Below, in pieces: positions 1-64,000 of a stretch of DNA of 64,000 nucleotides. The stretch spans positions 1 through 64,000 of the forward strand of contig NZ_ADGX01000026.1 of assembly GCF_000177675.1 (NCBI RefSeq), in the 5' to 3' direction. Each line of letters starts with the position of its first letter. Position 1 is the stretch's first letter. The DNA is from Parafrankia sp. EUN1f (GTDB lineage: Bacteria; Actinomycetota; Actinomycetes; Frankiales; Frankiaceae). Below the pieces are notes generated by a model that did not search any database, was not told the DNA's origin, and saw nothing but the letters and a program-made list of their open reading frames with translations. The translations under genes were made by a program, and so were the position numbers.

Positions 1-1678
1 CGCGGGGCAGCCAGCGGAAGACCACGAAGAGCAGCGCCGCGGCGAAGCCGATGATCAGCACCGCCCAGCGGATCCACGGATGCCAGTCGGGAGTGCGGTT
101 CAGCAGGACGTAGGACCAGATCGCCGTCAGCGTCAGCGTGCCGGCCAGGGTGGCCGTGGCGAGCGGGTGCTCCCGCCGGCGCCACAGAACCGCGGCGCCC
201 ATGCCGACGAGCGCGCCGACGGCCGGCGCGAGCGCCACCGTGTAGTAGGCGTGGAAGATGCCCTTCATCCGGCTGAACACGATCATGGTGATCAGCAGCC
301 AGCCGCCCCAGACCACGAACGCCGCGCGGGCCGGATCCGTCCGGGCTGCCCGCCTGGTCACCCACAGGCCCGCGACCAGCAGGACGAGCGCGGTCGGGAT
401 CAGCCAGGAGATCTGGGTACCGATCTCCGAGCCGAACATCCGGCCCCAGCCGGTGGAGCCCCACATGCCGCCACCGCCGCCACCGCCGCCGCCGCCACCG
501 CCACCGCCGACACTGCCGGTCTCGTCCCCGGTGAGGCGGCCGAGGCCGTTGTAGCCGAGGGTGAGCTCAAGAATGCTGTTGTGCTGCGATCCGCCGATGT
601 ACGGGCGCGACGACTCCGGGACGAGCTCGACGATCGCGATGAACAGGCCGGCGGGGACGACGAGGCCGAGGGTCCCGGCACCGACCTGCCAGAGCCGCCG
701 GGTGAAGGGGGTCGGTGCGAGGGCCAGGTAGGCGATCGCCAGCACCGGGACGATCAGCAGCGCCTGCAGCATCTTCGTCAGGAAGCCGAAGCTGATGAAC
801 ACACCGGCCCACACCAGCCACCGGGTGCTGGCGGTCTCGATGGCGCGCAGGGTCGCGTACACCGAGGCGATCAGCAGGAGAACCAGCAGTGCGTCCGGGT
901 TGTTGAAGCGGAACATCAGCGTCGCGACCGGGGTGAGCGCGAGGACCGCCCCGGCGAGCAGCGCGGCGCCCGCGGGGAACGCCCGGCGCACGGTGAGGTA
1001 GAGCAGCCCGACCGAGCCGACGCCCATCAGCGCCTCGGGGACGAGGATGCTCCAGGAGTTCACCCCGAAGATGCGGGCCGACAGCGCCATCACCCACATC
1101 GCGGCCGGCGGCTTGTCGACGGTGATGGCGTTCCCCGCGTCGGACGACGCGTAGAACATCGCCTTCCAGCTGACCGAGCCGGCCTGGGCCGAAGCCGAGT
1201 AGAAGGCGTTCGCCCAGCCCGAGGCGCCCAGGTCCCACAGGTAGAGCACGGCCGTCGCCACCAGCAGCCCGAACAGCGCGGGACGCACCCAGCGCGGATC
1301 GTCCGGACGCCCCCGCACCAGCCGGGAGAGCCGACCGCCGTCCGCCGCGTCCCTACCGGAAGCCGGGCCGGGACCTGAAGCCGGGCCGGGCTGGTCGGCG
1401 GGCGTTCCGGCTCCCGTTCCGGCTCCGGCACCGCCCCAGGCCGTGTCCGGCGGCGGGGCCTGCCGCACCGGCCGGCGCAGGTCCGGCAGGGTCGCCTCGC
1501 TGGACCAGAGGAAGGTGGGCTGCTCCGGCTCCGGGCCCGGGTACAGGCCGTCGCGTCGGGCGGGCGAGAGGCTGGCACCACCCGGGGTGGAGCTGGCGGC
1601 GGGCCATGGCCCGGCCCCCACTCCCCCCGGAGGACCGGCCTGGTCGGTCGGTAGTGGCGACGTCGGTGAGCTCGGCAT
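1..1678 (-). CDS. GT39/ArnT-type membrane glycosyltransferase, 3' end cut by window edge
   Basis: The minus-strand frame stays open to the window edge, so 559 codons are visible and the C-terminus is missing. About 110 Pro/Gly-rich cytoplasmic residues are followed by many hydrophobic helices. The first extracytoplasmic loop (WANAFYSASAQAGS, then ITVDKPPAAMWV) has the look of actinobacterial family-39 mannosyl/aminoarabinosyl transferases, which use polyprenyl-phosphate sugars at the membrane. A run of 14 glycines, encoded by CCGCCA-type repeats near 470-510 on the plus strand, interrupts a later loop. The ATG at 1678 lies 52 bp after the sensor-kinase stop on the same strand, so it is probably the third gene of that operon, perhaps a target of the two-component system. 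The sugar substrate is not predictable. Confidence 0.85.
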   Translation of the reverse strand, partial: MPSSPTSPLPTDQAGPPGGVGAGPWPAASSTPGGASLSPARRDGLYPGPEPEQPTFLWSSEATLPDLRRPVRQAPPPDTAWGGAGAGTGAGTPADQPGPASGPGPASGRDAADGGRLSRLVRGRPDDPRWVRPALFGLLVATAVLYLWDLGASGWANAFYSASAQAGSVSWKAMFYASSDAGNAITVDKPPAAMWVMALSARIFGVNSWSILVPEALMGVGSVGLLYLTVRRAFPAGAALLAGAVLALTPVATLMFRFNNPDALLVLLLIASVYATLRAIETASTRWLVWAGVFISFGFLTKMLQALLIVPVLAIAYLALAPTPFTRRLWQVGAGTLGLVVPAGLFIAIVELVPESSRPYIGGSQHNSILELTLGYNGLGRLTGDETGSVGGGGGGGGGGGGGGMWGSTGWGRMFGSEIGTQISWLIPTALVLLVAGLWVTRRAARTDPARAAFVVWGGWLLITMIVFSRMKGIFHAYYTVALAPAVGALVGMGAAVLWRRREHPLATATLAGTLTLTAIWSYVLLNRTPDWHPWIRWAVLIIGFAAALLFVVFRWLPR

Positions 1679-1730
1679 ACGTATCAGGCTCGGCCGGGGA
1701 CCTTTCCGGTCCTTGTGATCGGCCTGTGCG

Positions 1731-3896
1731 TCACCTGTGAGGGTGGGCGTCCCGGCGGGGAGCGTGGACGATCTCCTTCGCCCGGGCTCGGCGGCCACGC
1801 CCCGGCCCGCCGCCCGGATGGGCCGCGCTCGGACGGCCCGGCGCCGCAGTCTCCGTCCCGGCCGACATGTGCGTGGTAACAGGCCCGGCAGCAGGTTCGG
1901 CAACGGGCCCGGCGACGGTTTCGGCAAGGGGCCTGGTCGTGCGGGCAGGTTGCGGTGGGACAGCCTGCTCGGCCGCAGGGGAGGACGCCGGTCCGGCCCC
2001 TCCGGCCCCTCCGGCCCTTCCGGCCCTTCCGGCGCCGTGCTCGGCGAGGTCAGGCATCCAGCCGGCCGGGTCAGCTTCCTGCCCCGTGGTGAGCGTGAGG
2101 TCGGGCCTCGGCCGGTAGCGGGGGCCGGTGGCCGTGCCCACCGGCAGGAGAACCGTGAACACGGTCTGGCCGGGACGGCTGGCCACCTCGACGCGGCCGT
2201 GGTGGGCCTCGACCACGGCGGACACGATCGACAACCCGAGACCGGTGCTGCCGGCGGCGCGTGAACGTGAGCTGTCACCCCGGGCGAACCGCTCGAAGAC
2301 CTTGGGAAGCAGCTCGGGCGGAATCCCCGGCCCGTCGTCGATCACCTGCAGCACGGCACACCAGACGAGCGGCCCGGGCATGCCCGGGGGTGCGAAGCTC
2401 CCGGGCGGCGCCGGCCGGGCCTGGGTGGTCAGCCGGGCAGTCACCCGGGTTCCCGGCGGGGTGTGGGTACGGGCGTTCGCTAGCAGGTTGGTCAGCACCT
2501 GGTGCAGGCGTGCGGGGTCACCGGTCGTCGTGACCGGCTCGCTGGGCAGGTCGAGCTCGAAGCGGTGCGTGGGCGCGGCGACATGGGCGTCGCTGACGGC
2601 GTCCACGACCAGCCTGGACAGGTCGACGGTCTCCCGGACCAGCGGCCGGCCGGAGTCGAGGCGGGCCAGCAGCAGCAGATCGGAGACGAGCGCGGTCATC
2701 CGCGCGCTCTCGGACTCGACCCGCCCCATGGCGTAGACGACATCCGGGGGAACCGTGGCCTTGGTGCGCCGGGTGAGTTCGGCGTACCCGCTGATCGCGG
2801 CGAGCGGTGTGCGCAGCTCGTGACTGGCGTCGGCGAGGAACTGGCGCATCCGGGTTTCGCTGGCGTGCCGGGCGTCGAACGCGTCCCCGATGTGGCCCAG
2901 CATCCGGCCGAGCGCGGCGCCGACCTGCCCGACCTCGGTACGTGGGTCGGTGTCGACGTCCGGCCCGAGCGTCGGAAGGTCGACGGCGCCGCGGTGCAGC
3001 GGCAGCTCGGCGACCCGCGCCGCCGTCGCCGCCACCCGGCTCAGCGGGCGCAGCGTCCTGCGGACGATCGCCCCACCCGCGATCGCGGCGGCGAGCACGC
3101 CGAACGCCGCGACGGCCGCTCCGATCGCCGCGGTCCTGGTCAGGGTCGCGTCAACCTCGTTCATCGGCAGACCCGTGACCAGGATCCGGCTTCCGTCTCC
3201 GGAGAGGCGGGCCGTCAGTCTGTAGTCGCCGTGGCCGCCGATCGTCCGGGTGTGTGCGACGCCGTCCAGTGGAATCTGGGCCACCGTCGTCGCATCGGCG
3301 CCCGTCAGCGCGATCACGGACCCGTCGTCGCTGAGCCAGGCGGTGACCTTGTCGACTAGTTCGTCGACGTTCGGACTGAGTGCCGCGGGCGGGTCCTCGG
3401 GGCCGGCGCCGGGTCTGAAGGGAACCTGGCCGCGGAGCTCGACGACCGCCCCGAGGGTGCCTGACACCTGGCGGTCCAGAAAAAGGGTCAGCTGGTCGGA
3501 TACGGACAGCTCGGACGTGCTGGAACCGTTACCGGCGCCAGTACCCGGGCGGAGACCGGCTCCGGCGCCGGAGCCGACGACGCCCGGTGGAAATCCGGTC
3601 TGTGCGGCGATGTAGGGCATATTCCAGCGGCGGTCCGCGTCGGCCAGCCGCTCGTCGAGTCGGTCGATGAGGACGCCGCGCAGCGCCACCAGCGTGACGA
3701 AGACGATCAGCGCCGACATGACGGCGAGGAGTGCGAGCAGGAGCGCCAGTAGCCGGGTACGCAGCGACCAGCCGGCCGGGCCGCGCCGCCGCCGCACGCC
3801 GACGGGCCCGCCAGCGTGGTGACTGGCGGTGTGGTGGCTCGCGGTGTGGTGGCTGAAAGTGGGCTCGCCGGGGATGCCGGCGGGGGCTTGCGTCAT
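1731..3896 (-). CDS. EnvZ-type membrane sensor histidine kinase
   Basis: A 721-residue protein if started at the ATG at 3896, 14 bp past the regulator stop; a GTG at 3944 would overlap the regulator. Order: TM1 (about 45-70), extracytoplasmic sensor (70-250), TM2 (250-275), HAMP, HisKA with phospho-acceptor H359 in ASHELRTPL, then HATPase with N-box NLLANARTHTPPG, DDGPGIPPE and GLGLSIV. The last 150 residues are a low-complexity Ala/Pro/Gly tail, including AGRAGRAGGAGGAG, not typical of the family. It pairs with the adjacent OmpR-type regulator; arrangement and domains resemble mycobacterial TcrY/TrcS/PhoR. The signal is unknown. Confidence 0.93.
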   Translation of the reverse strand: MTQAPAGIPGEPTFSHHTASHHTASHHAGGPVGVRRRRGPAGWSLRTRLLALLLALLAVMSALIVFVTLVALRGVLIDRLDERLADADRRWNMPYIAAQTGFPPGVVGSGAGAGLRPGTGAGNGSSTSELSVSDQLTLFLDRQVSGTLGAVVELRGQVPFRPGAGPEDPPAALSPNVDELVDKVTAWLSDDGSVIALTGADATTVAQIPLDGVAHTRTIGGHGDYRLTARLSGDGSRILVTGLPMNEVDATLTRTAAIGAAVAAFGVLAAAIAGGAIVRRTLRPLSRVAATAARVAELPLHRGAVDLPTLGPDVDTDPRTEVGQVGAALGRMLGHIGDAFDARHASETRMRQFLADASHELRTPLAAISGYAELTRRTKATVPPDVVYAMGRVESESARMTALVSDLLLLARLDSGRPLVRETVDLSRLVVDAVSDAHVAAPTHRFELDLPSEPVTTTGDPARLHQVLTNLLANARTHTPPGTRVTARLTTQARPAPPGSFAPPGMPGPLVWCAVLQVIDDGPGIPPELLPKVFERFARGDSSRSRAAGSTGLGLSIVSAVVEAHHGRVEVASRPGQTVFTVLLPVGTATGPRYRPRPDLTLTTGQEADPAGWMPDLAEHGAGRAGRAGGAGGAGPASSPAAEQAVPPQPARTTRPLAETVAGPVAEPAAGPVTTHMSAGTETAAPGRPSAAHPGGGPGRGRRARAKEIVHAPRRDAHPHR

Positions 3897-3909
3897 TGCG
3901 GCGGCCGGC

Positions 3910-4605
3910 TCAGGTCGCCGGGCGGAGCACGTAGCCGGCGCCACGCATGGTGTGGATCATCGGCTGCCGGCCGACGTCGATCTTCCGGCGCAGGTAGGAG
4001 ACGTACAGCTCGACGACGTTCGCCTGCCCGCCGAAGTCGTAGTTCCACACCCGGTCGAGGATCTGCGCCTTGCTCAGCACCCGGCGGGGGTTGCGCATGA
4101 AGAACCGCAGCAGCTCGAACTCGGTCGCGGTCAGCCGGACCTCCTGGCCGGCGCGGCTGACCTCCCGGCTTTCCTCGTTCATGATGAGGTCGCCGACGAC
4201 CAGCGTCGCGCCGTCGCTGAGCGTCGAGCGGTGCAGCCGGCGCAGCAGGCCGCGCAGCCGGGCCACGAGCTCCTCCAGGCTGAACGGTTTCGTGACGTAG
4301 TCGTCGCCACCCGCGGTCAGGCCGGCCACCCTGTCCTCGACCGCGTCGCGGGCGGTGAGGAAGAGGACGGGCACGTCCGGACTCTCCGCGCGCAGTTTGC
4401 GGAGCACCTCGAGGCCGTCCATGTCCGGCAGCATGATGTCGAGGACCACCGCGTCGGGGCGGAAATCTCGGGCGACCTTCAGCGCGCCGCGCCCGTCCGG
4501 GGCGGTCTGTACTTCCCAGCCTTCGTACCGCAGTGCCATGGACAGCAGCTCCGAGAGGGTGCTCTCATCGTCAACGACAAGGATGCGGGGGCTCGACGGC
4601 TGCAT
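3910..4605 (-). CDS. OmpR-family response regulator, PhoP/TcrX-like
   Basis: 231 residues from the ATG at 4605; longer upstream starts add a sequence with no family resemblance. Receiver residues 7-120 have D12-D13, phospho-acceptor D56 in VVLDIMLPDMDG, and the conserved Lys in DDYVTKPFS. The winged-helix domain has the family hallmarks LTATEFELLRFF, VLSKAQILDRVWNYDFGG, VVELYVSYLRRKID and HTMRGAGYVLR. It is very close in sequence style to mycobacterial PhoP, TcrX and TrcR; I cannot say which is the ortholog. It is transcribed first in a regulator-kinase-glycosyltransferase unit. A TCACAGG direct repeat of the PhoP type sits in the divergent promoter region, suggesting autoregulation and control of the gene at 4809. 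Confidence 0.93.
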   Translation of the reverse strand: MQPSSPRILVVDDESTLSELLSMALRYEGWEVQTAPDGRGALKVARDFRPDAVVLDIMLPDMDGLEVLRKLRAESPDVPVLFLTARDAVEDRVAGLTAGGDDYVTKPFSLEELVARLRGLLRRLHRSTLSDGATLVVGDLIMNEESREVSRAGQEVRLTATEFELLRFFMRNPRRVLSKAQILDRVWNYDFGGQANVVELYVSYLRRKIDVGRQPMIHTMRGAGYVLRPAT

Positions 4606-4729
4606 GTCGTCAGAATGCGACCGCTTCCTGTGGGATTGCTGAAGATCATCTGTGTACTGGCTGTGTTCCTTCGCGCCCCTGCGGGATGCCGGGAGGCTGG
4701 TGCGATCACACATCCGGCACCTAGCGTCG

Positions 4730-4751
4730 TCACAGGTCGCTCACAGGTTCG
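4730..4751. promoter_or_regulatory. PhoP-like 11-bp direct repeat
   Basis: Two tandem 11-bp units, 4730-4740 and 4741-4751, both begin TCACAGG, giving TCACAGG-N4-TCACAGG. M. tuberculosis PhoP is known to bind TCACAGC-N4-TCACAGC. The site lies between the divergent regulator gene (start 4605) and membrane-protein gene (start 4809). Binding by the local regulator is inferred. Confidence 0.55.
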
Positions 4752-4808
4752 CGGCGAACTCTCCTCCCGACGGCGCGGCACTGACCCGCCGGGACGAGGA
4801 GCACGGAC

Positions 4809-5684
4809 ATGAGTCACGTCGGTCCGACCGACCCGCCCGCGTCCCCGCCAGCCGGTGGGCCGCCCTCGCCGTCAGCCGGGGGAGAGGCTCAGCTTCCGGC
4901 ACTGTTCCAGCCCGCGCAGCCACCATTGCCCGCGCAGCTGCCATTGCCCGTGACGCCACCATTGCCCGTGACGCCACCATTGCCCGTGACGCCACCATTG
5001 CCCGTGACGCCACCAGCGCCCGCGACGTCACCAGCGCCCGCAGCGCCGCCTGTGATCGCGGCGCCGCTGCCGGAGCCGTGGCAGACCTCGGGCCGGTGGG
5101 CCTGGCCGACCCCGAACCAGGGCTCTCCGAGCACGGGTGGTTCGAGCCTGGATGGCCCGCCGCCCGTGGTGGGGGCCGCGACCGGTCCGGTGCCGCCCGC
5201 GTCGGCGAAATCCGCGGGGCCGCACACCTGGGGCCTGGGCCGCACGCTCGTGGCCGGGGCCATCGCGATCGCACTCGGTGTCGGCGGGGCGGCCGCCGTG
5301 AACGCCAGCAGCCTCGGGGACAGCCAGGGCGGTGGCGGCTTCGGCGGCGGCAGGCAGTTCATCAACCAGCTCGGCAACCAGTTCGGCGGCACCGGCAGCC
5401 AGGGTGGCCAGGGCTCCACCGGCCAGGGCAGCCAGGGCTCCACCGGGCAGGGTGGCCTGTCCCAGGGGCAGGGCGGCCAGTTCCAGGGCCAGTTCCCCGG
5501 CCAGGGCGGTCAGTTCTCGGGCCAGGGTCAGGGCCTGGGGCAGGGCCAGGGACAGGGCCAGCAGCAGGGCGGGACGACCGGTCAGGGCTCGGTTCCCGGC
5601 GGTGGTTCGAGTGGATCGAGCGGATCGAATCAGGCGGATCCCACCGCTGACAGGGGCGGCGGCCCCGTCCCACACCTGGTCTGA
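4809..5684 (+). CDS. Pro-rich / Gln-Gly-rich single-pass membrane protein
   Basis: 291 residues; ATG preceded by GAGGAG at 7 nt. The N-terminal half is Pro-rich and holds four exact LPVTPP hexads, encoded by an 18-bp DNA tandem repeat at about 4941-5012. One hydrophobic segment (TLVAGAIAIALGVGGAAAVNA, about 155-175) follows GLGR. The outer part is almost wholly Gln/Gly/Ser (GQGGQFQGQFPGQGG type), with no fold I recognise and no Cys. The topology suggests a cytoplasmic Pro-rich arm, one membrane anchor and a disordered sticky exterior segment, perhaps cell-wall associated. It is divergent from the PhoP-like operon and probably controlled by it. Function unknown. Confidence 0.75.
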   Translation: MSHVGPTDPPASPPAGGPPSPSAGGEAQLPALFQPAQPPLPAQLPLPVTPPLPVTPPLPVTPPLPVTPPAPATSPAPAAPPVIAAPLPEPWQTSGRWAWPTPNQGSPSTGGSSLDGPPPVVGAATGPVPPASAKSAGPHTWGLGRTLVAGAIAIALGVGGAAAVNASSLGDSQGGGGFGGGRQFINQLGNQFGGTGSQGGQGSTGQGSQGSTGQGGLSQGQGGQFQGQFPGQGGQFSGQGQGLGQGQGQGQQQGGTTGQGSVPGGGSSGSSGSNQADPTADRGGGPVPHLV

Positions 5685-5848
5685 CCGGTCCGCTCGCGCA
5701 GCGGGTCACGGTTGTGCCGACATTCGAGCTCACCGAGCGGGGACGCGGTGGCACCGAAACCGGAACGGCGGTCGCGGCAGCCTGATCGGCACCGCCGACT
5801 GTCGCAAGGAGGTCACGTTTTCGGACACCAGTCGTGTTCGCGTGGCTG

Positions 5849-5882
5849 TTTGCGTGTACCTGGGCGGGCCTAGAGTGGTCCA
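5849..5882 (+). promoter_or_regulatory. Sigma70-like promoter for a leaderless mRNA
   Basis: TTTGCG (5849-5854), a 16-bp spacer, then TAGAGT (5871-5876). The ATG at 5883 lies 6 nt after the -10 box, where transcription would begin, and no Shine-Dalgarno is visible. Leaderless translation is common in actinobacteria, so this start is plausible. Confidence 0.5.
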
Positions 5883-6593
5883 ATGGCCGTTCGTGTGATT
5901 CTCGCTGAGGACAATGCCCTGCTCCGGCATGGTCTTGCGACCCTTATCGAGCGGGCAGACGGCCTGGAGCTGGTCGGAACGGCGACAGATCGCCCGTCGC
6001 TGGAGCAGGCCGTCCTCGACCATGATCCGGATGTGGTGGTCACCGACATCCGGATGCCGCCGTCCAGGTCGGACGAGGGCATCAAGGTCGCCGGGTGGCT
6101 GCGTCGCGAGCGGCCCCGGGTCGGCGTGGTCGTGCTCAGCCAGCATGCCGAGGCCACCTATGCCCTGGCGTTGCTGGAAGGCGGATCGGCTGGCCGCGCC
6201 TACCTGCTCAAGGAGCGGGTGGCCGGGGTGGACGACCTGCTGCGGGCCATCCGCGCCGTCGCGGCCGGCGAGTCGGTGATCGACCCGGCCGTGGTCGAGG
6301 GGCTCGTCGCCGCGAGCGCGCGCAGGCAGCCCAGCGAGCTGGAAAGGCTGACGCCCCGGGAGCTGGAAGTGCTCAGCCACATGGCGCAGGGCTGGAGCAA
6401 CGCGGCGATCGCGGCTGCGCTGGTGCTGTCCGAGCGCGCGGTGGAGAAGCACAGCAACTCGATTTTCGCGAAGCTCGGCCTGACCGACGAGCCGGATCTG
6501 AACCGGCGGGTCAAGGCGGTTCTGCTCTTCCTGCACTCGGGGAACCATCCGGCCGGCGGGCCGACGGGGAAGGTAGCCACACCGACGTCATGA
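5883..6593 (+). CDS. NarL/LuxR-family response regulator
   Basis: 236 residues. Receiver domain 1-120 with E9-D10, phospho-acceptor D55 in VVVTDIRMPP, and the Lys of AYLLKERV. A short linker leads to a LuxR-type helix-turn-helix (about 152-215): LTPRELEVLSHMAQGWSNAAIAAALVLSERAVEKHSNSI. The receiver belongs to the same subfamily (DIRMPP...DEG...LSQ...YLLKERV) as that of the receiver-cyclase at 52-53.8 kb. It is followed 49 bp later by a second receiver and converges on an operon that encodes a NarX-type kinase, the likely partner. DNA targets are unknown. Confidence 0.92.
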   Translation: MAVRVILAEDNALLRHGLATLIERADGLELVGTATDRPSLEQAVLDHDPDVVVTDIRMPPSRSDEGIKVAGWLRRERPRVGVVVLSQHAEATYALALLEGGSAGRAYLLKERVAGVDDLLRAIRAVAAGESVIDPAVVEGLVAASARRQPSELERLTPRELEVLSHMAQGWSNAAIAAALVLSERAVEKHSNSIFAKLGLTDEPDLNRRVKAVLLFLHSGNHPAGGPTGKVATPTS

Positions 6594-6642
6594 CATGGCT
6601 GCACCCTTGGGCGCCGGTGCCCGCTGCGGCGAGACTAAGGAC

Positions 6643-7056
6643 ATGAGCTCCTCCCCGTCGGTCTCCGTGCTGGTCGTCGACGACCAGCGCCCCTTCAGGC
6701 TGGCCGTGCGGGCGGTGCTCCGCCGCTCAGCGGGCTTCGTCCTGGCCGGTGAGGCGGAGACGGGCGAGGACGCCCTGACCGCCGCCGCGCGGCTGCGCCC
6801 GGACCTGGTGCTGATGGACGTGAACCTGCCGGGCATCAACGGAGTGGTCGCCGGTTCGCGGATCCAGCAGGACGCGCCGGGCACGGTGGTCGTCCTGTGC
6901 TCGACCTACGGCCGGACGGATCTGCCGGCCGCCGTCGCGGACAGCGGCCTGGACTACCTGTGCAAGGAGGACCTGGCGCCGAGCGTGCTGCGCGACATCT
7001 GGCGCCGCCACGGTCCGGACGGCCCGCCGGATGCGTATGCGCCCGCTCCTGTCTAG
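6643..7056 (+). CDS. Stand-alone receiver-domain response regulator
   Basis: 137 residues from the ATG at 6643 (an upstream in-frame ATG at 6595 adds 16 unrelated residues). It shows D13-D14, phospho-acceptor D59 in LVLMDVNLPGING, a switch Ser/Thr in LCSTYG and a Lys in YLCKEDL, and then ends without an output domain. It may act as a CheY-like phospho-relay or phosphate sink for the kinase encoded at 9964-11901, or compete with the LuxR-type regulator upstream. Probably co-transcribed with that regulator. Confidence 0.85.
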   Translation: MSSSPSVSVLVVDDQRPFRLAVRAVLRRSAGFVLAGEAETGEDALTAAARLRPDLVLMDVNLPGINGVVAGSRIQQDAPGTVVVLCSTYGRTDLPAAVADSGLDYLCKEDLAPSVLRDIWRRHGPDGPPDAYAPAPV

Positions 7057-7064
7057 AGCGGCGC

Positions 7065-7166
7065 CTCGCTCGGCAGCAGCGGCGGCTCGTAGTCGCAGCG
7101 CGATGATCCGATGATTTCGGTCGTTCCAACAACCAAGATCCTCAGGTCTTGCTTGGCAGCAGCGGC
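7065..7166. repeat. Family A palindromic repeat, copy 1
   Basis: Imperfect palindrome GATGATTTCGGTCGTT-cca-ACAACCAAGATCCTC, with direct repeats of GGCAGCAGCGGC outside both arms. It matches the copy near 28.9 kb across its whole length, including GGCTCGTAG and CAGCGCGA between flank and arm. Here it lies between converging genes, so it could also terminate transcription. Confidence 0.75.
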
Positions 7167-7234
7167 AGGCCGGAGTTCGGGATTCGGCTACACGTCTCGA
7201 CACGTCTCGACCATCCGCTCTGGCCGTGCCCGGA

Positions 7235-9931
<2,697 letters not shown>

Positions 9932-9963
9932 CTCGGAACCGCGGTGCGTTCCGATACCAGGGA

Positions 9964-11901
9964 TCACCTCGGAACCGCTGATTCGGGGTGCCCGGCGGCA
10001 TCCCCGGCTCGCGCGGCATCCCCGGCTCGCGCGGGATCCGTGGACTGGCCGAGTGCGGTGGACCCGCGGAGATCCGCCGGCCGCCATGATCCGTCGCCGG
10101 GGTTGCCCCGGAAGACCGAGACCGGAACCACGCCGTGCACCTGGGTGCCCGCACCGAGCGCGGATTCCCAGCGCAGGGTCCCGCCGATGGCGCCGATCCG
10201 GTCCGCCATGTTGGTCATGCCGTGGCCGCGTTCCAGCCGTCGCGGGTCGAATCCGGCGCCGTTGTCCTGCACGCTGAAGGTCAGCGCGCCCTCCCGCTCG
10301 GCGAGGACCAGCTCCACCGAGCACTCCGCGGCGTGCTTCGCGGCGTTCTGCAGCGCCTCCAGACAGCAGAAGTAGACGGCGGCCTCGATGTCAGCCGGGT
10401 ACCGGCCGATCTCGTCGGCCCGCACCGTGACCCCGACCGTCGAGCGCTGGCCGGCGGCGCGCAGGGCTTCGGTCAGCCCGGAGGAACGCAGCAGCGGTGG
10501 GTAGATGCCGTGGGCGAGGTTGCGGACCTCGGTGATGGTCTCCGCCACCTGCTCGGCCATGGCCGCGAGCAGCTCGTCGGCCGCGGCGGCGTCCTCGTTC
10601 CGGCGGGCGGCGTTGTCGGCGCTGTCAGCGTCGCCACCGGTGGCGCCGTCGGCCCCGTCCATGCTGTCGGCGCTGTCGGCCACCAGGTCACGGACCAGCC
10701 GGAGCCCGACGGCCAGCGAGACGAGCTGCTGCTGGGCCCCGTCGTGGAGGTCCCGCTCGATCCGCCGCCGTTCGGCGTCCGCGGTCGCCACCAGTCGCGC
10801 TCGCGAGACTCGCAGCTCGTCGTTGGCATGGCGCAGGTCCGCCAGCGCGTCCCGCAGGTTCGCGTCCAGCTGCCGGTTGTGCAGGACGGTGCCGAGCCGG
10901 GTGCCGAGCTCGGCGAGCATGCGGTCCTCGGGCTCGGAGAAACGGGGCGCCTCCAGCGGCCTGCGCACCACGATCATGCCGAGCAGCGCTCCGCCGGCCC
11001 GTGCCGGGATCACCCGCAGCTGGGCGTGCTCGTGCATCCGGGCGAGCACCGGCACCCACAGGGACAACCAGCCCGGGCCGGCCACCCGGGTACGGGAGAG
11101 CGCGACGCGGTCGCTCACCGTGAGTGTGATCGTCGAGCCCACCTCGACGAGGCGGATGTCCTCGCCGGAGCCACCACTGGGACCCGATCGCGCCGCATCC
11201 GTGCCCGAAGCGCCGGGAACGCCTGAAGCGCCGGGAACGCCTGAAGCACCGGGAGCGACTGAAGCACCGGGCGTGCCCGGATCCGTGGTCGGATCGTTGC
11301 CTGGCAGGCCGCCGGAGCCCTCGGGCAGCACGACCGCCGCGGTGAGCTGCCCGGCGGCACCGGTCCAGATCTCGACCCGCTGCAGCGAGAGGCTGCGCCG
11401 GAGCGCCTCGCCGAGCCCGCTGAGCGTCTCGTCGAGGTCGGCTCCCCGGCTGGCGTCCTCGCCGAACCTGCGCAGGACGTCCTCTGGCTCGTACCGGGCT
11501 CCTCGGACCACGTCGAGGACCACATTCGTGGCGCGGGTCCGTGCGCGCGTGGCGGTGATCGCGGCGAGGGCGGTGGCGATCAGCACCGGCCCGGTGAAGT
11601 CGTCCCCGCCGTCGAGTGGGCGATGCCCGAGCACGGCTATCGCGGCGACCAGGCCCAGCGCCGCGATCCCTGCGAGGCAGGCGAGATCCGCGGCGATCAT
11701 CAACAGCCGCTCCGACCGCCGCCGCGCCCACGGCAGGGCGCCGGCACCCACCCCCGCGACGAGCAGGACCGCGTCGACCGAGACCGGTACCGACCAGGCG
11801 GGGTCCGCGCCACCGAGCAGCCGCGGCACGGCGCACGTCGCGGTCACCGCCACGGCGGTCAGCACCGCGGCCGACAGCAGCTGCCGATGCGGGCCCGTCA
11901 T
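9964..11901 (-). CDS. NarX/LiaS-type membrane sensor histidine kinase
   Basis: 645 residues. The N-terminal 135 residues hold about four to five short TMs with little exposed loop, the style of intramembrane-sensing kinases. A GAF-like region (about 150-340) follows and is interrupted by a repeat GVPGAS(G), from a 15-bp DNA tandem repeat near 11212-11275. The HisKA_3 motif is RRRIERDLHDGAQQQLVSLA with H386; the ATPase domain has ALQNAAKHA and DNGAGFDP plus a GHGMTNMADR box. The C-terminal tail DPARAGDAARAGDAAG is low complexity. Its start overlaps the ATPase stop by 4 bp (ATGA), so the two are translationally coupled. Probable phosphorylation partner of the receivers at 5883 and 6643. Confidence 0.92.
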   Translation of the reverse strand: MTGPHRQLLSAAVLTAVAVTATCAVPRLLGGADPAWSVPVSVDAVLLVAGVGAGALPWARRRSERLLMIAADLACLAGIAALGLVAAIAVLGHRPLDGGDDFTGPVLIATALAAITATRARTRATNVVLDVVRGARYEPEDVLRRFGEDASRGADLDETLSGLGEALRRSLSLQRVEIWTGAAGQLTAAVVLPEGSGGLPGNDPTTDPGTPGASVAPGASGVPGASGVPGASGTDAARSGPSGGSGEDIRLVEVGSTITLTVSDRVALSRTRVAGPGWLSLWVPVLARMHEHAQLRVIPARAGGALLGMIVVRRPLEAPRFSEPEDRMLAELGTRLGTVLHNRQLDANLRDALADLRHANDELRVSRARLVATADAERRRIERDLHDGAQQQLVSLAVGLRLVRDLVADSADSMDGADGATGGDADSADNAARRNEDAAAADELLAAMAEQVAETITEVRNLAHGIYPPLLRSSGLTEALRAAGQRSTVGVTVRADEIGRYPADIEAAVYFCCLEALQNAAKHAAECSVELVLAEREGALTFSVQDNGAGFDPRRLERGHGMTNMADRIGAIGGTLRWESALGAGTQVHGVVPVSVFRGNPGDGSWRPADLRGSTALGQSTDPARAGDAARAGDAAGHPESAVPR

Positions 11902-12707
11902 GAGCCGGCCCCGGGCCGTTCGGACACCCGACCGTCGCGCATGGTCACGATGCGCTCGGCGCCGGCGGCGACCTGATGGTCATGGGTGACCATCAGGATG
12001 GTCTGGCCGCGCCGGTGCAGGCGGGTGAACAGGTCCAGCACCTCGGCGGCGCCGGCCGAGTCCAGCGCGCCGGTCGGTTCGTCCGCCAGCAGGACGGTCG
12101 GCTCGTTGGCCAGTGCCCGAGCGATCGCCAGGCGCTGGCGCTGGCCACCGGACAGCGTGCCGGGCAGCGAGTCGGCGCGTTCGAGCAGCCCGAGCAGATC
12201 CAGCAGGTCATGCCCACGGCGCACCGCCGCCCGCCGGCCGACGCCGGACAGCCGGGCCGCCAGGACGACATTGTCCGCGACCGTCATCGTCTCCAGCAGG
12301 TGGAAGAACTGGAAGACCATGCCGATATGGCGTCGGCGTAACCGCGCCAGATCGGCCTCGGACCGCGACGCCAGCGACATCCCGGCGACGGTCACCGAGC
12401 CGTCGTCGACATGCTCGAGGCCGGCGACGACGTTCAGCAGGGTCGACTTGCCGCTCCCGGACGGACCCATCACGGCGACGAACTCGCCGTGCGCGACGGT
12501 CAGCCCCGCGCCACGCAGCGCGTGCACCGGTGCCGTGTCGGCGGCGAAGGTCTTGTAGACGGAACGTAACAGGACGGCGGCGTCGCCGGTTCGGGCGTCG
12601 CCGGTTCGGGCGACGCCGGACTGGGCGTCGGCCAGGCCAGGCCGCGGCGGCACCTGCGAGATCGGCGAGCTCTGTGGCGCCTGCGGTGTGGCAGGTGCGT
12701 CTGACAC
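11898..12707 (-). CDS. ABC transporter ATP-binding protein, MacB/LolD type
   Basis: 269 residues from the GTG at 12707, chosen because AGGGGGG lies 8 nt upstream; a GTG at 12725 has no spacing. Walker A GPSGSGKST, Q-loop in GMVFQFFHLLETMT, signature LSGGQRQRLAIARALA, Walker B VLLADEPTGALD, and H-loop MVTHDHQ are all present. The first 40 residues are Pro/Ala-rich and include DARTGDA. It should energise the double-FtsX permease two genes downstream. The kinase gene lies between them, which is an unusual order for this transporter class. Confidence 0.93.
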   Translation of the reverse strand: MSDAPATPQAPQSSPISQVPPRPGLADAQSGVARTGDARTGDAAVLLRSVYKTFAADTAPVHALRGAGLTVAHGEFVAVMGPSGSGKSTLLNVVAGLEHVDDGSVTVAGMSLASRSEADLARLRRRHIGMVFQFFHLLETMTVADNVVLAARLSGVGRRAAVRRGHDLLDLLGLLERADSLPGTLSGGQRQRLAIARALANEPTVLLADEPTGALDSAGAAEVLDLFTRLHRRGQTILMVTHDHQVAAGAERIVTMRDGRVSERPGAGS

Positions 12708-12947
12708 CGGGTCCGCCCCCCTCACCCTCGCAGTGCTGCTCGGGCGTCCTGTCCTCGGACGCCCGTCAGATTGCTCATTTCACCCGATGCCGGCCCGCGG
12801 GGGAACACCCATCCTGGGTTTCGGGTGGCCGGGTGTTCCGGCCGACCGCCGAAGTGCAGGCGTCACCCCGCATCATCGACGTCGCTGTGGATCAGGCCGC
12901 CCATGCTGCCCATATTGCCCGTTCTGCTCCCTGCCGTCTGTTGCGGA

Positions 12948-12999
12948 GCAAGATCTGAGGATTTTGGTCGTTCCCACGACCATGATCGTCAGGTTATGC
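12948..12999. repeat. Family A palindromic repeat, copy 2a
   Basis: GCAAGATCTGAGGATTTTGG then TCGT, a short loop, then ACGACC.TGATCGTCAGG..ATGC. It is followed 45 bp later by a second unit in the same orientation. Confidence 0.75.
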
Positions 13000-13043
13000 C
13001 TGGCAGCAGGCTGCGGGCCGGGGTCAGGTGGGGTTGTGAGTCC

Positions 13044-13096
13044 GCAAGATCTGAGGATCTTCGTCGTCGTCACGACCGGGATCCTCAGGTTTTGTC
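13044..13096. repeat. Family A palindromic repeat, copy 2b
   Basis: GCAAGATCTGAGGATC at the left and GATCCTCAGGTTTTGTC at the right around TCGTCGTCGTCACGACC. It sits between divergent genes, so a terminator role is unlikely at this site. Confidence 0.7.
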
Positions 13097-13434
13097 TGGT
13101 GGCAGCCCCGGCCCCGCGCCGCAGCGAGCGGGTGAGCGGGCGAGCGACCGGGTGAGCGGGTGAGCGGGTGAGGGTGGACGGTGCCTTCGGTGAGGCCCGG
13201 GAGGTCCGGGTCCGGGTGTGCCGTCAAGGGCCGGACTGCTCGTCCGGCGGCGGTCCGAGTGCCGTTGCCGCCGGTGCGAATTCAGCTGGTCGGTGTCCCC
13301 TCATGCCGAGAAAGACCTTGCGTCGCAAGGGGAATGGTTCGTGTGCTGTGGGTCGGATGTGGTCTGTCGTCAGCCTGACCGGAAACTCACTCGATTTGGC
13401 GGCTTTACCTGCGCAGACTGGGTACGTGCAGTCA

Positions 13435-13977
13435 ATGGCTCGCCACCGCCGCCCCGCCTCGCCCCGCCGGTCCGTGCGTCCCGAGGGATCTGTCCGCGTG
13501 CGTGCCGCGCGTCCCGCCGTCGCCGCTGCCACTGTGGTGGCGGCGGGCGCCGTGACGGTCGGCACAGCGTTCGCCGTTTCGTCAGGCTCCGCCCCGGCCG
13601 TTCGGGTGTCCGCCCCGCGGGCCGAGGTCCAGACCGCGGCGGCCGCCGGGCCGGGAACCGTGACCCCGTCGTCGAGCGAGTCCACGGTGATCGCCGCGGC
13701 GGTCCGCGGCAGCTCCCTCACGGCAGCCGTCGCGCCCGGGAGCTATCAGGTGGTGGGCACCGTCCTGGCCCGGTCCGACCAGTCCTGGGCCTGGGTCGAG
13801 CTCGTTCCCGTGGTGGCGGATGTCGACCGTGCCGAGGGTGTGCTGCACCGCGGCGCCACGGGGTGGGAGCTGGTCCAGCTGGGGAGCTATGAGGTCGGCT
13901 GCGGCCTCGTGCCCGCCGGCGTCGCCGCGGATCTCGAGCTGGAGTGCCCCGGCGACGAGCCGGGCTACGACGCCTGA
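13435..13977 (+). CDS. Small exported or membrane-anchored hypothetical protein
   Basis: 180 residues from the ATG at 13435 (MARHRRPASPRRS). A basic, Arg/Pro-rich start precedes one hydrophobic segment (AAATVVAAGAVTVGTAFAV, about 28-48), then a Ser/Thr/Ala region and a soluble domain of about 100 residues with SYQVVGTVLARSDQSWAWVELVPV, ending in an acidic patch with two Cys (YEVGCGLVPAG, LELECPGDEPGYDA) that could form a disulfide outside the cell. I do not recognise the family. It converges on mscL. Confidence 0.7.
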   Translation: MARHRRPASPRRSVRPEGSVRVRAARPAVAAATVVAAGAVTVGTAFAVSSGSAPAVRVSAPRAEVQTAAAAGPGTVTPSSSESTVIAAAVRGSSLTAAVAPGSYQVVGTVLARSDQSWAWVELVPVVADVDRAEGVLHRGATGWELVQLGSYEVGCGLVPAGVAADLELECPGDEPGYDA

Positions 13978-14126
13978 CCCGCCGCTCTGCGGCTGGCCCG
14001 GCCTCGACCCCGGCCGCTGCCCCGACTGGCCGCCGCCCTGACCGGCTGCTCTGGACCGGCCGCTGCTCTGCCGGCGGCCCTTACCTGCTGTCGGGCCTTG
14101 CTGCTGTCGGGCCCTGCTGTTGTGAC

Positions 14127-14168
14127 TGGGACGGGCGGCGGCGCGAACCGCCGACGCGGCCCGTCCCA
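14127..14168. terminator. Bidirectional terminator hairpin
   Basis: Perfect 10-bp arms TGGGACGGGC (14127-14136) and GCCCGTCCCA (14159-14168), with an inner GGCGG/CCGCC stem, lie between the converging genes that end at 13977 and 14183. There is no T-tract, which is usual in high-GC actinobacteria. Confidence 0.7.
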
Positions 14169-14182
14169 GGCCGGGCTCCGGG

Positions 14183-14713
14183 TCAGGCCCGCGGTGCCGG
14201 CGGGGTGTAGGTGGGGCCACCCGCCGGGCCGATGCCGCCGCCCGCCGGGCCGTTGCCCGCGGCGAGCAGGTCACGGATCTCGGTGAGCAGCCGCGTCTCG
14301 TCGCTGACCGCCGGCTCGTCCGCCTTCGCCTGCGGCTCACCGCGGCGCCGCATCTCGTTCGCCTTCGCGATGGGCAGCACGATCACAAAGTAGATCACCG
14401 CGGCCACGACGAGAAACGAGATCACATCGTTGAGGAACTGCCCGTAGTTGAAGACACTTCCGTTGATCTTGAAATGCAGCTGGGAGAAGTCCGGTTCACC
14501 GCCGATCGCGGCGATCAGCGGTGTGAACATGTTGTCCACCAGCGATTTGACGACGGCGGTGAACGCCGTGCCGATGACGACCGCGACGGCCAGGTCGACG
14601 ATGTTGCCGCGCATCAGGAACTGCTTGAAGCCCCGCAGCCCCGGGCCGATCAGACGGGTGGGGGTCTCGACCACACCACGTCCCCTGCTCGCCGCACTCT
14701 GCCATCCGGACAT
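14183..14713 (-). CDS. mscL: Large-conductance mechanosensitive channel MscL
   Basis: 176 residues; the ATG at 14713 has GGAGGAG at 5 nt. LRGFKQFLMRGNIVDLAVAVVIGTAFTAVVKSLVDNMFTPLIAAIGG is the classic MscL N-terminal helix and TM1, followed by a periplasmic loop with FNYGQFLNDVISFLVVAAVIYFVIV (TM2) and the cytoplasmic helix ETRLLTEIRDLLA. It forms a homopentameric pore that opens under membrane tension to release solutes in osmotic downshock. Compared with the usual 130-150 residues it has an extra N-terminal 20 and a Pro/Gly tail. It stands alone, 139 bp after the Hsp70/WD40 gene on the same strand. Confidence 0.96.
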   Translation of the reverse strand: MSGWQSAASRGRGVVETPTRLIGPGLRGFKQFLMRGNIVDLAVAVVIGTAFTAVVKSLVDNMFTPLIAAIGGEPDFSQLHFKINGSVFNYGQFLNDVISFLVVAAVIYFVIVLPIAKANEMRRRGEPQAKADEPAVSDETRLLTEIRDLLAAGNGPAGGGIGPAGGPTYTPPAPRA

Positions 14714-14852
14714 GCCCGCTCCTCCGCACCACTCGCTGCTGGGCCCGACCGCAGGCTGACCTGCCCGGTTCCCCGTATGTCTGCCGTCGGCAGGTTATAG
14801 CGGGCTGATAGAGGCCAAAGCGCCAGCTCTCCACCGAACCCGAATCGCTGAA

Positions 14853-17198
14853 TCAGCGGGTTGTGGCGTCCGGTGTGTACGAGATGTCCCAGAGGCGGGC
14901 GGTCTTGTCGGTGCTCGTGGTGGCCAGCACCAGGCCGAACGGGGCGAACGTGCAGGCCATGACCGTGCTGGTGTGCCCGGTCAAGGTGGCCACCGCGGTA
15001 CCGGTGGCGACGTCCCACAGCTTGGCGGTGTCGTCGGTGCTCGCCGTCGCGAGCAGCAGGCCGTCGGGGGAGAAGGCGCAGCTCTGTGCCGAACCGGGCA
15101 GCGTGAGCGTGGTCGAGCCGGTCGGGGTGTCCGTCAGGCGGGTGCCGTCGTTGCTGGTCGCGGCGAGCAGCAGGCCGTCGGGGGAGAATGAGCAGCCGTT
15201 GGCGTAGTTGGTGTGCCCGTCGAGGTGGTGCACCGTCTCGCCGTTGGTGACGTCCCACAGCAGGGTCTGGTCGGCGCCGGCCGAGACGAGCAGGCGGCCG
15301 TCGGGGGAGAACGCGCAGCTGTAGACGGAACCGCGGTGCCCGGCGAGGGTCGCGATGCAGGTGCCGGTCGAGACGCCCCAGAGCCGGACGGTGCGGTCCG
15401 TGCTGACCGTGGCCAGCAGGCGGCCGTCGGGGGAGAACGCGCAGCCGTAGACGGGTCCCTTGTGGCCGTTGAGGGCCAGAGTCTGCTTCTCGGTCGCGAT
15501 CTCCCAGATCCGCGCGGTCTTGTCGTAGCTGGTGGTGGCGAGCAGGCGCCCGTCGGGGGAGAACGCACAGCCGTGCAGGCCGGAGATGCGCCGGCCGCTG
15601 AGCTGACCGGCGGCGCGGCCGGTGCCGGCGTCCCACAGCCGGGCGCCGTCCTTGCTGGTGGTGGCCAGCAGCTGGCCGTCGGGGGAGAACGCGGCGCAGG
15701 TGACGTCGCGTTCGTGGCCGCTCAGGGTCAGTCGGGACGTGACCTCTACGTGTCTCGACGGGCGGCTGGTGCGTTCGAAGCCGCGCAGGTCAGCGGGCAG
15801 CGCGGTGCCGACGGGCGTCGGAGCCGACGGCAGCGTGGTCGCGAGCCAGTCGACGTCCCGGACGGAGGAACCGGGCTCGGCGTGGGTCTCGACGAGACTG
15901 CCGGGGGCTTCCGAGGCCAGGTCGAACAGGGCGCCGTCGCTGAGCCGGACCCGAGCGAGCACCGCGCCGGCGTCGAACCGCGCACCGGGCTCGACCAGCC
16001 AGCGCACCATCGTGGCTCGCCCACCTGGAATGTCCCACCGGGCTGGCTGCACCACCGGATCGGGCCGGGCCGCGACCATCCGGCGGGTCGACACCGTGGC
16101 CGCCCAGGACGCGGCACCGAGGACGACGGCCTGGTCCGGGTCGGGCGCGGTGAAGACATGCTGTGCCGGCCAGTCGGTGCCGACACCGAGCCGCCCGGCG
16201 AGGATCTCGGTGACCACCGGCATCCGGGACGCGCCACCGACGGGAAGCACCCCGTCGAGCTTCTCCGGCGAGACCCCGCTGGACTCCAACAGGTGCTGGC
16301 AGCAGGCCATCGTCCGGGCAAGTGTGGGGGAGGCCAGCTTGGTGAAGCGGTCCCGGTCCAGGCTGACGAGCAGGCCGGCGGGGCTGAAGACGTCCTCGAC
16401 GAACGCGACGTCGGTGAGCTGGTGCTTGACCGCGCGAGCGAAGTCGAGCAGCTCGTGGCGGGTGCGGCTGGCGGCGGTCTGGAACACCTCGCCGACACCG
16501 CTCGGGTTGAGCAGCGGCTCCAGACCGGGCCCGTAGTGGCCGAGGATCTCGTCGAAGAGCAGCTGGTCGAAGTCCCGGCCGCCGCAGTCGTGCAGTGCGC
16601 TGTGCCCGAGCAGCTCGTGCCGGCCGGCCTCGCCGATCAGCAACAGCGCGGCCTCGAACGTGCCGCCGCCGAGGTCGTACACCAGCACCAGGTCGCCGGG
16701 CCGCGGGCCACCGCTGCCAAGCGGCGCCCAGGCGACCGCCACCGGCTCGGCGAGCAGGTCGACGTCGACGAAACCGGCCTCCTCGGCCGCGGCGATCATC
16801 GCCCGGCGCAGCGGGCCGGCCGGGTCGTAGCTGGCGGGCACGGTGATGACCGCCCGGTGCAGCGCGGCGCCGTCGAGCTGGGCCTCGGCCTCCGCGCGCA
16901 GCGCCGCCAGCACCGCGGTGACCAGCGTGGCCGGTGCGTGGCTGCGGCCGTCGAGCACGATGGCGGCGTTGCGGGTCAGCCCGCGTTTGATGCCGCCGTG
17001 GTAGGCGCCGGGCCAGATCCGCTTGCGGCGTTCCGCGAGCGTGCCGACGACGACGGAGTCACCGTCGGCGAGAACGGACGAAGGCCAGGCGACGGCACCG
17101 CTCGCCGGCTCCCGGATCGCGGTGACCTGGCCGTCGACCACCAGGGCCGCCGACGCGCTGGAGGTGCCGAAGTCGATCGCGAGGATCGGCTCTCCCAC
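14853..17198 (-). CDS. Hsp70-like ATPase fused to a barrel-sandwich domain and seven WD40 repeats
   Basis: 781 residues from the GTG at 17198 (GGGAGG at 6 nt; the GTG at 17204 has no spacing). Residues 1-385 form an Hsp70/actin ATPase: AIDFGTSSASAA (phosphate 1), ITVPASYDPAGP, LLAEPVAVA, YDLGGGTFEAALL (phosphate 2), VLPVGGASRMPVV (adenosine). There is no canonical substrate-binding domain. Instead, about 400-470 resembles a lipoyl/biotinyl-like barrel (EPGARFDAGAVLARV...EAPGSLVETHAEPGSSV) without an obvious modified Lys. Seven WD40 repeats follow (SGHERDVTCAAFSPDG to TSTDKTARLWD), enough for one closed propeller. Likely an ATP-driven scaffold or chaperone with WD40 client binding; cytosolic, since no TM is seen. 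Function is inferred. Confidence 0.88.
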   Translation of the reverse strand: MGEPILAIDFGTSSASAALVVDGQVTAIREPASGAVAWPSSVLADGDSVVVGTLAERRKRIWPGAYHGGIKRGLTRNAAIVLDGRSHAPATLVTAVLAALRAEAEAQLDGAALHRAVITVPASYDPAGPLRRAMIAAAEEAGFVDVDLLAEPVAVAWAPLGSGGPRPGDLVLVYDLGGGTFEAALLLIGEAGRHELLGHSALHDCGGRDFDQLLFDEILGHYGPGLEPLLNPSGVGEVFQTAASRTRHELLDFARAVKHQLTDVAFVEDVFSPAGLLVSLDRDRFTKLASPTLARTMACCQHLLESSGVSPEKLDGVLPVGGASRMPVVTEILAGRLGVGTDWPAQHVFTAPDPDQAVVLGAASWAATVSTRRMVAARPDPVVQPARWDIPGGRATMVRWLVEPGARFDAGAVLARVRLSDGALFDLASEAPGSLVETHAEPGSSVRDVDWLATTLPSAPTPVGTALPADLRGFERTSRPSRHVEVTSRLTLSGHERDVTCAAFSPDGQLLATTSKDGARLWDAGTGRAAGQLSGRRISGLHGCAFSPDGRLLATTSYDKTARIWEIATEKQTLALNGHKGPVYGCAFSPDGRLLATVSTDRTVRLWGVSTGTCIATLAGHRGSVYSCAFSPDGRLLVSAGADQTLLWDVTNGETVHHLDGHTNYANGCSFSPDGLLLAATSNDGTRLTDTPTGSTTLTLPGSAQSCAFSPDGLLLATASTDDTAKLWDVATGTAVATLTGHTSTVMACTFAPFGLVLATTSTDKTARLWDISYTPDATTR

Positions 17199-17461
17199 CG
17201 GCACCCTCCCGTTGACGGTCGCGGCCCGAGCCGCCCGGAACGCCGGGCGAATGATTCACCGTTGGTCGGAGGCCCGACCGTTCGCGTGCGGCGTGATGTC
17301 CGGAGATGACCCAGGTCTTCCGGGAATCGTAGCGACGCTCTTCCGTGAGTGGTTCGGCGGGCCGGGTGTGCGACCCGTTCGACTGGGTACGCGACCAAGG
17401 GAGATCACCTCGTCGCGGGACGTCGTCGCGCAGCGTCGGCGATCCTAGGGAGGTTTCAGCC

Positions 17462-17770
17462 ATGCACATCGCGATCTCGGCGGAAACGGAACCTCGGCGC
17501 GCAGTCAGGCCGCCCGGCCCGGGGCCCGATCCCATTCCACCCGGGCCACTGCCCGACCCGGTGCCGCCGGGCCCGGGGCCTGATCCGGCACCTCCCGGGC
17601 CGGGTCCGGATCCGGTGCTGCCCGGGCCCGACCCCGATCCGGTGCCGCCCGGTCCGGTGCCGGATCCGGTGCCACCGCCGCCCGGCCCGGATCTCATTCC
17701 CGGGCTGGTGTCCGGCCGGCTTTTCCGCCTGGGCTTTCCCACGACCGACGCGGGTACTGGTGCTTCATGA
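17462..17770 (+). CDS. Short Pro-Gly-Asp repeat protein
   Basis: 102 residues from the ATG at 17462, preceded by GGGAGG at 8 nt. After MHIAISAETEPRR the body is a repeat of PGPGPDP-x-PPGP units (about residues 18-82), then a short hydrophobic end LIPGLVSGRLFRLGFPTTDAG. No signal peptide, no Cys. The stop overlaps the next start by ATGA, so both are made together. The repeat should form an extended polyproline-like rod. Function unknown. Confidence 0.7.
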   Translation: MHIAISAETEPRRAVRPPGPGPDPIPPGPLPDPVPPGPGPDPAPPGPGPDPVLPGPDPDPVPPGPVPDPVPPPPGPDLIPGLVSGRLFRLGFPTTDAGTGAS

Positions 17771-18015
17771 GCCATCGCCCCGAGGGAATCCCCGCGCCCG
17801 AACTGACCGACGCCGATCTCGTCCGCGAAGTGCGTCATCTGCACCTGACCAGGCATGACACGTTTCTCACCGGCAGCGAGGACGCGTTCGAAACGCACAC
17901 GCAGCGCATGCTGGAACTGGAGCGCGAGTACCTGCGCCGCTTCCCGGACGCGGCGAGCCCGGATCCGCGCAGGACCAGGGCTGGCCGCCGCCGGGCGGCC
18001 GGAGTTCCGGCCTAG
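17767..18015 (+). CDS. Small DUF6158-like protein
   Basis: 82 residues starting inside the previous stop (ATGA). The core LTDADLVREVRHLHLTRHDTFLTGSEDAFETHTQRMLELEREYLRRFPD is an amphipathic all-helical motif that I associate with the actinobacterial DUF6158 family; this is from memory of the pattern and was not searched. The C-terminus is Arg-rich. Coupling to the Pro-rich gene suggests a shared role. No known function. Confidence 0.75.
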   Translation: MSHRPEGIPAPELTDADLVREVRHLHLTRHDTFLTGSEDAFETHTQRMLELEREYLRRFPDAASPDPRRTRAGRRRAAGVPA

Positions 18016-18183
18016 GGAAGTTCCGGCCCAGGGAGTTTCCTGGGCGGGCTGCCGCCGGTGGGTGCGCACCCGCGACCGGCGGCGGCTCACCGAAGGAGCC
18101 CGCTCAGAAAAGCGCCGGGTCGGAAGCCGGGCCAGAAAAGGGCCGGCTTCCGACGGGTCGGCTCAGGACGAGGTCGACTCGGC

Positions 18184-18705
18184 TCAGGACGAGGTCGACG
18201 AGGCCGGCTTGCCGGGCCGCCAGCAGGTTGCCAGCAGTCCGGCCGAGCCGAGGACACCCAGCAGGACGGCGATGAGCCCACCCGCCCAGCCGTTGAGGTC
18301 CTCGATCCCGATGACGTTGTCGAGCGAGGCCTTGCCCGGCCCGAGGATGGCGATGCCGGCGCACACCACCGCGATCATCAGGACGTACTCGTAGCCCTGC
18401 CCCGGCTTGAAGATGAAGAAGCCGTTCGTGCGGTGCGCGGTGATGCCGGCCACGACCATGGTCCCGATGATCGCGCCCGCGGAGAACGGGGTCAGGAACC
18501 CGAAGGCGAGGCCGAACCCGGCGGCGAGCTCCAGCAGGCCGGACGTCCAGGCATGCACGATGCCCGGCTGCAGACCCATGCTGGAGAACCATCCCGCGGT
18601 GCCCTTCACGCCGCCCGGCCCGAAGAGGTGGTTGTAGCCGTGCGCGACGATCGTGAGGCCGACGACGACTCTGAGAACGAGCGCCGCGGTGTCGGGCGAG
18701 GTCAC
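18184..18705 (-). CDS. DoxX-like integral membrane protein
   Basis: 173 residues; GTG start at 18705 with GAGGAAGG at 4-5 nt. Four TMs: LVLRVVVGLTIVAHGYNHLFG, a second around TSGLLELAAGFGLAFGFL, a third AGAIIGTMVVAGI and a fourth YEYVLMIAVVCAGIAILG, plus a C-terminal hydrophobic stretch. The spacing and RVVVGLTIVAHG...FG.GG motif fit the DoxX family, whose members act in quinone- or thiol-linked redox processes at the membrane in some bacteria. The MarR-type gene upstream on the same strand could regulate it. Confidence 0.88.
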   Translation of the reverse strand: MTSPDTAALVLRVVVGLTIVAHGYNHLFGPGGVKGTAGWFSSMGLQPGIVHAWTSGLLELAAGFGLAFGFLTPFSAGAIIGTMVVAGITAHRTNGFFIFKPGQGYEYVLMIAVVCAGIAILGPGKASLDNVIGIEDLNGWAGGLIAVLLGVLGSAGLLATCWRPGKPASSTSS

Positions 18706-18900
18706 GGGACCTTCCTCTCCTGGGCGTAAGGACCAGTGGCGATTGTCAGCACTGGTCTGGTCGGATGCTGCAGACGCTAGCGTTACTTCGCCGCAGATTC
18801 GACAGCTTGCGCGCAGGAGGCCCCATCGGCCCGGTGCGAGGCGGTGCGGGTGTGGCTCGTCGGGTGTGACCGGTCGGGTGCGCTGCGTGGGCGCGGGCGT

Positions 18901-18954
18901 GGGTGCCAGAGCGATCCTGGGTGCCAGAGCGATCCTGGGTGCCAGAGCGATCCT
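18901..18954. repeat. 18-bp tandem repeat, three exact copies
   Basis: GGGTGCCAGAGCGATCCT is repeated at 18901, 18919 and 18937, within the 326-bp gap between the doxX-like gene and the MarR gene. There is no internal dyad beyond CCAG..CTGG. The rest of the gap shows nothing I can assign. Confidence 0.8.
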
Positions 18955-19031
18955 GGGGCAGGGCGCCCGGTGGCGGGTGTCGGCCTCACTACTTCGAGTG
19001 GTTGCTCTTCTGGCGGTGAGGCCGACCCGGC

Positions 19032-19577
19032 TCAGACCGCGGCGGTGCCCTCTGCCGCCGAGATCGCGGGGACGGATTCGATGATCCGCGTCAGCATGGA
19101 ACGCAGCGCGGCGCGCTCGTCCGTGTTCAGGGGGGAGAGCAGGAGGTCGTTCATCCGCTCCACCCGGCTCGCGACCTGGCTGTGGGTGGCCTCGCCGCGC
19201 TGCGTCAGGCGCAGGACGTTGCGACGGCCGTCGCGCGGGTCGCGAACGCGGCGGATCAGCCCCCGCTGCACCAGGCGGGCGACGACGTCGGCGACGGTGG
19301 AACGATCAAGTGACGCCCGTTCGCCCAGCGTGCGCTGGTCGATGTCGGGGTCGGCGAGCAGGCTGTTGAGAACGACGAACTGCGGTGGGGTCGTCTCGGT
19401 GGACACGACAGCTGTCCAGAGTTGATATGTGACCTGCTGCAGACGGCGGGCGAGCTGTCCGGGGTGTGTCGACAGGTCAGCTACGGGCCGTGCGCGGCCG
19501 GGGTCGGTCTCCTCGGCCGGCCGTCTCGGTCCCGGGTAGCGCTGGTTCACGGCGTCCTCACGGGTCTCAATGGTCAC
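19032..19577 (-). CDS. MarR-family transcriptional regulator
   Basis: 181 residues from the GTG at 19577; the open frame goes further but the extra 57 residues look untranslated. The winged helix is clear: TTPPQFVVLNSLLADPDIDQRTLGERASLDRSTVADVVARLVQRGLIRRVRDPRDGRRNVLRLTQRG, with the DPRDGR wing typical of MarR. Flanking helices would dimerise. A ligand-responsive repressor is expected; two GTTCCAAA direct repeats about 200 bp upstream are a possible but unproven operator. Confidence 0.9.
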   Translation of the reverse strand: MTIETREDAVNQRYPGPRRPAEETDPGRARPVADLSTHPGQLARRLQQVTYQLWTAVVSTETTPPQFVVLNSLLADPDIDQRTLGERASLDRSTVADVVARLVQRGLIRRVRDPRDGRRNVLRLTQRGEATHSQVASRVERMNDLLLSPLNTDERAALRSMLTRIIESVPAISAAEGTAAV

Positions 19578-20463
19578 ATAGGCAGATGACGCGGGCGGGG
19601 TCAGGGCTTCGTTCCATTCAGGGATGTCGGGCTGGGATGGGTTGGGACGTTCGCGCGCCCGACGGCATGGGGCTTCGCGTTGGTCATCATCTCGCATCTC
19701 TACGCCCGTTGCCGGCAAGCCGGAGGAATCGCACGGGGATGACCCCACGGAACGGGTAACTCATCCGGCATGTTCCAAACCGCGCTGTTCGTTCCAAAGA
19801 TATCCGGTGGATGGTCACCGGTCGGCGTGCCGCGGATCTGCACGGGCATCCAGTGCCTGCCGGTGGGGCGTGCCCGACATGTCATCACGGCCGGCTTGAG
19901 GTGTGCCCGGCGGTTCCATTTTGCCGGCTCGAGGGTGGGAGCGTGACGTGTTCGGCGTAGCCCGTGCGGGCCGTTGACGTGCGGCAGGGCTCGGGCGGCG
20001 GGTCGCCCGGGAGGTGATCCACCGCCTGGGCCACAAGCGTCCCACCAGATATGTCAGCCAGACCTATGTCATGAAATTTCGACCGGCGACTCCGATGCGG
20101 TGCATAGAGTCCCCGAAGGGCGGGATGCGTGCGTCACGGTGGTCCCACGGGGGAACAACACGTAGGACTTCTTCGTCTCCGCTCCGGGTGACGCACTTGG
20201 CGCGCAGGGCGGCGATGGCTTACCGGTGGTACTCGTGGAACCACCTGCCGGCTGGAATCAGTGCCATGCTCGTGCGGATGCGCCCGGCGGAAGACCGTGT
20301 GCTTACGTGTCGTGAACACGACCATAGGGCTGCGTGTGTCACTGAGGTGCGGTCGGCACCTTGTGTCCGAATTAGCGATGATGTGTCCCGCCGGGGCATG
20401 ATGCGGGGCGCCCGACACGGATGCGGCGTTCGGGGAGTCACCGACATCGGCGCGGGTACCCCG
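19578..20463. other. 886-bp intergenic region
   Basis: No convincing gene. It carries direct repeats of GTTCCAAA at 19772-19779 and 19791-19798 (19 bp apart) upstream of the MarR gene. From about 20000 to 20420 the base composition is less GC-rich than in the genes around it. The plus-strand frame upstream of 20464 is open but does not look protein-like. Confidence 0.5.
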
Positions 20464-21324
20464 ATGGTCATGGATGATGCACCACGAGGGCTACGGGAAA
20501 GCCTCAAACGGGTCGCCGTGACGCTGAAGGAGGCCGAGATCCCCTTCGCGCTCGGCGGCAGCTATGCCTGCTGGGCCCGTGGTGGTCCGGAGCCGGTCCA
20601 CGACGTCGACTTCATGCTCCGTGAGTCCGACGTCCCCGCAGCCGTGGACGTCCTGCGCTCGGCGGGGCTGCGTCCAGTGGACCCACCTGAGGACTGGCTG
20701 ACAAAGGTCTACGACGGTGACGTCCTGGTCGATCTCATTCACCACCCGGTCGGCCGGGCGGTGACCGACGAGATGCTCGCGCGCTCGCGTGACCTGTCCG
20801 TCGATTCGGTCCGGATGCCCGTCCTCGATGCGACCGACTGGTTCGAGATGACCCTGCTCGCGTTGGACGAGCGATACTGCGATCTCGGCCGGGTACTTCC
20901 GATGATTCGCGCGATGCGGGAACAGGTCGACTGGGCCCAGGTTCGGCGGGCCACCGCAGACTCCCCGTTCGCCGAGGCCGCGTTGCTCATCGCGACCCGC
21001 CTGAAGCTCATTCCGCCACCCGTCGGAGGGCCCGTGCCTCCGGCGGGGCTGGACGTCACCGAACCCGCGGAGTACCTCGCCGGTGATCTGCATGAGCGCC
21101 TCGCCGAGGACCCGCGGGTGGCCGAGCTCGGGCTGGAGGTGACCGTGGGTCCGGCGGGGGTGACCGTGCGAGGCGAGGTCGCGACGGAGGCCCGCCGGCA
21201 CATGCTGGACGCGGTGGTGGCGGAGCTGGTCCCCGACCGGCCGATCCGCAACGAGGTCACCGTCTCGCACCGGGAGCTGCCACCGACCGCGGAGATCGTG
21301 AGAAGCGTGGAGAGCGTGTCATGA
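20464..21324 (+). CDS. Nucleotidyltransferase-fold protein with C-terminal BON domain
   Basis: 286 residues from the ATG at 20464. The first 190 residues match the NTP-transferase fold of MNT/AbiEii-like proteins: LGGSYACWARGG, HDVDFMLRESDVPAAVDVLRSAGL, DVLVDLIHH. The catalytic D-x-D is VDF after H-D, and a later acidic residue is in VLVDLI. Residues about 200-270 (GDLHERLAEDPRVAELGLEVTVGPAGVTVRGEVATEARRHML) form a BON domain, usually phospholipid- or small-ligand-binding. The stop overlaps the phosphoesterase start by ATGA. The pair may add and remove a nucleotidyl group; that is an inference from context. Confidence 0.8.
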   Translation: MVMDDAPRGLRESLKRVAVTLKEAEIPFALGGSYACWARGGPEPVHDVDFMLRESDVPAAVDVLRSAGLRPVDPPEDWLTKVYDGDVLVDLIHHPVGRAVTDEMLARSRDLSVDSVRMPVLDATDWFEMTLLALDERYCDLGRVLPMIRAMREQVDWAQVRRATADSPFAEAALLIATRLKLIPPPVGGPVPPAGLDVTEPAEYLAGDLHERLAEDPRVAELGLEVTVGPAGVTVRGEVATEARRHMLDAVVAELVPDRPIRNEVTVSHRELPPTAEIVRSVESVS

Positions 21325-22163
21325 TCAGGATCGCCGCCGTCGGTGACATCCATCTGGGCACGGACTCCCCGGGCACCTTCGCACCCTGCATGGCCGGGGT
21401 CGGCGACCTCGCGGACGTGCTGCTCGTCGCGGGTGATCTCACCCAGCACGGGTCGGTGGCGGAGGCGGAGGTGGTGGCGGGGGAGCTCGTCGGCGCCGAG
21501 GTGCCGGTGATCGCGGTGCTCGGCAACCACGACTACCACGATGATCATCCGGACCAGATCGTCTCGGTGCTGGCCGAGGCCGGGGTGCGGACGCTGGAGG
21601 GCACCGGGACGGTGCTGCCGGTCGGTGCCGTGCGCCTGGGGGTGGCCGGAACCAAGGGTTTCGGTGGCGGTTTCGCCGGGGCCAGCGGAAGTGACTTCGG
21701 CGAGCCGCTGATGAAGACGTTCATCCGCCACTCCAAGGAGGTCAGCGCCGGTCTGCGCACCGCCCTCGACGACCTCGACTGCGACGTGCGCATCGCGCTG
21801 ACGCACTACTCGCCGGTGCCCGACACCCTCGCCGGGGAGCGTCCGGAGATCTTCCCGTTTCTCGGCAGCTACCACCTGGCGGAGGCGGTCGACGCCGGCC
21901 GAGCCCATCTCGCGCTGCACGGGCACGCCCACGCGGGCACCGAGAAGGGGCGCACGGCCGGGGGAGTCCCCGTCCGCAACGTCGCCAGACCGGTGATCGG
22001 CCGGGCCTTCGCACTGTACGAGGTCGACGAGGCAGCCTGCGCTCCGCAGGGGACCGCCCCCGTCGCGACGGACCACGCCACGGAGCGGCCTACGGCCGGT
22101 CGGCGGCCCGTGTCGTCACCCGAACGGGCCAGTTCGACTACGAATCTGTGGCGTTCGAGGTGA
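21321..22163 (+). CDS. Calcineurin-like metallophosphoesterase
   Basis: 280 residues, translationally coupled to the nucleotidyltransferase gene. Metal ligands appear in order: GDIHLG, AGDLTQHG, LGNHDYH, THYSP and HGHAHAG, so the active site is complete. The last 50 residues (ATDHATERPTAGRRPVSSP...) are low complexity. This class hydrolyses phosphomonoesters, diesters or cyclic nucleotides; the substrate is open. No signal peptide, so cytosolic. Confidence 0.92.
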   Translation: MIRIAAVGDIHLGTDSPGTFAPCMAGVGDLADVLLVAGDLTQHGSVAEAEVVAGELVGAEVPVIAVLGNHDYHDDHPDQIVSVLAEAGVRTLEGTGTVLPVGAVRLGVAGTKGFGGGFAGASGSDFGEPLMKTFIRHSKEVSAGLRTALDDLDCDVRIALTHYSPVPDTLAGERPEIFPFLGSYHLAEAVDAGRAHLALHGHAHAGTEKGRTAGGVPVRNVARPVIGRAFALYEVDEAACAPQGTAPVATDHATERPTAGRRPVSSPERASSTTNLWRSR

Positions 22164-22218
22164 GCATGACCGGCTGATGCGGGTACGCCCAGGACACCAG
22201 ACGAGAAGGGGCGTGCTC

Positions 22219-22644
22219 ATGTCGATGGATCGGGGCAGTGCCAAGCACGGAGCTGTGCGCGACGAGGTGCTGGCGCACGAGGTCGCAGGCTTCGTCCGCG
22301 CGCGTCGGGACACCCGTGTCGACGAGTGGAGGTCGCCGGAGCCGCCGGCGGAGGACACCTCGGCGCTGGCCGCCCGTCCGGACGGTGCGGGCGTCCTCGG
22401 CAGTGCCCCGCCCGGCATGACCTCGGCGGACGTGGAGGAACGCTCCGAGCTGGCCCGGTGGCTGGGCCGAGCCGTCTTCCCCGCCGAACGCAACGAGGTG
22501 ATGGACCACCTGCGCCACCAGCACGCGCCCGACCGGGTGGTCGACGAGGTCGGTGGCGCGCCCGAAGGGATCCAGTTCACGTCGCTGGGGCAGCTCTGGC
22601 GTGCGCTGCGGGCTGACGCGCACGTGGAGTCCCGGCGCTACTGA
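22219..22644 (+). CDS. DUF2795-like small protein
   Basis: 141 residues from the ATG at 22219 (AAGGGG at 7-8 nt). The N-terminus is charged and variable. The C-terminal 60 residues, ELARWLGRAVFPAERNEVMDHLRHQHAPDRVVDEVGGAPEGIQFTSLGQLWRAL, match the pattern of DUF2795, a helical domain of actinobacteria and cyanobacteria with no settled function. It follows the phosphoesterase by 55 bp and may be in the same unit. Confidence 0.75.
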   Translation: MSMDRGSAKHGAVRDEVLAHEVAGFVRARRDTRVDEWRSPEPPAEDTSALAARPDGAGVLGSAPPGMTSADVEERSELARWLGRAVFPAERNEVMDHLRHQHAPDRVVDEVGGAPEGIQFTSLGQLWRALRADAHVESRRY

Positions 22645-22766
22645 GGCCCGGACCTTCCCGCTGCTGATCCAAACCTGCGACCTGGGTGAGAGACGACGTG
22701 GGTGAAAGACCGCCGAGGTTGCCAGGAAGGCTGGTATACGGCCCTCACGCTGGGCACAGGCCTGGC

Positions 22767-23432
22767 ATGGATGGTCCTGTCCTGGAACGACAGCCGAGCC
22801 CCCGGCGACGCCCCGCGAAGGCCGGGGCGTCCGCGAGATCCAAGACTTCGGCGGGCTCCGCGGCGTCCGCGGGATCCGCGGGATCCGCGGGATACGCGTC
22901 ATCGGGATCCGGGAGGCTCGCGAAGTCGGGGCGTACCGCGACCGGTCCCCGCACCGGTCCGCAGCCGCCGAGCCCGATCGCGGTACATCCCGGTCGGGGG
23001 CGCGCCGGTCGGGGGCGCGGCGCGGGGACGGCACGCCGTCGCCCCGTCGGGCGCGCCGGCTCCCGCTCCCGTTCCTGCTCCAGGTGGGTGGCCCGGCATC
23101 CGGTGGTGTTCGCGCTGGTCGGAGCGGCTGTGCTGCTCGGCTGTTCGGCCCTGCTGGGAGCACTGGACCTGTTCGCCGCGGGCGCTGTCCTCGGCTTCTG
23201 GGTCCTGATCGCCGCGACTGGTCTTGTGCTCGGTCGGCCGGGCATCGACTGGCAGATACCGACCGAGCAGCTGCGTCGCGGAGCCAGGGCTGCCGTCGCC
23301 GAGACGAGGCACGAGGCACGGATGCTCACCCAGCGTCTGGCCGGCGTCCGGACCGCTCGCCGGAGCGGGCGAGGGAGCGGGACACGCCCGCGGCCGGCCC
23401 AGCCAGGCGTGCCCGACCCAGAAGATGGGTAG
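22767..23432 (+). CDS. Basic two-TM membrane protein, unrecognised
   Basis: About 221 residues from the ATG at 22767; a start at 22686 is possible. The N-terminal 115 residues are Arg/Ser/Ala/Gly-rich with SAGSAASAGSAGSAG, encoded by GGATCCGCG-type tandem repeats near 22850-22895. Two TMs follow: VVFALVGAAVLLGCSALLGAL and AAGAVLGFWVLIAATGLVLG. The tail is amphipathic and basic (QLRRGARAAVAETRHEARMLTQRLAG). Codon use in the TM part is clearly coding. Function unknown. Confidence 0.6.
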   Translation: MDGPVLERQPSPRRRPAKAGASARSKTSAGSAASAGSAGSAGYASSGSGRLAKSGRTATGPRTGPQPPSPIAVHPGRGRAGRGRGAGTARRRPVGRAGSRSRSCSRWVARHPVVFALVGAAVLLGCSALLGALDLFAAGAVLGFWVLIAATGLVLGRPGIDWQIPTEQLRRGARAAVAETRHEARMLTQRLAGVRTARRSGRGSGTRPRPAQPGVPDPEDG

Positions 23433-23441
23433 GGAACCGGC

Positions 23442-23801
23442 ATGGCTGGGACCTTGGACGGTGCGTGTGGACCGGGATCCTCGGACCTGCTGGTGACGCT
23501 GGCTGGCGGTCTCGACGAGGCCGAGCGGGTGGAGACCATGCAGATCATCACCCGGCGGCTCATCGCCGAGCGTGCGGCCGCGGCCGGCGGTCAGCGCGAG
23601 CGGCAGGTCGACGTGGGGACCCGTAACCGGGCCTCACGGCGGCGTGCCCCGGGTCAGGCTCCGACGCCCACCCACCCCACCAAGCCGTCAGCAGCCACGA
23701 AGCCAGCGGGGTCAGCCACGAAGTCTGCCGAGCACCGGGAGTCTGCAGGGCGGCGCGGCGAAGGAGGCTCACGAGGTTCCCGGCAGGGTCGACAGCCTTG
23801 A
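23442..23801 (+). CDS. Small hypothetical protein with basic, Lys/Thr-rich tail
   Basis: 119 residues; AGGGAA precedes the ATG at 23442 by about 8 nt, and it follows the membrane protein gene by 9 bp, so the two look co-transcribed. A short helix-forming core (LLVTLAGGLDEAERVETMQIITRRLIAERAAAAGG) is followed by a long disordered basic tail (KPSAATKPAGSATKSAEH). I do not recognise it. Possible nucleic-acid or membrane contact through the tail is speculation. Confidence 0.5.
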   Translation: MAGTLDGACGPGSSDLLVTLAGGLDEAERVETMQIITRRLIAERAAAAGGQRERQVDVGTRNRASRRRAPGQAPTPTHPTKPSAATKPAGSATKSAEHRESAGRRGEGGSRGSRQGRQP

Positions 23802-23950
23802 TCCGTGTTTCGCGCATCCGGTCCTGCCGGGCTGGTCAGCCGATTGGCGACGTGGCCTCGATGACCCCGCAGAACGGCGCCGACCAGGCTCGGTAGCCGG
23901 CCGCGTGTCCATCGCGGGAAGCACGAGCTTCCGGTTGGCGTTGCTGCCGG

Positions 23951-24001
23951 GCAAGAGTTGAGGATCGTGGTCGTCGGGACGACCAAAATCCCATGAGCTT
24001 C
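23951..24001. repeat. Family A palindromic repeat, copy 4 (degenerate)
   Basis: GCAAGAGTTGAGGATCGTGG then TCGTC, loop GGG, GACGACCAAAATCCCATGAGCTTC. The inner arms match the family well, the right outer arm is degraded. It lies between converging genes. Confidence 0.65.
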
Positions 24002-24015
24002 GAGCGGCGGCGATC

Positions 24016-24249
24016 TCAGCCGCAGCAGCCTCCGCCGCAGCAGGCGCCACCACCACCACTGGCCGGTGCGGGCGCGCTCGCCATCGCGGGCGCTGACGCG
24101 CCGCGGCTCACCGCGACCGCGGAGAAGACCCGGGAGGTCTCCTGATGGCCCGCGGGGCACAGCGCCGGGGCAGTCGTGTCAGCGTGGATACCGCGACGCA
24201 CCTCGAAGGAAGCGTCACAGACACGGCATCGGTACTCGTAGGCGGGCAC
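24016..24249 (-). CDS. FmdB-family zinc-ribbon protein
   Basis: 77 residues from the GTG at 24249, which puts VPAYEYRCRVCDASFEV at the N-terminus, the standard FmdB opening (M-P-x-Y-x-Y-x-C-x-x-C). The second Cys pair position is ALCPAGH, so one ligand is unclear. The end GGGGACCGGGCCG is Cys/Gly-rich, as in many actinobacterial members. A small putative regulatory or metal-binding protein; cytosolic. Three tandem palindromes lie between its start and the thiolase gene. Confidence 0.85.
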   Translation of the reverse strand: MPAYEYRCRVCDASFEVRRGIHADTTAPALCPAGHQETSRVFSAVAVSRGASAPAMASAPAPASGGGGACCGGGCCG

Positions 24250-24337
24250 AGAGCAAGGATAGGCCGGTGCCGGGTGCCGCGGGGGCGGAGTCACCCAGCC
24301 CGGCCAGTCCAGAATCCTCACATCCGCCTGAGAGCCA

Positions 24338-24383
24338 CAGGCGCCTGGAGAACCTCAGGCGCCTGGAGAGTCACAGGCGCCTG
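24338..24383. promoter_or_regulatory. Three CAGGCGCCTG palindromes at 18-bp spacing
   Basis: Perfect 10-bp palindromes CAGGCGCCTG occur at 24338-24347, 24356-24365 and 24374-24383, exactly 18 bp apart, with a decayed fourth (CAGGCGCTCG) at the thiolase stop. They lie in the leader of the FmdB gene. Either an operator array or a short tandem repeat whose unit is palindromic. Confidence 0.6.
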
Positions 24384-24402
24384 AGAGTCCGACTGATGAG
24401 GG

Positions 24403-25596
24403 TCACAGGCGCTCGAGAATCGTCGCGTTCGCGAGTCCGCCCGCCTCGCACATGGTCTGCAGCCCGTAGCGCCCACCGGTCTGCTCCAGGGCGTGCACCA
24501 GGGTCGTCATGATCCGGGCGCCGCTGGCGCCGAGCGGGTGGCCGAGTGCGATCGCACCTCCCCGTGTGTTGACCCGCTCGGCCGGGGCGCCGATCTCGGC
24601 TCGCCAGTCCAGGACGACGGTGGCGAACGCCTCGTTCACCTCGAACAGGTCGATGTCGTCGAGCCGCAGCCCGGAGCGTTCCAGCACCCGGCGCGTCGCC
24701 GGGATGACCCCGCGCAGCATCAGGAACGGGTCGTCGCCGACGACGACGAAGCTGTGCAGCCGGGCTCGCGGGCGCAGCCCCAGCTCGCGGGCCCGTTCCG
24801 AGGTGGTGATCAGCAGCGCCGCGGAGCCGTCGCTGATCTGTGAGGCGTTGCCCGCCGTCACGTTCCAGCCGATCTCCGGGAAACGCGCCGCGGCCGCCTC
24901 GTCGTAGTAGGCGGGACGAAGCCCGGCGAGCGCCTCCATGCTCGTCGACGGACGGATCCCCTCGTCGGCGGAGACCTCGACGACCGATCCGTCCGCCTGG
25001 GTGACCTTCACCGGCGCGATCTCGGGGGTGAGAAGCCCTTCCCGGGTGGCGGCGAAGGCCCGCTGGTGGCTGGCGAGCGCGAACTCGTCCAGCTGCGCGC
25101 GAGGAGTGCCGCGCCGCGCGCCGATGAGCTCCGCGCTGATGCCCTGCGGCACCAGCCCGGCGGGGTAGCGCTCGTTGATGCGGACGCCGCGGCTGTCGCC
25201 GGGCTGGGTCGCCGAGCCCATCGGCACTCGGCCCATCGACTCCACTCCGCACGCCACCACCATGTCGTACGCACCGGCGATCACGCCCTGCGCGGCGAAG
25301 TGCACGGCCTGCTGGGACGAGCCGCACTGCCGGTCGACGGTGGTGGCCGGCACGGATTCGGGCAGGCCGGCCGCGAGCCCGGCCCAGCGCGCGATGTTCG
25401 CGGACTGCTCGCCGGTCTGGGTGACACAGCCGGCGATCACGTCGTCAATGTGCGTGGGATCGATGCCGGCCCGCTCGACCACCGCGGAGATGCTGTGGGC
25501 CAGCAGGTCGATGGGGTGGACCGGGGCAAGGCTGCCGGTGGCCCGCCCGCGCCCGATCGGGGTCCGTACCGCTTCGACGATGACGGCGTCACGCAT
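24403..25596 (-). CDS. Thiolase / acetyl-CoA acyltransferase
   Basis: 397 residues; ATG at 25596 with AAGGAG at 6 nt. Full-length type II thiolase: nucleophilic Cys in TVDRQCGSSQQAVHFAAQGV, the GVESMGRVPM loop, GNASQISDGSAALLI, VNEAFATVVLDW, GGAIALGHPLGASGARI (catalytic His) and CEAGGLANATIL (CxG catalytic Cys). It cleaves 3-ketoacyl-CoA with CoA, or condenses two acyl-CoAs, in the cytosol. No beta-oxidation partner is adjacent, so the direction and chain length are open. Confidence 0.95.
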   Translation of the reverse strand: MRDAVIVEAVRTPIGRGRATGSLAPVHPIDLLAHSISAVVERAGIDPTHIDDVIAGCVTQTGEQSANIARWAGLAAGLPESVPATTVDRQCGSSQQAVHFAAQGVIAGAYDMVVACGVESMGRVPMGSATQPGDSRGVRINERYPAGLVPQGISAELIGARRGTPRAQLDEFALASHQRAFAATREGLLTPEIAPVKVTQADGSVVEVSADEGIRPSTSMEALAGLRPAYYDEAAAARFPEIGWNVTAGNASQISDGSAALLITTSERARELGLRPRARLHSFVVVGDDPFLMLRGVIPATRRVLERSGLRLDDIDLFEVNEAFATVVLDWRAEIGAPAERVNTRGGAIALGHPLGASGARIMTTLVHALEQTGGRYGLQTMCEAGGLANATILERL

Positions 25597-25631
25597 GGAA
25601 GACTCCTTCTCCCGAGTGAGTCCGAAAATTG

Positions 25632-25683
25632 AACTCACTATGTAGGCCAGTCTGGACCTATGGGTTGGAAAAGGCAACTCACT
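25632..25683 (-). promoter_or_regulatory. Putative thiolase promoter with repeated AGTGAGTT
   Basis: On the minus strand AGTGAGTT occurs at 25683-25676 and 25639-25632, about two to four helical turns apart, with a small dyad CCAG-T-CTGG (25647-25655) between them. A TACATAGT stretch could be the -10 box. The region is notably AT-rich for this genome. Confidence 0.4.
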
Positions 25684-25931
25684 GGTTGCCGCGGCCACGG
25701 TCCCGCGTAGCCTGAGCCCGTGACTACTCCGACGGCTGAGGCCGCCGGCTTCTCAGGCCGCGTGCGCGGTCTGACGGGCCAGCCCGGCCCGGAGGGTGTT
25801 GACGGCCGCGTTCACGTCGGCGCGGCTCCGCGATCATGAGGATGTCCGAGGCGAGCGTGTCGGAGCAGCGCGCGCCAGAGCGGTGCGGAGCCGGGCAGCC
25901 CGCGCCGGAACAGGATCGCCCGGAGGGGTAC

Positions 25932-27071
25932 GTGGCTGGCAGGTCCGACGGTGCGGCGCCACCTGTCGTCGCCGAGATCCTGCGGGGCCGCGCGCCCGGC
26001 CTCGACGTGCTGGTCGAGAGCCGGATCAGGGGAACCGTCGTGGGGCTTGACCCCACTGGCGCCGTGCTGCTGGCCGCCGGCGACCCGAGCGCGGTGATCT
26101 CGCCGCGCTCCACGGTCAAGCCGATGCAGGCCGTGGGCATGCTGACGGCCGGGCTCGACGTGGTCTTCGGGGCGACGCCGGGCGGGCCGGCTGTGCCGGG
26201 CGGGCCGGCTGTGCGGGGCGGGCCCGGAGGTGGGAGCGGCGCCGTGGGCGGCATCCCGCCGGAGCTGCTCGCGATCGTGGCCTCGTCGCACAGCGGTGAG
26301 CCCGAGCAGGTGGCGGCCGTGCGCGCCGTGCTGGCGGCGGCCGGGCGGGGGCCGAGCGACCTGGCCTGCCCGCCGGACCTTCCGCTTGGGCGTCTTGCCC
26401 ACGAGCGGCACCTCGCCGCCGGGGGAAGCCCCGAACGACTACTGATGAACTGCTCGGGCAAGCACGCAGGCATGATCGCCTGCTGTGTGGGGTCCGGCTG
26501 GCCGGTGAGCGGCTACCTCGAGCCGGACCACCCGCTGCAGCAGCGGATCCGAGTCGCGATCGAGGAGCTTGTCGGCGGCCCGGTGACGGCTCCCGCCGTC
26601 GACGGCTGTGGCGCACCGCTGTTCGGCGTTCCGTTGCTCGGCCTCGTCCGAGGGATGCGTGAGCTCGCGCTCGCGGCGGCCGGGTCGGCCGGGTCGGCGG
26701 GGCCCGCGGGAACGGCGTCGCCGAGGCGGCGGGTCGCGGCGGCGATGCGCGCCTTCCCCGCCCGCGTCGGCGGGCCCGGGCGCCCGGACACCGAGCTGAT
26801 GCTCGCGGTGCCGTCGCTGATCGCGAAGGACGGTGCGGAAGGCGTGTCCGTCGCCGCGACGTCGGCAGGGTTCGCGGCCGCCGTCAAGATCGAGGATGGT
26901 TCTCAGCGTGCCGCGATGCCGGTGCTGATCGCCGCGTTGCGGTATCTCGGTGCGTTCGCCGCCGACCCCGACTCCGATCTGGCTCGCGTCGAGGAGCTCG
27001 GTACGCCGAAGATGTTCGGCGGGGGCGCGGAGGTGGGTGTGCTGCGCGTGGTCCTCTCGCCGGGCGTGTGA
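25932..27071 (+). CDS. L-asparaginase II family protein
   Basis: 379 residues from the GTG at 25932, chosen for GGAGG at 5 nt; the open frame continues upstream to 25836 without a good ribosome site. Family signs: VLVESRIRGTVVGLDPTGAVLLAAGD, SPRSTVKPMQAVGML, IVASSHSGEPEQVAAVRAVL, LLMNCSGKHAGMIACC, VDGCGAPLFGVPLLGLVRG, LIAKDGAEGV. This is the PF06089-type amidase-like asparaginase, which hydrolyses asparagine to aspartate and ammonia. Two Gly/Pro/Ala-rich insertions (about 90-115 and 255-270) are lineage additions. No signal peptide. Confidence 0.92.
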   Translation: MAGRSDGAAPPVVAEILRGRAPGLDVLVESRIRGTVVGLDPTGAVLLAAGDPSAVISPRSTVKPMQAVGMLTAGLDVVFGATPGGPAVPGGPAVRGGPGGGSGAVGGIPPELLAIVASSHSGEPEQVAAVRAVLAAAGRGPSDLACPPDLPLGRLAHERHLAAGGSPERLLMNCSGKHAGMIACCVGSGWPVSGYLEPDHPLQQRIRVAIEELVGGPVTAPAVDGCGAPLFGVPLLGLVRGMRELALAAAGSAGSAGPAGTASPRRRVAAAMRAFPARVGGPGRPDTELMLAVPSLIAKDGAEGVSVAATSAGFAAAVKIEDGSQRAAMPVLIAALRYLGAFAADPDSDLARVEELGTPKMFGGGAEVGVLRVVLSPGV

Positions 27072-27318
27072 TCACAGTGCGTGACACCGGCGTGTGATTC
27101 CGGGTGTCGGGTCGGGTGTCTGTTCCCTGCCATGTGTCGGTGTCCAGGCCTGCGACGTGCCCGAAAGCAGCGTTGCGTGCGCGTGGTGGCACGGCTGTGT
27201 AATGCTGTCCGTCACATAAGCCTCACTCTGGGACATGGCCAGGGGGTGGTGGTAACTCGGGCGGTCCGGCCGGTTACGCGTCAGGCAGCATTGATGATCC
27301 GCTGCACAGGATGGGGAG

Positions 27319-28842
27319 ATGGCCGACAACGCGATGATTGCTGCCCAGGTCGCGACGCTCGTCCGCGATCAGGGAGTCGTGGACCGGCTGACCATCACCG
27401 GTCCCGTGGATGTCCTGCCGAGTCTGCACCGGGTGACGGAGCTGGCCACGGCGAGCGTCGCCGCCGCGGCCGTGGGCGCCGGCCGGTTACTCGTCGCGCG
27501 GAATTCCGGCGCCGGTGGCATCGGTGGTTCCGACGGTTCCGATAGTTCCAATGGTTTCGGCGATTCCGCTGGTTCCGCTGGTTCCGCCGCGTGCTGGCCG
27601 GATGCGGGTGTGGGTGTGGGTGTGGATGCGACGGGCCAACCGGAGATCGAGATCGATACCCGGCATGCCTGCGCGGCGTTCCGCAGCGAACGGTATCTGC
27701 GGGTCGATGGCCGGCCCATGCCGACGCCCTGGGACCCGATCTCCGGCTACTACCGCACCGCCGACGACCGGTGGATCGAGCTGCACTGCAACTTCCCGCA
27801 TCATCGGGCCGGGATCCTGGAGCTGCTCGACGTGTCGAACGACCGGGCCGAGGTCGAACGGGCGGTCGCGCGCTTCGAGGCCGAGTCGCTCGAGCTGGAG
27901 CTGCAGGCGATGGGCATGTGCGCCACGATGGCGCGCGACGAGGACGAGTGGTCGTCCCACCGGCAGGCGAAGGCGCTGGCAGAGCTGCCCGTCCTGGAGA
28001 TCGAGCAGTTCGGGGAGGCCGCGCCGACCCGGCTTCGACCGGCCGACCTGCCGGCCGAGGGCATCCGCGTGCTGGACCTGAGCCGGGTCGTCGCCGGGCC
28101 GGTCTGTGGCCGGACCCTCGCCGGCTACGGCGCGGAGGTGCTGCGGGTCGGCGCCGCGCATCTGCCCGAGGAGCGGTCACTGCTCATCGACACCGGCTTC
28201 GGGAAGCGGAACACGTTCCTCAACCTGCGGGTCGCCGCGGACGCACGCCGGCTGCGGGAGCTGATCTCGACCGTCGACGTCGTCATCCAGGCCTACCGCC
28301 CGCGTGCGCTGGACCGCCTGGGTTTCGGCCCGGACGCGTTGGCCCGCCTGCGGCCCGGAGTCGTGGTCGCGACGATCAGCGCCTACGGCCGTACCGGCCC
28401 GTGGAGCGGCCTGCGTGGCTTCGACAGCCTCGTCCAGACCGCTTCGGGCATCGCGATGGCGGAGGGCCGGGCTGGTGGCGACGACGGCCCGCGGCTCCTG
28501 CCCGCCCAGGTCCTCGACCACGCGGCCGGTTATCTCGCCGCCTACGGCGTCCTGGCCGCCCTGGCCCGGCGCGGCGAGGAGGGCGGGAGCTGGCAGGTCC
28601 GGACGTCGCTCGCCCAGGCGGGGCGGTGGCTGCGGGAGCTGGGCCACCGCGACACGTTCGCGTTGCCGGACCAGACCAGAGCCGATGCGGAGGGCTTCTG
28701 CCGGCGGCTCCGCAGCGAGTTCGGTGAGGTCTCCTACGTCGCGCCCCCGGGAACGGTCGGCGGCCGGGCGCCGGGCTGGACGATGGCGCCAGCCTCGCTG
28801 GGCACCAGCCCGCCCGGCTGGGAGCCCCGGGATGAGGCCTAG
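27319..28842 (+). CDS. Family III CoA-transferase (CaiB/BaiF type)
   Basis: 507 residues. The C-terminal half carries the family core: GIRVLDLSRVVAGPVCGRTLAGYGAEVLRV (N-terminal CoA-transferase motif with the Asp-rich DLSRVVAGP), LNLRVAADARRLRELISTVDVVIQAYRP and VVATISAYGRTGPWSG, then SGIAMAE. The first 200 residues resemble the second-half fragment seen in two-domain members, interrupted by a Gly/Ser stretch (GGIGGSDGSDSSNGFGDSAGSAGS). It moves CoA between carboxylic acids. The usual catalytic Asp of the AEG-D loop is not obvious by eye, so activity is likely but not proven. Stands alone. Confidence 0.88.
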   Translation: MADNAMIAAQVATLVRDQGVVDRLTITGPVDVLPSLHRVTELATASVAAAAVGAGRLLVARNSGAGGIGGSDGSDSSNGFGDSAGSAGSAACWPDAGVGVGVDATGQPEIEIDTRHACAAFRSERYLRVDGRPMPTPWDPISGYYRTADDRWIELHCNFPHHRAGILELLDVSNDRAEVERAVARFEAESLELELQAMGMCATMARDEDEWSSHRQAKALAELPVLEIEQFGEAAPTRLRPADLPAEGIRVLDLSRVVAGPVCGRTLAGYGAEVLRVGAAHLPEERSLLIDTGFGKRNTFLNLRVAADARRLRELISTVDVVIQAYRPRALDRLGFGPDALARLRPGVVVATISAYGRTGPWSGLRGFDSLVQTASGIAMAEGRAGGDDGPRLLPAQVLDHAAGYLAAYGVLAALARRGEEGGSWQVRTSLAQAGRWLRELGHRDTFALPDQTRADAEGFCRRLRSEFGEVSYVAPPGTVGGRAPGWTMAPASLGTSPPGWEPRDEA

Positions 28843-28880
28843 CGTCCCGCCGCCCACGCCCCTGCCCGCGGCCCGGCCTC

Positions 28881-28986
28881 GGTGTTGCTCGGTAGCAGCG
28901 GCAGCTCGTAGCCACAGCGCGAAGATCTGAGGATTCTGGTCGTTCCAGCAACCACGGTCCTCGGATCTTGCTCGGCAGCAGCCCGC
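28881..28986. repeat. Family A palindromic repeat, copy 3
   Basis: GAAGATCTGAGGATTCTGGT then CGTT, CCAG, CAACC.CGGTCCTCGGATCTTG, bounded by GCTCGGTAGCAGCGGC at the left and GCTCGGCAGCAGC at the right. It matches copy 1 over about 100 bp. It lies in the 368-bp gap 28843-29210; the remainder of that gap has GCCAGGAGC/GGGACACG direct repeats (29040-29110) and nothing else. Confidence 0.75.
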
Positions 28987-29210
28987 ATTGCCGCTTCCCG
29001 GGATTTCGCCCGGGGCCCGGTGACGGCTGACGGATGACCGGCCAGGAGCCCGGAGCCCGGGACACGCCAGGAGCCAGGAGCCAGGAGCACGGGACACGGG
29101 ACACGGTGACCGCCTGAACGGGCCGGGTTGTCTCGTCCACAGGCCTGTCGTCGCGTAGGACTGGGTTTTGCGACTTCGTGGTGTGGCGCGAACCGGAGGC
29201 GACGCAGAAC

Positions 29211-30383
29211 ATGATCAGGCGACCGGCCATGGGCGCGATCGCGCTCGCCGTCGTGACGGCGGTGACCGTGGCGGCATGTGGGCTCGGTCGGGAGGACTCG
29301 CCCGGCGACGGCAGGAAGACCATCACCATCGGCTTTCAGGGCATGCTGTCCGGCGACGACCGCAAGCTCGGCGTCAACGCCCTCTACGGGGTGCGGACGG
29401 CGGTCGCGGAGGTGAACGCCGATGCCAGCGTCCCGTTCCGGCTGAAGCTCGTGGAGGTCGATGACGGTGGCTCGCCCGACCGGGCGCCGGGTGCGGCGCG
29501 CGGCCTCGTCCGGGACTCCGGCGTGGTGGCGGTGATCGGGCCGCTGCTGACGGACACCGCCGAGGTCAGCGAGCCGCTCTACAGCGAGGCCGGCCTGCTC
29601 TCGGTGAGCCCGTCCGCGACCGGTCCGGCCCTGACCGATCTGGGCTTCACCACCTTCTACCGGGCGATCGCCCCGGACACCGTGCAGGGGCGGGCGGCCG
29701 CGGACTACATCTCCACGGTCCTCGAGGCGAAGAAGGTGTACTCGATCGACGACCGCGGTGACTACGGCATCGGGCTGTCCACGGCGCTGGAGGCCGAGCT
29801 GACATCCGACGGGGTCGATGTCACGCACGACGGGATCGACCCGGCCAGGGACTACACCACCCGGGCCGAGCGGATCATCGCCGAGGCGCCGGACGTGGTC
29901 TACTATGCCGGCTACTACACGGACCTCGCCCGGCTCGCCGAAGCGTTGCGGGACAAGGGCTTCGCCGGCACAGTGATGTCGGGTGACGGTTCGTGGGACC
30001 AGCGGTACGTCACCCGGGCCGGCGCCGACGTCGCCGAGGGAACGTTCTTCTCCTGCGCCTGTGCGGACGTCCACGAGGACGCGAACGCGGCGGACTTCGT
30101 CGCCTCCTTCGAGACGGCCAACGGCGGGGCGCAGCCCGGGGTCTACTCGGGTGAGGCGTACGACGCCACCAGGGCCCTGGTACGCGCGCTGCGGGCCGTC
30201 GGCCCCGACGGGGACCGCCAGGCGGTCGCCCGTGCCTTCGCGGACGTCAGCTGGAAGGGCGTCACCCGGGACGTCTCGTTCGAGGAGACCGGCGAGCTCA
30301 AGGTGCCCACCGTCTACCTGTACAAGGTCGAGGACGGCGAGATCGTGAGCCTCGGGAAGATCGCGGACCTGCTCCGATCCTGA
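29211..30383 (+). CDS. Solute-binding lipoprotein, branched-chain amino acid type
   Basis: 390 residues from the ATG at 29211 (GGAGG at 11 nt). Signal peptide MIRRPAMGAIALAVVTAVTV with lipobox VAAC predicts a membrane lipoprotein. The mature part is a type I periplasmic-binding fold (Peripla_BP_6): ITIGFQGMLSGDDRKLGVNALYGVRTAVAEVN, VVAVIGPLLTDTAEVSEPLY, FYRAIAPDTVQGRAAADYI, YYAGYYTDLARLAEALRDKGF. LivJ-type proteins bind amino acids or small carboxylates outside the membrane. No permease or ATPase genes are adjacent, so it is an orphan receptor, possibly a sensor input. Confidence 0.93.
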   Translation: MIRRPAMGAIALAVVTAVTVAACGLGREDSPGDGRKTITIGFQGMLSGDDRKLGVNALYGVRTAVAEVNADASVPFRLKLVEVDDGGSPDRAPGAARGLVRDSGVVAVIGPLLTDTAEVSEPLYSEAGLLSVSPSATGPALTDLGFTTFYRAIAPDTVQGRAAADYISTVLEAKKVYSIDDRGDYGIGLSTALEAELTSDGVDVTHDGIDPARDYTTRAERIIAEAPDVVYYAGYYTDLARLAEALRDKGFAGTVMSGDGSWDQRYVTRAGADVAEGTFFSCACADVHEDANAADFVASFETANGGAQPGVYSGEAYDATRALVRALRAVGPDGDRQAVARAFADVSWKGVTRDVSFEETGELKVPTVYLYKVEDGEIVSLGKIADLLRS

Positions 30384-30481
30384 TGCCCCGGGGAGGCTGT
30401 CGGGATGTCTCCGGCACCGATGGGGTGTCGTCCCTGCGTGGCGTGGGCGGTCGATCGGCCGGACTGTGCCGGATTCGGCGT

Positions 30482-30503
30482 AAGGTTGAGCACGCTGAAC
30501 CTT
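30482..30503. promoter_or_regulatory. Inverted repeat upstream of an SDR gene
   Basis: AAGGTTGAGC (30482-30491), AC, GCTGAACCTT (30494-30503): 9 of 10 pairs. It is about 30 bp before the SDR start and fits an operator for a dimeric repressor. A direct copy of CGTAAGG lies on each side. Confidence 0.45.
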
Positions 30504-30531
30504 CCACTAACGTAAGGGTTGTTTGCCTGTC

Positions 30532-31302
30532 ATGGTGCGGTCGCCGACCATCGGTGACACGCCGTCCCCGCGCCGTCTGGCGGACCGGGCGGCGGTGGTG
30601 ACCGGTGCTTCCAGCGGAATCGGCTATGCGGTGGCGCTCGATCTCGCCGCCGCCGGGGCGGCGGTCCTGGCGACCGGGCGGGACGACGCCGCGTTGTCCC
30701 GCCTCGCCGCCGAGGCTGCTCGCCACGAGCTCGACGTGCGCGTCTTCGCCACCGAGATCACCGACCCCGCCGGTCGGGAGCGGCTGGTCGAAACCGCGCG
30801 GGACATGCTGGGCGACGTCTCCGTGCTCGTTCATTCAGCCGGCGTCTACCACAGCGGCCCGATGAGCATCGCGAGCCTCGCGGATCTCGACGATCAGTAC
30901 GCCGTCAACCTGCGGGCGCCCTACGCGCTGACGCAGCTGCTTCTGCCCGATCTCACCCGGACGCTGGGCGACATCATCTTCGTGAACTCCACCCAGGGGC
31001 TGGCGGCGGGGCCGACGGTCGGTCAGTACGCGGCGACGAAACACGCGCTGCGCGCGATCGCGGACAGCCTGCGTGCCGAGCTCGGGCCGAAGGGGCCACG
31101 GGTGTGCACGATCCTGCCAGGGCGGACGGCCACCGCGATGCAGCGGAGGATCTTCGAGACGGAGGGTCGGGACTGGGATCCCGACGCCCTCATGCAGCCC
31201 GAGGACGTGGCGGCGATGGTGCATTCCGTGGTCGAGCTGCCGCGCCGGGTCGAGGTGACCGACATCGTGATGCGGCCGACGCAGAAGGTCGCGGCGATGT
31301 AA
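30532..31302 (+). CDS. Short-chain dehydrogenase/reductase
   Basis: 256 residues from the ATG at 30532; a TTG at 30523 with AAGGG at 4 nt is an alternative. Rossmann glycine motif VVTGASSGIGYAVAL, VLVHSAGVYH (NNAG equivalent with HSAG), catalytic Ser in FVNSTQG and YAATK catalytic Tyr-Lys. The HSAG variant is unusual but tolerated. NAD(P)-dependent oxidoreductase of unknown substrate; cytosolic. No close metabolic partner in sequence. Confidence 0.92.
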   Translation: MVRSPTIGDTPSPRRLADRAAVVTGASSGIGYAVALDLAAAGAAVLATGRDDAALSRLAAEAARHELDVRVFATEITDPAGRERLVETARDMLGDVSVLVHSAGVYHSGPMSIASLADLDDQYAVNLRAPYALTQLLLPDLTRTLGDIIFVNSTQGLAAGPTVGQYAATKHALRAIADSLRAELGPKGPRVCTILPGRTATAMQRRIFETEGRDWDPDALMQPEDVAAMVHSVVELPRRVEVTDIVMRPTQKVAAM

Positions 31303-31427
31303 CGAAACGACATCCGGATTTCCGGGCGTGCAATTGACGGTGAACATGAAATGGTCCGGCGGCTGTGCCCCGGGCCGGCAGTGAGAATCGAGCTCTGATC
31401 CGACCTCCAACAGGAGCCCCGGCGAGA

Positions 31428-31487
31428 CCTTTCCATCTCACGGTGCATGGTCAGTGACGCCGGGGGTCCGAGCCGACGATGGAAAGG
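31428..31487 (+). promoter_or_regulatory. Family B conserved hairpin, copy 1, in the lipase leader
   Basis: 60 nt. Outer stem CCTTTCCATC / GATGGAAAGG, with conserved inner TCACGGTGC, GGTCAG and CCGAGCCGAC. The 3' stem strand contains GGAAAGG, which is the Shine-Dalgarno of the lipase GTG at 31493. Folding would hide it. Two other copies (38451, 45281) share the interior but differ by compensating changes in the stem. Confidence 0.7.
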
Positions 31488-31492
31488 GCTCA

Positions 31493-32164
31493 GTGTTCAG
31501 AGCAGCCAGAATTCTTGGTGCCCTCGCCGTCGCGTTCACCGCATTGCTGGGTACCAGCACCTCGGCGTCCGCGGCGACCCACGACCCGGTAATTTTCGTC
31601 TACGGTTTCAACGGCTCGACGTCCACCTGGACCGACATGGTCGCCGACTTCCAGGCCCACGGCTACTCCGTGTCCGAACTGACCATCTTCACCTACACCT
31701 CGACCCAGTCGAACGTGACCACGGCGAACCAGCTGGCCAGTAAGGTCGCCGCGGTGCGGTCCGCCACCGGCGCGGCCAAGGTCGACCTGGTCACCCACTC
31801 GATGGGCGCGCTGTCCTCCCGCTACTTCCTGAAGAACCTGGGCGGGACGTCCGTCGTCGACGACTGGGTTTCGCTCGGTGGCCCGAATCACGGCACCACC
31901 ACCGCCTCCCTGTGTAGCTGGCTGTTCACGGCCTGCTCGGACATGGTCCCCGGATCCTCTTTCCTGAACGCGCTCAACGCCACCGACGAGACGCCGGGTT
32001 CGGTCAACTACGGCACCTGGTGGTCGTCGTGCGACGACACCATCAATCCCGATTCGAGTGTTGCGCTGAACGGCGCGACCAATACCGCCGCCGGCTGCCT
32101 GGGCCATTCCGAGCTGCATGACGACGACACCGTGGCCGCCGGAGTGCGCGCGTTCATCGGCTGA
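31493..32164 (+). CDS. Secreted lipase / esterase, alpha/beta hydrolase
   Basis: 223 residues from the GTG at 31493, with GGAAAGGG 5 nt upstream; the longer open frame overlaps the leader hairpin. Signal peptide VFRAARILGALAVAFTALLGTSTSASA, likely cut after ASA. The mature enzyme looks like the small Bacillus LipA / actinobacterial lipase family: VIFVYGFNGSTSTW, VDLVTHSMGALSSRYFL (nucleophile Ser in THSMG), SLGGPNHGT, an acid in DDTINPDSS and His in LGHSELHDD. Four Cys (CSWLFTAC, SSCDD, AAGC) could form disulfides. It acts outside the cell on esters or triacylglycerols. Confidence 0.92.
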   Translation: MFRAARILGALAVAFTALLGTSTSASAATHDPVIFVYGFNGSTSTWTDMVADFQAHGYSVSELTIFTYTSTQSNVTTANQLASKVAAVRSATGAAKVDLVTHSMGALSSRYFLKNLGGTSVVDDWVSLGGPNHGTTTASLCSWLFTACSDMVPGSSFLNALNATDETPGSVNYGTWWSSCDDTINPDSSVALNGATNTAAGCLGHSELHDDDTVAAGVRAFIG

Positions 32165-32268
32165 GCCCGAGGGCCCAGCGAATGCCGGACGCGTTGCCGC
32201 ACCGGCGTCGCGACGAGGCGACGTCGGTGACGGAACGTGATCGAGGCTGGTGCTGGATGCCCGCCCCG

Positions 32269-32321
32269 GTGCCGTGGCCGGCAGGTGTTACCCCTATCTG
32301 GGATCCTGCCGGTCACGGCAC
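32269..32321. terminator. Strong hairpin downstream of the lipase gene
   Basis: GTGCCGTGGCCGGCAG (32269-32284) pairs with CTGCCGGTCACGGCAC (32306-32321), 15 of 16 positions, around a 21-nt loop that itself can form CCC/GGG; TGTTTCC follows. It lies 105 bp after the lipase stop. The rest of the 340-bp gap to 32505 shows nothing else. Confidence 0.65.
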
Positions 32322-32504
32322 TGTTTCCCGGCCCGCGGCGGCTGCATCGTCCCCCTGCTCCGGTACCTTGGCTTCCGTCGGAAGCGCCCCAGTCCGTCCA
32401 ATCCCTTCCGTTTCGTCACTGTTTGTCGCTGTTTGGCGGTCGAGACCGTTCGGCCGTCGGCGGGCTGTCCGGCGCTCCGTCACCGACCTGAGGAGCTTGG
32501 CGAC

Positions 32505-33299
32505 GTGACCGATTTCCGCGGCCGAACCGCGCTGGTGACGGGTGCTTCTTCGGGGATCGGCGCCGCCCTGGCCGAAGCGTTGGCCGGGCGCGGGGCCGAT
32601 CTCGTCCTCACCGCGCCGCACCAGACGCGCCTGCGGGCCGTCGCGGACAGAATTCAACTCCTGCACGGCGTGGACGTCGCCGTGATCCCGGCGGATCTCT
32701 CCGAGGAGCGCGGCCCGGACGACCTGGTCGAACGGGCGCTGGCCGACGGCCACGAAATCGATGTGCTCATCAACAACGCCGGCTTCGGAACACGTGGCCG
32801 GTATGACGAGCTGGCCGCCGAACGAGACCACCGCGAGGTCATGCTCAACGCCGTCGCGGTCGAGCGGCTGACCCACCTGCTGTTGCCCGCCATGGTCGAA
32901 CGCGGACGCGGGACGCTGATCAACGTCTCGTCGACGTCGGGTTTCCAGGCGGTCCCCTACATGGCTGTCTACGGCGCGTCGAAGGCCTTCGTGTTGTCCT
33001 TCTCGATCGCGCTGTGGGCCGAGTACCGGTCCCGCGGTATCCAGGTGCTCGCGCTGTGCCCCGGGCCGACCGACACCAGCTTCTTCGACGCCCTCGGGTC
33101 GACGATGAGCGCGGGCGGTCGGCTGCGCACCACCGAGGAGGTTGTGACCAGCGCCTTCCGGGCGTTGGACCGCGGCCAGCCCTACGTGATCGACGGTCGG
33201 CTCAACTACCTGACCTCGAACGCGTCCCGCCTGCTGCGCCGCGGGTTCGTCGCGGGGATCACCGCGCGGGTCCTCGGCCCGCAGACCGGCCACGCCTGA
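32505..33299 (+). CDS. Short-chain dehydrogenase (SDR)
   Basis: 264 residues from the GTG at 32505 (GAGGAG at 9 nt); the open frame upstream is not protein-like. ALVTGASSGIGAALAEAL, VLINNAGFGTRGRY, INVSSTSGF and YGASKAFVLSFS give the cofactor and catalytic motifs. The end (YVIDGRLNYLTSNASRLLRRGFVAGITARVL) is typical of the DltE/YqjQ-like SDRs that act on lipid-like ketones. Substrate unknown; cytosolic or membrane-associated. Confidence 0.93.
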   Translation: MTDFRGRTALVTGASSGIGAALAEALAGRGADLVLTAPHQTRLRAVADRIQLLHGVDVAVIPADLSEERGPDDLVERALADGHEIDVLINNAGFGTRGRYDELAAERDHREVMLNAVAVERLTHLLLPAMVERGRGTLINVSSTSGFQAVPYMAVYGASKAFVLSFSIALWAEYRSRGIQVLALCPGPTDTSFFDALGSTMSAGGRLRTTEEVVTSAFRALDRGQPYVIDGRLNYLTSNASRLLRRGFVAGITARVLGPQTGHA

Positions 33300-33368
33300 C
33301 CGCGGCACGCCTGACCGCGGCACATCTGACCGCGGCACGCCTGACCGCGGCACATCTGACCGCGGCAT
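33291..33368. repeat. 15-bp tandem repeat at the end of the SDR gene
   Basis: Unit CGCGGCACGCCTGAC alternates with CGCGGCACATCTGAC; four full copies from 33301 to 33360 and partial copies on both sides, one including the SDR stop codon. It looks like replication slippage that duplicated the gene end. Confidence 0.8.
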
Positions 33369-33438
33369 GCCGACGCCGCCGTCTGTCCAGCGTCAAAGTG
33401 CTCTGGACAGACGGCGCGGCGGCGAGAGGATGGCAGGC

Positions 33439-35322
33439 ATGGGCGAATACCGGCGCGTGTACGAGGACTCACAGGCCGACCCCGAGGGCTTCTGGGGCGC
33501 CGCGGCGGAGGCCGTCACCTGGACCCGCCCGCCGGTCCGGGTCCTCGACGCCGGCAACCCGCCCTTCTACCGCTGGTTTCCCGATGCCGAGCTGAACACC
33601 AGCGTGAACGCCCTGGACCGGCACGTCGACGCCGGCCGTGGGGACGCCACCGCGCTGGTCTACGACTCGCCCGTGGCGGGCACCACCCGCCGCCTCACCT
33701 TCGCCCAGCTCACCGACGAGGTGGCCCGGGCCGCCGGCGCGCTCGCGTCGCTCGGGGTCGGGCGCGGTGACCGGGTCATCATCTACCTGCCCATGATCCC
33801 CGAGGCGGTCGTGGCGATGCTGGCCTGTGCCCGGCTCGGCGCGGTCCACTCTGTGGTCTTCGGCGGCTTCGCCGCCCCGGAGCTCGCGGCCCGTATCGAC
33901 GACGCCCGCCCGGTGGTGATCGTCAGCGCGTCCTGCGGCATCGAGCCGACGCGGCTGGTGCCCTACAAGCCGATGCTGGACGAGGCCATCGCCCTGGCCG
34001 CCCACAAGCCGGCGGCCTGCGTCATCGTCCAACGTGAACAGCAGCGCTGCGAGCTGCTCGCCGGGCGGGACCACGACTGGGAGCCGCTCGTCGCCTCGGC
34101 GCCGCCGCACCCGGCGGTCCCGGTCGCGGCGACGGACCCGCTGTACATCCTCTACACGTCCGGGACGACCGGGCGTCCGAAGGGGATCGTGCGGGACAAC
34201 GGCGGCCACGCGGTCGCGATGGCCTGGTCGATGCGCAACGTGTACGGCATCGGGCCGGGCGACGTGATGTGGGCCGCCTCCGACATCGGGTGGGCGGTCG
34301 GCCACTCGTACACGGTCTACGCGCCGCTGATCGCCGGCGCGGCGACCGTCCTGTACGAGGGGAAGCCGGTGGGCACCCCCGACGCGGGGGCCTTCTGGCG
34401 GGTGATCGCGGAGCACGGGGTGAACATCCTGTTCACCGCGCCCACCGCGATCCGCGCGATCAAGAAGGAGGACCCGGCGGGCGCCCTGGTCGGCAGGTAC
34501 GACCTCACCTCGCTGCGGGCGCTCTTCCTCGCCGGTGAGCGACTGGACCCGGCGACGTTCGACTGGGCCACGGCGGCGCTCGGGCTCCCGGTGATCGACA
34601 ACTGGTGGCAGACCGAGACCGGCTGGGCCATCTGCTCCTCGCCGTTCGGGCTGGAGCGGATGCCGCTCAAGGCCGGGAGCCCGTCCGTTCCGATGCCGGG
34701 GTACGACGTCCGGGTGCTCGGCCCGGCGGGTGAGGAGGTCGCCGCCGGGGTCGAGGGCGCCATCTGCCTGCGGCTGCCGCTGCCGCCCGGCACCCTGCCC
34801 ACGCTGTGGGAGGACGACGACCGCTACGTCGCGTCGTATCTCTCGGCGTTCGCCGGCTACTACCTGACCGGCGACGGCGGCTTCGTGGACGACGACGGCT
34901 ACCTGTACGTCCTCGGGCGCACCGACGACGTGATCAACGTGGCCGGCCATCGGCTCTCCGCCGGTTCGATGGAGGCGGTGCTCGCCTCGCATCCGGCGGT
35001 GGCCGAATGCGCGGTCGTCGGCGTGGCGGACACCTTCAAGGGGCAGGTGCCGCGCGGGCTGGTGGTCATGAAGAGCGGCGTGCAGACCTCCTCGGCGGCG
35101 CTGGAGGCCGAGCTCGTGGCGCTGGTCCGCGCCGAGATCGGTCCGGTCGCCTCACTGCGGCGGGTGGACGTCGTCGCCGCGCTGCCCAAGACCCGGTCCG
35201 GCAAGATCCTGCGCCGGACCATGCGTGAGCTGGCGGACGGCCGCTCGCCGGCGGTTCCGTCCACCATCGAGGACGTGGCGGTCCTCGACGCGATCCGCCC
35301 GGTGCTGGCCCCTGACGCCTGA
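33439..35322 (+). CDS. prpE: Propionyl/acetyl-CoA synthetase, PrpE-like
   Basis: 627 residues from the ATG at 33439, with GAGAGG at 9 nt; ATG 33430 also fits. The ATP-binding loop YTSGTTGRPKGIVRDNGGHAVAMAWSM, with VRDNGG, is more like PrpE than Acs. Other motifs: SVVFGGFAAPELAARIDDA, WWQTETGWAI, GYYLTGDGGFVDDDGYLYVLGRTDDVINVAGHRLS and the acylatable Lys in KTRSGKILRRTMR. It activates short acids to acyl-CoA through an acyl-adenylate. The length (about 628) fits PrpE. Lys acetylation control is known in the family; no acetyltransferase is near. Confidence 0.88.
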   Translation: MGEYRRVYEDSQADPEGFWGAAAEAVTWTRPPVRVLDAGNPPFYRWFPDAELNTSVNALDRHVDAGRGDATALVYDSPVAGTTRRLTFAQLTDEVARAAGALASLGVGRGDRVIIYLPMIPEAVVAMLACARLGAVHSVVFGGFAAPELAARIDDARPVVIVSASCGIEPTRLVPYKPMLDEAIALAAHKPAACVIVQREQQRCELLAGRDHDWEPLVASAPPHPAVPVAATDPLYILYTSGTTGRPKGIVRDNGGHAVAMAWSMRNVYGIGPGDVMWAASDIGWAVGHSYTVYAPLIAGAATVLYEGKPVGTPDAGAFWRVIAEHGVNILFTAPTAIRAIKKEDPAGALVGRYDLTSLRALFLAGERLDPATFDWATAALGLPVIDNWWQTETGWAICSSPFGLERMPLKAGSPSVPMPGYDVRVLGPAGEEVAAGVEGAICLRLPLPPGTLPTLWEDDDRYVASYLSAFAGYYLTGDGGFVDDDGYLYVLGRTDDVINVAGHRLSAGSMEAVLASHPAVAECAVVGVADTFKGQVPRGLVVMKSGVQTSSAALEAELVALVRAEIGPVASLRRVDVVAALPKTRSGKILRRTMRELADGRSPAVPSTIEDVAVLDAIRPVLAPDA

Positions 35323-35478
35323 CCCCTGACGGTCTGACCTTGGAGTTGGCTCCGGCGCTGGTCCCGGGTCCTGAAGGGGAGCACCGGGCAATCACGAGAA
35401 ACGGACCCCGCACCGCCGCGCAGCGCCAGCAATCCGCGCCAACAGGTGTAAACAGGACGCAGAGTCGTTTGACAATTC

Positions 35479-35616
35479 GCAAGGAAGTGAGGATTTCGGT
35501 TGCTGAAGCAACCCTAACCCTCACTTCTTGCCAGGAAGCGGCTGCGGCAGCGGAGACCCGAGGCTTGGGATTCTGCGACGGGCTGCCAGAACGACCAAAA
35601 TCCTCGGCTCTTCGGC
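35479..35616. repeat. Composite Family A repeat, left copy (plus orientation)
   Basis: A full palindrome GCAAGGAAGTGAGGATTTCGG..CCCTCACTTCTTGC (35479-35531), a GC-rich spacer with GGGATTCTGCGACGGGCTGCC, then a half palindrome ACGACCAAAATCCTCGGCTC. The whole aligns end to end with the reverse complement of 36466-36598. A further half unit (ACGAAAATCCTCGACTCTTC) lies at about 35641-35665. This explains most of the 353-bp gap 35323-35675. Confidence 0.8.
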
Positions 35617-35675
35617 TCGCCCTACCGGGCCACCCTGCTCACGAAAATCCTCGACTCTTCGCGCGAAAGGCGCGG

Positions 35676-36320
35676 CTACCTGACGGAGTACTCGTCCGCC
35701 GATTCCTGGTGGTCGACGTAGGCGTCGGCGATCAGGTCGAGCTCGTCGAGAGGGTAGTCGAGCTTGCGGCGCATCGTGCGGCGCCCGACGAGCAGCAACT
35801 GAAGCAGGTACTCCGGGACGTCCGCGCGCTGGCACCGCTGGAAGCCCATCGTGTACCAGGTGTGCGCCTCGACGAGCTGACCGTGCTCCGCCAGGGTCTC
35901 GGCTACCGCCGCGTAGACGTCCGGGTCCCTGGGCCGACTCGCCTTGATCTCGGCCAGCAGGGCTGCGGCCTCGGTGCCGCGCTCGAGCCGCTCGGCGGCG
36001 TCGGCGGCGGCGTCATCGGTGTCGGTGTTCCAGCGCAGGAGCGCGTCGTGTAGCCAGACCCTCGGGTCGAACTCCTCCCGCCCGCTGTCGTGTGAAGCGG
36101 CCAGGGCGCCCCGGTAGCAGCGCACGGCCTCGTCCCACCGGCGGGCGAGACCGTACTGGCCGCCGGCGTGGACCAGCAGCGTCGTGGCGCTGATCTCGCC
36201 ATGAAGCGCGGGCTGGCCGGCGAGGTCCTCGAACTCGGCCGCCGCCTGCTCGTGCCGGCCGTCACCCGCGGCACGGATGGTGATGTCGTCGATGTCTTCC
36301 TCGGTGAGCACGCCGGCCAT
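35676..36320 (-). CDS. TPR-like helical protein
   Basis: 214 residues from the ATG at 36320 (GGAG at 5 nt). Repeated helical pairs typical of tetratricopeptide-like proteins: AAGDGRHEQAAAEFEDLAGQPALHGE, LLVHAGGQYGLARRWDEAVRCYRGALAAS, DPDVYAAVAETLAEHGQLVEAHTWYTMGFQRC. The end YPLDELDLIADAYVDHQESADEYSVR is acidic. Probably a protein-interaction module; no enzyme motif. It is bracketed by two inverted copies of a composite repeat of about 135 bp, which may have moved it as a unit. Confidence 0.8.
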   Translation of the reverse strand: MAGVLTEEDIDDITIRAAGDGRHEQAAAEFEDLAGQPALHGEISATTLLVHAGGQYGLARRWDEAVRCYRGALAASHDSGREEFDPRVWLHDALLRWNTDTDDAAADAAERLERGTEAAALLAEIKASRPRDPDVYAAVAETLAEHGQLVEAHTWYTMGFQRCQRADVPEYLLQLLLVGRRTMRRKLDYPLDELDLIADAYVDHQESADEYSVR

Positions 36321-36465
36321 TCTGCTCCGCCGGCCGGATCGTGGAACGTGAAGGCCCCGCCGACCCAGGTGCTTACTCGCCCTCCGGAGCCTTCCGGAGC
36401 CTTCCGGAGCCCCCGGAGCCACCGGGGGCTCCGAACCGTCGCCGGGACTGTCGTTGCTGATGAGT

Positions 36466-36598
36466 ACGAGTTGAGGATTTTGGTTGTTCCGGCGGCTCGT
36501 CGCAGAATCCCGAACTTCGGGCCGCCGTCGCTACCGCTGCTGCTGAGCAAGAAGTGAGGATTTTGGCTGCTGCAACAACCGAAATCCTCACTTCTTGC
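36466..36598. repeat. Composite Family A repeat, right copy (minus orientation)
   Basis: Half palindrome GAGTTGAGGATTTTGGTTGTT, a GC-rich spacer with GCAGAATCCCGAA, then a nearly perfect palindrome GCAAGAAGTGAGGATTTTGG..CCGAAATCCTCACTTCTTGC (36547-36598). Reverse-complemented it aligns with the left copy. In the same 370-bp gap, TTCCGGAGCC tandem units at 36385-36425 are the only other pattern. Confidence 0.85.
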
Positions 36599-36690
36599 GG
36601 ATTGCCCCGCCCGGTTTGTCGCTATTGGTAGAAGTGAAGTGATGGCGTTGTGTCGCGGCGCGAGATCCTCGGTGGGTCGCCAGGCGGGCC

Positions 36691-37056
36691 CTAGTCCGGG
36701 AGGCGGCGCCGGGCGGCGAAACCGAGGTCGGCCCGGTGGTACCAGGCGAGCTCGGGCTCGCCCTCGATCCAGCAGAGGAGCACGCTCTCGCCGTCGAGGA
36801 CAGATGGGAAGTCGATCAGGAGCGGAGCGGCCCCCTTGACCTGGATGCCGTGGGCTGGAAACCAGGCCAGCGCTTCGGACAGCCAGGCCTGCAGGGCCTT
36901 CATCTCGGCGAGGCCACCCTTCGGCGACGACGCGCCTTCGGAGAGGGCCGCGCTGAGCTCCGTGAGATCAGCCCGACGCGCCACGAATTCGGCGGCGCGT
37001 TCGTGGATTTCGGGCATCAGGGCACGGGCCTCGTCAACGGAGAAGATCTGGTCCAC
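36691..37056 (-). CDS. DUF2203 family protein
   Basis: 121 residues, GTG start at 37056. FSVDEARALMPEIHERAAEFVARRADL gives the N-terminal helix, and GIQVKGAAPLLIDFPSVLDGESVLLCWIEGEPELAWYHRADLGFAARRRL the conserved C-terminal part (the xGIxVKxxxxGLxDFPxxxDGxxVxLCW pattern). Function of the family is not established. Stands alone between other minus-strand genes. Confidence 0.9.
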   Translation of the reverse strand: MDQIFSVDEARALMPEIHERAAEFVARRADLTELSAALSEGASSPKGGLAEMKALQAWLSEALAWFPAHGIQVKGAAPLLIDFPSVLDGESVLLCWIEGEPELAWYHRADLGFAARRRLPD

Positions 37057-37246
37057 GTAGCCAAGTCCATCATGTCGCGGCTGGCGCCGAGCCGGTTCGG
37101 GGCACTGACCGGCAGGCGCGTTCGGGGGTTGCGGCCGGTGGCGCCGGCCATAGAGCTTCCCGTGGTTCGCCGCGGCCCACAGTGGTCCGTCGTGGTCCGT
37201 CGTGCCGGCCGTGGCGAAAGGGCCGGAGTCCGCCGATCCGCCGGAA

Positions 37247-38326
37247 TCAGGCGCGGCGCGCCATCTTCAGGGTCTTCTCCAGGTGTTCCCGGTCGGCCTC
37301 GGTGGAGCGGCCGTTCGTGGCCACGGCGGGAATCTGGTGCCCACCGCCGAGCACGAGGTCCGTGGTGTGCCGAAGCCCCATGTCCCGCTGCTCGACGTCG
37401 AGGATCGCCTCCTCGACCCGGTACAGCTTCTCGATTTTCGCCACCTTCGCCTCGACCTGTGCCGCGACGATCCGCAGCCGTCGCTCCGCCTTCGCGAGGC
37501 GCCGCTCCAGCCGCCGGTCGACGAAGTTGGGCATCGGCTCGTCCCGCTCTGTCGGGTCGTGCAGGGACAGCTCGACGACGACCGCCACGAAGGGGATCAG
37601 CGCGGTGAACAGGATCGCGGGCCCGTCGCTGCCGTCGGTCGCCGCGCCCTGGATGCGGACCATGATTCCCGCGATCGACAGCAGCAGGAAGACGATCGAG
37701 GTCAGGGCGAGTGCCAGTGCTGAGGACTGGGTGGTGACGAGCTGCTCGCGGGTCTCGGCATCCACCTTCACGGTGCCGGCGTCCGCGGCCTTGAGCAACT
37801 GGACCTGGGCACGGGCCAGGATCGCGCCCTTGATCGCGTGGGCGAGCACCATGCCGGCGATGAAGACCGCGATTCCCAGGATGCCGCCCAGGAACCAGCT
37901 GACGCCGTAGTCCGCGGCGTCGGTGAGCACGCCGTAGGCCTCGGCGAAGACGAAGAAGTCGAGGGAGGCGAGCACGGTGAGGACCAGGGTCCGGATCAGC
38001 GGGGCGAACGGCATCAGGGGAATGCGCTCCTGGATGCCGACGGTGCGCCAGAGCCGGCCCTGCTCGACCCGGTTCCTGATCAGCTCGGTTCGCCGCTCAC
38101 GGCGTTCCGCCCGCGAGTCGATCTCCATCCGGAGCTCGGCGATCAGTTCCTCAAGGGTTCTCGCGTCCGCGCGGACGGCCGCTCGGACCTCCTGGACCTC
38201 GGCCTCTTCCAGGCTCTTGAGGACCTTCGGTCGCGTCTCGGCCCCCGCCAGCGCGATATCGGCGTCCCCCACCTGCCGGATGAGCTTCTTGGCGAGACGT
38301 CCTGGCCGATTTCCCCTGCGCAGCAC
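37247..38326 (-). CDS. Membrane protein with coiled-coil arms
   Basis: 359 residues; GTG start at 38326 with a weak ribosome site. A charged coiled-coil region (about 30-95, SLEEAEVQEVRAAVRADARTLEELIAEL) precedes three to four TMs: LIRTLVLTVLASLDFFVFAEAY, FLGGILGIAVFIAGMVLAHAI, SALALALTSIVFLLLSIAGIMV and AILFTALIPFVAVVVELSLHD. A second coiled coil (RRLERRLAKAERRLRIVAAQVEAKVAKIEKLYRVEEA) follows. Both ends should be in the cytosol. It is last in a row of envelope genes. I do not recognise the family. Confidence 0.8.
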   Translation of the reverse strand: MLRRGNRPGRLAKKLIRQVGDADIALAGAETRPKVLKSLEEAEVQEVRAAVRADARTLEELIAELRMEIDSRAERRERRTELIRNRVEQGRLWRTVGIQERIPLMPFAPLIRTLVLTVLASLDFFVFAEAYGVLTDAADYGVSWFLGGILGIAVFIAGMVLAHAIKGAILARAQVQLLKAADAGTVKVDAETREQLVTTQSSALALALTSIVFLLLSIAGIMVRIQGAATDGSDGPAILFTALIPFVAVVVELSLHDPTERDEPMPNFVDRRLERRLAKAERRLRIVAAQVEAKVAKIEKLYRVEEAILDVEQRDMGLRHTTDLVLGGGHQIPAVATNGRSTEADREHLEKTLKMARRA

Positions 38327-38450
38327 CTGAGGGTCTCTCTTTCCGTGTCTTCGTGCGGACGGCCTCGGTGGGCTGGACGGCCTCCCAGATCCGGTCGGCC
38401 GCAGAAATCAGAAAAGAAATCAGAAATCAGACGGAGAAGGCTCGGTGAGC

Positions 38451-38510
38451 CTTTTTCGTCTCACGGTCCACGGTCAGGCGCGCGGCAAGTCCGAGCCGAC
38501 AACGAAAAAG
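38451..38510. other. Family B conserved hairpin, copy 2
   Basis: 60 nt aligned without gaps to copy 1. Outer stem here is CTTTTTCGT / ACGAAAAAG, two base-pair changes that keep pairing (C-G to T-A, A-T to G-C). Interior TCACGGT.CA.GGTCAG and GTCCGAGCCGAC are conserved. It begins 2 nt after the stop of the minus-strand gene at 38513, so on that strand it could be a terminator. Confidence 0.7.
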
Positions 38511-38512
38511 AC

Positions 38513-38998
38513 TCAGTCGATGGGGCGGGCAAAGGTCCCTCCCACGAAGCAGAGCATGGCGCAGACGATGCCGAGGACGGAGGCGACCATGGCCTCTCGG
38601 GCGCCCTCCGTCTCGTCGCCGGCGAAAATCATCGTCAGTACCAGCGTGCCCACCCCGACGACGGCGCCGATGGCGCCGAGCATGAAGCGGCGGGCGATGG
38701 TCTCCCGGGGCGGCAGGGTGGAGAGCGCGTCAATGGGCGCGATCCGCCCGGCGCGGGCCCGGTTGCCGACCCGGCGGCGGATGTCGCGCAGGCGGAAGGT
38801 GTTGCCGGCGATGAAGAAGCTCACCGCGGTGACAATCATCGAGCCGGTCACGGAGACCCGGGCGAACGGCGACGACAGCGTCACCCAGACCCAGACCTCC
38901 AGGACCGCGAGCAGGACGACGCAGGTCAGGATGACCACGGTCGACCGCATCAGGGCCGGGCTGAAGTGCTGTTCCTCGGGCTCGAACAGGACGCCCAT
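38513..38998 (-). CDS. Four-TM membrane protein, unrecognised
   Basis: 161 residues from the ATG at 38998, which has GAGGAGG at 7 nt. TMs: STVVILTCVVLLAVLEVWVWVTL, VTGSMIVTAVSFFIAGNTF, FMLGAIGAVVGVGTLVLTMIF and MVASVLGIVCAMLCFVGGTF. A cytosolic basic loop (RLRDIRRRVGNRARAGR) lies in the middle. The open frame continues upstream to 39349 and would add 117 low-complexity residues that overlap the lipoprotein gene; I prefer the short form. Likely works with the neighbouring envelope genes. Confidence 0.75.
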   Translation of the reverse strand: MGVLFEPEEQHFSPALMRSTVVILTCVVLLAVLEVWVWVTLSSPFARVSVTGSMIVTAVSFFIAGNTFRLRDIRRRVGNRARAGRIAPIDALSTLPPRETIARRFMLGAIGAVVGVGTLVLTMIFAGDETEGAREAMVASVLGIVCAMLCFVGGTFARPID

Positions 38999-39311
38999 CG
39001 GTCGCCTCCTCGCGGTGGTGGCTGTTCCGGCTGTGGGAGCGACGGTGGACGTGTTTCCTGCGTTTGCTGCGTTTGCTGCATTTCCGGCCGTGGTTCCGGT
39101 TCCAGGGGCGGCGGCGCGGGAGGACCTGATACCGGCGGTGAACGCGGCGCCGGCCGGGAGCGGTCCGGTGGTGGTTCCGGCGACGAACGCGGCGCCGGCC
39201 GGAAGCGGCCCTGTGGAGGCGATCCCTGTGGAGGCGATCCCTGTGGAGAAGGCGACTCCGCCCGGCACGGCTGCGCCCGTCCGCGCGGCGGGGCCGGTGG
39301 CCGGCCCGGTG
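38999..39311. other. 313-bp spacer with low-complexity open frame
   Basis: In the frame of the downstream membrane protein this would read Ala/Gly/Thr-rich repeats (TGPLPAGAAF twice, TGIAS twice, from GTGGAGGCGATCCCT tandem DNA repeats near 39212-39248). It may be a real N-terminal extension, but a strong ribosome site at 38998 argues against it. Nothing else is seen. Confidence 0.4.
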
Positions 39312-40163
39312 TCAGCCGCAGTCACTGCTGATCCGTCGGCACAGCTCACCCTTGAGATAGCGGGCGATGTCCTGTTGTGGTTTGGTCGCGGGGCCGGCGT
39401 TCACCCCGATGAAGCGGACCTTGCCATCGGTGATGGGGGTCAGCTGCTGGGCCTCGGGGGAGAAACAGCGCCGCACCATCGCCTCCGCGATCTGCACCGA
39501 CGCCTTCTTGCCGTCGACGTTGAGGCAGTCGGAGGCCTCGCCGGAGCCCAGCAGGTCGGTCCAGACCACGACGGTCACCGCGCCGATCCGGGCGCCCGGT
39601 GCGGCGCGCAGCGTGGCGATCTCGTCGTTCGTCCCGGACAGCAGCTTGGTGACGCTGCCGGTGGGGCTGACCTGTTCGCTCTGGACGATGTGGTCGACCT
39701 CCTCGGTGAGGGCGTCCACCGCGGCGTTGCGGTCCTTCTCCTCCCGGGTGTCGTTGTTTCGGTCGATCTTGAACAGTGCTCCGCCGTCGAGGCAGTCCGA
39801 GCTGGTCAGGCCCGCGTTTCCGCCGCCGCTGGCGAGGAGGCGGATGTACTGGCCCTCCCGCAGCGCCCCCTCGAAGTAGGGGCGCAGGTTCTCGGAGATC
39901 CGGGACGCGCTCTCCGTCGAGTTGTCCGAGATATCCAGATAGATCAGCAGCAGCGGGGCGTCGCTCTTGGGCGGGTCGTCCTGGTAGCTGGTGCAGTCGA
40001 TGGGGCCGTCGGCCTTCTTGCCGAGCATCGTGTCCATCGTCTGGCAGCCGGCCAGCGCGGGCGCGACGAGCAGCACCGCGGCGAGCAGGCTGGTCGCCCG
40101 CAGCCGGGACGAGCCCCGCAGCCGGGACGAGCCCCGCAGCCGGGAGAAGCGCAGGCGGGTCAT
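39312..40163 (-). CDS. Lipoprotein with VWA-like domain
   Basis: 283 residues from the ATG at 40163 (GAGG at about 8 nt); a GTG at 40172 overlaps the upstream stop. The signal region has a repeat SRLRGSSRLRGSSRLR (from GAGCCCCGCAGCCGGGAC DNA repeats), then TSLLAAVLLVAPALAGC with lipobox LAGC. The mature part, APLLLIYLDISDNSTESASRISENLRPYFEGAL...IRLLASGGG and VTVVVWTDLLGSG, has the strand-helix order of a VWA or TerD-like fold with a DxSxxS variant of the metal motif. Extracytoplasmic, lipid anchored. Coupled to the OmpA-like gene. Confidence 0.8.
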   Translation of the reverse strand: MTRLRFSRLRGSSRLRGSSRLRATSLLAAVLLVAPALAGCQTMDTMLGKKADGPIDCTSYQDDPPKSDAPLLLIYLDISDNSTESASRISENLRPYFEGALREGQYIRLLASGGGNAGLTSSDCLDGGALFKIDRNNDTREEKDRNAAVDALTEEVDHIVQSEQVSPTGSVTKLLSGTNDEIATLRAAPGARIGAVTVVVWTDLLGSGEASDCLNVDGKKASVQIAEAMVRRCFSPEAQQLTPITDGKVRFIGVNAGPATKPQQDIARYLKGELCRRISSDCG

Positions 40164-40168
40164 CCCGG

Positions 40169-40729
40169 TCACCTCAGCACGATCTCGACCCGGCGCCGGC
40201 TGGCGTCGGCAACGTTGTCGGCGGCGCCCGCCTCGCCCTTGGCGACGACCTCGAGCATGGCCGCGGGGATGTCCTGACTCGTGAGGTAGGTCTGGACGGC
40301 GACCGCGCGCTCCCGGGAGAGCTCCAGGTTGTGCTCTGTGGAGCCGAGGCCGTCGCTGTAGCCGACGACCTGGACCTTCCCGTCGTGCTCGCGGATCTGG
40401 GGCACGATGCCGGCGAGCGCCGTGGCCGCCTCGGGGCGCAGGACGTCGCTGTCGGCGTCGAAGAGGTAGTCGGCGCTGACCGTCGAGACCCGGCTTCCGT
40501 CGGCCTGGGTGATGAAGCTGCTCAGCGGCGGGAGCGGGTCCGCGGACACCGTCGGCGGCACTCTGGTGGCATGCGGGGCGGGGGTGAAGGTGGACGCGGC
40601 GGCGTCGTTGGAGCAAGCTGCGGTCAGCCCGAGCAGAGCAGCCAGCGCGAACGGTGCGCATACCGCGAGCCCGGGTAGCCGGCGTCCTGCGGACGCGGCG
40701 CGTCCGGCGGTGCGAAGCGCGAGATACAC
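40169..40729 (-). CDS. OmpA/MotB-domain lipoprotein
   Basis: 186 residues, GTG at 40729. Signal peptide ending LAALLGLTAAC (lipobox TAAC). After a Pro-rich linker comes an OmpA C-terminal domain: LFDADSDVLRPEAATALAGIVPQIREHDGKVQVVGYSDGLGSTEHNLELSRERAVAVQTYLTSQDIPAAMLEVVAKGEAG....ASRRRVEIVL. Such domains bind peptidoglycan; the paired D and R (GYSDG...LSRERA) are present. It heads the minus-strand set of envelope genes and would fix the complex to the cell wall. Confidence 0.92.
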   Translation of the reverse strand: MYLALRTAGRAASAGRRLPGLAVCAPFALAALLGLTAACSNDAAASTFTPAPHATRVPPTVSADPLPPLSSFITQADGSRVSTVSADYLFDADSDVLRPEAATALAGIVPQIREHDGKVQVVGYSDGLGSTEHNLELSRERAVAVQTYLTSQDIPAAMLEVVAKGEAGAADNVADASRRRVEIVLR

Positions 40730-41084
40730 GGTCGGCCCCCAACAGCGAGTGCGGCGCCAACCATAACCGTGTCGATTAGCGCCGCTTCACCCAGGCTTGG
40801 GTGTTGTGTCAACAGTGGGGTGAGACCGTTTTGTGTTGACTTCATGGGAACGTGGTGGGGCTAATCGAAGGCCGGTGCCACCGGGTGCTGAGGTGGGCTC
40901 GAGAAAGTTGAGCTTTCCGGTTCGTGGTGTTCTGTCATGCTTTGGGCCACTCGGGCGCTCGGCGACGTGACACCCGGTCATGCTGGCGCGGAACATGCCC
41001 CGGAGCCGGCGAGGTGGGCACCTCACCGGCTCCGGGGCCGTGCGATGTCGGGACCAGCGACGTAAGGGTCAGCGACGTCAGGGA
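40730..41084. other. 355-bp intergenic region
   Basis: Promoter side of the OmpA-like operon. Three CAGCGACGT repeats at about 41050-41092 lie after the J-domain gene, in a stretch that can fold through CCGGAGCC/GGCTCCGG (41 kb), a possible terminator. No gene seen. Confidence 0.45.
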
Positions 41085-41984
41085 TCAGCGACGTCGAGAC
41101 GTGTTGACCGCGAAGACCGCCAACGGCGGAATGATCATCGCGGCCGCGGTCATGCCCAGCGCCACCGGAATGGAGTAGAGCCGGACAACCGCGCCGGCCA
41201 GCACGAACAGGGTCAGGCACAGTGCCATCGAGATCAGGTACCGGTGCCGTGCCCGCCGGCTCGGGCTCCAGGCCGTCGCGTCGTCGTCCGACCAGGCGGC
41301 CCAGATGTCGGGCTGGTCCGACTGCCAGACCGTGCTGTCCGCCGACTGCGCGCGTCGGCGCGAGCGTCGCCGCCCGCTGGTGGCGCTCCGGTGCCCGGGC
41401 TCGTCCAGGTTCTCCTGGCCGCCCAGGGAGCCGTCGGCGCCGCCGAAGGGCCCTGAGTCGGCCCTGAGTGGCCCTGAGCTCGTCCCGAACAGCCCGGAGC
41501 CTGCCCCTGCGGCACCTGTGGCTCCGGCCCAGGCGTCGGGCGAACCCGCACCCGGCGCCGGTGCGCCCGATCCGCCGGCCTGGGCCTGGCCCGGGGCCGT
41601 GGCATCCGGCCGGCCCGAGCGCCCGGACGGATCCGGTGCTGCCGAGCCCGCCCGACCGCCGGAGCCGGTCCGTCCGCCGGGCGTGCCCCGTCCCTGCGGC
41701 GAACGGTTGCCACCGGAACGGCCCGGCTCGTCATAGGCGTCGAGCAGGTGGGCGAGCCACAGATCATGGGCACGCCGCATGCCGGGATCGGAAAGCACCC
41801 GGTATGCCGCGTTTACCCGAAGGAATGCACGTTGGGATCCGCCGGCATCCGGATGAGCGCGTTTCACCACGCGGCGATAGGCAGCGTGGACTTCCTCGTC
41901 CGAAGCCGTTGGTGCGATCCCGAGCACCTCGTACATCGAGGCCCGCAAGTACTGGGCCGACTGGCTTTTTGGCGTATCACGCAT
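41085..41984 (-). CDS. J-domain (DnaJ-like) membrane protein
   Basis: 299 residues from the ATG at 41984, which has GGAGGTGAT at 4-7 nt, nearly a perfect anti-16S match. J domain at about 14-78: MYEVLGIAPTASDEEVHAAYRRVVKRAHPDAGGSQRAFLRVNAAYRVLSDPGMRRAHD, with the HPD loop intact. A long Gly/Pro/Ala/Ser linker (about 90-225) leads to two C-terminal TMs (YLISMALCLTLFVLAGAVVRL and ALGMTAAAMIIPPLAVFAV). It could recruit an Hsp70 to the membrane; the Hsp70-like protein at 14.9-17.2 kb or cellular DnaK are candidates. Confidence 0.9.
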   Translation of the reverse strand: MRDTPKSQSAQYLRASMYEVLGIAPTASDEEVHAAYRRVVKRAHPDAGGSQRAFLRVNAAYRVLSDPGMRRAHDLWLAHLLDAYDEPGRSGGNRSPQGRGTPGGRTGSGGRAGSAAPDPSGRSGRPDATAPGQAQAGGSGAPAPGAGSPDAWAGATGAAGAGSGLFGTSSGPLRADSGPFGGADGSLGGQENLDEPGHRSATSGRRRSRRRAQSADSTVWQSDQPDIWAAWSDDDATAWSPSRRARHRYLISMALCLTLFVLAGAVVRLYSIPVALGMTAAAMIIPPLAVFAVNTSRRR

Positions 41985-42116
41985 GGCGATCACCTCCCGG
42001 CGCCCGTGCATTGGGGCGTCGCGTCGACCTGAACCCCACCGTAGGCCGGATCTCGCGGATCGGCCCGTTCCAGTCGCGGTGAGCGACGCCACGGATAGCC
42101 CGAAGGTCGGTCGCCG

Positions 42117-42926
42117 TCAGTGCGGCTTGGCCGTGACGAAGATCGATGTGGAGGGAACGAACTGCCCTCGAAGGGGGCCCCACTGGCCCCAGACCTGGTC
42201 GTGCCCCTCAGGCCATTCCGGCTCGATGACGTCGACTAGTACCAGGCCAGCGGCAACGATCTCCCGGATCCGGTCGCCCATCGTCCGGTGTGCCTCTATA
42301 TAGAGCGGTTCACCTGCGGCGGAATGCTCCGTATACGCGCGACGATCGAAGTAACTGTGGAAGACGACTAGCCCGTTGGCGTCGGGGGCATCCGGCAGAC
42401 ACCACACGAAGGGGTGGGTGGTGGAGAAGATCCACCGGCCTCCCGGCCGCAACACCCGGGCGGCCTCCCGCATCAGGGCGAGGCTGTCGGCGACGAACGG
42501 GACGGCACCGAACGCCGAACAGGCGATGTCGATGCTCTCCGAGCGGACCGGGAGAGTGATCGCATCCGCCTGGACGAGCGGAACCGGCACTCCGGTGTCT
42601 TCGTTCAGCCGGCGCGCCTGGGCCAGCTGGCCGGCTGAGAGGTCGGTGGCGATCACCTTCGCGCCCTGGGTGGCCAGCCACCGCGCGCACTGGGCCGCGC
42701 CGCAGCCGATCTCCAGCACGACCCGCCCGGAGACGTCGCCCAGCAGCCGTACGTCGGACTCGCGAAGTCCCTCCGGGCACCAGCAGAAGTCGACGTCGCC
42801 GAGGAACTCGCCGTGCTCGGCGTAGTAGGCGGGGGCCTCGTTGTCCCAGTAGTGCCGGCTCGCGGCCCTGGCGTCGTCCGAGTCCATCTCGGTGTAGCCG
42901 TAGGAGGGATCGGTCGGAATGGTCAC
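42117..42926 (-). CDS. Class I SAM-dependent methyltransferase
   Basis: 269 residues from the GTG at 42926; the longer open frame would add repeats encoded by the tandem DNA at 42947-43030. SAM motif I VVLEIGCGAAQCARWLATQGAKVIATDLSAGQLAQARR, motif II IDIACSAFGAVPFV, and RVLRPGGRWIFSTTHPF are present. An extra N-terminal WDNEAPAYYAEHGEFLGDVDFCWCPEGLRESD is shared by a group of actinobacterial methyltransferases of unknown substrate. Cytosolic. Confidence 0.93.
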   Translation of the reverse strand: MTIPTDPSYGYTEMDSDDARAASRHYWDNEAPAYYAEHGEFLGDVDFCWCPEGLRESDVRLLGDVSGRVVLEIGCGAAQCARWLATQGAKVIATDLSAGQLAQARRLNEDTGVPVPLVQADAITLPVRSESIDIACSAFGAVPFVADSLALMREAARVLRPGGRWIFSTTHPFVWCLPDAPDANGLVVFHSYFDRRAYTEHSAAGEPLYIEAHRTMGDRIREIVAAGLVLVDVIEPEWPEGHDQVWGQWGPLRGQFVPSTSIFVTAKPH

Positions 42927-42946
42927 GGCGGCAATGCTCGCACCAC

Positions 42947-43030
42947 CCGGCCGGAGCAGCTCCACCGCCGGCCGGAGCAGCTCCGCCGCCGGCCGGAGCA
43001 GCTCCACCGCGGGCCGGAACAGGGCCGCCG
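42947..43030. repeat. 21-bp tandem repeat
   Basis: CCGGCCGGAGCAGCTCCACCG about four times between the methyltransferase and kinase genes, the last copy diverged. AGCAGCT/GGAGCAGCTCC within each unit is a small palindrome. Confidence 0.75.
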
Positions 43031-43064
43031 CCGGCCGCCAACTGCGGGTAGCCGCCGGCTGCGG

Positions 43065-45191
43065 TCAGGCGCAGGTGTGGGTGACCGCGGTGCCGATCAC
43101 TGCCCGGTTCTCCACGATGCTCACCGGGGTGTAGACGACGGTGCCACTGCCCTCGCGATCGACCAGGCGCCCCCGCCGGCTTTCACCGACCTCCCTGGCA
43201 CGGCCCTTCAGGGAGTCCAGGCCGACCTCACGGTCCGCCGGACCGAACGGGCCGGTACCCACCAGGCCGGCCTGCTGCGGCGCCTGCGTGGCGTACACCC
43301 GGACGACGCAGCCGGGAACCGTCGTCCAGCGCAGCACCGTTCCGCCGAGGGTGTCGCGGGCCTCCAGGTCCACGACCGCGCGCGGCCGGGCGATGACCCT
43401 GGCGGCGACCTCGGTGAAGGTCTCGGGCCGCAGCCCGTCCGACTCCTCGCCGGCGGCGACCCAGACGCGGTACCGGTAGACGGCGCCGGCCTGCACGTCG
43501 CTGTCCACGAAGCTGCCCTTGAAACCGCGATAACGGCGCATCGCCCCCCGAACGGACGACGTCTCGTCGTGGGTCCGTTCGATGATCACCTCGTCGTGGC
43601 CGGGCATCAGACGCCACGAGAGGGCCACCGCGTCGTCGGTCATGTCGGCGCGCAGGGCGGTGACCGGGGGAAGCACGGTCCGCACCGGGCTACGGGCCGC
43701 CGCGGACCTGGCCGCGCCCGCGCTGCGCGGGCCGACCGCGACCACCTCGTGCCAGACCTGGACGCCCTTGGGGACGCCCGCGTCGAACAGCTCCGTGGCG
43801 GAGGTGATCCCGAGGCTGCGCTCCCGGCGGCCGCCGTCGGCCTCGGGGGCGGCGACCACGCGCACCACCCGATAGCTCTCGGCGCCGGGCGAGGCCGTCC
43901 AGGCGATCAGCAACGCGCCGTCCTGTTCGACGACGGTCACTTCGGCCGGCGGCGGTGGCGCTCCATCGGCCGGGCTGGGTCTGCCGTCCGTGCCGGGTCT
44001 GCCGTCCCTGCTGGGGCTGCTGGCGGGGCTGGGGCGGCCGGTGGGCCGTGGAACGGAGCTGTCGGCAGGGGCGGTAGGCCGTGAGGCGGGGCCCGCGCCG
44101 GGGCGCGCGAGGGTGGTGGGCGCGTCCGGATCCGGCAAGGGCGGTTGGAGCCGCGACGCCGGGGTGTCGTCGGCTCGGGTGCGCCAGCCGAGACCGTCCA
44201 CGCGGACCACGGGACCGCCGCCACCGGGCTGCCCAGGCTCGTCCGGCGCCGGCGGTGTCGGTGTCGCCTGGCCAGCACCGCCGAGGACGGCTGTCCCGGT
44301 GCGGGAGCCGACGCCGCCCGACAGGGCGCCGAGCGTGATCGTGCCGGTCGCCTCCACGGCCGGCCTCGCGTCGGCGAGCTCGCCGAGCATCGACCGGGCC
44401 GCGCCGGCCGGGAGCCGCCGCTGTGGTTCCTTCTCCAACAGGCCGGTCAGGATGCCGGCCAGCGGACCGGCGCGTCGCATGGGTGTCGGCGGATGGAGCA
44501 GTACGGAGGTCAACATGGCGCCGAAGCTCTCCCGCTCGAACGGGGGATGCCCCTCAACGGCGAAATACAGTGTTCCGCCCAGGCTGAACAGGTCGGCTTC
44601 GAACGTGGCCGGAGAGTTGTTCAGTCGCTCCGGCGCCATGTACAGCGGCGTGCCGAGCACTCCGGTCACGGTCAGCGTCGGATCGCCGTCGCCGGTCGCG
44701 ATACCGAAGTCGGTGAGCACCACCCGTCCGTCCGTGCCGATCAGGATGTTCGACGGCTTCACGTCGCGGTGCACGATCCCCCGGTCGCGGGCGGCGAGCA
44801 GCGCGTCGATGACGGCGACGCCGATCTGGGCGACCGCCGGCACCGGCAGCGGCCCGGAGTCACGCACCATCTCGAACAGCGACCGCGACGGCACCAGCTC
44901 CATGACGATCCACGGCAGGCCGTTCTCCAGGACGACATCCAGGATGGTCACCACATGCGGGTGGCCGCGCAGCTTGGCGGCGTGCCGGGCTTCGCGCATC
45001 GCGCGTTCCACCCGTTCGGCCCGCTCGTCGCTCGGCACACCGCCGGCGAACTCCATCTCCTTGAGCGCGACCTCGGTCTCCAGGACCTCGTCGAAGGCAC
45101 GCCAGACCGTCCCCATCGCGCCTGCTCCGAGCCGTGCGACAAGCCGGTAGCGTCCCGCGACGAACCGTGCACGTTCCGGACCGACTGCCAC
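43065..45191 (-). CDS. Soluble Ser/Thr protein kinase with FN3-like C-terminal domains
   Basis: 708 residues from the GTG at 45191, with GAGGGGG at 4-5 nt; GTG 45212 has no site. Kinase domain about 8-270: LGAGAMGTVWRAFD, VALKEMEF, IVHRDVKPSNILI, LTDFGIAT, GTPLYMAPE, all catalytic residues present. A Pro/Thr/Ser-rich juxta region (280-400) has likely phosphorylation sites. Instead of a TM and outer sensor there are three fibronectin-III-like units (PPPAEVTVVEQDGALLIAWTASPGAESYRV; PPVTALRADMTDDAVALSWRLMPG; ARPRAVVDLEARDTLGGTVLRWTTVPG). No membrane segment is visible, so all is cytosolic. Targets unknown. Confidence 0.92.
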   Translation of the reverse strand: MAVGPERARFVAGRYRLVARLGAGAMGTVWRAFDEVLETEVALKEMEFAGGVPSDERAERVERAMREARHAAKLRGHPHVVTILDVVLENGLPWIVMELVPSRSLFEMVRDSGPLPVPAVAQIGVAVIDALLAARDRGIVHRDVKPSNILIGTDGRVVLTDFGIATGDGDPTLTVTGVLGTPLYMAPERLNNSPATFEADLFSLGGTLYFAVEGHPPFERESFGAMLTSVLLHPPTPMRRAGPLAGILTGLLEKEPQRRLPAGAARSMLGELADARPAVEATGTITLGALSGGVGSRTGTAVLGGAGQATPTPPAPDEPGQPGGGGPVVRVDGLGWRTRADDTPASRLQPPLPDPDAPTTLARPGAGPASRPTAPADSSVPRPTGRPSPASSPSRDGRPGTDGRPSPADGAPPPPAEVTVVEQDGALLIAWTASPGAESYRVVRVVAAPEADGGRRERSLGITSATELFDAGVPKGVQVWHEVVAVGPRSAGAARSAAARSPVRTVLPPVTALRADMTDDAVALSWRLMPGHDEVIIERTHDETSSVRGAMRRYRGFKGSFVDSDVQAGAVYRYRVWVAAGEESDGLRPETFTEVAARVIARPRAVVDLEARDTLGGTVLRWTTVPGCVVRVYATQAPQQAGLVGTGPFGPADREVGLDSLKGRAREVGESRRGRLVDREGSGTVVYTPVSIVENRAVIGTAVTHTCA

Positions 45192-45280
45192 CTGACCCCC
45201 TCGGCCCCACACATCACCGTGGCCAGCATCTCAGGCGACTGTTGGCAACGGGACACCGAGGACGGATCGCCGACAATCAG

Positions 45281-45340
45281 CTTTTCCATCTCACGGTGCG
45301 CGGTCAGGCCACCGCGGGTTCGAGCCGACGATGGAAAGGG
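45281..45340. other. Family B conserved hairpin, copy 3
   Basis: Outer stem CTTTTCCATC / GATGGAAAGG (one G-T pair), interior TCACGGTGCGCGGTCAG and TTCGAGCCGAC; one nucleotide shorter than the other copies in the variable centre. It lies between the kinase start and the end of the upstream minus-strand gene. Confidence 0.7.
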
Positions 45341-45347
45341 CGCAATC

Positions 45348-45367
45348 TCCGTCGGTCCTCCGACGGA
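45348..45367 (-). terminator. Hairpin at the stop of the membrane-protein gene
   Basis: TCCGTCGG-TCCT-CCGACGGA: perfect 8-bp arms with a 4-nt loop directly after the minus-strand stop at 45368. Confidence 0.65.
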
Positions 45368-47393
45368 TCAGCCGCGCAGGAGCCACAACTCCACACCGTC
45401 GACCTGCTTCGGCGGTGTGCCCACGATGCCGGTCATCAGCCTGGACAGCTCGGCGCGCCGCGGCGTCGGCCCCAGGATGACCGCCGCCGGCGCGAGTTGG
45501 GCGAACGTGCCGCGCACGGCGGGATCAGCGAGCGCGGCGTCGGCGTCCGCCCGGCCCTGCTCGATGGCCACCAGGGCGCTGTTCAAGGGGTCCGTCCACG
45601 CGTTGAACACGGCGCGGCCGTCCGGGCCCGGGATGGTGCAGTAGCAGCCGGGCAGGCGGAAGCGGTAGTGCGCCTCGGCCTGCCACAGCATGGCCTCGGT
45701 CCGGGACGGATAGGGGTAGGGCAGCACGAGCGCCGTCGCGCCTTCGGGAACGGCCTCCACCGCGGCGCCGGTGAAGAAGGCGGGCGTGACCGCGGCCGTC
45801 GTGATGTGGGCGCGTGGCAGTAGCGGCACCACGACGGCCACGGCCGCCAGGACGGCCATGACGAGCCCGGTGCGGCCGGTGCGGCTGGCGAGGGCTGCGC
45901 CGATCGTTCCCGGTCGGCCGGCCCGTCGGCACGAGGCTTCCTGACCGGCGGTGCATCGCCGGGGGCGCGATGGCGCGGGGTGCGCTGTGTGTGCGGGGCG
46001 TGCCGGGCAGGCTGGGTGTGCTGGGTGTGCTGGGTGTGCGGCACGGACCCTGGCTGCCGGGCGCCGGGGCGTGTGGCCGTGGCCGCCCGGTGCAGACCGG
46101 CCGCGACGACGATTCCCACGAACATCATCAGATAGAGCGCGAAGCGGGACGGAAGCGCGCTGTTGATGACCGGCGCGTCCTCCAGGGCGAGCCAGGGCAG
46201 TGGAACGCCGGTGATCCGGCCGTCCACGTGCAGGTGGCCGCCGAGGGAGAGCACCGCCGTCACCACCGCCAGCGGAGCGAACAGGGCCACAAGCGGATCG
46301 CGCCGTAGCCGGATGGCCACGGCAGCCGCAACGAGAACCAGCGGGAGGCCGAGGTAGCCGGTCACCTCCACCGCGTTGCCGGTGAACCGCGCGCTGTGCC
46401 GCAGCGCGACGTCGGGTGCGACAAGCTGGGCGGGGTCGGCGTGACGAAGGTCAGCAGGTCCGACACGGCGACGTTGTGTGGCTGGATGTTGCCGTGGACC
46501 CGAAGCGGGCCCAGGAACTGGACGGCCAGCGGCCACAGCAGCAGCGCCGCGGCGACGGCCGCGCAGACAGCGAGGCCGCGCGCGAGCGCCCCGGCGCGGG
46601 CCCGTGCGACGTCGCGGTGCAGGAGCGCCGCGATGACCAGGCCCGTCCCGCCGACCAGGGCCGACGTCGCCACGATCTCCTCGGAGATCAGAGCCTGGGC
46701 GACGACCGCGAGCCCGAGCAGGGCTCCCGTGCGCGCCGGCGGGCGCCCCCGCACCACCAGGTCGTCGAGCAGCGCGAGCAGCAGCGGTGGGAAGACCGCG
46801 AACGTGAGGTGCAGGTGGCCGTAGGACTCGCCGATCATGTACGGCCCGAACCCGTAGAGCAGGCCGGCCAGCGCGGCGGCCGGCGCGGACATCCAGCGCA
46901 GCAGCACCCGGAACAGCGCGAACGCCGACAGCGCCGGTGCCAGTGTCAGCAGGAGGTTGAGGGAGACGACCGGGCCGAACAGCGCGGTCACCGGCGCGAC
47001 GAGCAGCCCGAGGAGCGGGATGGGCGTGCTCCAGAGGATGTTGGTGCCGGTGGGAGCATTCAGATGGGACGTGACGAACGGGTCCAGGCCGGACGTGAGT
47101 GCGTGCGGGATCCAGCCGAGATACCACGCGAAAAGCACCGAGTCGCTCTCGCCGTAGAGCACGCCGCCGGGCTCCGCCCACGCCGCCCGGAAGATCAGGA
47201 CCGCGAGCGCGAGATACCCGGCGAGAACGGCGAGCGATCTGGGAACTCGGCGCAGGGCCCGGCTTGGACCGGCCGCGGATGTCAGACGGCTGCCGGCCTC
47301 GCCCGTCCCGCCCGTTCCATCCGTCCCGGCGGGGCCGGCCGGAGGAGCGGCCGGCCGGACGGCCTGGGACGCCGGATCCGCGCAGGTTGCCAC
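45368..47393 (-). pseudogene. Polytopic GT-C-like membrane protein, broken by two frameshifts
   Basis: Read as three frames: GTG 47393 to about 46440, then about 46440 to 46050, then to the stop at 45368, together about 675 residues. The first part has many TMs (LAVLAGYLALAVLIFRAAWA, GESDSVLFAWYLGWIPHAL, PTGTNILWSTPIPLLGLLVAP), like actinobacterial GT-C glycosyltransferases. Near 46437-46442 loss of one base turns TPTPAQLVAPDVALRHSARFTGN out of frame. The second break lies near the CCCAGCACA 9-bp tandem repeats around 46010-46035, before the final segment TGLVMAVLAAVAVVVPLLPRA. Either a decaying gene or sequence errors in C-runs and repeats; the strong codon bias in all parts favours a recent event. 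Confidence 0.75.
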
Positions 47394-47513
47394 ACCGTTC
47401 CCCCCTCAGCACGGACGGACGTAGCCGATCGCGGGCCGATCTGCGGCTGAAACGGCATGTCTACACCTGAGGCGCTATGCGCCCGGATCCATCCGATGTA
47501 CGTGGATTAGACC

Positions 47514-47993
47514 CTAATGCTTACTGTGGGTCCTGTGCGGGGGCGGCTGGTCGCCCTGGTCGTCCCATTCGGCGACGAGTGCCGACCACCTGCGATAGCG
47601 CGCGACCGGGTAACGCGGAGAAACCCGGCCGCGCGGGTCGAAGACCGCGACGGGGTACCCGCGCTCGGCGCGGTAACCGCGTTCCGCGATGATCACGCGA
47701 CCGCCCAGCCGGGCCACGCCGACCACGCAGGGGTACCTCGTCCACCGTGGCCGGCGGGCCGCCGCGAGCAGTGCGGAGCTGCGCCAGGCGTAGAGGCCGC
47801 ACACGCAGTCATCGGCCGGTGTCCGCTCGTGCGGAGCCTGCCGGCCCGTCTCGGTGCGCAGGCAGCACGCCTCGGTCAGGCCGTCGGGGCGCCACAGCAG
47901 CAGGCCCGTGGGGAACGGTGACCACGGGGTCCAGGCGGGGCGCAGCAGGCCGTCGCCGTCCACGGCCCACTGGCGCCACCCGAGCAGGCTCAC
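47514..47993 (-). CDS. Conserved-looking hypothetical protein, Trp/Arg/Cys-rich
   Basis: 159 residues from the GTG at 47993. LGWRQWAVDGDGLLRPAWTPWSPFP...GLTEACCLRTETGRQAPHERTPADDCVCGLYAWRS...VVGVARLGGRVIIAERGYRAERGYPVAVF has the style of a family found in many actinobacteria, with Cys in positions (EACC, DDCVCGLYA) that might bind metal. No TM or signal. The upstream DNA has GGTTGAGCT tandem repeats. Function unknown. Confidence 0.7.
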   Translation of the reverse strand: MSLLGWRQWAVDGDGLLRPAWTPWSPFPTGLLLWRPDGLTEACCLRTETGRQAPHERTPADDCVCGLYAWRSSALLAAARRPRWTRYPCVVGVARLGGRVIIAERGYRAERGYPVAVFDPRGRVSPRYPVARYRRWSALVAEWDDQGDQPPPHRTHSKH

Positions 47994-48390
47994 GCGGGGG
48001 CCGGCTCGACCGCGGGTTCGGCTGGTTGAGCTGGTTGAGCTGGTTCGGCGGGTTCGGGCCGGGCCGGGACGTGCACGGGAGCTGTCAGCGGCTCCTCGTC
48101 TGGAAATCCGATCGGTTCGTCCTCGACGATGCGTTCTGGCTTGCCGACGTCGCCCATTCATGGAACGGTCCCGGGCCGCCTCGGTGGGGTCAATGCCCCG
48201 ATTTGCCCAAGCGGGGCCAGTCCTCGCGGGGAGTGGTCGGCCACCCGTCCGTCCTGTCCGGCCCGTCCGTCCTGCCCCGCCTGCCTGCCGCGCCTGCCTG
48301 TCCGCCTGCCTCGCTCGCCCGACCGCTCGCCGTCGCCGCCCGTGGGCCGGCTGGCCGTCCTGTGTGCGGCGTCCGCCATAAGGTGCTTGT
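47994..48390. other. 397-bp divergent intergenic region
   Basis: Between the hypothetical gene (minus) and the oxidoreductase (plus). GGTTGAGCT repeats lie at about 48019-48045 and CCGTCCGTCCTG-type repeats at 48245-48280. No gene or clear promoter motif. Confidence 0.45.
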
Positions 48391-49272
48391 ATGAAGATCC
48401 GTATCGGGATCGGCTTTGCCTCGGTGTCCGGCGGGGAGTTCACCGAGCGAGTCGATGCGATGGAGAAGCTCGGCCTGGACTCGCTCTGGCTGTCCGAGCA
48501 GCTCTCCACCGTGGCTGTCGACCCGCTCGCGGGCATGGCCTACGCGCTGGGACGCACCAGCGCTCTCAAGGTGGGAACCAGCGTCGCGGTGCTTCCCGGG
48601 CGCAATCCCGTGCTGCTCGCCAAGCAGCTCGCGACGATGGCAGCGCTGGCTCCGCGGCGGGTTCTGCCCGTGCTGGGGCTCGGCCCGGCCCGCGCCGCGG
48701 ACAGGTCCGCGTTCCCGGTGCCGGCCGGGCGGCGGGGGGCGGTGTTCGACGAGGCGCTGCTGCTGGTGCGGCGGCTGCTGGTCGAGGAGTCCGTGACCTT
48801 CCACGGTGAGTTCTTCGATGTCAGCGAACTCGGTATCGGTGAGCGTCCGCCCCGCCCACTCGACATCTGGCTCGGCGGTGCGGCGCCGGCGGCACTGCGT
48901 CGCATCGGCCGCCTCGGCGACGGATGGCTGGCCAGCCTGGTCGATCCGGCGGAGGCCGCCGCCGGAATCGCGGCGATCAACGCCGCGGCCGCGGCGGCGG
49001 GCCGGGAGATCGACCCCGAGCACTTCGGGCTCAGCCTGCGCGTCACGTTCGGTGAGCTGTCGGCGTCGACCATGGAGGCACTGCGGGCTCGGCGGCCCGA
49101 CAGCGACCCGGCCGAGCTCGTGCCGCTGGGCTGGGCCGCGGCGCGGGATCTCATCGCAAGGTATGTGGCGGCCGGGGTGAGCAAGTTCGTCATCTACCCG
49201 GCGATCGGGCCGACCGGCTGGCCGGAGTTTCTCGACGGCTTCGTCCGCGAGCTGGCGCCGCTGCAGACCTGA
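48391..49272 (+). CDS. LLM-class flavin (F420/FMN)-dependent oxidoreductase
   Basis: 293 residues. MKIRIGIGFASVSGGEFTERVDAMEKLGLDSLWLSEQLS, LKVGTSVAVLPGRNPVLLAKQLATMAAL and RRVLPVLGLGPA are the opening strands of a luciferase-like TIM barrel; RPPRPLDIWLGGAAPAALRRIGRLGDGWLAS is the family hallmark near the C-terminal side. In actinobacteria these enzymes often use F420. Substrate unknown; cytosolic. Confidence 0.92.
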   Translation: MKIRIGIGFASVSGGEFTERVDAMEKLGLDSLWLSEQLSTVAVDPLAGMAYALGRTSALKVGTSVAVLPGRNPVLLAKQLATMAALAPRRVLPVLGLGPARAADRSAFPVPAGRRGAVFDEALLLVRRLLVEESVTFHGEFFDVSELGIGERPPRPLDIWLGGAAPAALRRIGRLGDGWLASLVDPAEAAAGIAAINAAAAAAGREIDPEHFGLSLRVTFGELSASTMEALRARRPDSDPAELVPLGWAAARDLIARYVAAGVSKFVIYPAIGPTGWPEFLDGFVRELAPLQT

Positions 49273-49337
49273 CCTGCTCGGGTGGGCCGGCTGCCTGGCT
49301 CGAGACGGCGGCGCGGCTCGAAGATCTGGCAGCCTGG

Positions 49338-50099
49338 TCAGATGACGGTGATTCCGCCGTCCACGACGAGCGTCTGGCCGGTGACGTAGCTGCCGGCGTC
49401 GGAGGCGAGGAAGACCAGCGCGGCGGTCAGCTCCTCGACCTCGCCGAACCGCCCCGCGAGGATGCGCGACTCCCGCTCCTCCACATAGCCGGGCCGGTAC
49501 TGGTCGGTCATCTCCGTCTTGAAGAAACCTGGCGCCAGGGCGTTGACCCGGATCCCGCGCCGCGCGGTCCACTGCTGGGCCAGGTCGCGGGTCAGGCCGA
49601 TCAGGCCGGCCTTGCTGGCCGAGTAGGCGGCCTGGGGGAGCCCGCCGCTCTTGAGGCCGAGGACGCTGGAGATGTTCACGATGCTGCTGCCGGGCTGCAT
49701 GACCCGGCCGGCGGCCTGAGCCATCCAGTAGCAGCCGTTGAGGTTGACGTCGATGACGGAACGGAACTGCTCCGGAGTCTCCCGCGTCGCCGGGGCCGCC
49801 CATCCCAGACCGGCGTTGTTGACCAGGATGTCAACCCGCCCAAAGGTGGTCATGGCCTCGTCCACGAGCCGTTGACAGGCGTCGGGGTCGGCGACGTCCG
49901 TACCGACGCAGACGGCCCGGCGACCCTCCTTCTCCACCAGCGCCGCGGTGGCTGCCAGCCGGTCCGTGCGACGCGCGCCGAGGGCGAGGTCGGCACCGGC
50001 CTCGGCGAGGCCTCGGGCGAATCCGACCCCGAGGCCCGAGGAAGCACCGGTGAGCACGGCGACCTTGCCGTCAAGACGGAATCTGTCCAGCACTGACAT
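49338..50099 (-). CDS. SDR, FabG-like
   Basis: 253 residues from the ATG at 50099, with GAGGAA at 5-7 nt. VAVLTGASSGLGVGFARGL, ILVNNAGLGWAAPA, IVNISSVLGLKSGG, AAYSASKAGLIGL, RVNALAPGFFKTEMT and GSYVTGQTLVVDGGITV: a complete classical SDR. Likely NADP(H)-dependent 3-oxoacyl or sugar/alcohol reductase. Divergent from the USP-like gene. Confidence 0.95.
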   Translation of the reverse strand: MSVLDRFRLDGKVAVLTGASSGLGVGFARGLAEAGADLALGARRTDRLAATAALVEKEGRRAVCVGTDVADPDACQRLVDEAMTTFGRVDILVNNAGLGWAAPATRETPEQFRSVIDVNLNGCYWMAQAAGRVMQPGSSIVNISSVLGLKSGGLPQAAYSASKAGLIGLTRDLAQQWTARRGIRVNALAPGFFKTEMTDQYRPGYVEERESRILAGRFGEVEELTAALVFLASDAGSYVTGQTLVVDGGITVI

Positions 50100-50211
50100 G
50101 TCAGTTCCTCGCTTCCGGCGTTCTGAGCTGGTCCGCAGCGTAAGCGGCACTTCGTCGGGTGGCTGGGCCACTCCGTGGAGCCACCGATTCTCGGCGTCCG
50201 CGCCGCCCACA

Positions 50212-50251
50212 CGCGACCGATCCGTGTACCACCCGCGACCGATCCGAGTAC
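50212..50251. promoter_or_regulatory. Two 18-bp direct repeats, 22 bp apart
   Basis: CGCGACCGATCCGTGTAC (50212-50229) and CGCGACCGATCCGAGTAC (50234-50251), one mismatch, start-to-start distance 22 bp (about two helix turns), in the divergent SDR/USP promoter region. Confidence 0.55.
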
Positions 50252-50398
50252 AGGCTGCCGGTACGGGGCAGAATCCCGGGACGGAAACGGCCTCATGGTG
50301 CGGGTGGACCAAGCGGCCAGTCGGCTACGCCGAACAGCGGTGTCGCGCACCCCAGGGGGCGGTCGGAGGAAAAAGGATCCTGTTTGCCACTTCCCCTT

Positions 50399-50410
50399 TG
50401 TGACGTCACA
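50399..50410. promoter_or_regulatory. Perfect palindrome TGTGACGTCACA
   Basis: A 12-bp perfect palindrome 66 bp before the GTG of the USP-like gene. Half-site TGTGA resembles Crp/GlxR half-sites, but the standard 6-bp spacer is replaced by 2 bp. The rest of the 377-bp gap 50100-50476 holds the direct repeats and nothing else. Confidence 0.5.
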
Positions 50411-50476
50411 CCTCACAATCTGGCCATCATTCTTGGTCGAGTTGGCGGCCGAGTAGGCGTCGGTGGAGGAGGAGCC

Positions 50477-50896
50477 GTGGAGCAGGCGGAAGGACGTCGA
50501 CTCGCCACGCGGACGACGTCGGGCAGTCATGTGATCGTGGGCCTTCGCGCCGGAGACGCCGGAGATCTCGCCGATGTCCTGCTGGCGGCGGAGCTCGCGG
50601 CACGGATGGGGTCCCGGCTGGTCGTCGTGGCCGTGCGTGACCGGTGGTCGCGGTGGGCCCGCTGGTCCACGGGCATGTACGGGGCGTTCGGGATGGAAGG
50701 CGTCGCGTACGCCTCCCGCAACGCCGAGCAGGAGGTCGACGACGAGTTCCAGCAGCGGGTCGCGGACGTCGTCAGCCTCGTCAACGTCGAGTGGACCCTG
50801 GAGTGGGTCAGCGGCTCGTGCGAACGTGCCGCGATGCGCTACGCCCGGCGTAACCCGACCGCGCTCGTGATGTTCCGGCCGCCCTCCGGGCGTTGA
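50477..50896 (+). CDS. Universal-stress-protein-like small protein
   Basis: 139 residues from the GTG at 50477, with GGAGGAGGAG just upstream. SHVIVGLRAGDAGDLADVLLAAELAARMGSRLVVVAVRDR and VSLVNVEWTLEWVSGSCERAAMRYARRNPTALVMFRP follow the beta-alpha order of a USP/HUP fold, but the ATP loop G-x2-G-x9-G(S/T) is not seen. No TM. Probable stress or nucleotide-binding role without catalysis; uncertain. Confidence 0.6.
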   Translation: MEQAEGRRLATRTTSGSHVIVGLRAGDAGDLADVLLAAELAARMGSRLVVVAVRDRWSRWARWSTGMYGAFGMEGVAYASRNAEQEVDDEFQQRVADVVSLVNVEWTLEWVSGSCERAAMRYARRNPTALVMFRPPSGR

Positions 50897-50908
50897 CGGG
50901 GGCTGGTG

Positions 50909-50944
50909 CCGGTGGGCTGGTGGGCTGAGTCGGCCCGCCACCGG
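50909..50944. terminator. Hairpin between converging genes
   Basis: CCGGTGG (50909-50915) and CCACCGG (50938-50944), extended by GC/GC pairs, between the stops at 50896 and 50984. Confidence 0.55.
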
Positions 50945-50983
50945 TTCCCGCCCTGAGACCGGACGTGCTCTCCGGCAGGCGGC

Positions 50984-51799
50984 TCAGCGTCCGCCGGAGA
51001 CGTCCACGATCGCGCCGGTGGTGTAGGAGGCGCCGTCCGAGCACAGCCATGCGACGGCATCGGCGACCTCGTCGGCGGTGCCGGGCCGGCCGGCCGGGAT
51101 GGTGCTCGCCGCCTGCGCCGGCCGGTCGGCATCCCCACTGGTCGCGTGGATGTCGGTGAGAATGATCCCCGGTCGGACCGCGTTCACCCGCACCTTCTCG
51201 CCCGCGACCTCCCGGGCCAGACCGATCGTGAACGTGTCGATCGCGCCCTTGCTTGCCGCGTAGTCGACGTACATCCCGGGGCTGCCGAGCCGGGACGCCG
51301 CCGAGGAGATGTTGACGATCGACCCGCCCGGCCCGCCGTACCGGGTCGACATCCGGCGCACGGCCTCGCCGGCGCACACGATCACCGAGATCGTGTTGAT
51401 GGTGAACATGCGGGTCAACCGGTCGACCGTCATCTCGTCCACCCGGGCGGAGCGGTCGGTGACCCCGGCGTTGTTCACCAGGACGGTGAGCTGGCCGAGG
51501 CTGTCCGCGGCGGTGAACACCTCGGGGATGCTCGCCGGCTCCTCGACGTCCGCGGCGACGGCGATCGCTCCGGTCGGAGTCCCTGGCAGGCCGTGCTCGG
51601 CGTGGAACTCGCGCGTGGCGGCGTCACACGCCCGGACGACCTCCGCGGCGGCGTCCTTCTCCTTGCGGTAGGTGAGGCAGACCGTCCACCCGGATCTTGC
51701 GAGCAGGCGGGCGGATGCGGCCCCGATCCCTCTGCTCCCACCGGTCACGACAGCCACGCCACGGCCTGCCTTCGGCACCGACCGCTCCGACAGCGTCAT
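50984..51799 (-). CDS. SDR family oxidoreductase
   Basis: 271 residues from the ATG at 51799, with AGGAGG at 6-7 nt. VAVVTGGSRGIGAASARLLARSGWTVCLTYRKEKDAA, VLVNNAGVTDRSARVDEMT, SIVNISSAASRLGSPG, VDYAASKGAIDTFTIGLAREVAGEKVRVNAVRPG and ASYTTGAIVDVSGGR. Active-site Ser, Tyr and Lys are present. The GSRGIG and TYR.E style is close to glucose-1-dehydrogenase/FabG-like enzymes. Stands alone. Confidence 0.95.
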   Translation of the reverse strand: MTLSERSVPKAGRGVAVVTGGSRGIGAASARLLARSGWTVCLTYRKEKDAAAEVVRACDAATREFHAEHGLPGTPTGAIAVAADVEEPASIPEVFTAADSLGQLTVLVNNAGVTDRSARVDEMTVDRLTRMFTINTISVIVCAGEAVRRMSTRYGGPGGSIVNISSAASRLGSPGMYVDYAASKGAIDTFTIGLAREVAGEKVRVNAVRPGIILTDIHATSGDADRPAQAASTIPAGRPGTADEVADAVAWLCSDGASYTTGAIVDVSGGR

Positions 51800-52036
51800 C
51801 GTGTTCCTCCTGGTCCTGTCCGGCCGTCCTGTCCGGCGGGGGCCCGGCGGTCGGGCCGAGGCCGGGCCGGGCCACCGGCGGCTCGTCTCGGTCGGCACCT
51901 CGGTCGGCATCATCCTCTCTCGGAGCCTGACCCCGGCCACTCGACGGCCCTGGTCAGGGGGGGCAACCCCAAACAGGACCAATGGGATCGAACGGGTACC
52001 AAGCGGGACCGGGCGGGTGTCGAACGAGGCCTCCCC

Positions 52037-53791
52037 TCAGGCCGCGGGCCGCAGGAGCCTCCGACGCCGGCGCGGAGCCTTGCCGGTGGCGGCCCGGGAC
52101 ATGCCGGGCCCGGTCGCGTCCCGTCGCGCCCCGATCGCGGGCGCCTGCATGGGTACTGACATCGGCACCGACACCGGCGCGGGCACCGACACGGGCGCCG
52201 GCACGGAAGCCGAGGCCGGATCCGTGGCCGAGGCCACGCCGGCAGGCGGGATGGGCCAGGCGGGGAGTACCCGAAACGCGAACACGTCGCCGACCCGGCC
52301 CTTCACCGGGCGCGGGTCCAGCGGGACGACGAGGTCGGCCGGAAGCGCCGCCGCCGTCGCCGCGCTGAGGATCGTCGCGCCCGCCTCGGCCATGGTCTGC
52401 AGCCGGGCGGCGAGGTTCATCGTGTCGCCGACCAGGGTGTACTCCCGGCGGGCGTCACAGCCCAGCAGTGCCGCGGCGACCTCACCCGTGGAGACGCCGA
52501 CGCCCAGCCCGAAAGGCTCCAGGTCGCCGCGCCTGGCCCACTGCTCGTTCAGGGCGTCCTGGCGGCGGTGCATGGCCGCAGCGGCGCGCACCGCGCGCTC
52601 CCGGTGGTCGCTGGTCGGATTCGGTGCGCCGAAGACGGCGACGACCGCGTCGCCGGCGTACTGCAGGACGCTGCCGCCCTCGTCGAGGATCGCCGCGTTC
52701 ATCTCGCGTCGATGTTCGTCGAGCTGGTGCGCGAGCACCATCGGGTCCGTGCGCTGCGCGATGCCCGAGTAGCCGCGGATGTCCGACATCAGGACGGTGA
52801 CGTCGAGGCGTTCCGCGCGACTGGCGGCCGTGGCGTCGTCGCGCAGCTTCTCCGCCAGGCCACTGGGCAGCAGCCGTGCGAACTCGGCGTCCTGCTCCTC
52901 TCGTTTCATCAGCGCCTCGTGCAGCATGCGCAGTCGGCGCAGGGCCCCGGCCTGCCCCGCGCTCGCGCCCTGGGCGAGCCGGAGCAGCAGAGTGTCGATC
53001 GCCGCGTTGACCGCGGCGGGGGTGTCGCCGTGACGCGCCGCGATCGCGGCGACGGGCCGCCCGTGGGCGACGTCGCGCAGCAGCTCCTCCTGCTCCGGGC
53101 TGAGCGTCCCGGACTCGCGAACCGGTGTCATGACGGCCGCGACGATGTCGGGGTCCAGCAGGGAGCCACCGGTGGCCACCTCGCGGATGGCCCGGGCCAG
53201 CAGATCGGGGTCGGCGACCCGTTCCTTCAGGAGGTAGGCATAGCCGGAAGCACCGTCCCGAAGCAGTGCGATCGCGTAGTCGGGCTCGTCGTACTGGGAG
53301 AGGAGCACGATGCCCGTAGCCGGGTTCGCCGCGCGGATGAGCTGGGCTGCGCGTACCCCTTCGTCGGTGAAATCCGGCGGCATGCGGATGTCGGTCACGA
53401 CCACCTCGGGACGCAGCCGGCCGGCGGCCCGCACGAGTTCGTCGTGGTCGGCGGCGACTCCGATGACCGAGATGTCCGCGACCTGGGAGAGTAGCGCCCG
53501 GACACCCTCGCGGACGATAAGGTTGTCGTCCGCGAGCAGCACGGTGATACGCGTCGTCCGCACTGTGTTGATGTTTTTCGCGCGGTCGTTTTCTGCGGTG
53601 ATGTCTGCTGGCCTGGTAGCGCCGGCCGCGGCGGCTGCCGCCGCCGTCCGGTCGCCGGCGCCGGGGCCGTCGCCGCGGGCCGCGTGGTCGCGCCCGGTGG
53701 TGTGGTCGCGCCCGGTGTGGTCGTTCCCCGTGGTGTGGTCGTTCGTGGTGTGGCTGGTTGTACTGTCGCCCGCCCTGCGGTTGCGCGCCAT
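52037..53791 (-). CDS. Receiver-cyclase: NarL-type receiver fused to class III nucleotidyl cyclase
   Basis: 584 residues from the ATG at 53791 (no clear ribosome site; GTG 53815 and GTG 53563 are alternatives). The N-terminal 75 residues have Asp/His/Thr repeats (GRDHTTGRDHAARGD). Receiver about 80-200 with D134 in VVVTDIRMPP and YLLKERV. A LuxR-like helical relic follows (LSPEQEELLRDVAHGRPVAAIAARHGDTPAAVNAAI). Cyclase about 325-480: metal Asp D337 (LMSDIRGYSG) and D381 (QYAGDAVVAVFG), GVSTGEVAAALLG, VGDTMNLAARL. The adenine-selecting Lys (normally K-x-x-G-D) is Q377. Output is probably cAMP, less likely cGMP; no TM. Divergent from the hybrid kinase. Confidence 0.9.
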   Translation of the reverse strand: MARNRRAGDSTTSHTTNDHTTGNDHTGRDHTTGRDHAARGDGPGAGDRTAAAAAAAGATRPADITAENDRAKNINTVRTTRITVLLADDNLIVREGVRALLSQVADISVIGVAADHDELVRAAGRLRPEVVVTDIRMPPDFTDEGVRAAQLIRAANPATGIVLLSQYDEPDYAIALLRDGASGYAYLLKERVADPDLLARAIREVATGGSLLDPDIVAAVMTPVRESGTLSPEQEELLRDVAHGRPVAAIAARHGDTPAAVNAAIDTLLLRLAQGASAGQAGALRRLRMLHEALMKREEQDAEFARLLPSGLAEKLRDDATAASRAERLDVTVLMSDIRGYSGIAQRTDPMVLAHQLDEHRREMNAAILDEGGSVLQYAGDAVVAVFGAPNPTSDHRERAVRAAAAMHRRQDALNEQWARRGDLEPFGLGVGVSTGEVAAALLGCDARREYTLVGDTMNLAARLQTMAEAGATILSAATAAALPADLVVPLDPRPVKGRVGDVFAFRVLPAWPIPPAGVASATDPASASVPAPVSVPAPVSVPMSVPMQAPAIGARRDATGPGMSRAATGKAPRRRRRLLRPAA

Positions 53792-54006
53792 GGCAATATT
53801 CAGCCGATTCGGCACCGCCGGCGCCAGCAGGCTGGGGTCACCCCGGCGGGGGTGCTGGCACCACCTTCGTGGGGCGGACTGGCCTCACCGCTCGCTGTGC
53901 ACACTGCTTACCGCTCGTCGCTCGTCCCGGGTAGCCGGTCGCAGGTCGTGGTCGCCGCTGGCTGTGGTCGCGCGGCGTCCGACACCAGGCAGGCTAGATC
54001 GTATGT

Positions 54007-54018
54007 TCCTTATAAGGA
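54007..54018. promoter_or_regulatory. Perfect palindrome TCCTTATAAGGA
   Basis: A 12-bp perfect palindrome in an AT-rich patch of the 321-bp region (53792-54112) between the divergent receiver-cyclase and hybrid-kinase genes, about 95 bp before the latter. It could serve both promoters. Nothing else stands out in the gap. Confidence 0.5.
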
Positions 54019-54112
54019 TTCCGTTTCAATCCGTACGAGGTCGATCCTGGTAAGCGGCGCGGGCTAACATGCGTCATTGCGTGACACATCGTTCACAGTC
54101 TGGGAGTTGTCG

Positions 54113-56152
54113 TTGGCGGGATATGCCGACGTCCCGCCTGGCAGTCTGCTGGATGCCGCGCCGGACGCGATCGTCGGTGTGCGCCCGGATGGCCGCATCG
54201 TGCTGGTGAATGCCCAGGCCGAGTGGCTGTTCGGGTACAGCCGCGAGGAGCTGGTCGGCCAGCCGGTGGAGATCCTCGTGCCCGAGGTGTTCCGCGCGGC
54301 CCACCCGGCTCGGCGGGGCGCGTATCTGGCGGATCCGCGGCCACGGCCGATGGGCGCGGGTATGGAGCTCGCGGCCCTTCGCCGGGACGGGACCCAGTTC
54401 CCGGCCGAGATCTCGCTCTCGGCCGTGCGGACCGCAGAGGGCACGTTCGTCACGGCGGCGATCCGTGATGTGACAAGTCGTAAGCGTGCCGAGGCGATGT
54501 TCCGGGGCCTGCTGGAGGCGGCGCCGGACGCGATCGTCGGCGTGCGTCCGGATGGCCGCATCGCGTTGGTGAACGCGCAGGCCGAGCGGCTGTTCGGGTA
54601 CGGCCGCGACGAACTGGTCGGCCAGTCGGTCGAGATCCTCGTGCCGGAGTCGGCCCGGCACCTGCACCCACAGCACCGCGAGCGTTATTTCAGCGATCCG
54701 CGGCCACGCCCGATGGGCGCGGGCATGCAGCTCGCCGCGCGACGCCGGGACGGGACGGAGTTCCCGGCCGAGATCTCGCTGTCCGCGCTGGAGACCGAGG
54801 ACGGGCTGCTCGTCTCCGCCGCGATCCGGGACGTCACCGACCGGCTGGAAGCGCAGGCGGAGCGGGAGCGGCTACGGGCCCAGGCCGAGCGGGAGCGGCT
54901 GGAGGTGCAGCTCCACCAGTCGCAGCGACTGGAAAGCCTGGGCCAGCTCGCGGGCGGGGTGGCGCACGACTTCAACAACCTGCTCGCGGTCATCATCAAC
55001 TACACGACCTTCGTGGGGGAGGTCGTCACCGACGCGGCAAAGGTCCAGGGTGGCCGCTGGGAGTCCGCCCGGCAGGACATCGAGCAGATCCAACGGGCCG
55101 CCGAGCGGGCCGCGCAGCTGACCCATCAGCTCCTCGCCTTCGGCCGGCGCGAGGTCGTGCAGCCCAAGCCGCTCGACCTCAACGGGGTCGTTCACGACAT
55201 GGAGCAGCTGCTGCGCCGCACCCTCGGCGAGCATGTGGAGCTGCACACCTCCGCGTACCCCGGCCTGTGGCCCGTGCTGGCCGACGTCGGCCAGATCGAG
55301 CAGGTTCTGGTCAACCTCGCGGTCAACGCCCGGGACGCCATGCCAGGCGGCGGCACGCTCACCATCGACACGGCGAACGTGCGGGTCAACGAGGAGACGG
55401 CCGGTACGCGTCCGGGGGCGCGCCCCGGGCGTTTCGTGCACCTGCGGGTCAGCGACAGCGGCACGGGCATGCGCCCGGAAGTCGTCACGCGGGCCTTCGA
55501 GCCCTTCTTCACCACCAAGGCGAAGGGTGAGGGCTCCGGGCTGGGCCTCGCGACGGTCTACGGCATCATCACCCAGGCGGGTGGCCACGTGGAGATCATC
55601 TCGACGGTCGACGTCGGCACCACCGTCAGCGCGATGCTGCCGGCGATCGAGGGTGCCGTGCCGGCGATCGAGGAGGTCGCGACGGGCGGTGAGCTGTTCG
55701 GCGGCGAGACGATCATGGTCGTGGAGGACGAGTCCGCGATGCGCGAGCTCACCCGGCGCATCCTCGCCCGCAACGGCTACCGGGTGATCACGGCCCGCAG
55801 CGGCCCCGAGGCGATCACGATGGCGCAGCAGCTGACGGCCGACATCCACCTGCTGCTGACGGATGTCGTCATGCCGCAGGTGCTGGGCAGGGAGGTGGCG
55901 GAGCGGATCTGCCTCGGGCGCCCGAGCCTGCGGGTGCTTTACATGTCCGGGTACGCCTATCCCGCACTCGCCCAGAACGGGACGCTCGCTCCCGGGCTCG
56001 CCCTGCTCACCAAGCCGTTCTCGGAGCGGGTGCTGCTGTCCAAGGTGCGCGAGGTGCTCGACGCCGCCCCGGCGGCCCGGCCCGCGCCCGGCCAGGCCCC
56101 GGCCGAGGCGGGTCCGTACCCGCTCCCGTGGTCGGCCGACGGCGGCGGCTGA
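54113..56152 (+). CDS. Hybrid sensor kinase: PAS-PAS-HisKA-HATPase-receiver
   Basis: About 679 residues from the TTG at 54113 (GGGAG at 6 nt); a TTG at 54077 is possible. Two PAS domains (about 8-120 and 125-245) are near copies of each other (APDAIVGVRPDGRI.LVNAQAE.LFGY, PRPRPMGAGM, AEISLSA). A short coiled coil (AERERLRAQAERERLEVQ) leads to H285 in LAGGVAHDFNNLLAVI; the ATPase has NLAVNARDAMPGGG, DSGTGM and EGSGLGLATVYGI. The receiver has VVEDES, D584 in LLTDVVMP and LLTKPFSERVL. No TM, so it senses a cytosolic cue. It may phosphorylate the receiver-cyclase or the receiver at 57 kb. Confidence 0.92.
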   Translation: MAGYADVPPGSLLDAAPDAIVGVRPDGRIVLVNAQAEWLFGYSREELVGQPVEILVPEVFRAAHPARRGAYLADPRPRPMGAGMELAALRRDGTQFPAEISLSAVRTAEGTFVTAAIRDVTSRKRAEAMFRGLLEAAPDAIVGVRPDGRIALVNAQAERLFGYGRDELVGQSVEILVPESARHLHPQHRERYFSDPRPRPMGAGMQLAARRRDGTEFPAEISLSALETEDGLLVSAAIRDVTDRLEAQAERERLRAQAERERLEVQLHQSQRLESLGQLAGGVAHDFNNLLAVIINYTTFVGEVVTDAAKVQGGRWESARQDIEQIQRAAERAAQLTHQLLAFGRREVVQPKPLDLNGVVHDMEQLLRRTLGEHVELHTSAYPGLWPVLADVGQIEQVLVNLAVNARDAMPGGGTLTIDTANVRVNEETAGTRPGARPGRFVHLRVSDSGTGMRPEVVTRAFEPFFTTKAKGEGSGLGLATVYGIITQAGGHVEIISTVDVGTTVSAMLPAIEGAVPAIEEVATGGELFGGETIMVVEDESAMRELTRRILARNGYRVITARSGPEAITMAQQLTADIHLLLTDVVMPQVLGREVAERICLGRPSLRVLYMSGYAYPALAQNGTLAPGLALLTKPFSERVLLSKVREVLDAAPAARPAPGQAPAEAGPYPLPWSADGGG

Positions 56153-56177
56153 ACCGGGCCCGGCGCTGCCGCTGCCG

Positions 56178-56924
56178 CTATCGCTGCCGGTTGCCGCGGC
56201 GCGGCAACCGCACCGCGGCCGACCATGCGCCGGTCGCGGGGTCCGTCCGCAGCTCGGCGCCCAACAGCTGCGCGATCGGCGCGAGTCGCTCCCGCCAGCT
56301 CGCCGTGTTGTCCCGCGTCGCCAGTGGGCCGTCCTCGTCGTCGATGCCCGCGGGCCGCACCTGGTCGTCGGCCTCGGCCGTGAGATCCGGGGCGAAGGGC
56401 TGAACCGTGTCGGCATACGCGACGCGCAGCGCCAGGTCGATGCCCTCGGGCCTCGCCCGCACCGACACCAGGGCACGCGCGGCCTGGTGTATCGGATCGC
56501 TCTCCTGAAGCAACAGCTGAACGGCGGCGAGCAGGACGGCGACCTCTCCCAGCACCGGAGGGGCGGAATCGAGGTCCAGGCTGATGTACAGCCTTTCCAC
56601 GAGCACCCCCTCGACCCGTTGGGTCAGGCCGAGCTCGAGCATCTGCCGTGGGCTGTTGCCCGGACGGAACGGCGATGGCGGCCGGTGCAACGTGGCCGCG
56701 GTGTCACGCAGCCTGGTCTCGATCTGGGTGACCCGGTCGGCCAGGTCCTCGGTCAGGTTGCGGCGCAGGCTCGCCAGCGACAGCAGGATGCCGGTGAGCT
56801 CCTGCATCGGGCCGTCGTGCAGGGCGTCGGTCAGCGCCCGGCTCTCGCGTTCCTGTAAGGCGATCATGAGGAACATGAGGCGTTCGGTTGCGTGGGCCGG
56901 TCCGACTGGTCTCGGCTGGCTCAC
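56178..56924 (-). CDS. Degenerate NarX-like kinase (DHp kept, ATPase decayed)
   Basis: 248 residues from the GTG at 56924, which overlaps the receiver stop (GTGA). The motif RESRALTDALHDGPMQELTGILLSLASLRRNL is a HisKA_3 dimerisation helix with the phospho-acceptor His in LHDGP. The following region should be the ATPase domain but lacks the N-box Asn (ESDPIHQAARALVSVRA) and all Gly boxes; it ends GAELRTDPATGAWSAAVRLPRRG as the domain does. Such proteins can act as phosphotransfer or phosphatase partners. Convergent with the hybrid kinase gene 25 bp away. Confidence 0.8.
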   Translation of the reverse strand: MSQPRPVGPAHATERLMFLMIALQERESRALTDALHDGPMQELTGILLSLASLRRNLTEDLADRVTQIETRLRDTAATLHRPPSPFRPGNSPRQMLELGLTQRVEGVLVERLYISLDLDSAPPVLGEVAVLLAAVQLLLQESDPIHQAARALVSVRARPEGIDLALRVAYADTVQPFAPDLTAEADDQVRPAGIDDEDGPLATRDNTASWRERLAPIAQLLGAELRTDPATGAWSAAVRLPRRGNRQR

Positions 56925-57355
56925 CCGGCCCGCCCGGGGCGTACACCGTCCCACGGGCCGTTCTCGGCGGGGCGGCGGCCGGCAAGGCGGTTGACCGCGT
57001 CGAGGAGGTCGTCCGCCCGGAAGGGCTTGAGGAGAACCGCCACCTCGTCCGGTGTGGGATCGGCGACGGCGCCGGTGAGCACGAGACAGCGCCGGGAGAC
57101 GAGCGGGTCCTGCGCACGGAGCAGGGCGAACAGCTCGGTGCCTCGTTCCGGGCCGAGCCGGGTGTCGATGACGATGGCGTCGAACTCCAACGGCCGCAGT
57201 GCGAGGGCCTCGGCGATGCCGGCGGCAGTGTCCACCGCCCAGCCACCGTCGGCCAGCACCCGCGCCGCGAGGACCCGGATCATCTCCTGATCGTCCACCA
57301 CAAGCGCCCGTGGCCGGACGTGCCGGGGCGCCTCACCGCTATATGGGTTCCGCAC
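56921..57355 (-). CDS. Stand-alone receiver protein
   Basis: 144 residues; GTG at 57355 with GAGG at 4 nt. Receiver motifs ALVVDDQEMIRVLA, D64 in AIVIDTRLGPERG, a Thr in LVLTGAV and Lys in VLLKPFRADDLL. D64 is followed by TRLG rather than the usual xxMPxxxG, with G present later. It is coupled to the degenerate kinase, suggesting a phosphorelay pair; the DGC-like gene lies upstream on the same strand. Confidence 0.9.
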   Translation of the reverse strand: MRNPYSGEAPRHVRPRALVVDDQEMIRVLAARVLADGGWAVDTAAGIAEALALRPLEFDAIVIDTRLGPERGTELFALLRAQDPLVSRRCLVLTGAVADPTPDEVAVLLKPFRADDLLDAVNRLAGRRPAENGPWDGVRPGRAG

Positions 57356-57484
57356 GCGCCACCTCGGTCGCCCTCAACCAGGACCTCATCGCCGCCTGTC
57401 AGCCGAACGGCGACACCATACGGCACGACCCTGATGCTGGATGGCGCAACCACGAGGTCTCGTGTCGCGATGTGCCAGCATTGG

Positions 57485-60400
57485 TCACCATACGTGCTCG
57501 ACACCTGCTCCGGGAAGCGGGCTGCCTGCACCGCCGACACCGTCCCTGCTGACTGTGTCGTTCGTGTGGTCCGTTCGCGTCATCGGGTGCCTGGAATCCG
57601 GTGAGCGTGCGGGATCCGTCGGGTCCGCGAGGGTGATCCGGCCGGCGCGGTTGCGGCGCGCAGGGGGTGTGAGCGGTGCGGCCGGGGGGCCGCCGCCGGC
57701 CCGCTTCGCCTCGTACATGGCGGCGTCGGCCAGCCCGATGACGGCCTGCGGGTCGGCCACCCCGCGGGAGAGCGCGACGCCGACGGTGGCGCCCACCGAC
57801 ACCAGCTGCCCGTCCGCGAGGATGGGCCGGCGCAGCGCCGAGGTGATCCGATCCGCGGCGTCCCAGGCCACCGTCTCCACGTCCAGTCCACCGGTGGGCG
57901 CGGTAGACCCGGCCAGTACGGCGACGAACTCGTCACCGCCCACGCGGAACACCGCTCCCCGCTCGGGCCGGTACCAGGCCCGCCCCGCGATGCCGCACAG
58001 CCAGGACGACGGCCGGCGCAACCGGCGTCGTCCTTCGTCGTACCGCTCACCGCCCCCGAGGCCCATGGCAGCTCCGCCGGACCCGTCGCCCGCTCCGACC
58101 AGCGACTGCGTGCCATCCGGCGACTGCGCTCCATCCGGCGACCGCGCTCCATCCGGCGACCGCGACTGCGTGGTGTCCGCGGCGCAGCCATACGCGGCAT
58201 CTCCAGCGGCGTCGTCGTCGCGGCTGTCGCCTTCGCCCTCGTCGTCGATGTCGATGTCGCTCCCGGTGTCGCCCTCGGAGGTGAGGATCCGTCGGATTCG
58301 CGCCGCGGCCACGCGCAGCACGTGGTCACCGACCGCGTGTCCGAAGGTGTCATTGATGGGTTTGAACCTGTCGAGATCGACGAGCAGGATCGCGAAGGCC
58401 GCCTGATCGCGTGAGATCGTCTCAAGGTGCTCCGCGAGCGCCGCCCGGTTGGGCAGGCCGGTGAGCGGGTCGTGGCGGGCTCGTCGACGCAGCTGTTCGG
58501 TGAGACCCCGCCACTGCCCGATCTCCCGGCAGGTCAGGACGGGAACATGCGGCTGCCCCGCCGAGGCCGGCATCTCCCAGGCCGCGGCCTCGATGTCGAA
58601 CCAGCGGTAGGTGCCGTCCTGCGTCTCGAGCCGGACATCCTGTAGCGACGGGCCGTCCAGCGGTGTGCTCAGGAGCATGCGCACGGCGGGCCGGTCGTCG
58701 GGGTGCACGTAGCGCAGCAGGTCATGGCCGACCATCGTCGCTCTGTCCCGGCCCAGCAGGTTGCCGACCGCCGCGCTGGCGAAGGCGAGCCGCCCGCCGC
58801 GGTCGAGCAGGATGACGATGTCGCTCGCCTCGTGCAGGAGGACGCCGAGCTCGTCGAGGTCCTGGCGGATGGCGCGCTCCTGCCGCCGGTTGGAGACCGC
58901 GAGCCCGATGATCGTCACACCGATGATGCCGAAGAGCAGCCCGTTGCCGAGTGGACGATGCTCCCGCACACTCTGCTCGACCACGTCGGCGGTCTGGTCG
59001 AGCAGCACGTAGCCGCCACCTTTGATCGCGGCCGCGACGGCGATCGTGTCGGGTCCGCTGCGCGAGTGCACCTGCGTGGGCTCGCCGTTGCGGATGCCGA
59101 CAAGCTCGGCCGGGTCGACCAGGACGCGGCCCACCAGAGTCCCGTCCCAGGCCAGGATCGCCTGGCCGTTCTGGTCGAGGATCGAGATGCCGCCCTGGCC
59201 GAGGTCACTGGACAGTCCGTCGGTCGTGCGAAGGATCCGGGCCGCCGGCAGGATGTTCGTCGGGCACATCATGAGCTGAGCGGCCGTCGCGCCATCCCGC
59301 AGGATCGGGGTGACGGTGCAGATTCGGTCACCGCCCGCGACCGGCAGCAGCGGAGTCATCGCCCCGCCCTGACTGGAGCGGGCCCACAGCGGGTTGTTCG
59401 GAGGAATCGGCACCTCCGCCCCGGGCGGCTCGACCGCCATCGGCCTGCCGGTCCGATCGACCACGGCGAGAAGTGCGCTGGGGCCGGCGATCGGTGTCGC
59501 GGCCATGGTTCGCAGGGCTTCGACGAGGGCGGCGTGGTTGTTGAGGTCCCACGGAAACTCCGAGACGGCACCGGTAAGCCGAGCGGGATCGCTGACAGCG
59601 TGCGCGTACTCGGCGAAATGCTCGACGAGCGCCGCGCCGGCCGCCAACCGCTGCCGTTGGGCCCGGGCGCCCGCGGAGGCTTCCACGGACAGCCCGGTGG
59701 CCGCTGTGCCCAGCAGGACCACGAGCACCGTCACGGAAGGGAACACGGCGGTCAGCCGCCGCCGACGCCCGCCGCCCGGCCGGTACGGCGCGGCCCCGCG
59801 GCCGCCGCGGCCCGCCCGTCCGCGCCACCGTCGCGAGATCGCCCGGTCGCCGCCTGCCGGCGCTGGGACCGCTCGCGATGCCACGGAGCTTCCCGGGGCC
59901 GACAGCGCTGTCCGTGCCGGGCTGGCCGGCTCCTGCTCCGTCCGATGCCGGCCCGTGATCGGGCTCCCGTCGACGCTCTCGCCGGCGCCTGCGCCGACGC
60001 CCGTGTCGACCGCGGCATCGCTGTTCACGCCCGTGCGGCTGTTCACGATCGCGTGGCTGTTCACGCTCGTGCCGCGGTCCGTGCCGCGGTCCGTGGCGTG
60101 GGTTACGGCCTCGGCCCCTGCCTCGGCGACGCTGAGCGCGTGGCAGCCGCGGCCCGCGGCCTTGGCTCGGTACATCGCCTCGTCCGCGGTCCGGACCAGG
60201 TGTTCGGGTGGGCACGCGGCGCGGGTGACCCCGACGCCGATGCTGGCGTCGACAGTGACCTCGGCCGTGTCCAGAACGATCGGTTCACGCAGCACCGCGC
60301 CGATGCGCTCGGCGAGCTCGGCGGCGCTCTCCTCGTCGACGCCGGGGAGGACGACACCGAACTCGTCGCCGCCGAAGCGGCAGGGCGTGGGTGTGCCGGC

Positions 60401-62077
60401 GGCCATCGGCGGCACGGCATCGGCCGCGGGGGCCGCCGCCTTCGCGCCGGCGGCAGGTACGGCGGTGAGCACAGCGGTGAGCCGCTCGGCCACGACGGTC
60501 AGTACCCGGTCGCCGGCGGCATGCCCGTAGGTGTCATTGATCGGCTTGAAATGGTCCAGGTCGATGAACAGCACGGAGACGGGCTCGGCCGGTTCCCGGT
60601 CGGCGAGTGCGGTGGCGAGGCGATCATCGAAGGTCGCCCGGTTGGCCAGGCCCGTAAGCGGGTCGTGCTGGGCCTGGAACCCGAGCTCGTCGAGCAGAAC
60701 CCGCCGCCGCTCGATCGAGTGGCAGGTGAGGACCACTCGTCCTGGACGAATCGTGTCGGCGAGCCGCCGCGCCGACACGTCGAACCAGTGCTCGCCGCCG
60801 GTGCTGGACAACAGCCGGACGTTCATCACGGTCGAGGGGTGCGCCTCGGACAGCTCGGACAGCACCGCGGCGACCCGGAGCGTGTCGGCGCGGTGAACCA
60901 GCGTCGAAAGCTGCCGCCCGCGAAGCGCGTCCGGGTCGTGCCCGAGCCGGGACAGCACCGCCGGGCTCACGAACTCCAGGAGGCCGTCCGCCGAGACGGT
61001 CATCACGATGTCGCGGCTGGCGGCGAGCAGGGAGCGTAGATCGTCACGCCGGCGAAGGGTGCGCGTCTGCTCGTGCAGACCGACGGCGGCGATCGAGAGG
61101 ACGGCGACGACCGTCACCACCAGCAGGGTGACCAGGCGGTGGGAGTGCTGGGTCCGCAGCTGTGCGTATAACTGGCTGGTCGGCTGGGCGAGGTAGGTGA
61201 AGTACCCGGTGGTCGGCTGGGCCGCGGCGATGTGGGTGTAGCCGTTCTCGCCGCCGGTGGCCCAGATCGTGGGCTTGCCGGCCGAGCGTCGCGCCTCGCC
61301 AAGCCGCACCGGGTCGAGCACCCGGGTTCCGATCAGGGCTCTGTCCGTGGAGACCAGCGCGACGCCGTTCGGATCGACTGTTGAGACGGAGCCCTTGCCG
61401 GGTAGTCGCAGCAGCGAGCCCAGTGCGGTGCCGAGCTGGGCGCCCGATTCCTCGGAGGAGACGCTGACGAGGACGGCCCAGGGGCGGGCTCCGCCCACCG
61501 GGACGACGGTTGCCCGCACGACCAGCCCGTTCAGCCTGAACACCGGTGACACCGCGTTGTCGCCGCGCCAGGCGGTCGCCCAGGCGGGCCCGAGGTCCGT
61601 GACGTCGAGGGTCTCGTGCGCCGGCCTGATCGTGAGGGGCGCCCCGGACCGGTCGATCAACGCGACCAGCAGGGTGGTGTCGCCGCTGGTGGTGAACTGG
61701 AACCTGGCTGCCAACTGGTTGTTGAGACCGGAGTTGCCGCGCTCGAAAGCCGTGCTGTCGACCAGGGCGCGCAGATCGGCCGGGTCGTCGGTGCCGGCTT
61801 CCCAGCTCGCCAGGTTCCTGATCAGATTCGCGCGGCCCGTGAGGCGGGTGCTCTCGGCGCCGTCGAGCCAGCGCCCGCCGACGACCAGTGCCACTGCGCT
61901 CAGCACGAGGATCGCGAGGACGCCACTCAGAAGGGGTGAACAGGCAGGCCGGACCGGGTTATGGAACCACAACCGCCGCCTGACCGGTGGCCGGGCGTGT
62001 TCGTCAGTCGCCGTCCAGCGCCGCCGGTGGGCCATCGTCATCAGTCGGTTTCCGCTCCACCATCTCGCCGTCGGCAT
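57485..62077 (-). CDS. Tandem double GGDEF receptor (two TM-sensor-TM-PAS-GGDEF units in one chain)
   Basis: About 1530 residues from the ATG at 62077 (GAGG at 5 nt; ATGs at 62206 and 62041 are alternatives). Unit 1: TM (about 45-65), outer sensor, TM (313-335), PAS (350-465), GGDEF at 569-573 (CRFGGDEFGVVL). Unit 2: TM (776-800), outer sensor (to 1035), TM (1039-1060), PAS, GGDEF at 1380-1384 (FRVGGDEFVAVL). Both cyclase domains start with HDPLTGL.NRA and keep D-x-D-x-F-K-x-I-N-D; neither has RxxD five residues before GGDEF, so no I-site. The second domain has an insertion of about 100 acidic and SPDGA-repeat residues. Four TMs, both catalytic ends cytosolic. Predicted c-di-GMP synthase; no EAL domain. 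Confidence 0.92.
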   Translation of the reverse strand: MPTARWWSGNRLMTMAHRRRWTATDEHARPPVRRRLWFHNPVRPACSPLLSGVLAILVLSAVALVVGGRWLDGAESTRLTGRANLIRNLASWEAGTDDPADLRALVDSTAFERGNSGLNNQLAARFQFTTSGDTTLLVALIDRSGAPLTIRPAHETLDVTDLGPAWATAWRGDNAVSPVFRLNGLVVRATVVPVGGARPWAVLVSVSSEESGAQLGTALGSLLRLPGKGSVSTVDPNGVALVSTDRALIGTRVLDPVRLGEARRSAGKPTIWATGGENGYTHIAAAQPTTGYFTYLAQPTSQLYAQLRTQHSHRLVTLLVVTVVAVLSIAAVGLHEQTRTLRRRDDLRSLLAASRDIVMTVSADGLLEFVSPAVLSRLGHDPDALRGRQLSTLVHRADTLRVAAVLSELSEAHPSTVMNVRLLSSTGGEHWFDVSARRLADTIRPGRVVLTCHSIERRRVLLDELGFQAQHDPLTGLANRATFDDRLATALADREPAEPVSVLFIDLDHFKPINDTYGHAAGDRVLTVVAERLTAVLTAVPAAGAKAAAPAADAVPPMAAGTPTPCRFGGDEFGVVLPGVDEESAAELAERIGAVLREPIVLDTAEVTVDASIGVGVTRAACPPEHLVRTADEAMYRAKAAGRGCHALSVAEAGAEAVTHATDRGTDRGTSVNSHAIVNSRTGVNSDAAVDTGVGAGAGESVDGSPITGRHRTEQEPASPARTALSAPGSSVASRAVPAPAGGDRAISRRWRGRAGRGGRGAAPYRPGGGRRRRLTAVFPSVTVLVVLLGTAATGLSVEASAGARAQRQRLAAGAALVEHFAEYAHAVSDPARLTGAVSEFPWDLNNHAALVEALRTMAATPIAGPSALLAVVDRTGRPMAVEPPGAEVPIPPNNPLWARSSQGGAMTPLLPVAGGDRICTVTPILRDGATAAQLMMCPTNILPAARILRTTDGLSSDLGQGGISILDQNGQAILAWDGTLVGRVLVDPAELVGIRNGEPTQVHSRSGPDTIAVAAAIKGGGYVLLDQTADVVEQSVREHRPLGNGLLFGIIGVTIIGLAVSNRRQERAIRQDLDELGVLLHEASDIVILLDRGGRLAFASAAVGNLLGRDRATMVGHDLLRYVHPDDRPAVRMLLSTPLDGPSLQDVRLETQDGTYRWFDIEAAAWEMPASAGQPHVPVLTCREIGQWRGLTEQLRRRARHDPLTGLPNRAALAEHLETISRDQAAFAILLVDLDRFKPINDTFGHAVGDHVLRVAAARIRRILTSEGDTGSDIDIDDEGEGDSRDDDAAGDAAYGCAADTTQSRSPDGARSPDGAQSPDGTQSLVGAGDGSGGAAMGLGGGERYDEGRRRLRRPSSWLCGIAGRAWYRPERGAVFRVGGDEFVAVLAGSTAPTGGLDVETVAWDAADRITSALRRPILADGQLVSVGATVGVALSRGVADPQAVIGLADAAMYEAKRAGGGPPAAPLTPPARRNRAGRITLADPTDPARSPDSRHPMTRTDHTNDTVSRDGVGGAGSPLPGAGVEHVW

Positions 62078-63126
62078 GACGGCCTCGTGCCGGAACCGAT
62101 CTGGACCGTGGTATTGCCGCGGTCTGTGCAATCCCGGCAGCAAGAGCATACGAGTGTGCGTCTCGAGACTTTCGCTGGCCGGTAGGTCGCCGCGTTCTTT
62201 CGTCACCGGTGCCCGGCCGGACGAATTGCCGGTGGCCAGGAATCCGCCAGGTCATGTGTGTAGCACGGAGCCTTTTCAGCCGATGATCGTTGTGCGGTCA
62301 AACTGGTGCGTGGCCGCTGATCGCTCACTGCGGGACCACAGCTGCCAATCCGTCGGTGGTGCGGGTGATGGCCCGTGTGGCACGCCGTAGGTCACTCTCG
62401 CGGCAGGGGACCGTCGTGGCTTCCGGGTGCCCGGTAGTGGTCTCTCCGTGCCGGAAGGTAGCCGGGCGCCGACCGCTTCGCAGCACGTAGCGATCATGCG
62501 GAAGCGTAGCGGTGGCAAGGTCGGCCAGCCGCTGCCGCCAGGTCTCAGATGGATGCACGCTCCGTAGTTTCGATCATGTCATCGATTGAGATGGTGGGAG
62601 GGCGTCGCTCCCTGCGATCCGACTGGTGGTCGAGCGAACCTGCTGGTCCTCGTCTTGTCTGTGCGGAGGGCGGCGAGTTGTCGCGCGGTTTGGTTGACAT
62701 GACACAGCGCTACTGGTGCGCAGTGGGAGCAGTAGAAAGGGCTGTTGGGATGTCGAGCCTGTGGGATTACGGGCGGATCGGCGGATGGTCGGTGTGGTAG
62801 AAAGGGCGTGACTCAAAGCCGCCGGTTCCAGCCGGTGTCAAATCGATTGCCGCGCCCCGGTCGGGTTGGTGGTGCGGGGTGATGGTCATGGCTGTCCGGC
62901 GTCGGGCTGTTCCGGGTGCGCCTCGCTACCGGCTCCGTCCTGAATCCTCCGTGTCCGGAGAACGATTTCTCGTTAAAGGGTTTCGCTGGGCGTCCGCGCC
63001 TGTCGGTTCGGGTCCGCGTGCGCCGCGTCCGGTTGCGGTATGCAGTAGCCTGATCGTGCTGGCCGCTCCGGGCTGAATTCCGCCCGCGTCGTGGTTCAGG
63101 GGCGCGAGCGATGGTTCACTCTCTCC
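62078..63126. other. 1.05-kb intergenic region, lower GC
   Basis: No convincing gene. Two GTAGAAAGGGC direct repeats at about 62731 and 62798. A compact dyad AACGA-TTTC-TCGTT (62961-62974), overlapped by GAGAA-CGAT-TTCTC, lies about 150 bp before the TetR gene and may be its operator. Short open frames here lack the codon bias of the neighbours. Confidence 0.5.
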
Positions 63127-63816
63127 GTGCCCTACCGTCGCCCTGCCGTTGTGGATGACCGGCTCGCCGCGGCCCGTGAGCGGTTGGTCGCGGCGGCCAC
63201 GGATCTCGTCGCCGAAGCCGGTTGGGCCGGCGCCTCCGTCACGGCGGTCGCGGCAGCGGCAGGCATGTCGGTCGGTTCCGTCTACCAGCATTTTCCGTCC
63301 AAGTCGGAGCTGGTGTGCGAGGTCTTCCGGCGAGCCGCGGCGCAGGAGGTGGAACTCATCCGCGCGGCGGCCGGCGAGCCCAGCCCGGCGCGGGGCGTCG
63401 GCCTCACCGCCGCGGGAGATCCGGTGGATCGCCTCGTGCTGGCGGTCGCCCTGTTCACCCGGCGGGTGCTGGCGCGTCGAGGCCTGGTCCACGCGCTGCT
63501 CGTCGCGCCGTCGGATTCCGCGCTGGAGGCGCAGCGGCGCGACTTCCGCAGGCGCTACCGGGATGTCTTCGCGGCTCTGATCCGCGCGGGGGTCGAGGCG
63601 GGGATGCTGCCCACCCAGGATCCGGTGGTCGCCGCGGCGGCCCTGACGGGCGCGATCGGTGAGGTGCTCGCCGGCCCGGTCCCGATGGCCCAGGACCTGC
63701 CTCGCGATGGCAGGGAGGCCGAACCGGTGGTGCGGGAGGTCGTCGAGATAGCGCTGAGGTGCGTGGGTGCGCGCCCGATGGTCCGTGGCTGGAGCGTTGC
63801 CGAGGGAATCGGCTGA
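63127..63816 (+). CDS. TetR-family transcriptional regulator
   Basis: 229 residues from the GTG at 63127 (VPYRRPAVVDDRL); a GTG at 63091 is an alternative. Helix-turn-helix: ERLVAAATDLVAEAGWAGASVTAVAAAAGMSVGSVYQHFPSKSELVCEVF, the standard TetR N-terminus. The C-terminal helices (DPVDRLVLAVALFTRRVLARRGLVHALLVAPSDSALEAQRRDFRRRY...AALTGAIGEVLAGP) form the ligand and dimer domain. The dyad 150 bp upstream fits autoregulation. Target genes may be beyond the right edge. Confidence 0.92.
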   Translation: MPYRRPAVVDDRLAAARERLVAAATDLVAEAGWAGASVTAVAAAAGMSVGSVYQHFPSKSELVCEVFRRAAAQEVELIRAAAGEPSPARGVGLTAAGDPVDRLVLAVALFTRRVLARRGLVHALLVAPSDSALEAQRRDFRRRYRDVFAALIRAGVEAGMLPTQDPVVAAAALTGAIGEVLAGPVPMAQDLPRDGREAEPVVREVVEIALRCVGARPMVRGWSVAEGIG

Positions 63817-63866
63817 CGTCTCCTGGATGACCGCTCCCGGTGGTGCTCCCGCGGGCGCTCCCACTC

Positions 63867-63900
63867 GCACCCGCTGCCGGCCGAGGCCGGCAGCGGGTGC
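63867..63900. terminator. Perfect 16-bp hairpin after the TetR gene
   Basis: GCACCCGCTGCCGGCC (63867-63882), GA, GGCCGGCAGCGGGTGC (63885-63900), 50 bp after the TetR stop. It is followed by two direct copies of GCGGTCGGCAGCGGGTGC-like sequence. The remaining 100 bp to the edge show no gene. Confidence 0.8.
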
Positions 63901-64000
63901 GCGGTCGGCAGCGGGTGCGCGGTCGGCAGGCGAAGATGTCCCCGTAGCGATCGTGGGCCGGGGCTCGTCCGTCAACGGTGCCCGGGCAGACCGGGAGGTC

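Follow-up and report, generated by a model that had tools for sequence, protein, structure and literature searches.

Introduction

Diguanylate cyclases are treated as homodimers that are activated by bringing two identical GGDEF domains together, and the known PAS/dCache diguanylate cyclases are parallel homodimers. The closest described relatives of the protein reported here are single-unit dCache membrane diguanylate cyclases, for example the enzyme from Aeromonas caviae (PDB 7k5n), which likewise feature a dCache outer domain, transmembrane (TM) helices and a GGDEF output. The protein encoded at the present locus differs from these enzymes in that two complete units, with a PAS domain in between, are carried by one chain, and its first sensor is too distant for a Pfam assignment. 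Two GGDEF motifs in one frame are also found in another actinobacterial genome (L216:1340-4405), where the domain order read from the sequence is sensor-TM-GGDEF-PAS-GGDEF-EAL. The L216 protein differs in that it has a single membrane sensor and its second GGDEF, which reads SGDEF, is part of a GGDEF-EAL module. Since two-GGDEF chains exist elsewhere, what sets the present protein apart is that a complete receptor is doubled. The titles and abstracts listed in searches of the open-access literature describe GGDEF-EAL proteins and ordinary dimers, and no tandem membrane GGDEF receptor was found among them.

A second point of comparison is the mammalian membrane adenylyl cyclases, which are described in PMC9552081 as products of duplication and fusion of a bacterial progenitor; PMC9433096 presents Rv1625c/Cya as the bacterial progenitor of the mammalian-type enzymes. 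The likeness is that a membrane cyclase unit was duplicated and fused, an arrangement that would allow both catalytic domains of a single chain to form the active pair. The mammalian enzymes differ in that they are class III cyclases that produce cAMP, possess six-helix membrane domains and have no homology to GGDEF or dCache. The tandem receptor shares one feature with pseudo-heterodimeric cyclases, two homologous cyclase units in one chain that stem from one duplication according to the sensor trees. A class III cyclase catalytic domain is absent from the tandem receptor, in which Pfam finds only PAS and GGDEF domains. By analogy, it could work like a pseudo-heterodimeric adenylyl cyclase, and it is not a member of that class.

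Gene and domain architecture

The window, which is the whole stretch of 64,000 nucleotides analysed from contig NZ_ADGX01000026.1 of Parafrankia sp. EUN1f, contains the tandem receptor gene on the reverse strand at 57485..62206. The frame, read from 62206 to 57485, is uninterrupted over 1573 codons from the first GTG, and its third-position G+C is high throughout, which fits a real coding sequence in a G+C-rich genome. A preliminary description of this DNA had proposed a single polypeptide in which TM-sensor-TM-PAS-GGDEF occurs twice, and this is borne out by one 1573-aa frame with four TM helices, two PAS domains and two GGDEF domains. A stop or frameshift at 59.8-60.1 kb, which would split the gene into two, was looked for and none is present; the undivided frame recurs in other genomes. 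The start that was given originally, 62077, corresponds to Met44 of the frame. The start position is uncertain because Met56/58 (62041/62035) is aligned with a Met of the Parafrankia colletiae orthologue and dN/dS is ~1 in the region upstream of TM1. The true start is likely to lie anywhere in 62035-62077, and the candidates are 62077, 62041 and 62035.

Hydropathy and Pfam give the Parafrankia-type chain order as TM-sensor-TM-PAS-GGDEF-linker-TM-sensor-TM-PAS-GGDEF, with all features on the reverse strand. In the first unit, TM1 (aa 92-110; 61877..61933) and TM2 (aa 358-376; 61079..61135), both assigned by hydropathy, enclose outer sensor 1 (aa 111-357; 61136..61876). PAS 1 covers about aa 390-498 (60713..61039), with the Pfam PAS_9 match at aa 399-488, and is followed by GGDEF 1 (aa 512-690; 60137..60673). 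A fast-evolving cytoplasmic linker (aa 691-816; 59759..60136) with short tandem repeats and an Arg-rich end leads to TM3 (aa 818-836; 59699..59755). The second unit continues with outer sensor 2 (aa 837-1085; 58952..59698), TM4 (aa 1086-1104; 58895..58951), PAS 2 (aa 1122-1229; 58520..58843) and GGDEF 2 (aa 1243-1505; 57692..58480), where the TM helices are again assigned by hydropathy and the PAS and GGDEF domains by Pfam. The diguanylate cyclase model PF00990 scores 241.3 bits against a cut-off of 23.8 and detects both copies. Pfam thus finds two PAS and two GGDEF domains, and each GGDEF match is divided into two parts by an insertion.

The outer sensors

An AlphaFold2 model of sensor 1, built from 38 sequences, has a pLDDT of 88.0 and a pTM of 0.81. 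The best structural matches of the model in the PDB are the dCache domains of chemoreceptors and kinases, with Z up to 17.9. The comparison with PDB 7k5n, the proline-binding A. caviae diguanylate cyclase, gives a Z of 15.7, and the proline-binding domain of the Aeromonas enzyme is also among the best Foldseek matches. The modelled domain has the dCache layout, in which two PAS-like modules come after a long N-terminal helix, with a TM helix on either side. According to the model, sensor 1 is a dCache fold that is located outside the membrane between two TM helices. No Pfam Cache model matches sensor 1 of the window, and Pfam sCache_3_2 matches 3 of 38 relatives (best 7.6e-06).

Sensor 1 and sensor 2 of the window are 23% identical and are recognized by one common profile. 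Sensor 2 is homologous to sensor 1, and both are dCache relatives. The preliminary description had spoken of two different outer sensors, which has to be revised in light of this homology and the shared profile; for the same reason, two unrelated sensors in one chain are ruled out.

GGDEF domains, insertions and catalytic residues

The preliminary description had reported two intact GGDEF motifs without the RxxD inhibitory site, and both statements stand. Each motif reads GGDEF, and the metal Asp and the guanine Asn/Asp are present in both units. Across the tandem family, the metal Asp, the Lys, Asn and Asp of FKxxND, the Asp following it, the Arg two residues before GGDEF and the GDEF residues are invariant in 28/28 second units and 26/26 first units; three of these first units feature SGDEF instead of GGDEF. 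The phosphate-binding Lys is kept across the same set with one alignment gap. In six species pairs, dN/dS is below 0.7 in both GGDEF domains and reaches 0.9 in the linkers and 1.4 in the N-termini, a pattern indicating that both GGDEF domains are under purifying selection. The conserved residues suggest that both units may be catalytically active. At the RxxD place, five residues before GGDEF, the window units have AGTP and PERG. RxxD was probably lost in the window, as many relatives still have it.

The metal motif and GGDEF are 146 residues apart in unit 2 and 63 apart in unit 1, compared with 41 in uninterrupted members, which corresponds to insertions of ~105 and ~22 residues, respectively. 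The smaller insertion precedes the GGDEF hairpin of GGDEF 1 and sits at the same place as that of GGDEF 2. The insertion in unit 2 (approximate limits 57971..58270) had been described as about 100 residues of acidic and SPDGA-repeat sequence, in agreement with the measured length, and is found at the RxxD place. It consists of an acidic part, the SPDGA repeats and a genus-conserved RRRLxRPSSW...W segment. The SPDGA run, at 58091-58164, is encoded by 4.1 copies of an 18-bp repeat, and 18-bp tandem repeats are also observed in the linker at 60020-60073. Both are likely variable repeats, because the repeat content of insertion and linker is not the same in G003, a closely related sister genome. 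The segment RRRLxRPSSW...W...PE, at about 57956-58030, forms the genus-conserved close of the GGDEF 2 insertion at the lost RxxD site, and it is possibly a substitute regulatory element.

The two halves differ at one further position. In PleD, K442 and R446 are the phosphate-binding residues, and R446 contacts the GTP phosphates. The phosphate-binding Lys is present in both units of the window. Four positions past it, unit 1 has Arg but unit 2 has Gly (AKRAGGG), so unit 2 is not fully canonical. Additionally, the activity of GGDEF 2 could be reduced, because of the large insertion and because the Arg is lost in most orthologues of the group. Among 37 tandem chains, the R446-type Arg is found in both halves of 5, in exactly one half of 32 and in neither half of 0. 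It is lost from unit 1 in most groups, and from unit 2 in most orthologues of the window group and in one Acidimicrobiia gene. With related chains merged into 13 groups the pattern is not significant (chance of no overlap 0.13-0.19), and ordinary GGDEF domains of the same genome carry this Arg in 8/19 cases. An active pair shared by both halves would tolerate such an Arg asymmetry; given the merged-chain probability and the frequent lack of the Arg in ordinary GGDEF domains, the asymmetry is to be taken as a lead only. As a proof of heterodimers the pattern was rejected on the result with merged chains. PAS and GGDEF are joined by a linker of 21 residues in every measurable unit, first or second, which means that the stalks of the two units could pair in register.

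Distribution and conservation

The preliminary description knew of single-unit proteins of this kind but of no tandem fusion. The fusion belongs to a conserved family with paralogues, which that description had not recognized and which became apparent when the architecture was sought in other genomes: it recurs in the genus, in the Frankiaceae and in a family of Acidimicrobiia. A search of the window genome (9.35 Mb) revealed two paralogues of the same build, on contig 317 (1337 aa) and contig 354 (1412 aa), and both align over their full length, each unit with its counterpart. The orthologue is one frame of 1437-1739 aa in 6/6 genomes of the genus. The nearest match among named records is a 1526-aa frame in P. 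colletiae whose best segment is 59% identical. A survey of 35 Frankiaceae genomes with a profile built from nine sensor domains detected the sensor in 33 genomes and 6 of 7 genera, nearly always with two copies per frame. The exceptions are contig ends and two broken frames (G023 and G024). The break in G023 falls within GGDEF 1 and not between the units, so that it looks like a frameshift rather than a natural two-gene pair.

In the Acidimicrobiia family, which was reached via L012, matches are present in 4/4 genomes, among them tandem frames that are complete, at 1243 and 1286 aa. In a scan of 396 genomes of the phylum, in which five candidates per genome were scored, the sensor profile passed E 1e-10 in at least 4 genomes, the window's own included. 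Of the three other matches, two were read over their full length and proved to be histidine kinases that carry this sensor. The histidine kinases L175 and L176, from another actinobacterial family, feature a sensor matched by the same profile and differ from the tandem receptor in having one sensor unit and a kinase output. The doubled receptor is an old conserved family in Frankiaceae and some Acidimicrobiia and not a chance fusion. A plasmid or recent mobile origin was also considered and rejected, since plasmid records searched at the DNA level yielded nothing beyond short GGDEF matches and the flanking genes are conserved in the genus.

Age of the duplication

A tree of 62 sensor domains separates all first units (95/93) from all second units (100/97), and the kinase sensors make up a third group. 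When the Acidimicrobiia sensors are added, their first units join the unit 1 side and their second units the unit 2 side (96/94 each); the row Aci432_1 in this tree represents a second unit, from a gene that is cut. The PAS-GGDEF tree places the second units in one group (98/98), and the first units do not come out as one group. A single old internal duplication is indicated, because first units group together and second units group together in the sensor tree. Most simply, one duplication preceded the split of the three paralogue groups and of these lineages, or an already doubled gene was transferred. A recent internal duplication in the window genome is ruled out, as the split between the two units is older than that of the paralogues and that of the genera.

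Neighbouring genes

Directly downstream of the tandem receptor is a gene for a response-regulator receiver protein (56921..57355, reverse strand). It overlaps a gene for a HisKA_3-like protein (56178..56954, reverse strand), whose match is below the Pfam cut-off and in which Pfam finds no ATPase domain. A TetR gene (63091-63816, forward strand) is located on the other side of the receptor. These three genes adjoin the orthologue in 6/6 genomes of the genus, and a functional link with the tandem receptor is possible. Related receiver and HisKA_3-like genes are located near two further Frankiaceae loci (L172 and L174). Further along, the window contains a 592-aa protein in which a receiver domain is fused to a class III nucleotide cyclase (Guanylate_cyc; 52037-53815, reverse strand), adjoined by a PAS-PAS-histidine kinase-receiver gene (54077-56152, forward strand). 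This pair of genes is also found near the P. colletiae orthologue.

Proposed mechanism and alternatives

The reading that we favor, with a probability of about 0.5, is that the protein is a single-chain doubled membrane diguanylate cyclase receptor in which the two GGDEF domains of one chain pair as a pseudo-heterodimer. Each outer dCache domain would read a ligand and relay the resulting change via its TM2, its PAS domain and the constant-length linker. The GGDEF domains of one chain would next come together as a pseudo-heterodimer that makes c-di-GMP from two GTP, much as one catalytic core is built from the two halves of a mammalian membrane adenylyl cyclase. What the analysis establishes is the architecture, its conservation, a single duplication as indicated by the trees, the modelled dCache fold of sensor 1, the preserved catalytic residues and the signature of purifying selection; we infer catalytic activity, pairing of the GGDEF domains within the chain and joint control by two ligands. 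The active dimer within one chain that the preliminary description had proposed is plausible, whereas its AND gate or ratio sensor would be a speculative form of control, as both sensors are dCache relatives. More tentatively, the two dCache receptors may jointly control one active site, which would make the receptor an independent bacterial analogue, for c-di-GMP, of the way mammalian adenylyl cyclases are designed, with one half free to lose the GTP-site Arg if the other keeps it.

A different arrangement, which we consider unlikely, is that two chains dimerize mutually, unit 1 with unit 1' and unit 2 with unit 2', in which case the fusion would do no more than co-localize two independent cyclases and keep their amounts equal. 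This is how the known PAS/dCache enzymes are built, as parallel homodimers, and nearly all catalytic residues are kept in both halves, as independent enzymes need. It leaves two things unexplained, the near-absence of separate units in the family and the asymmetric loss of the Arg, and both points are inconclusive. The kept GGDEF domains, the 21-residue linker and the Arg pattern do not tell pairing within a chain from pairing between chains.

It is rather improbable that a single half acts as the enzyme and its partner serves as a regulatory GGDEF domain for binding GTP or the product. In the window the regulatory half would be unit 2, which combines an insertion at the RxxD place with the loss of the R446-type Arg, and in most other groups it is unit 1 that lost this Arg. 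However, degenerate regulatory GGDEF domains usually lose the GGDEF motif, whereas here neither half has lost GDEF, the metal and guanine residues or the phosphate Lys, and both GGDEF domains are under purifying selection. There is next to no chance that a sequencing or assembly error joined two ordinary genes. Split frames do occur in two genomes (G023 and G024), but undivided frames are found in dozens of independent genomes, and a frameshift or assembly artefact is ruled out by this recurrence of a single tandem frame.

Biological significance

The tandem receptor is present in almost all of the Frankiaceae genomes examined, and the Frankiaceae include nitrogen-fixing plant symbionts. According to PMC4151990, c-di-GMP governs the development of sporulating actinomycetes via BldD. 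If the two GGDEF domains of one chain do pair, the receptor would provide a genetically clean enzyme for testing the division of work between GGDEF halves, and two signals could be compared before any c-di-GMP is made, with both partners and their sensors in one chain.
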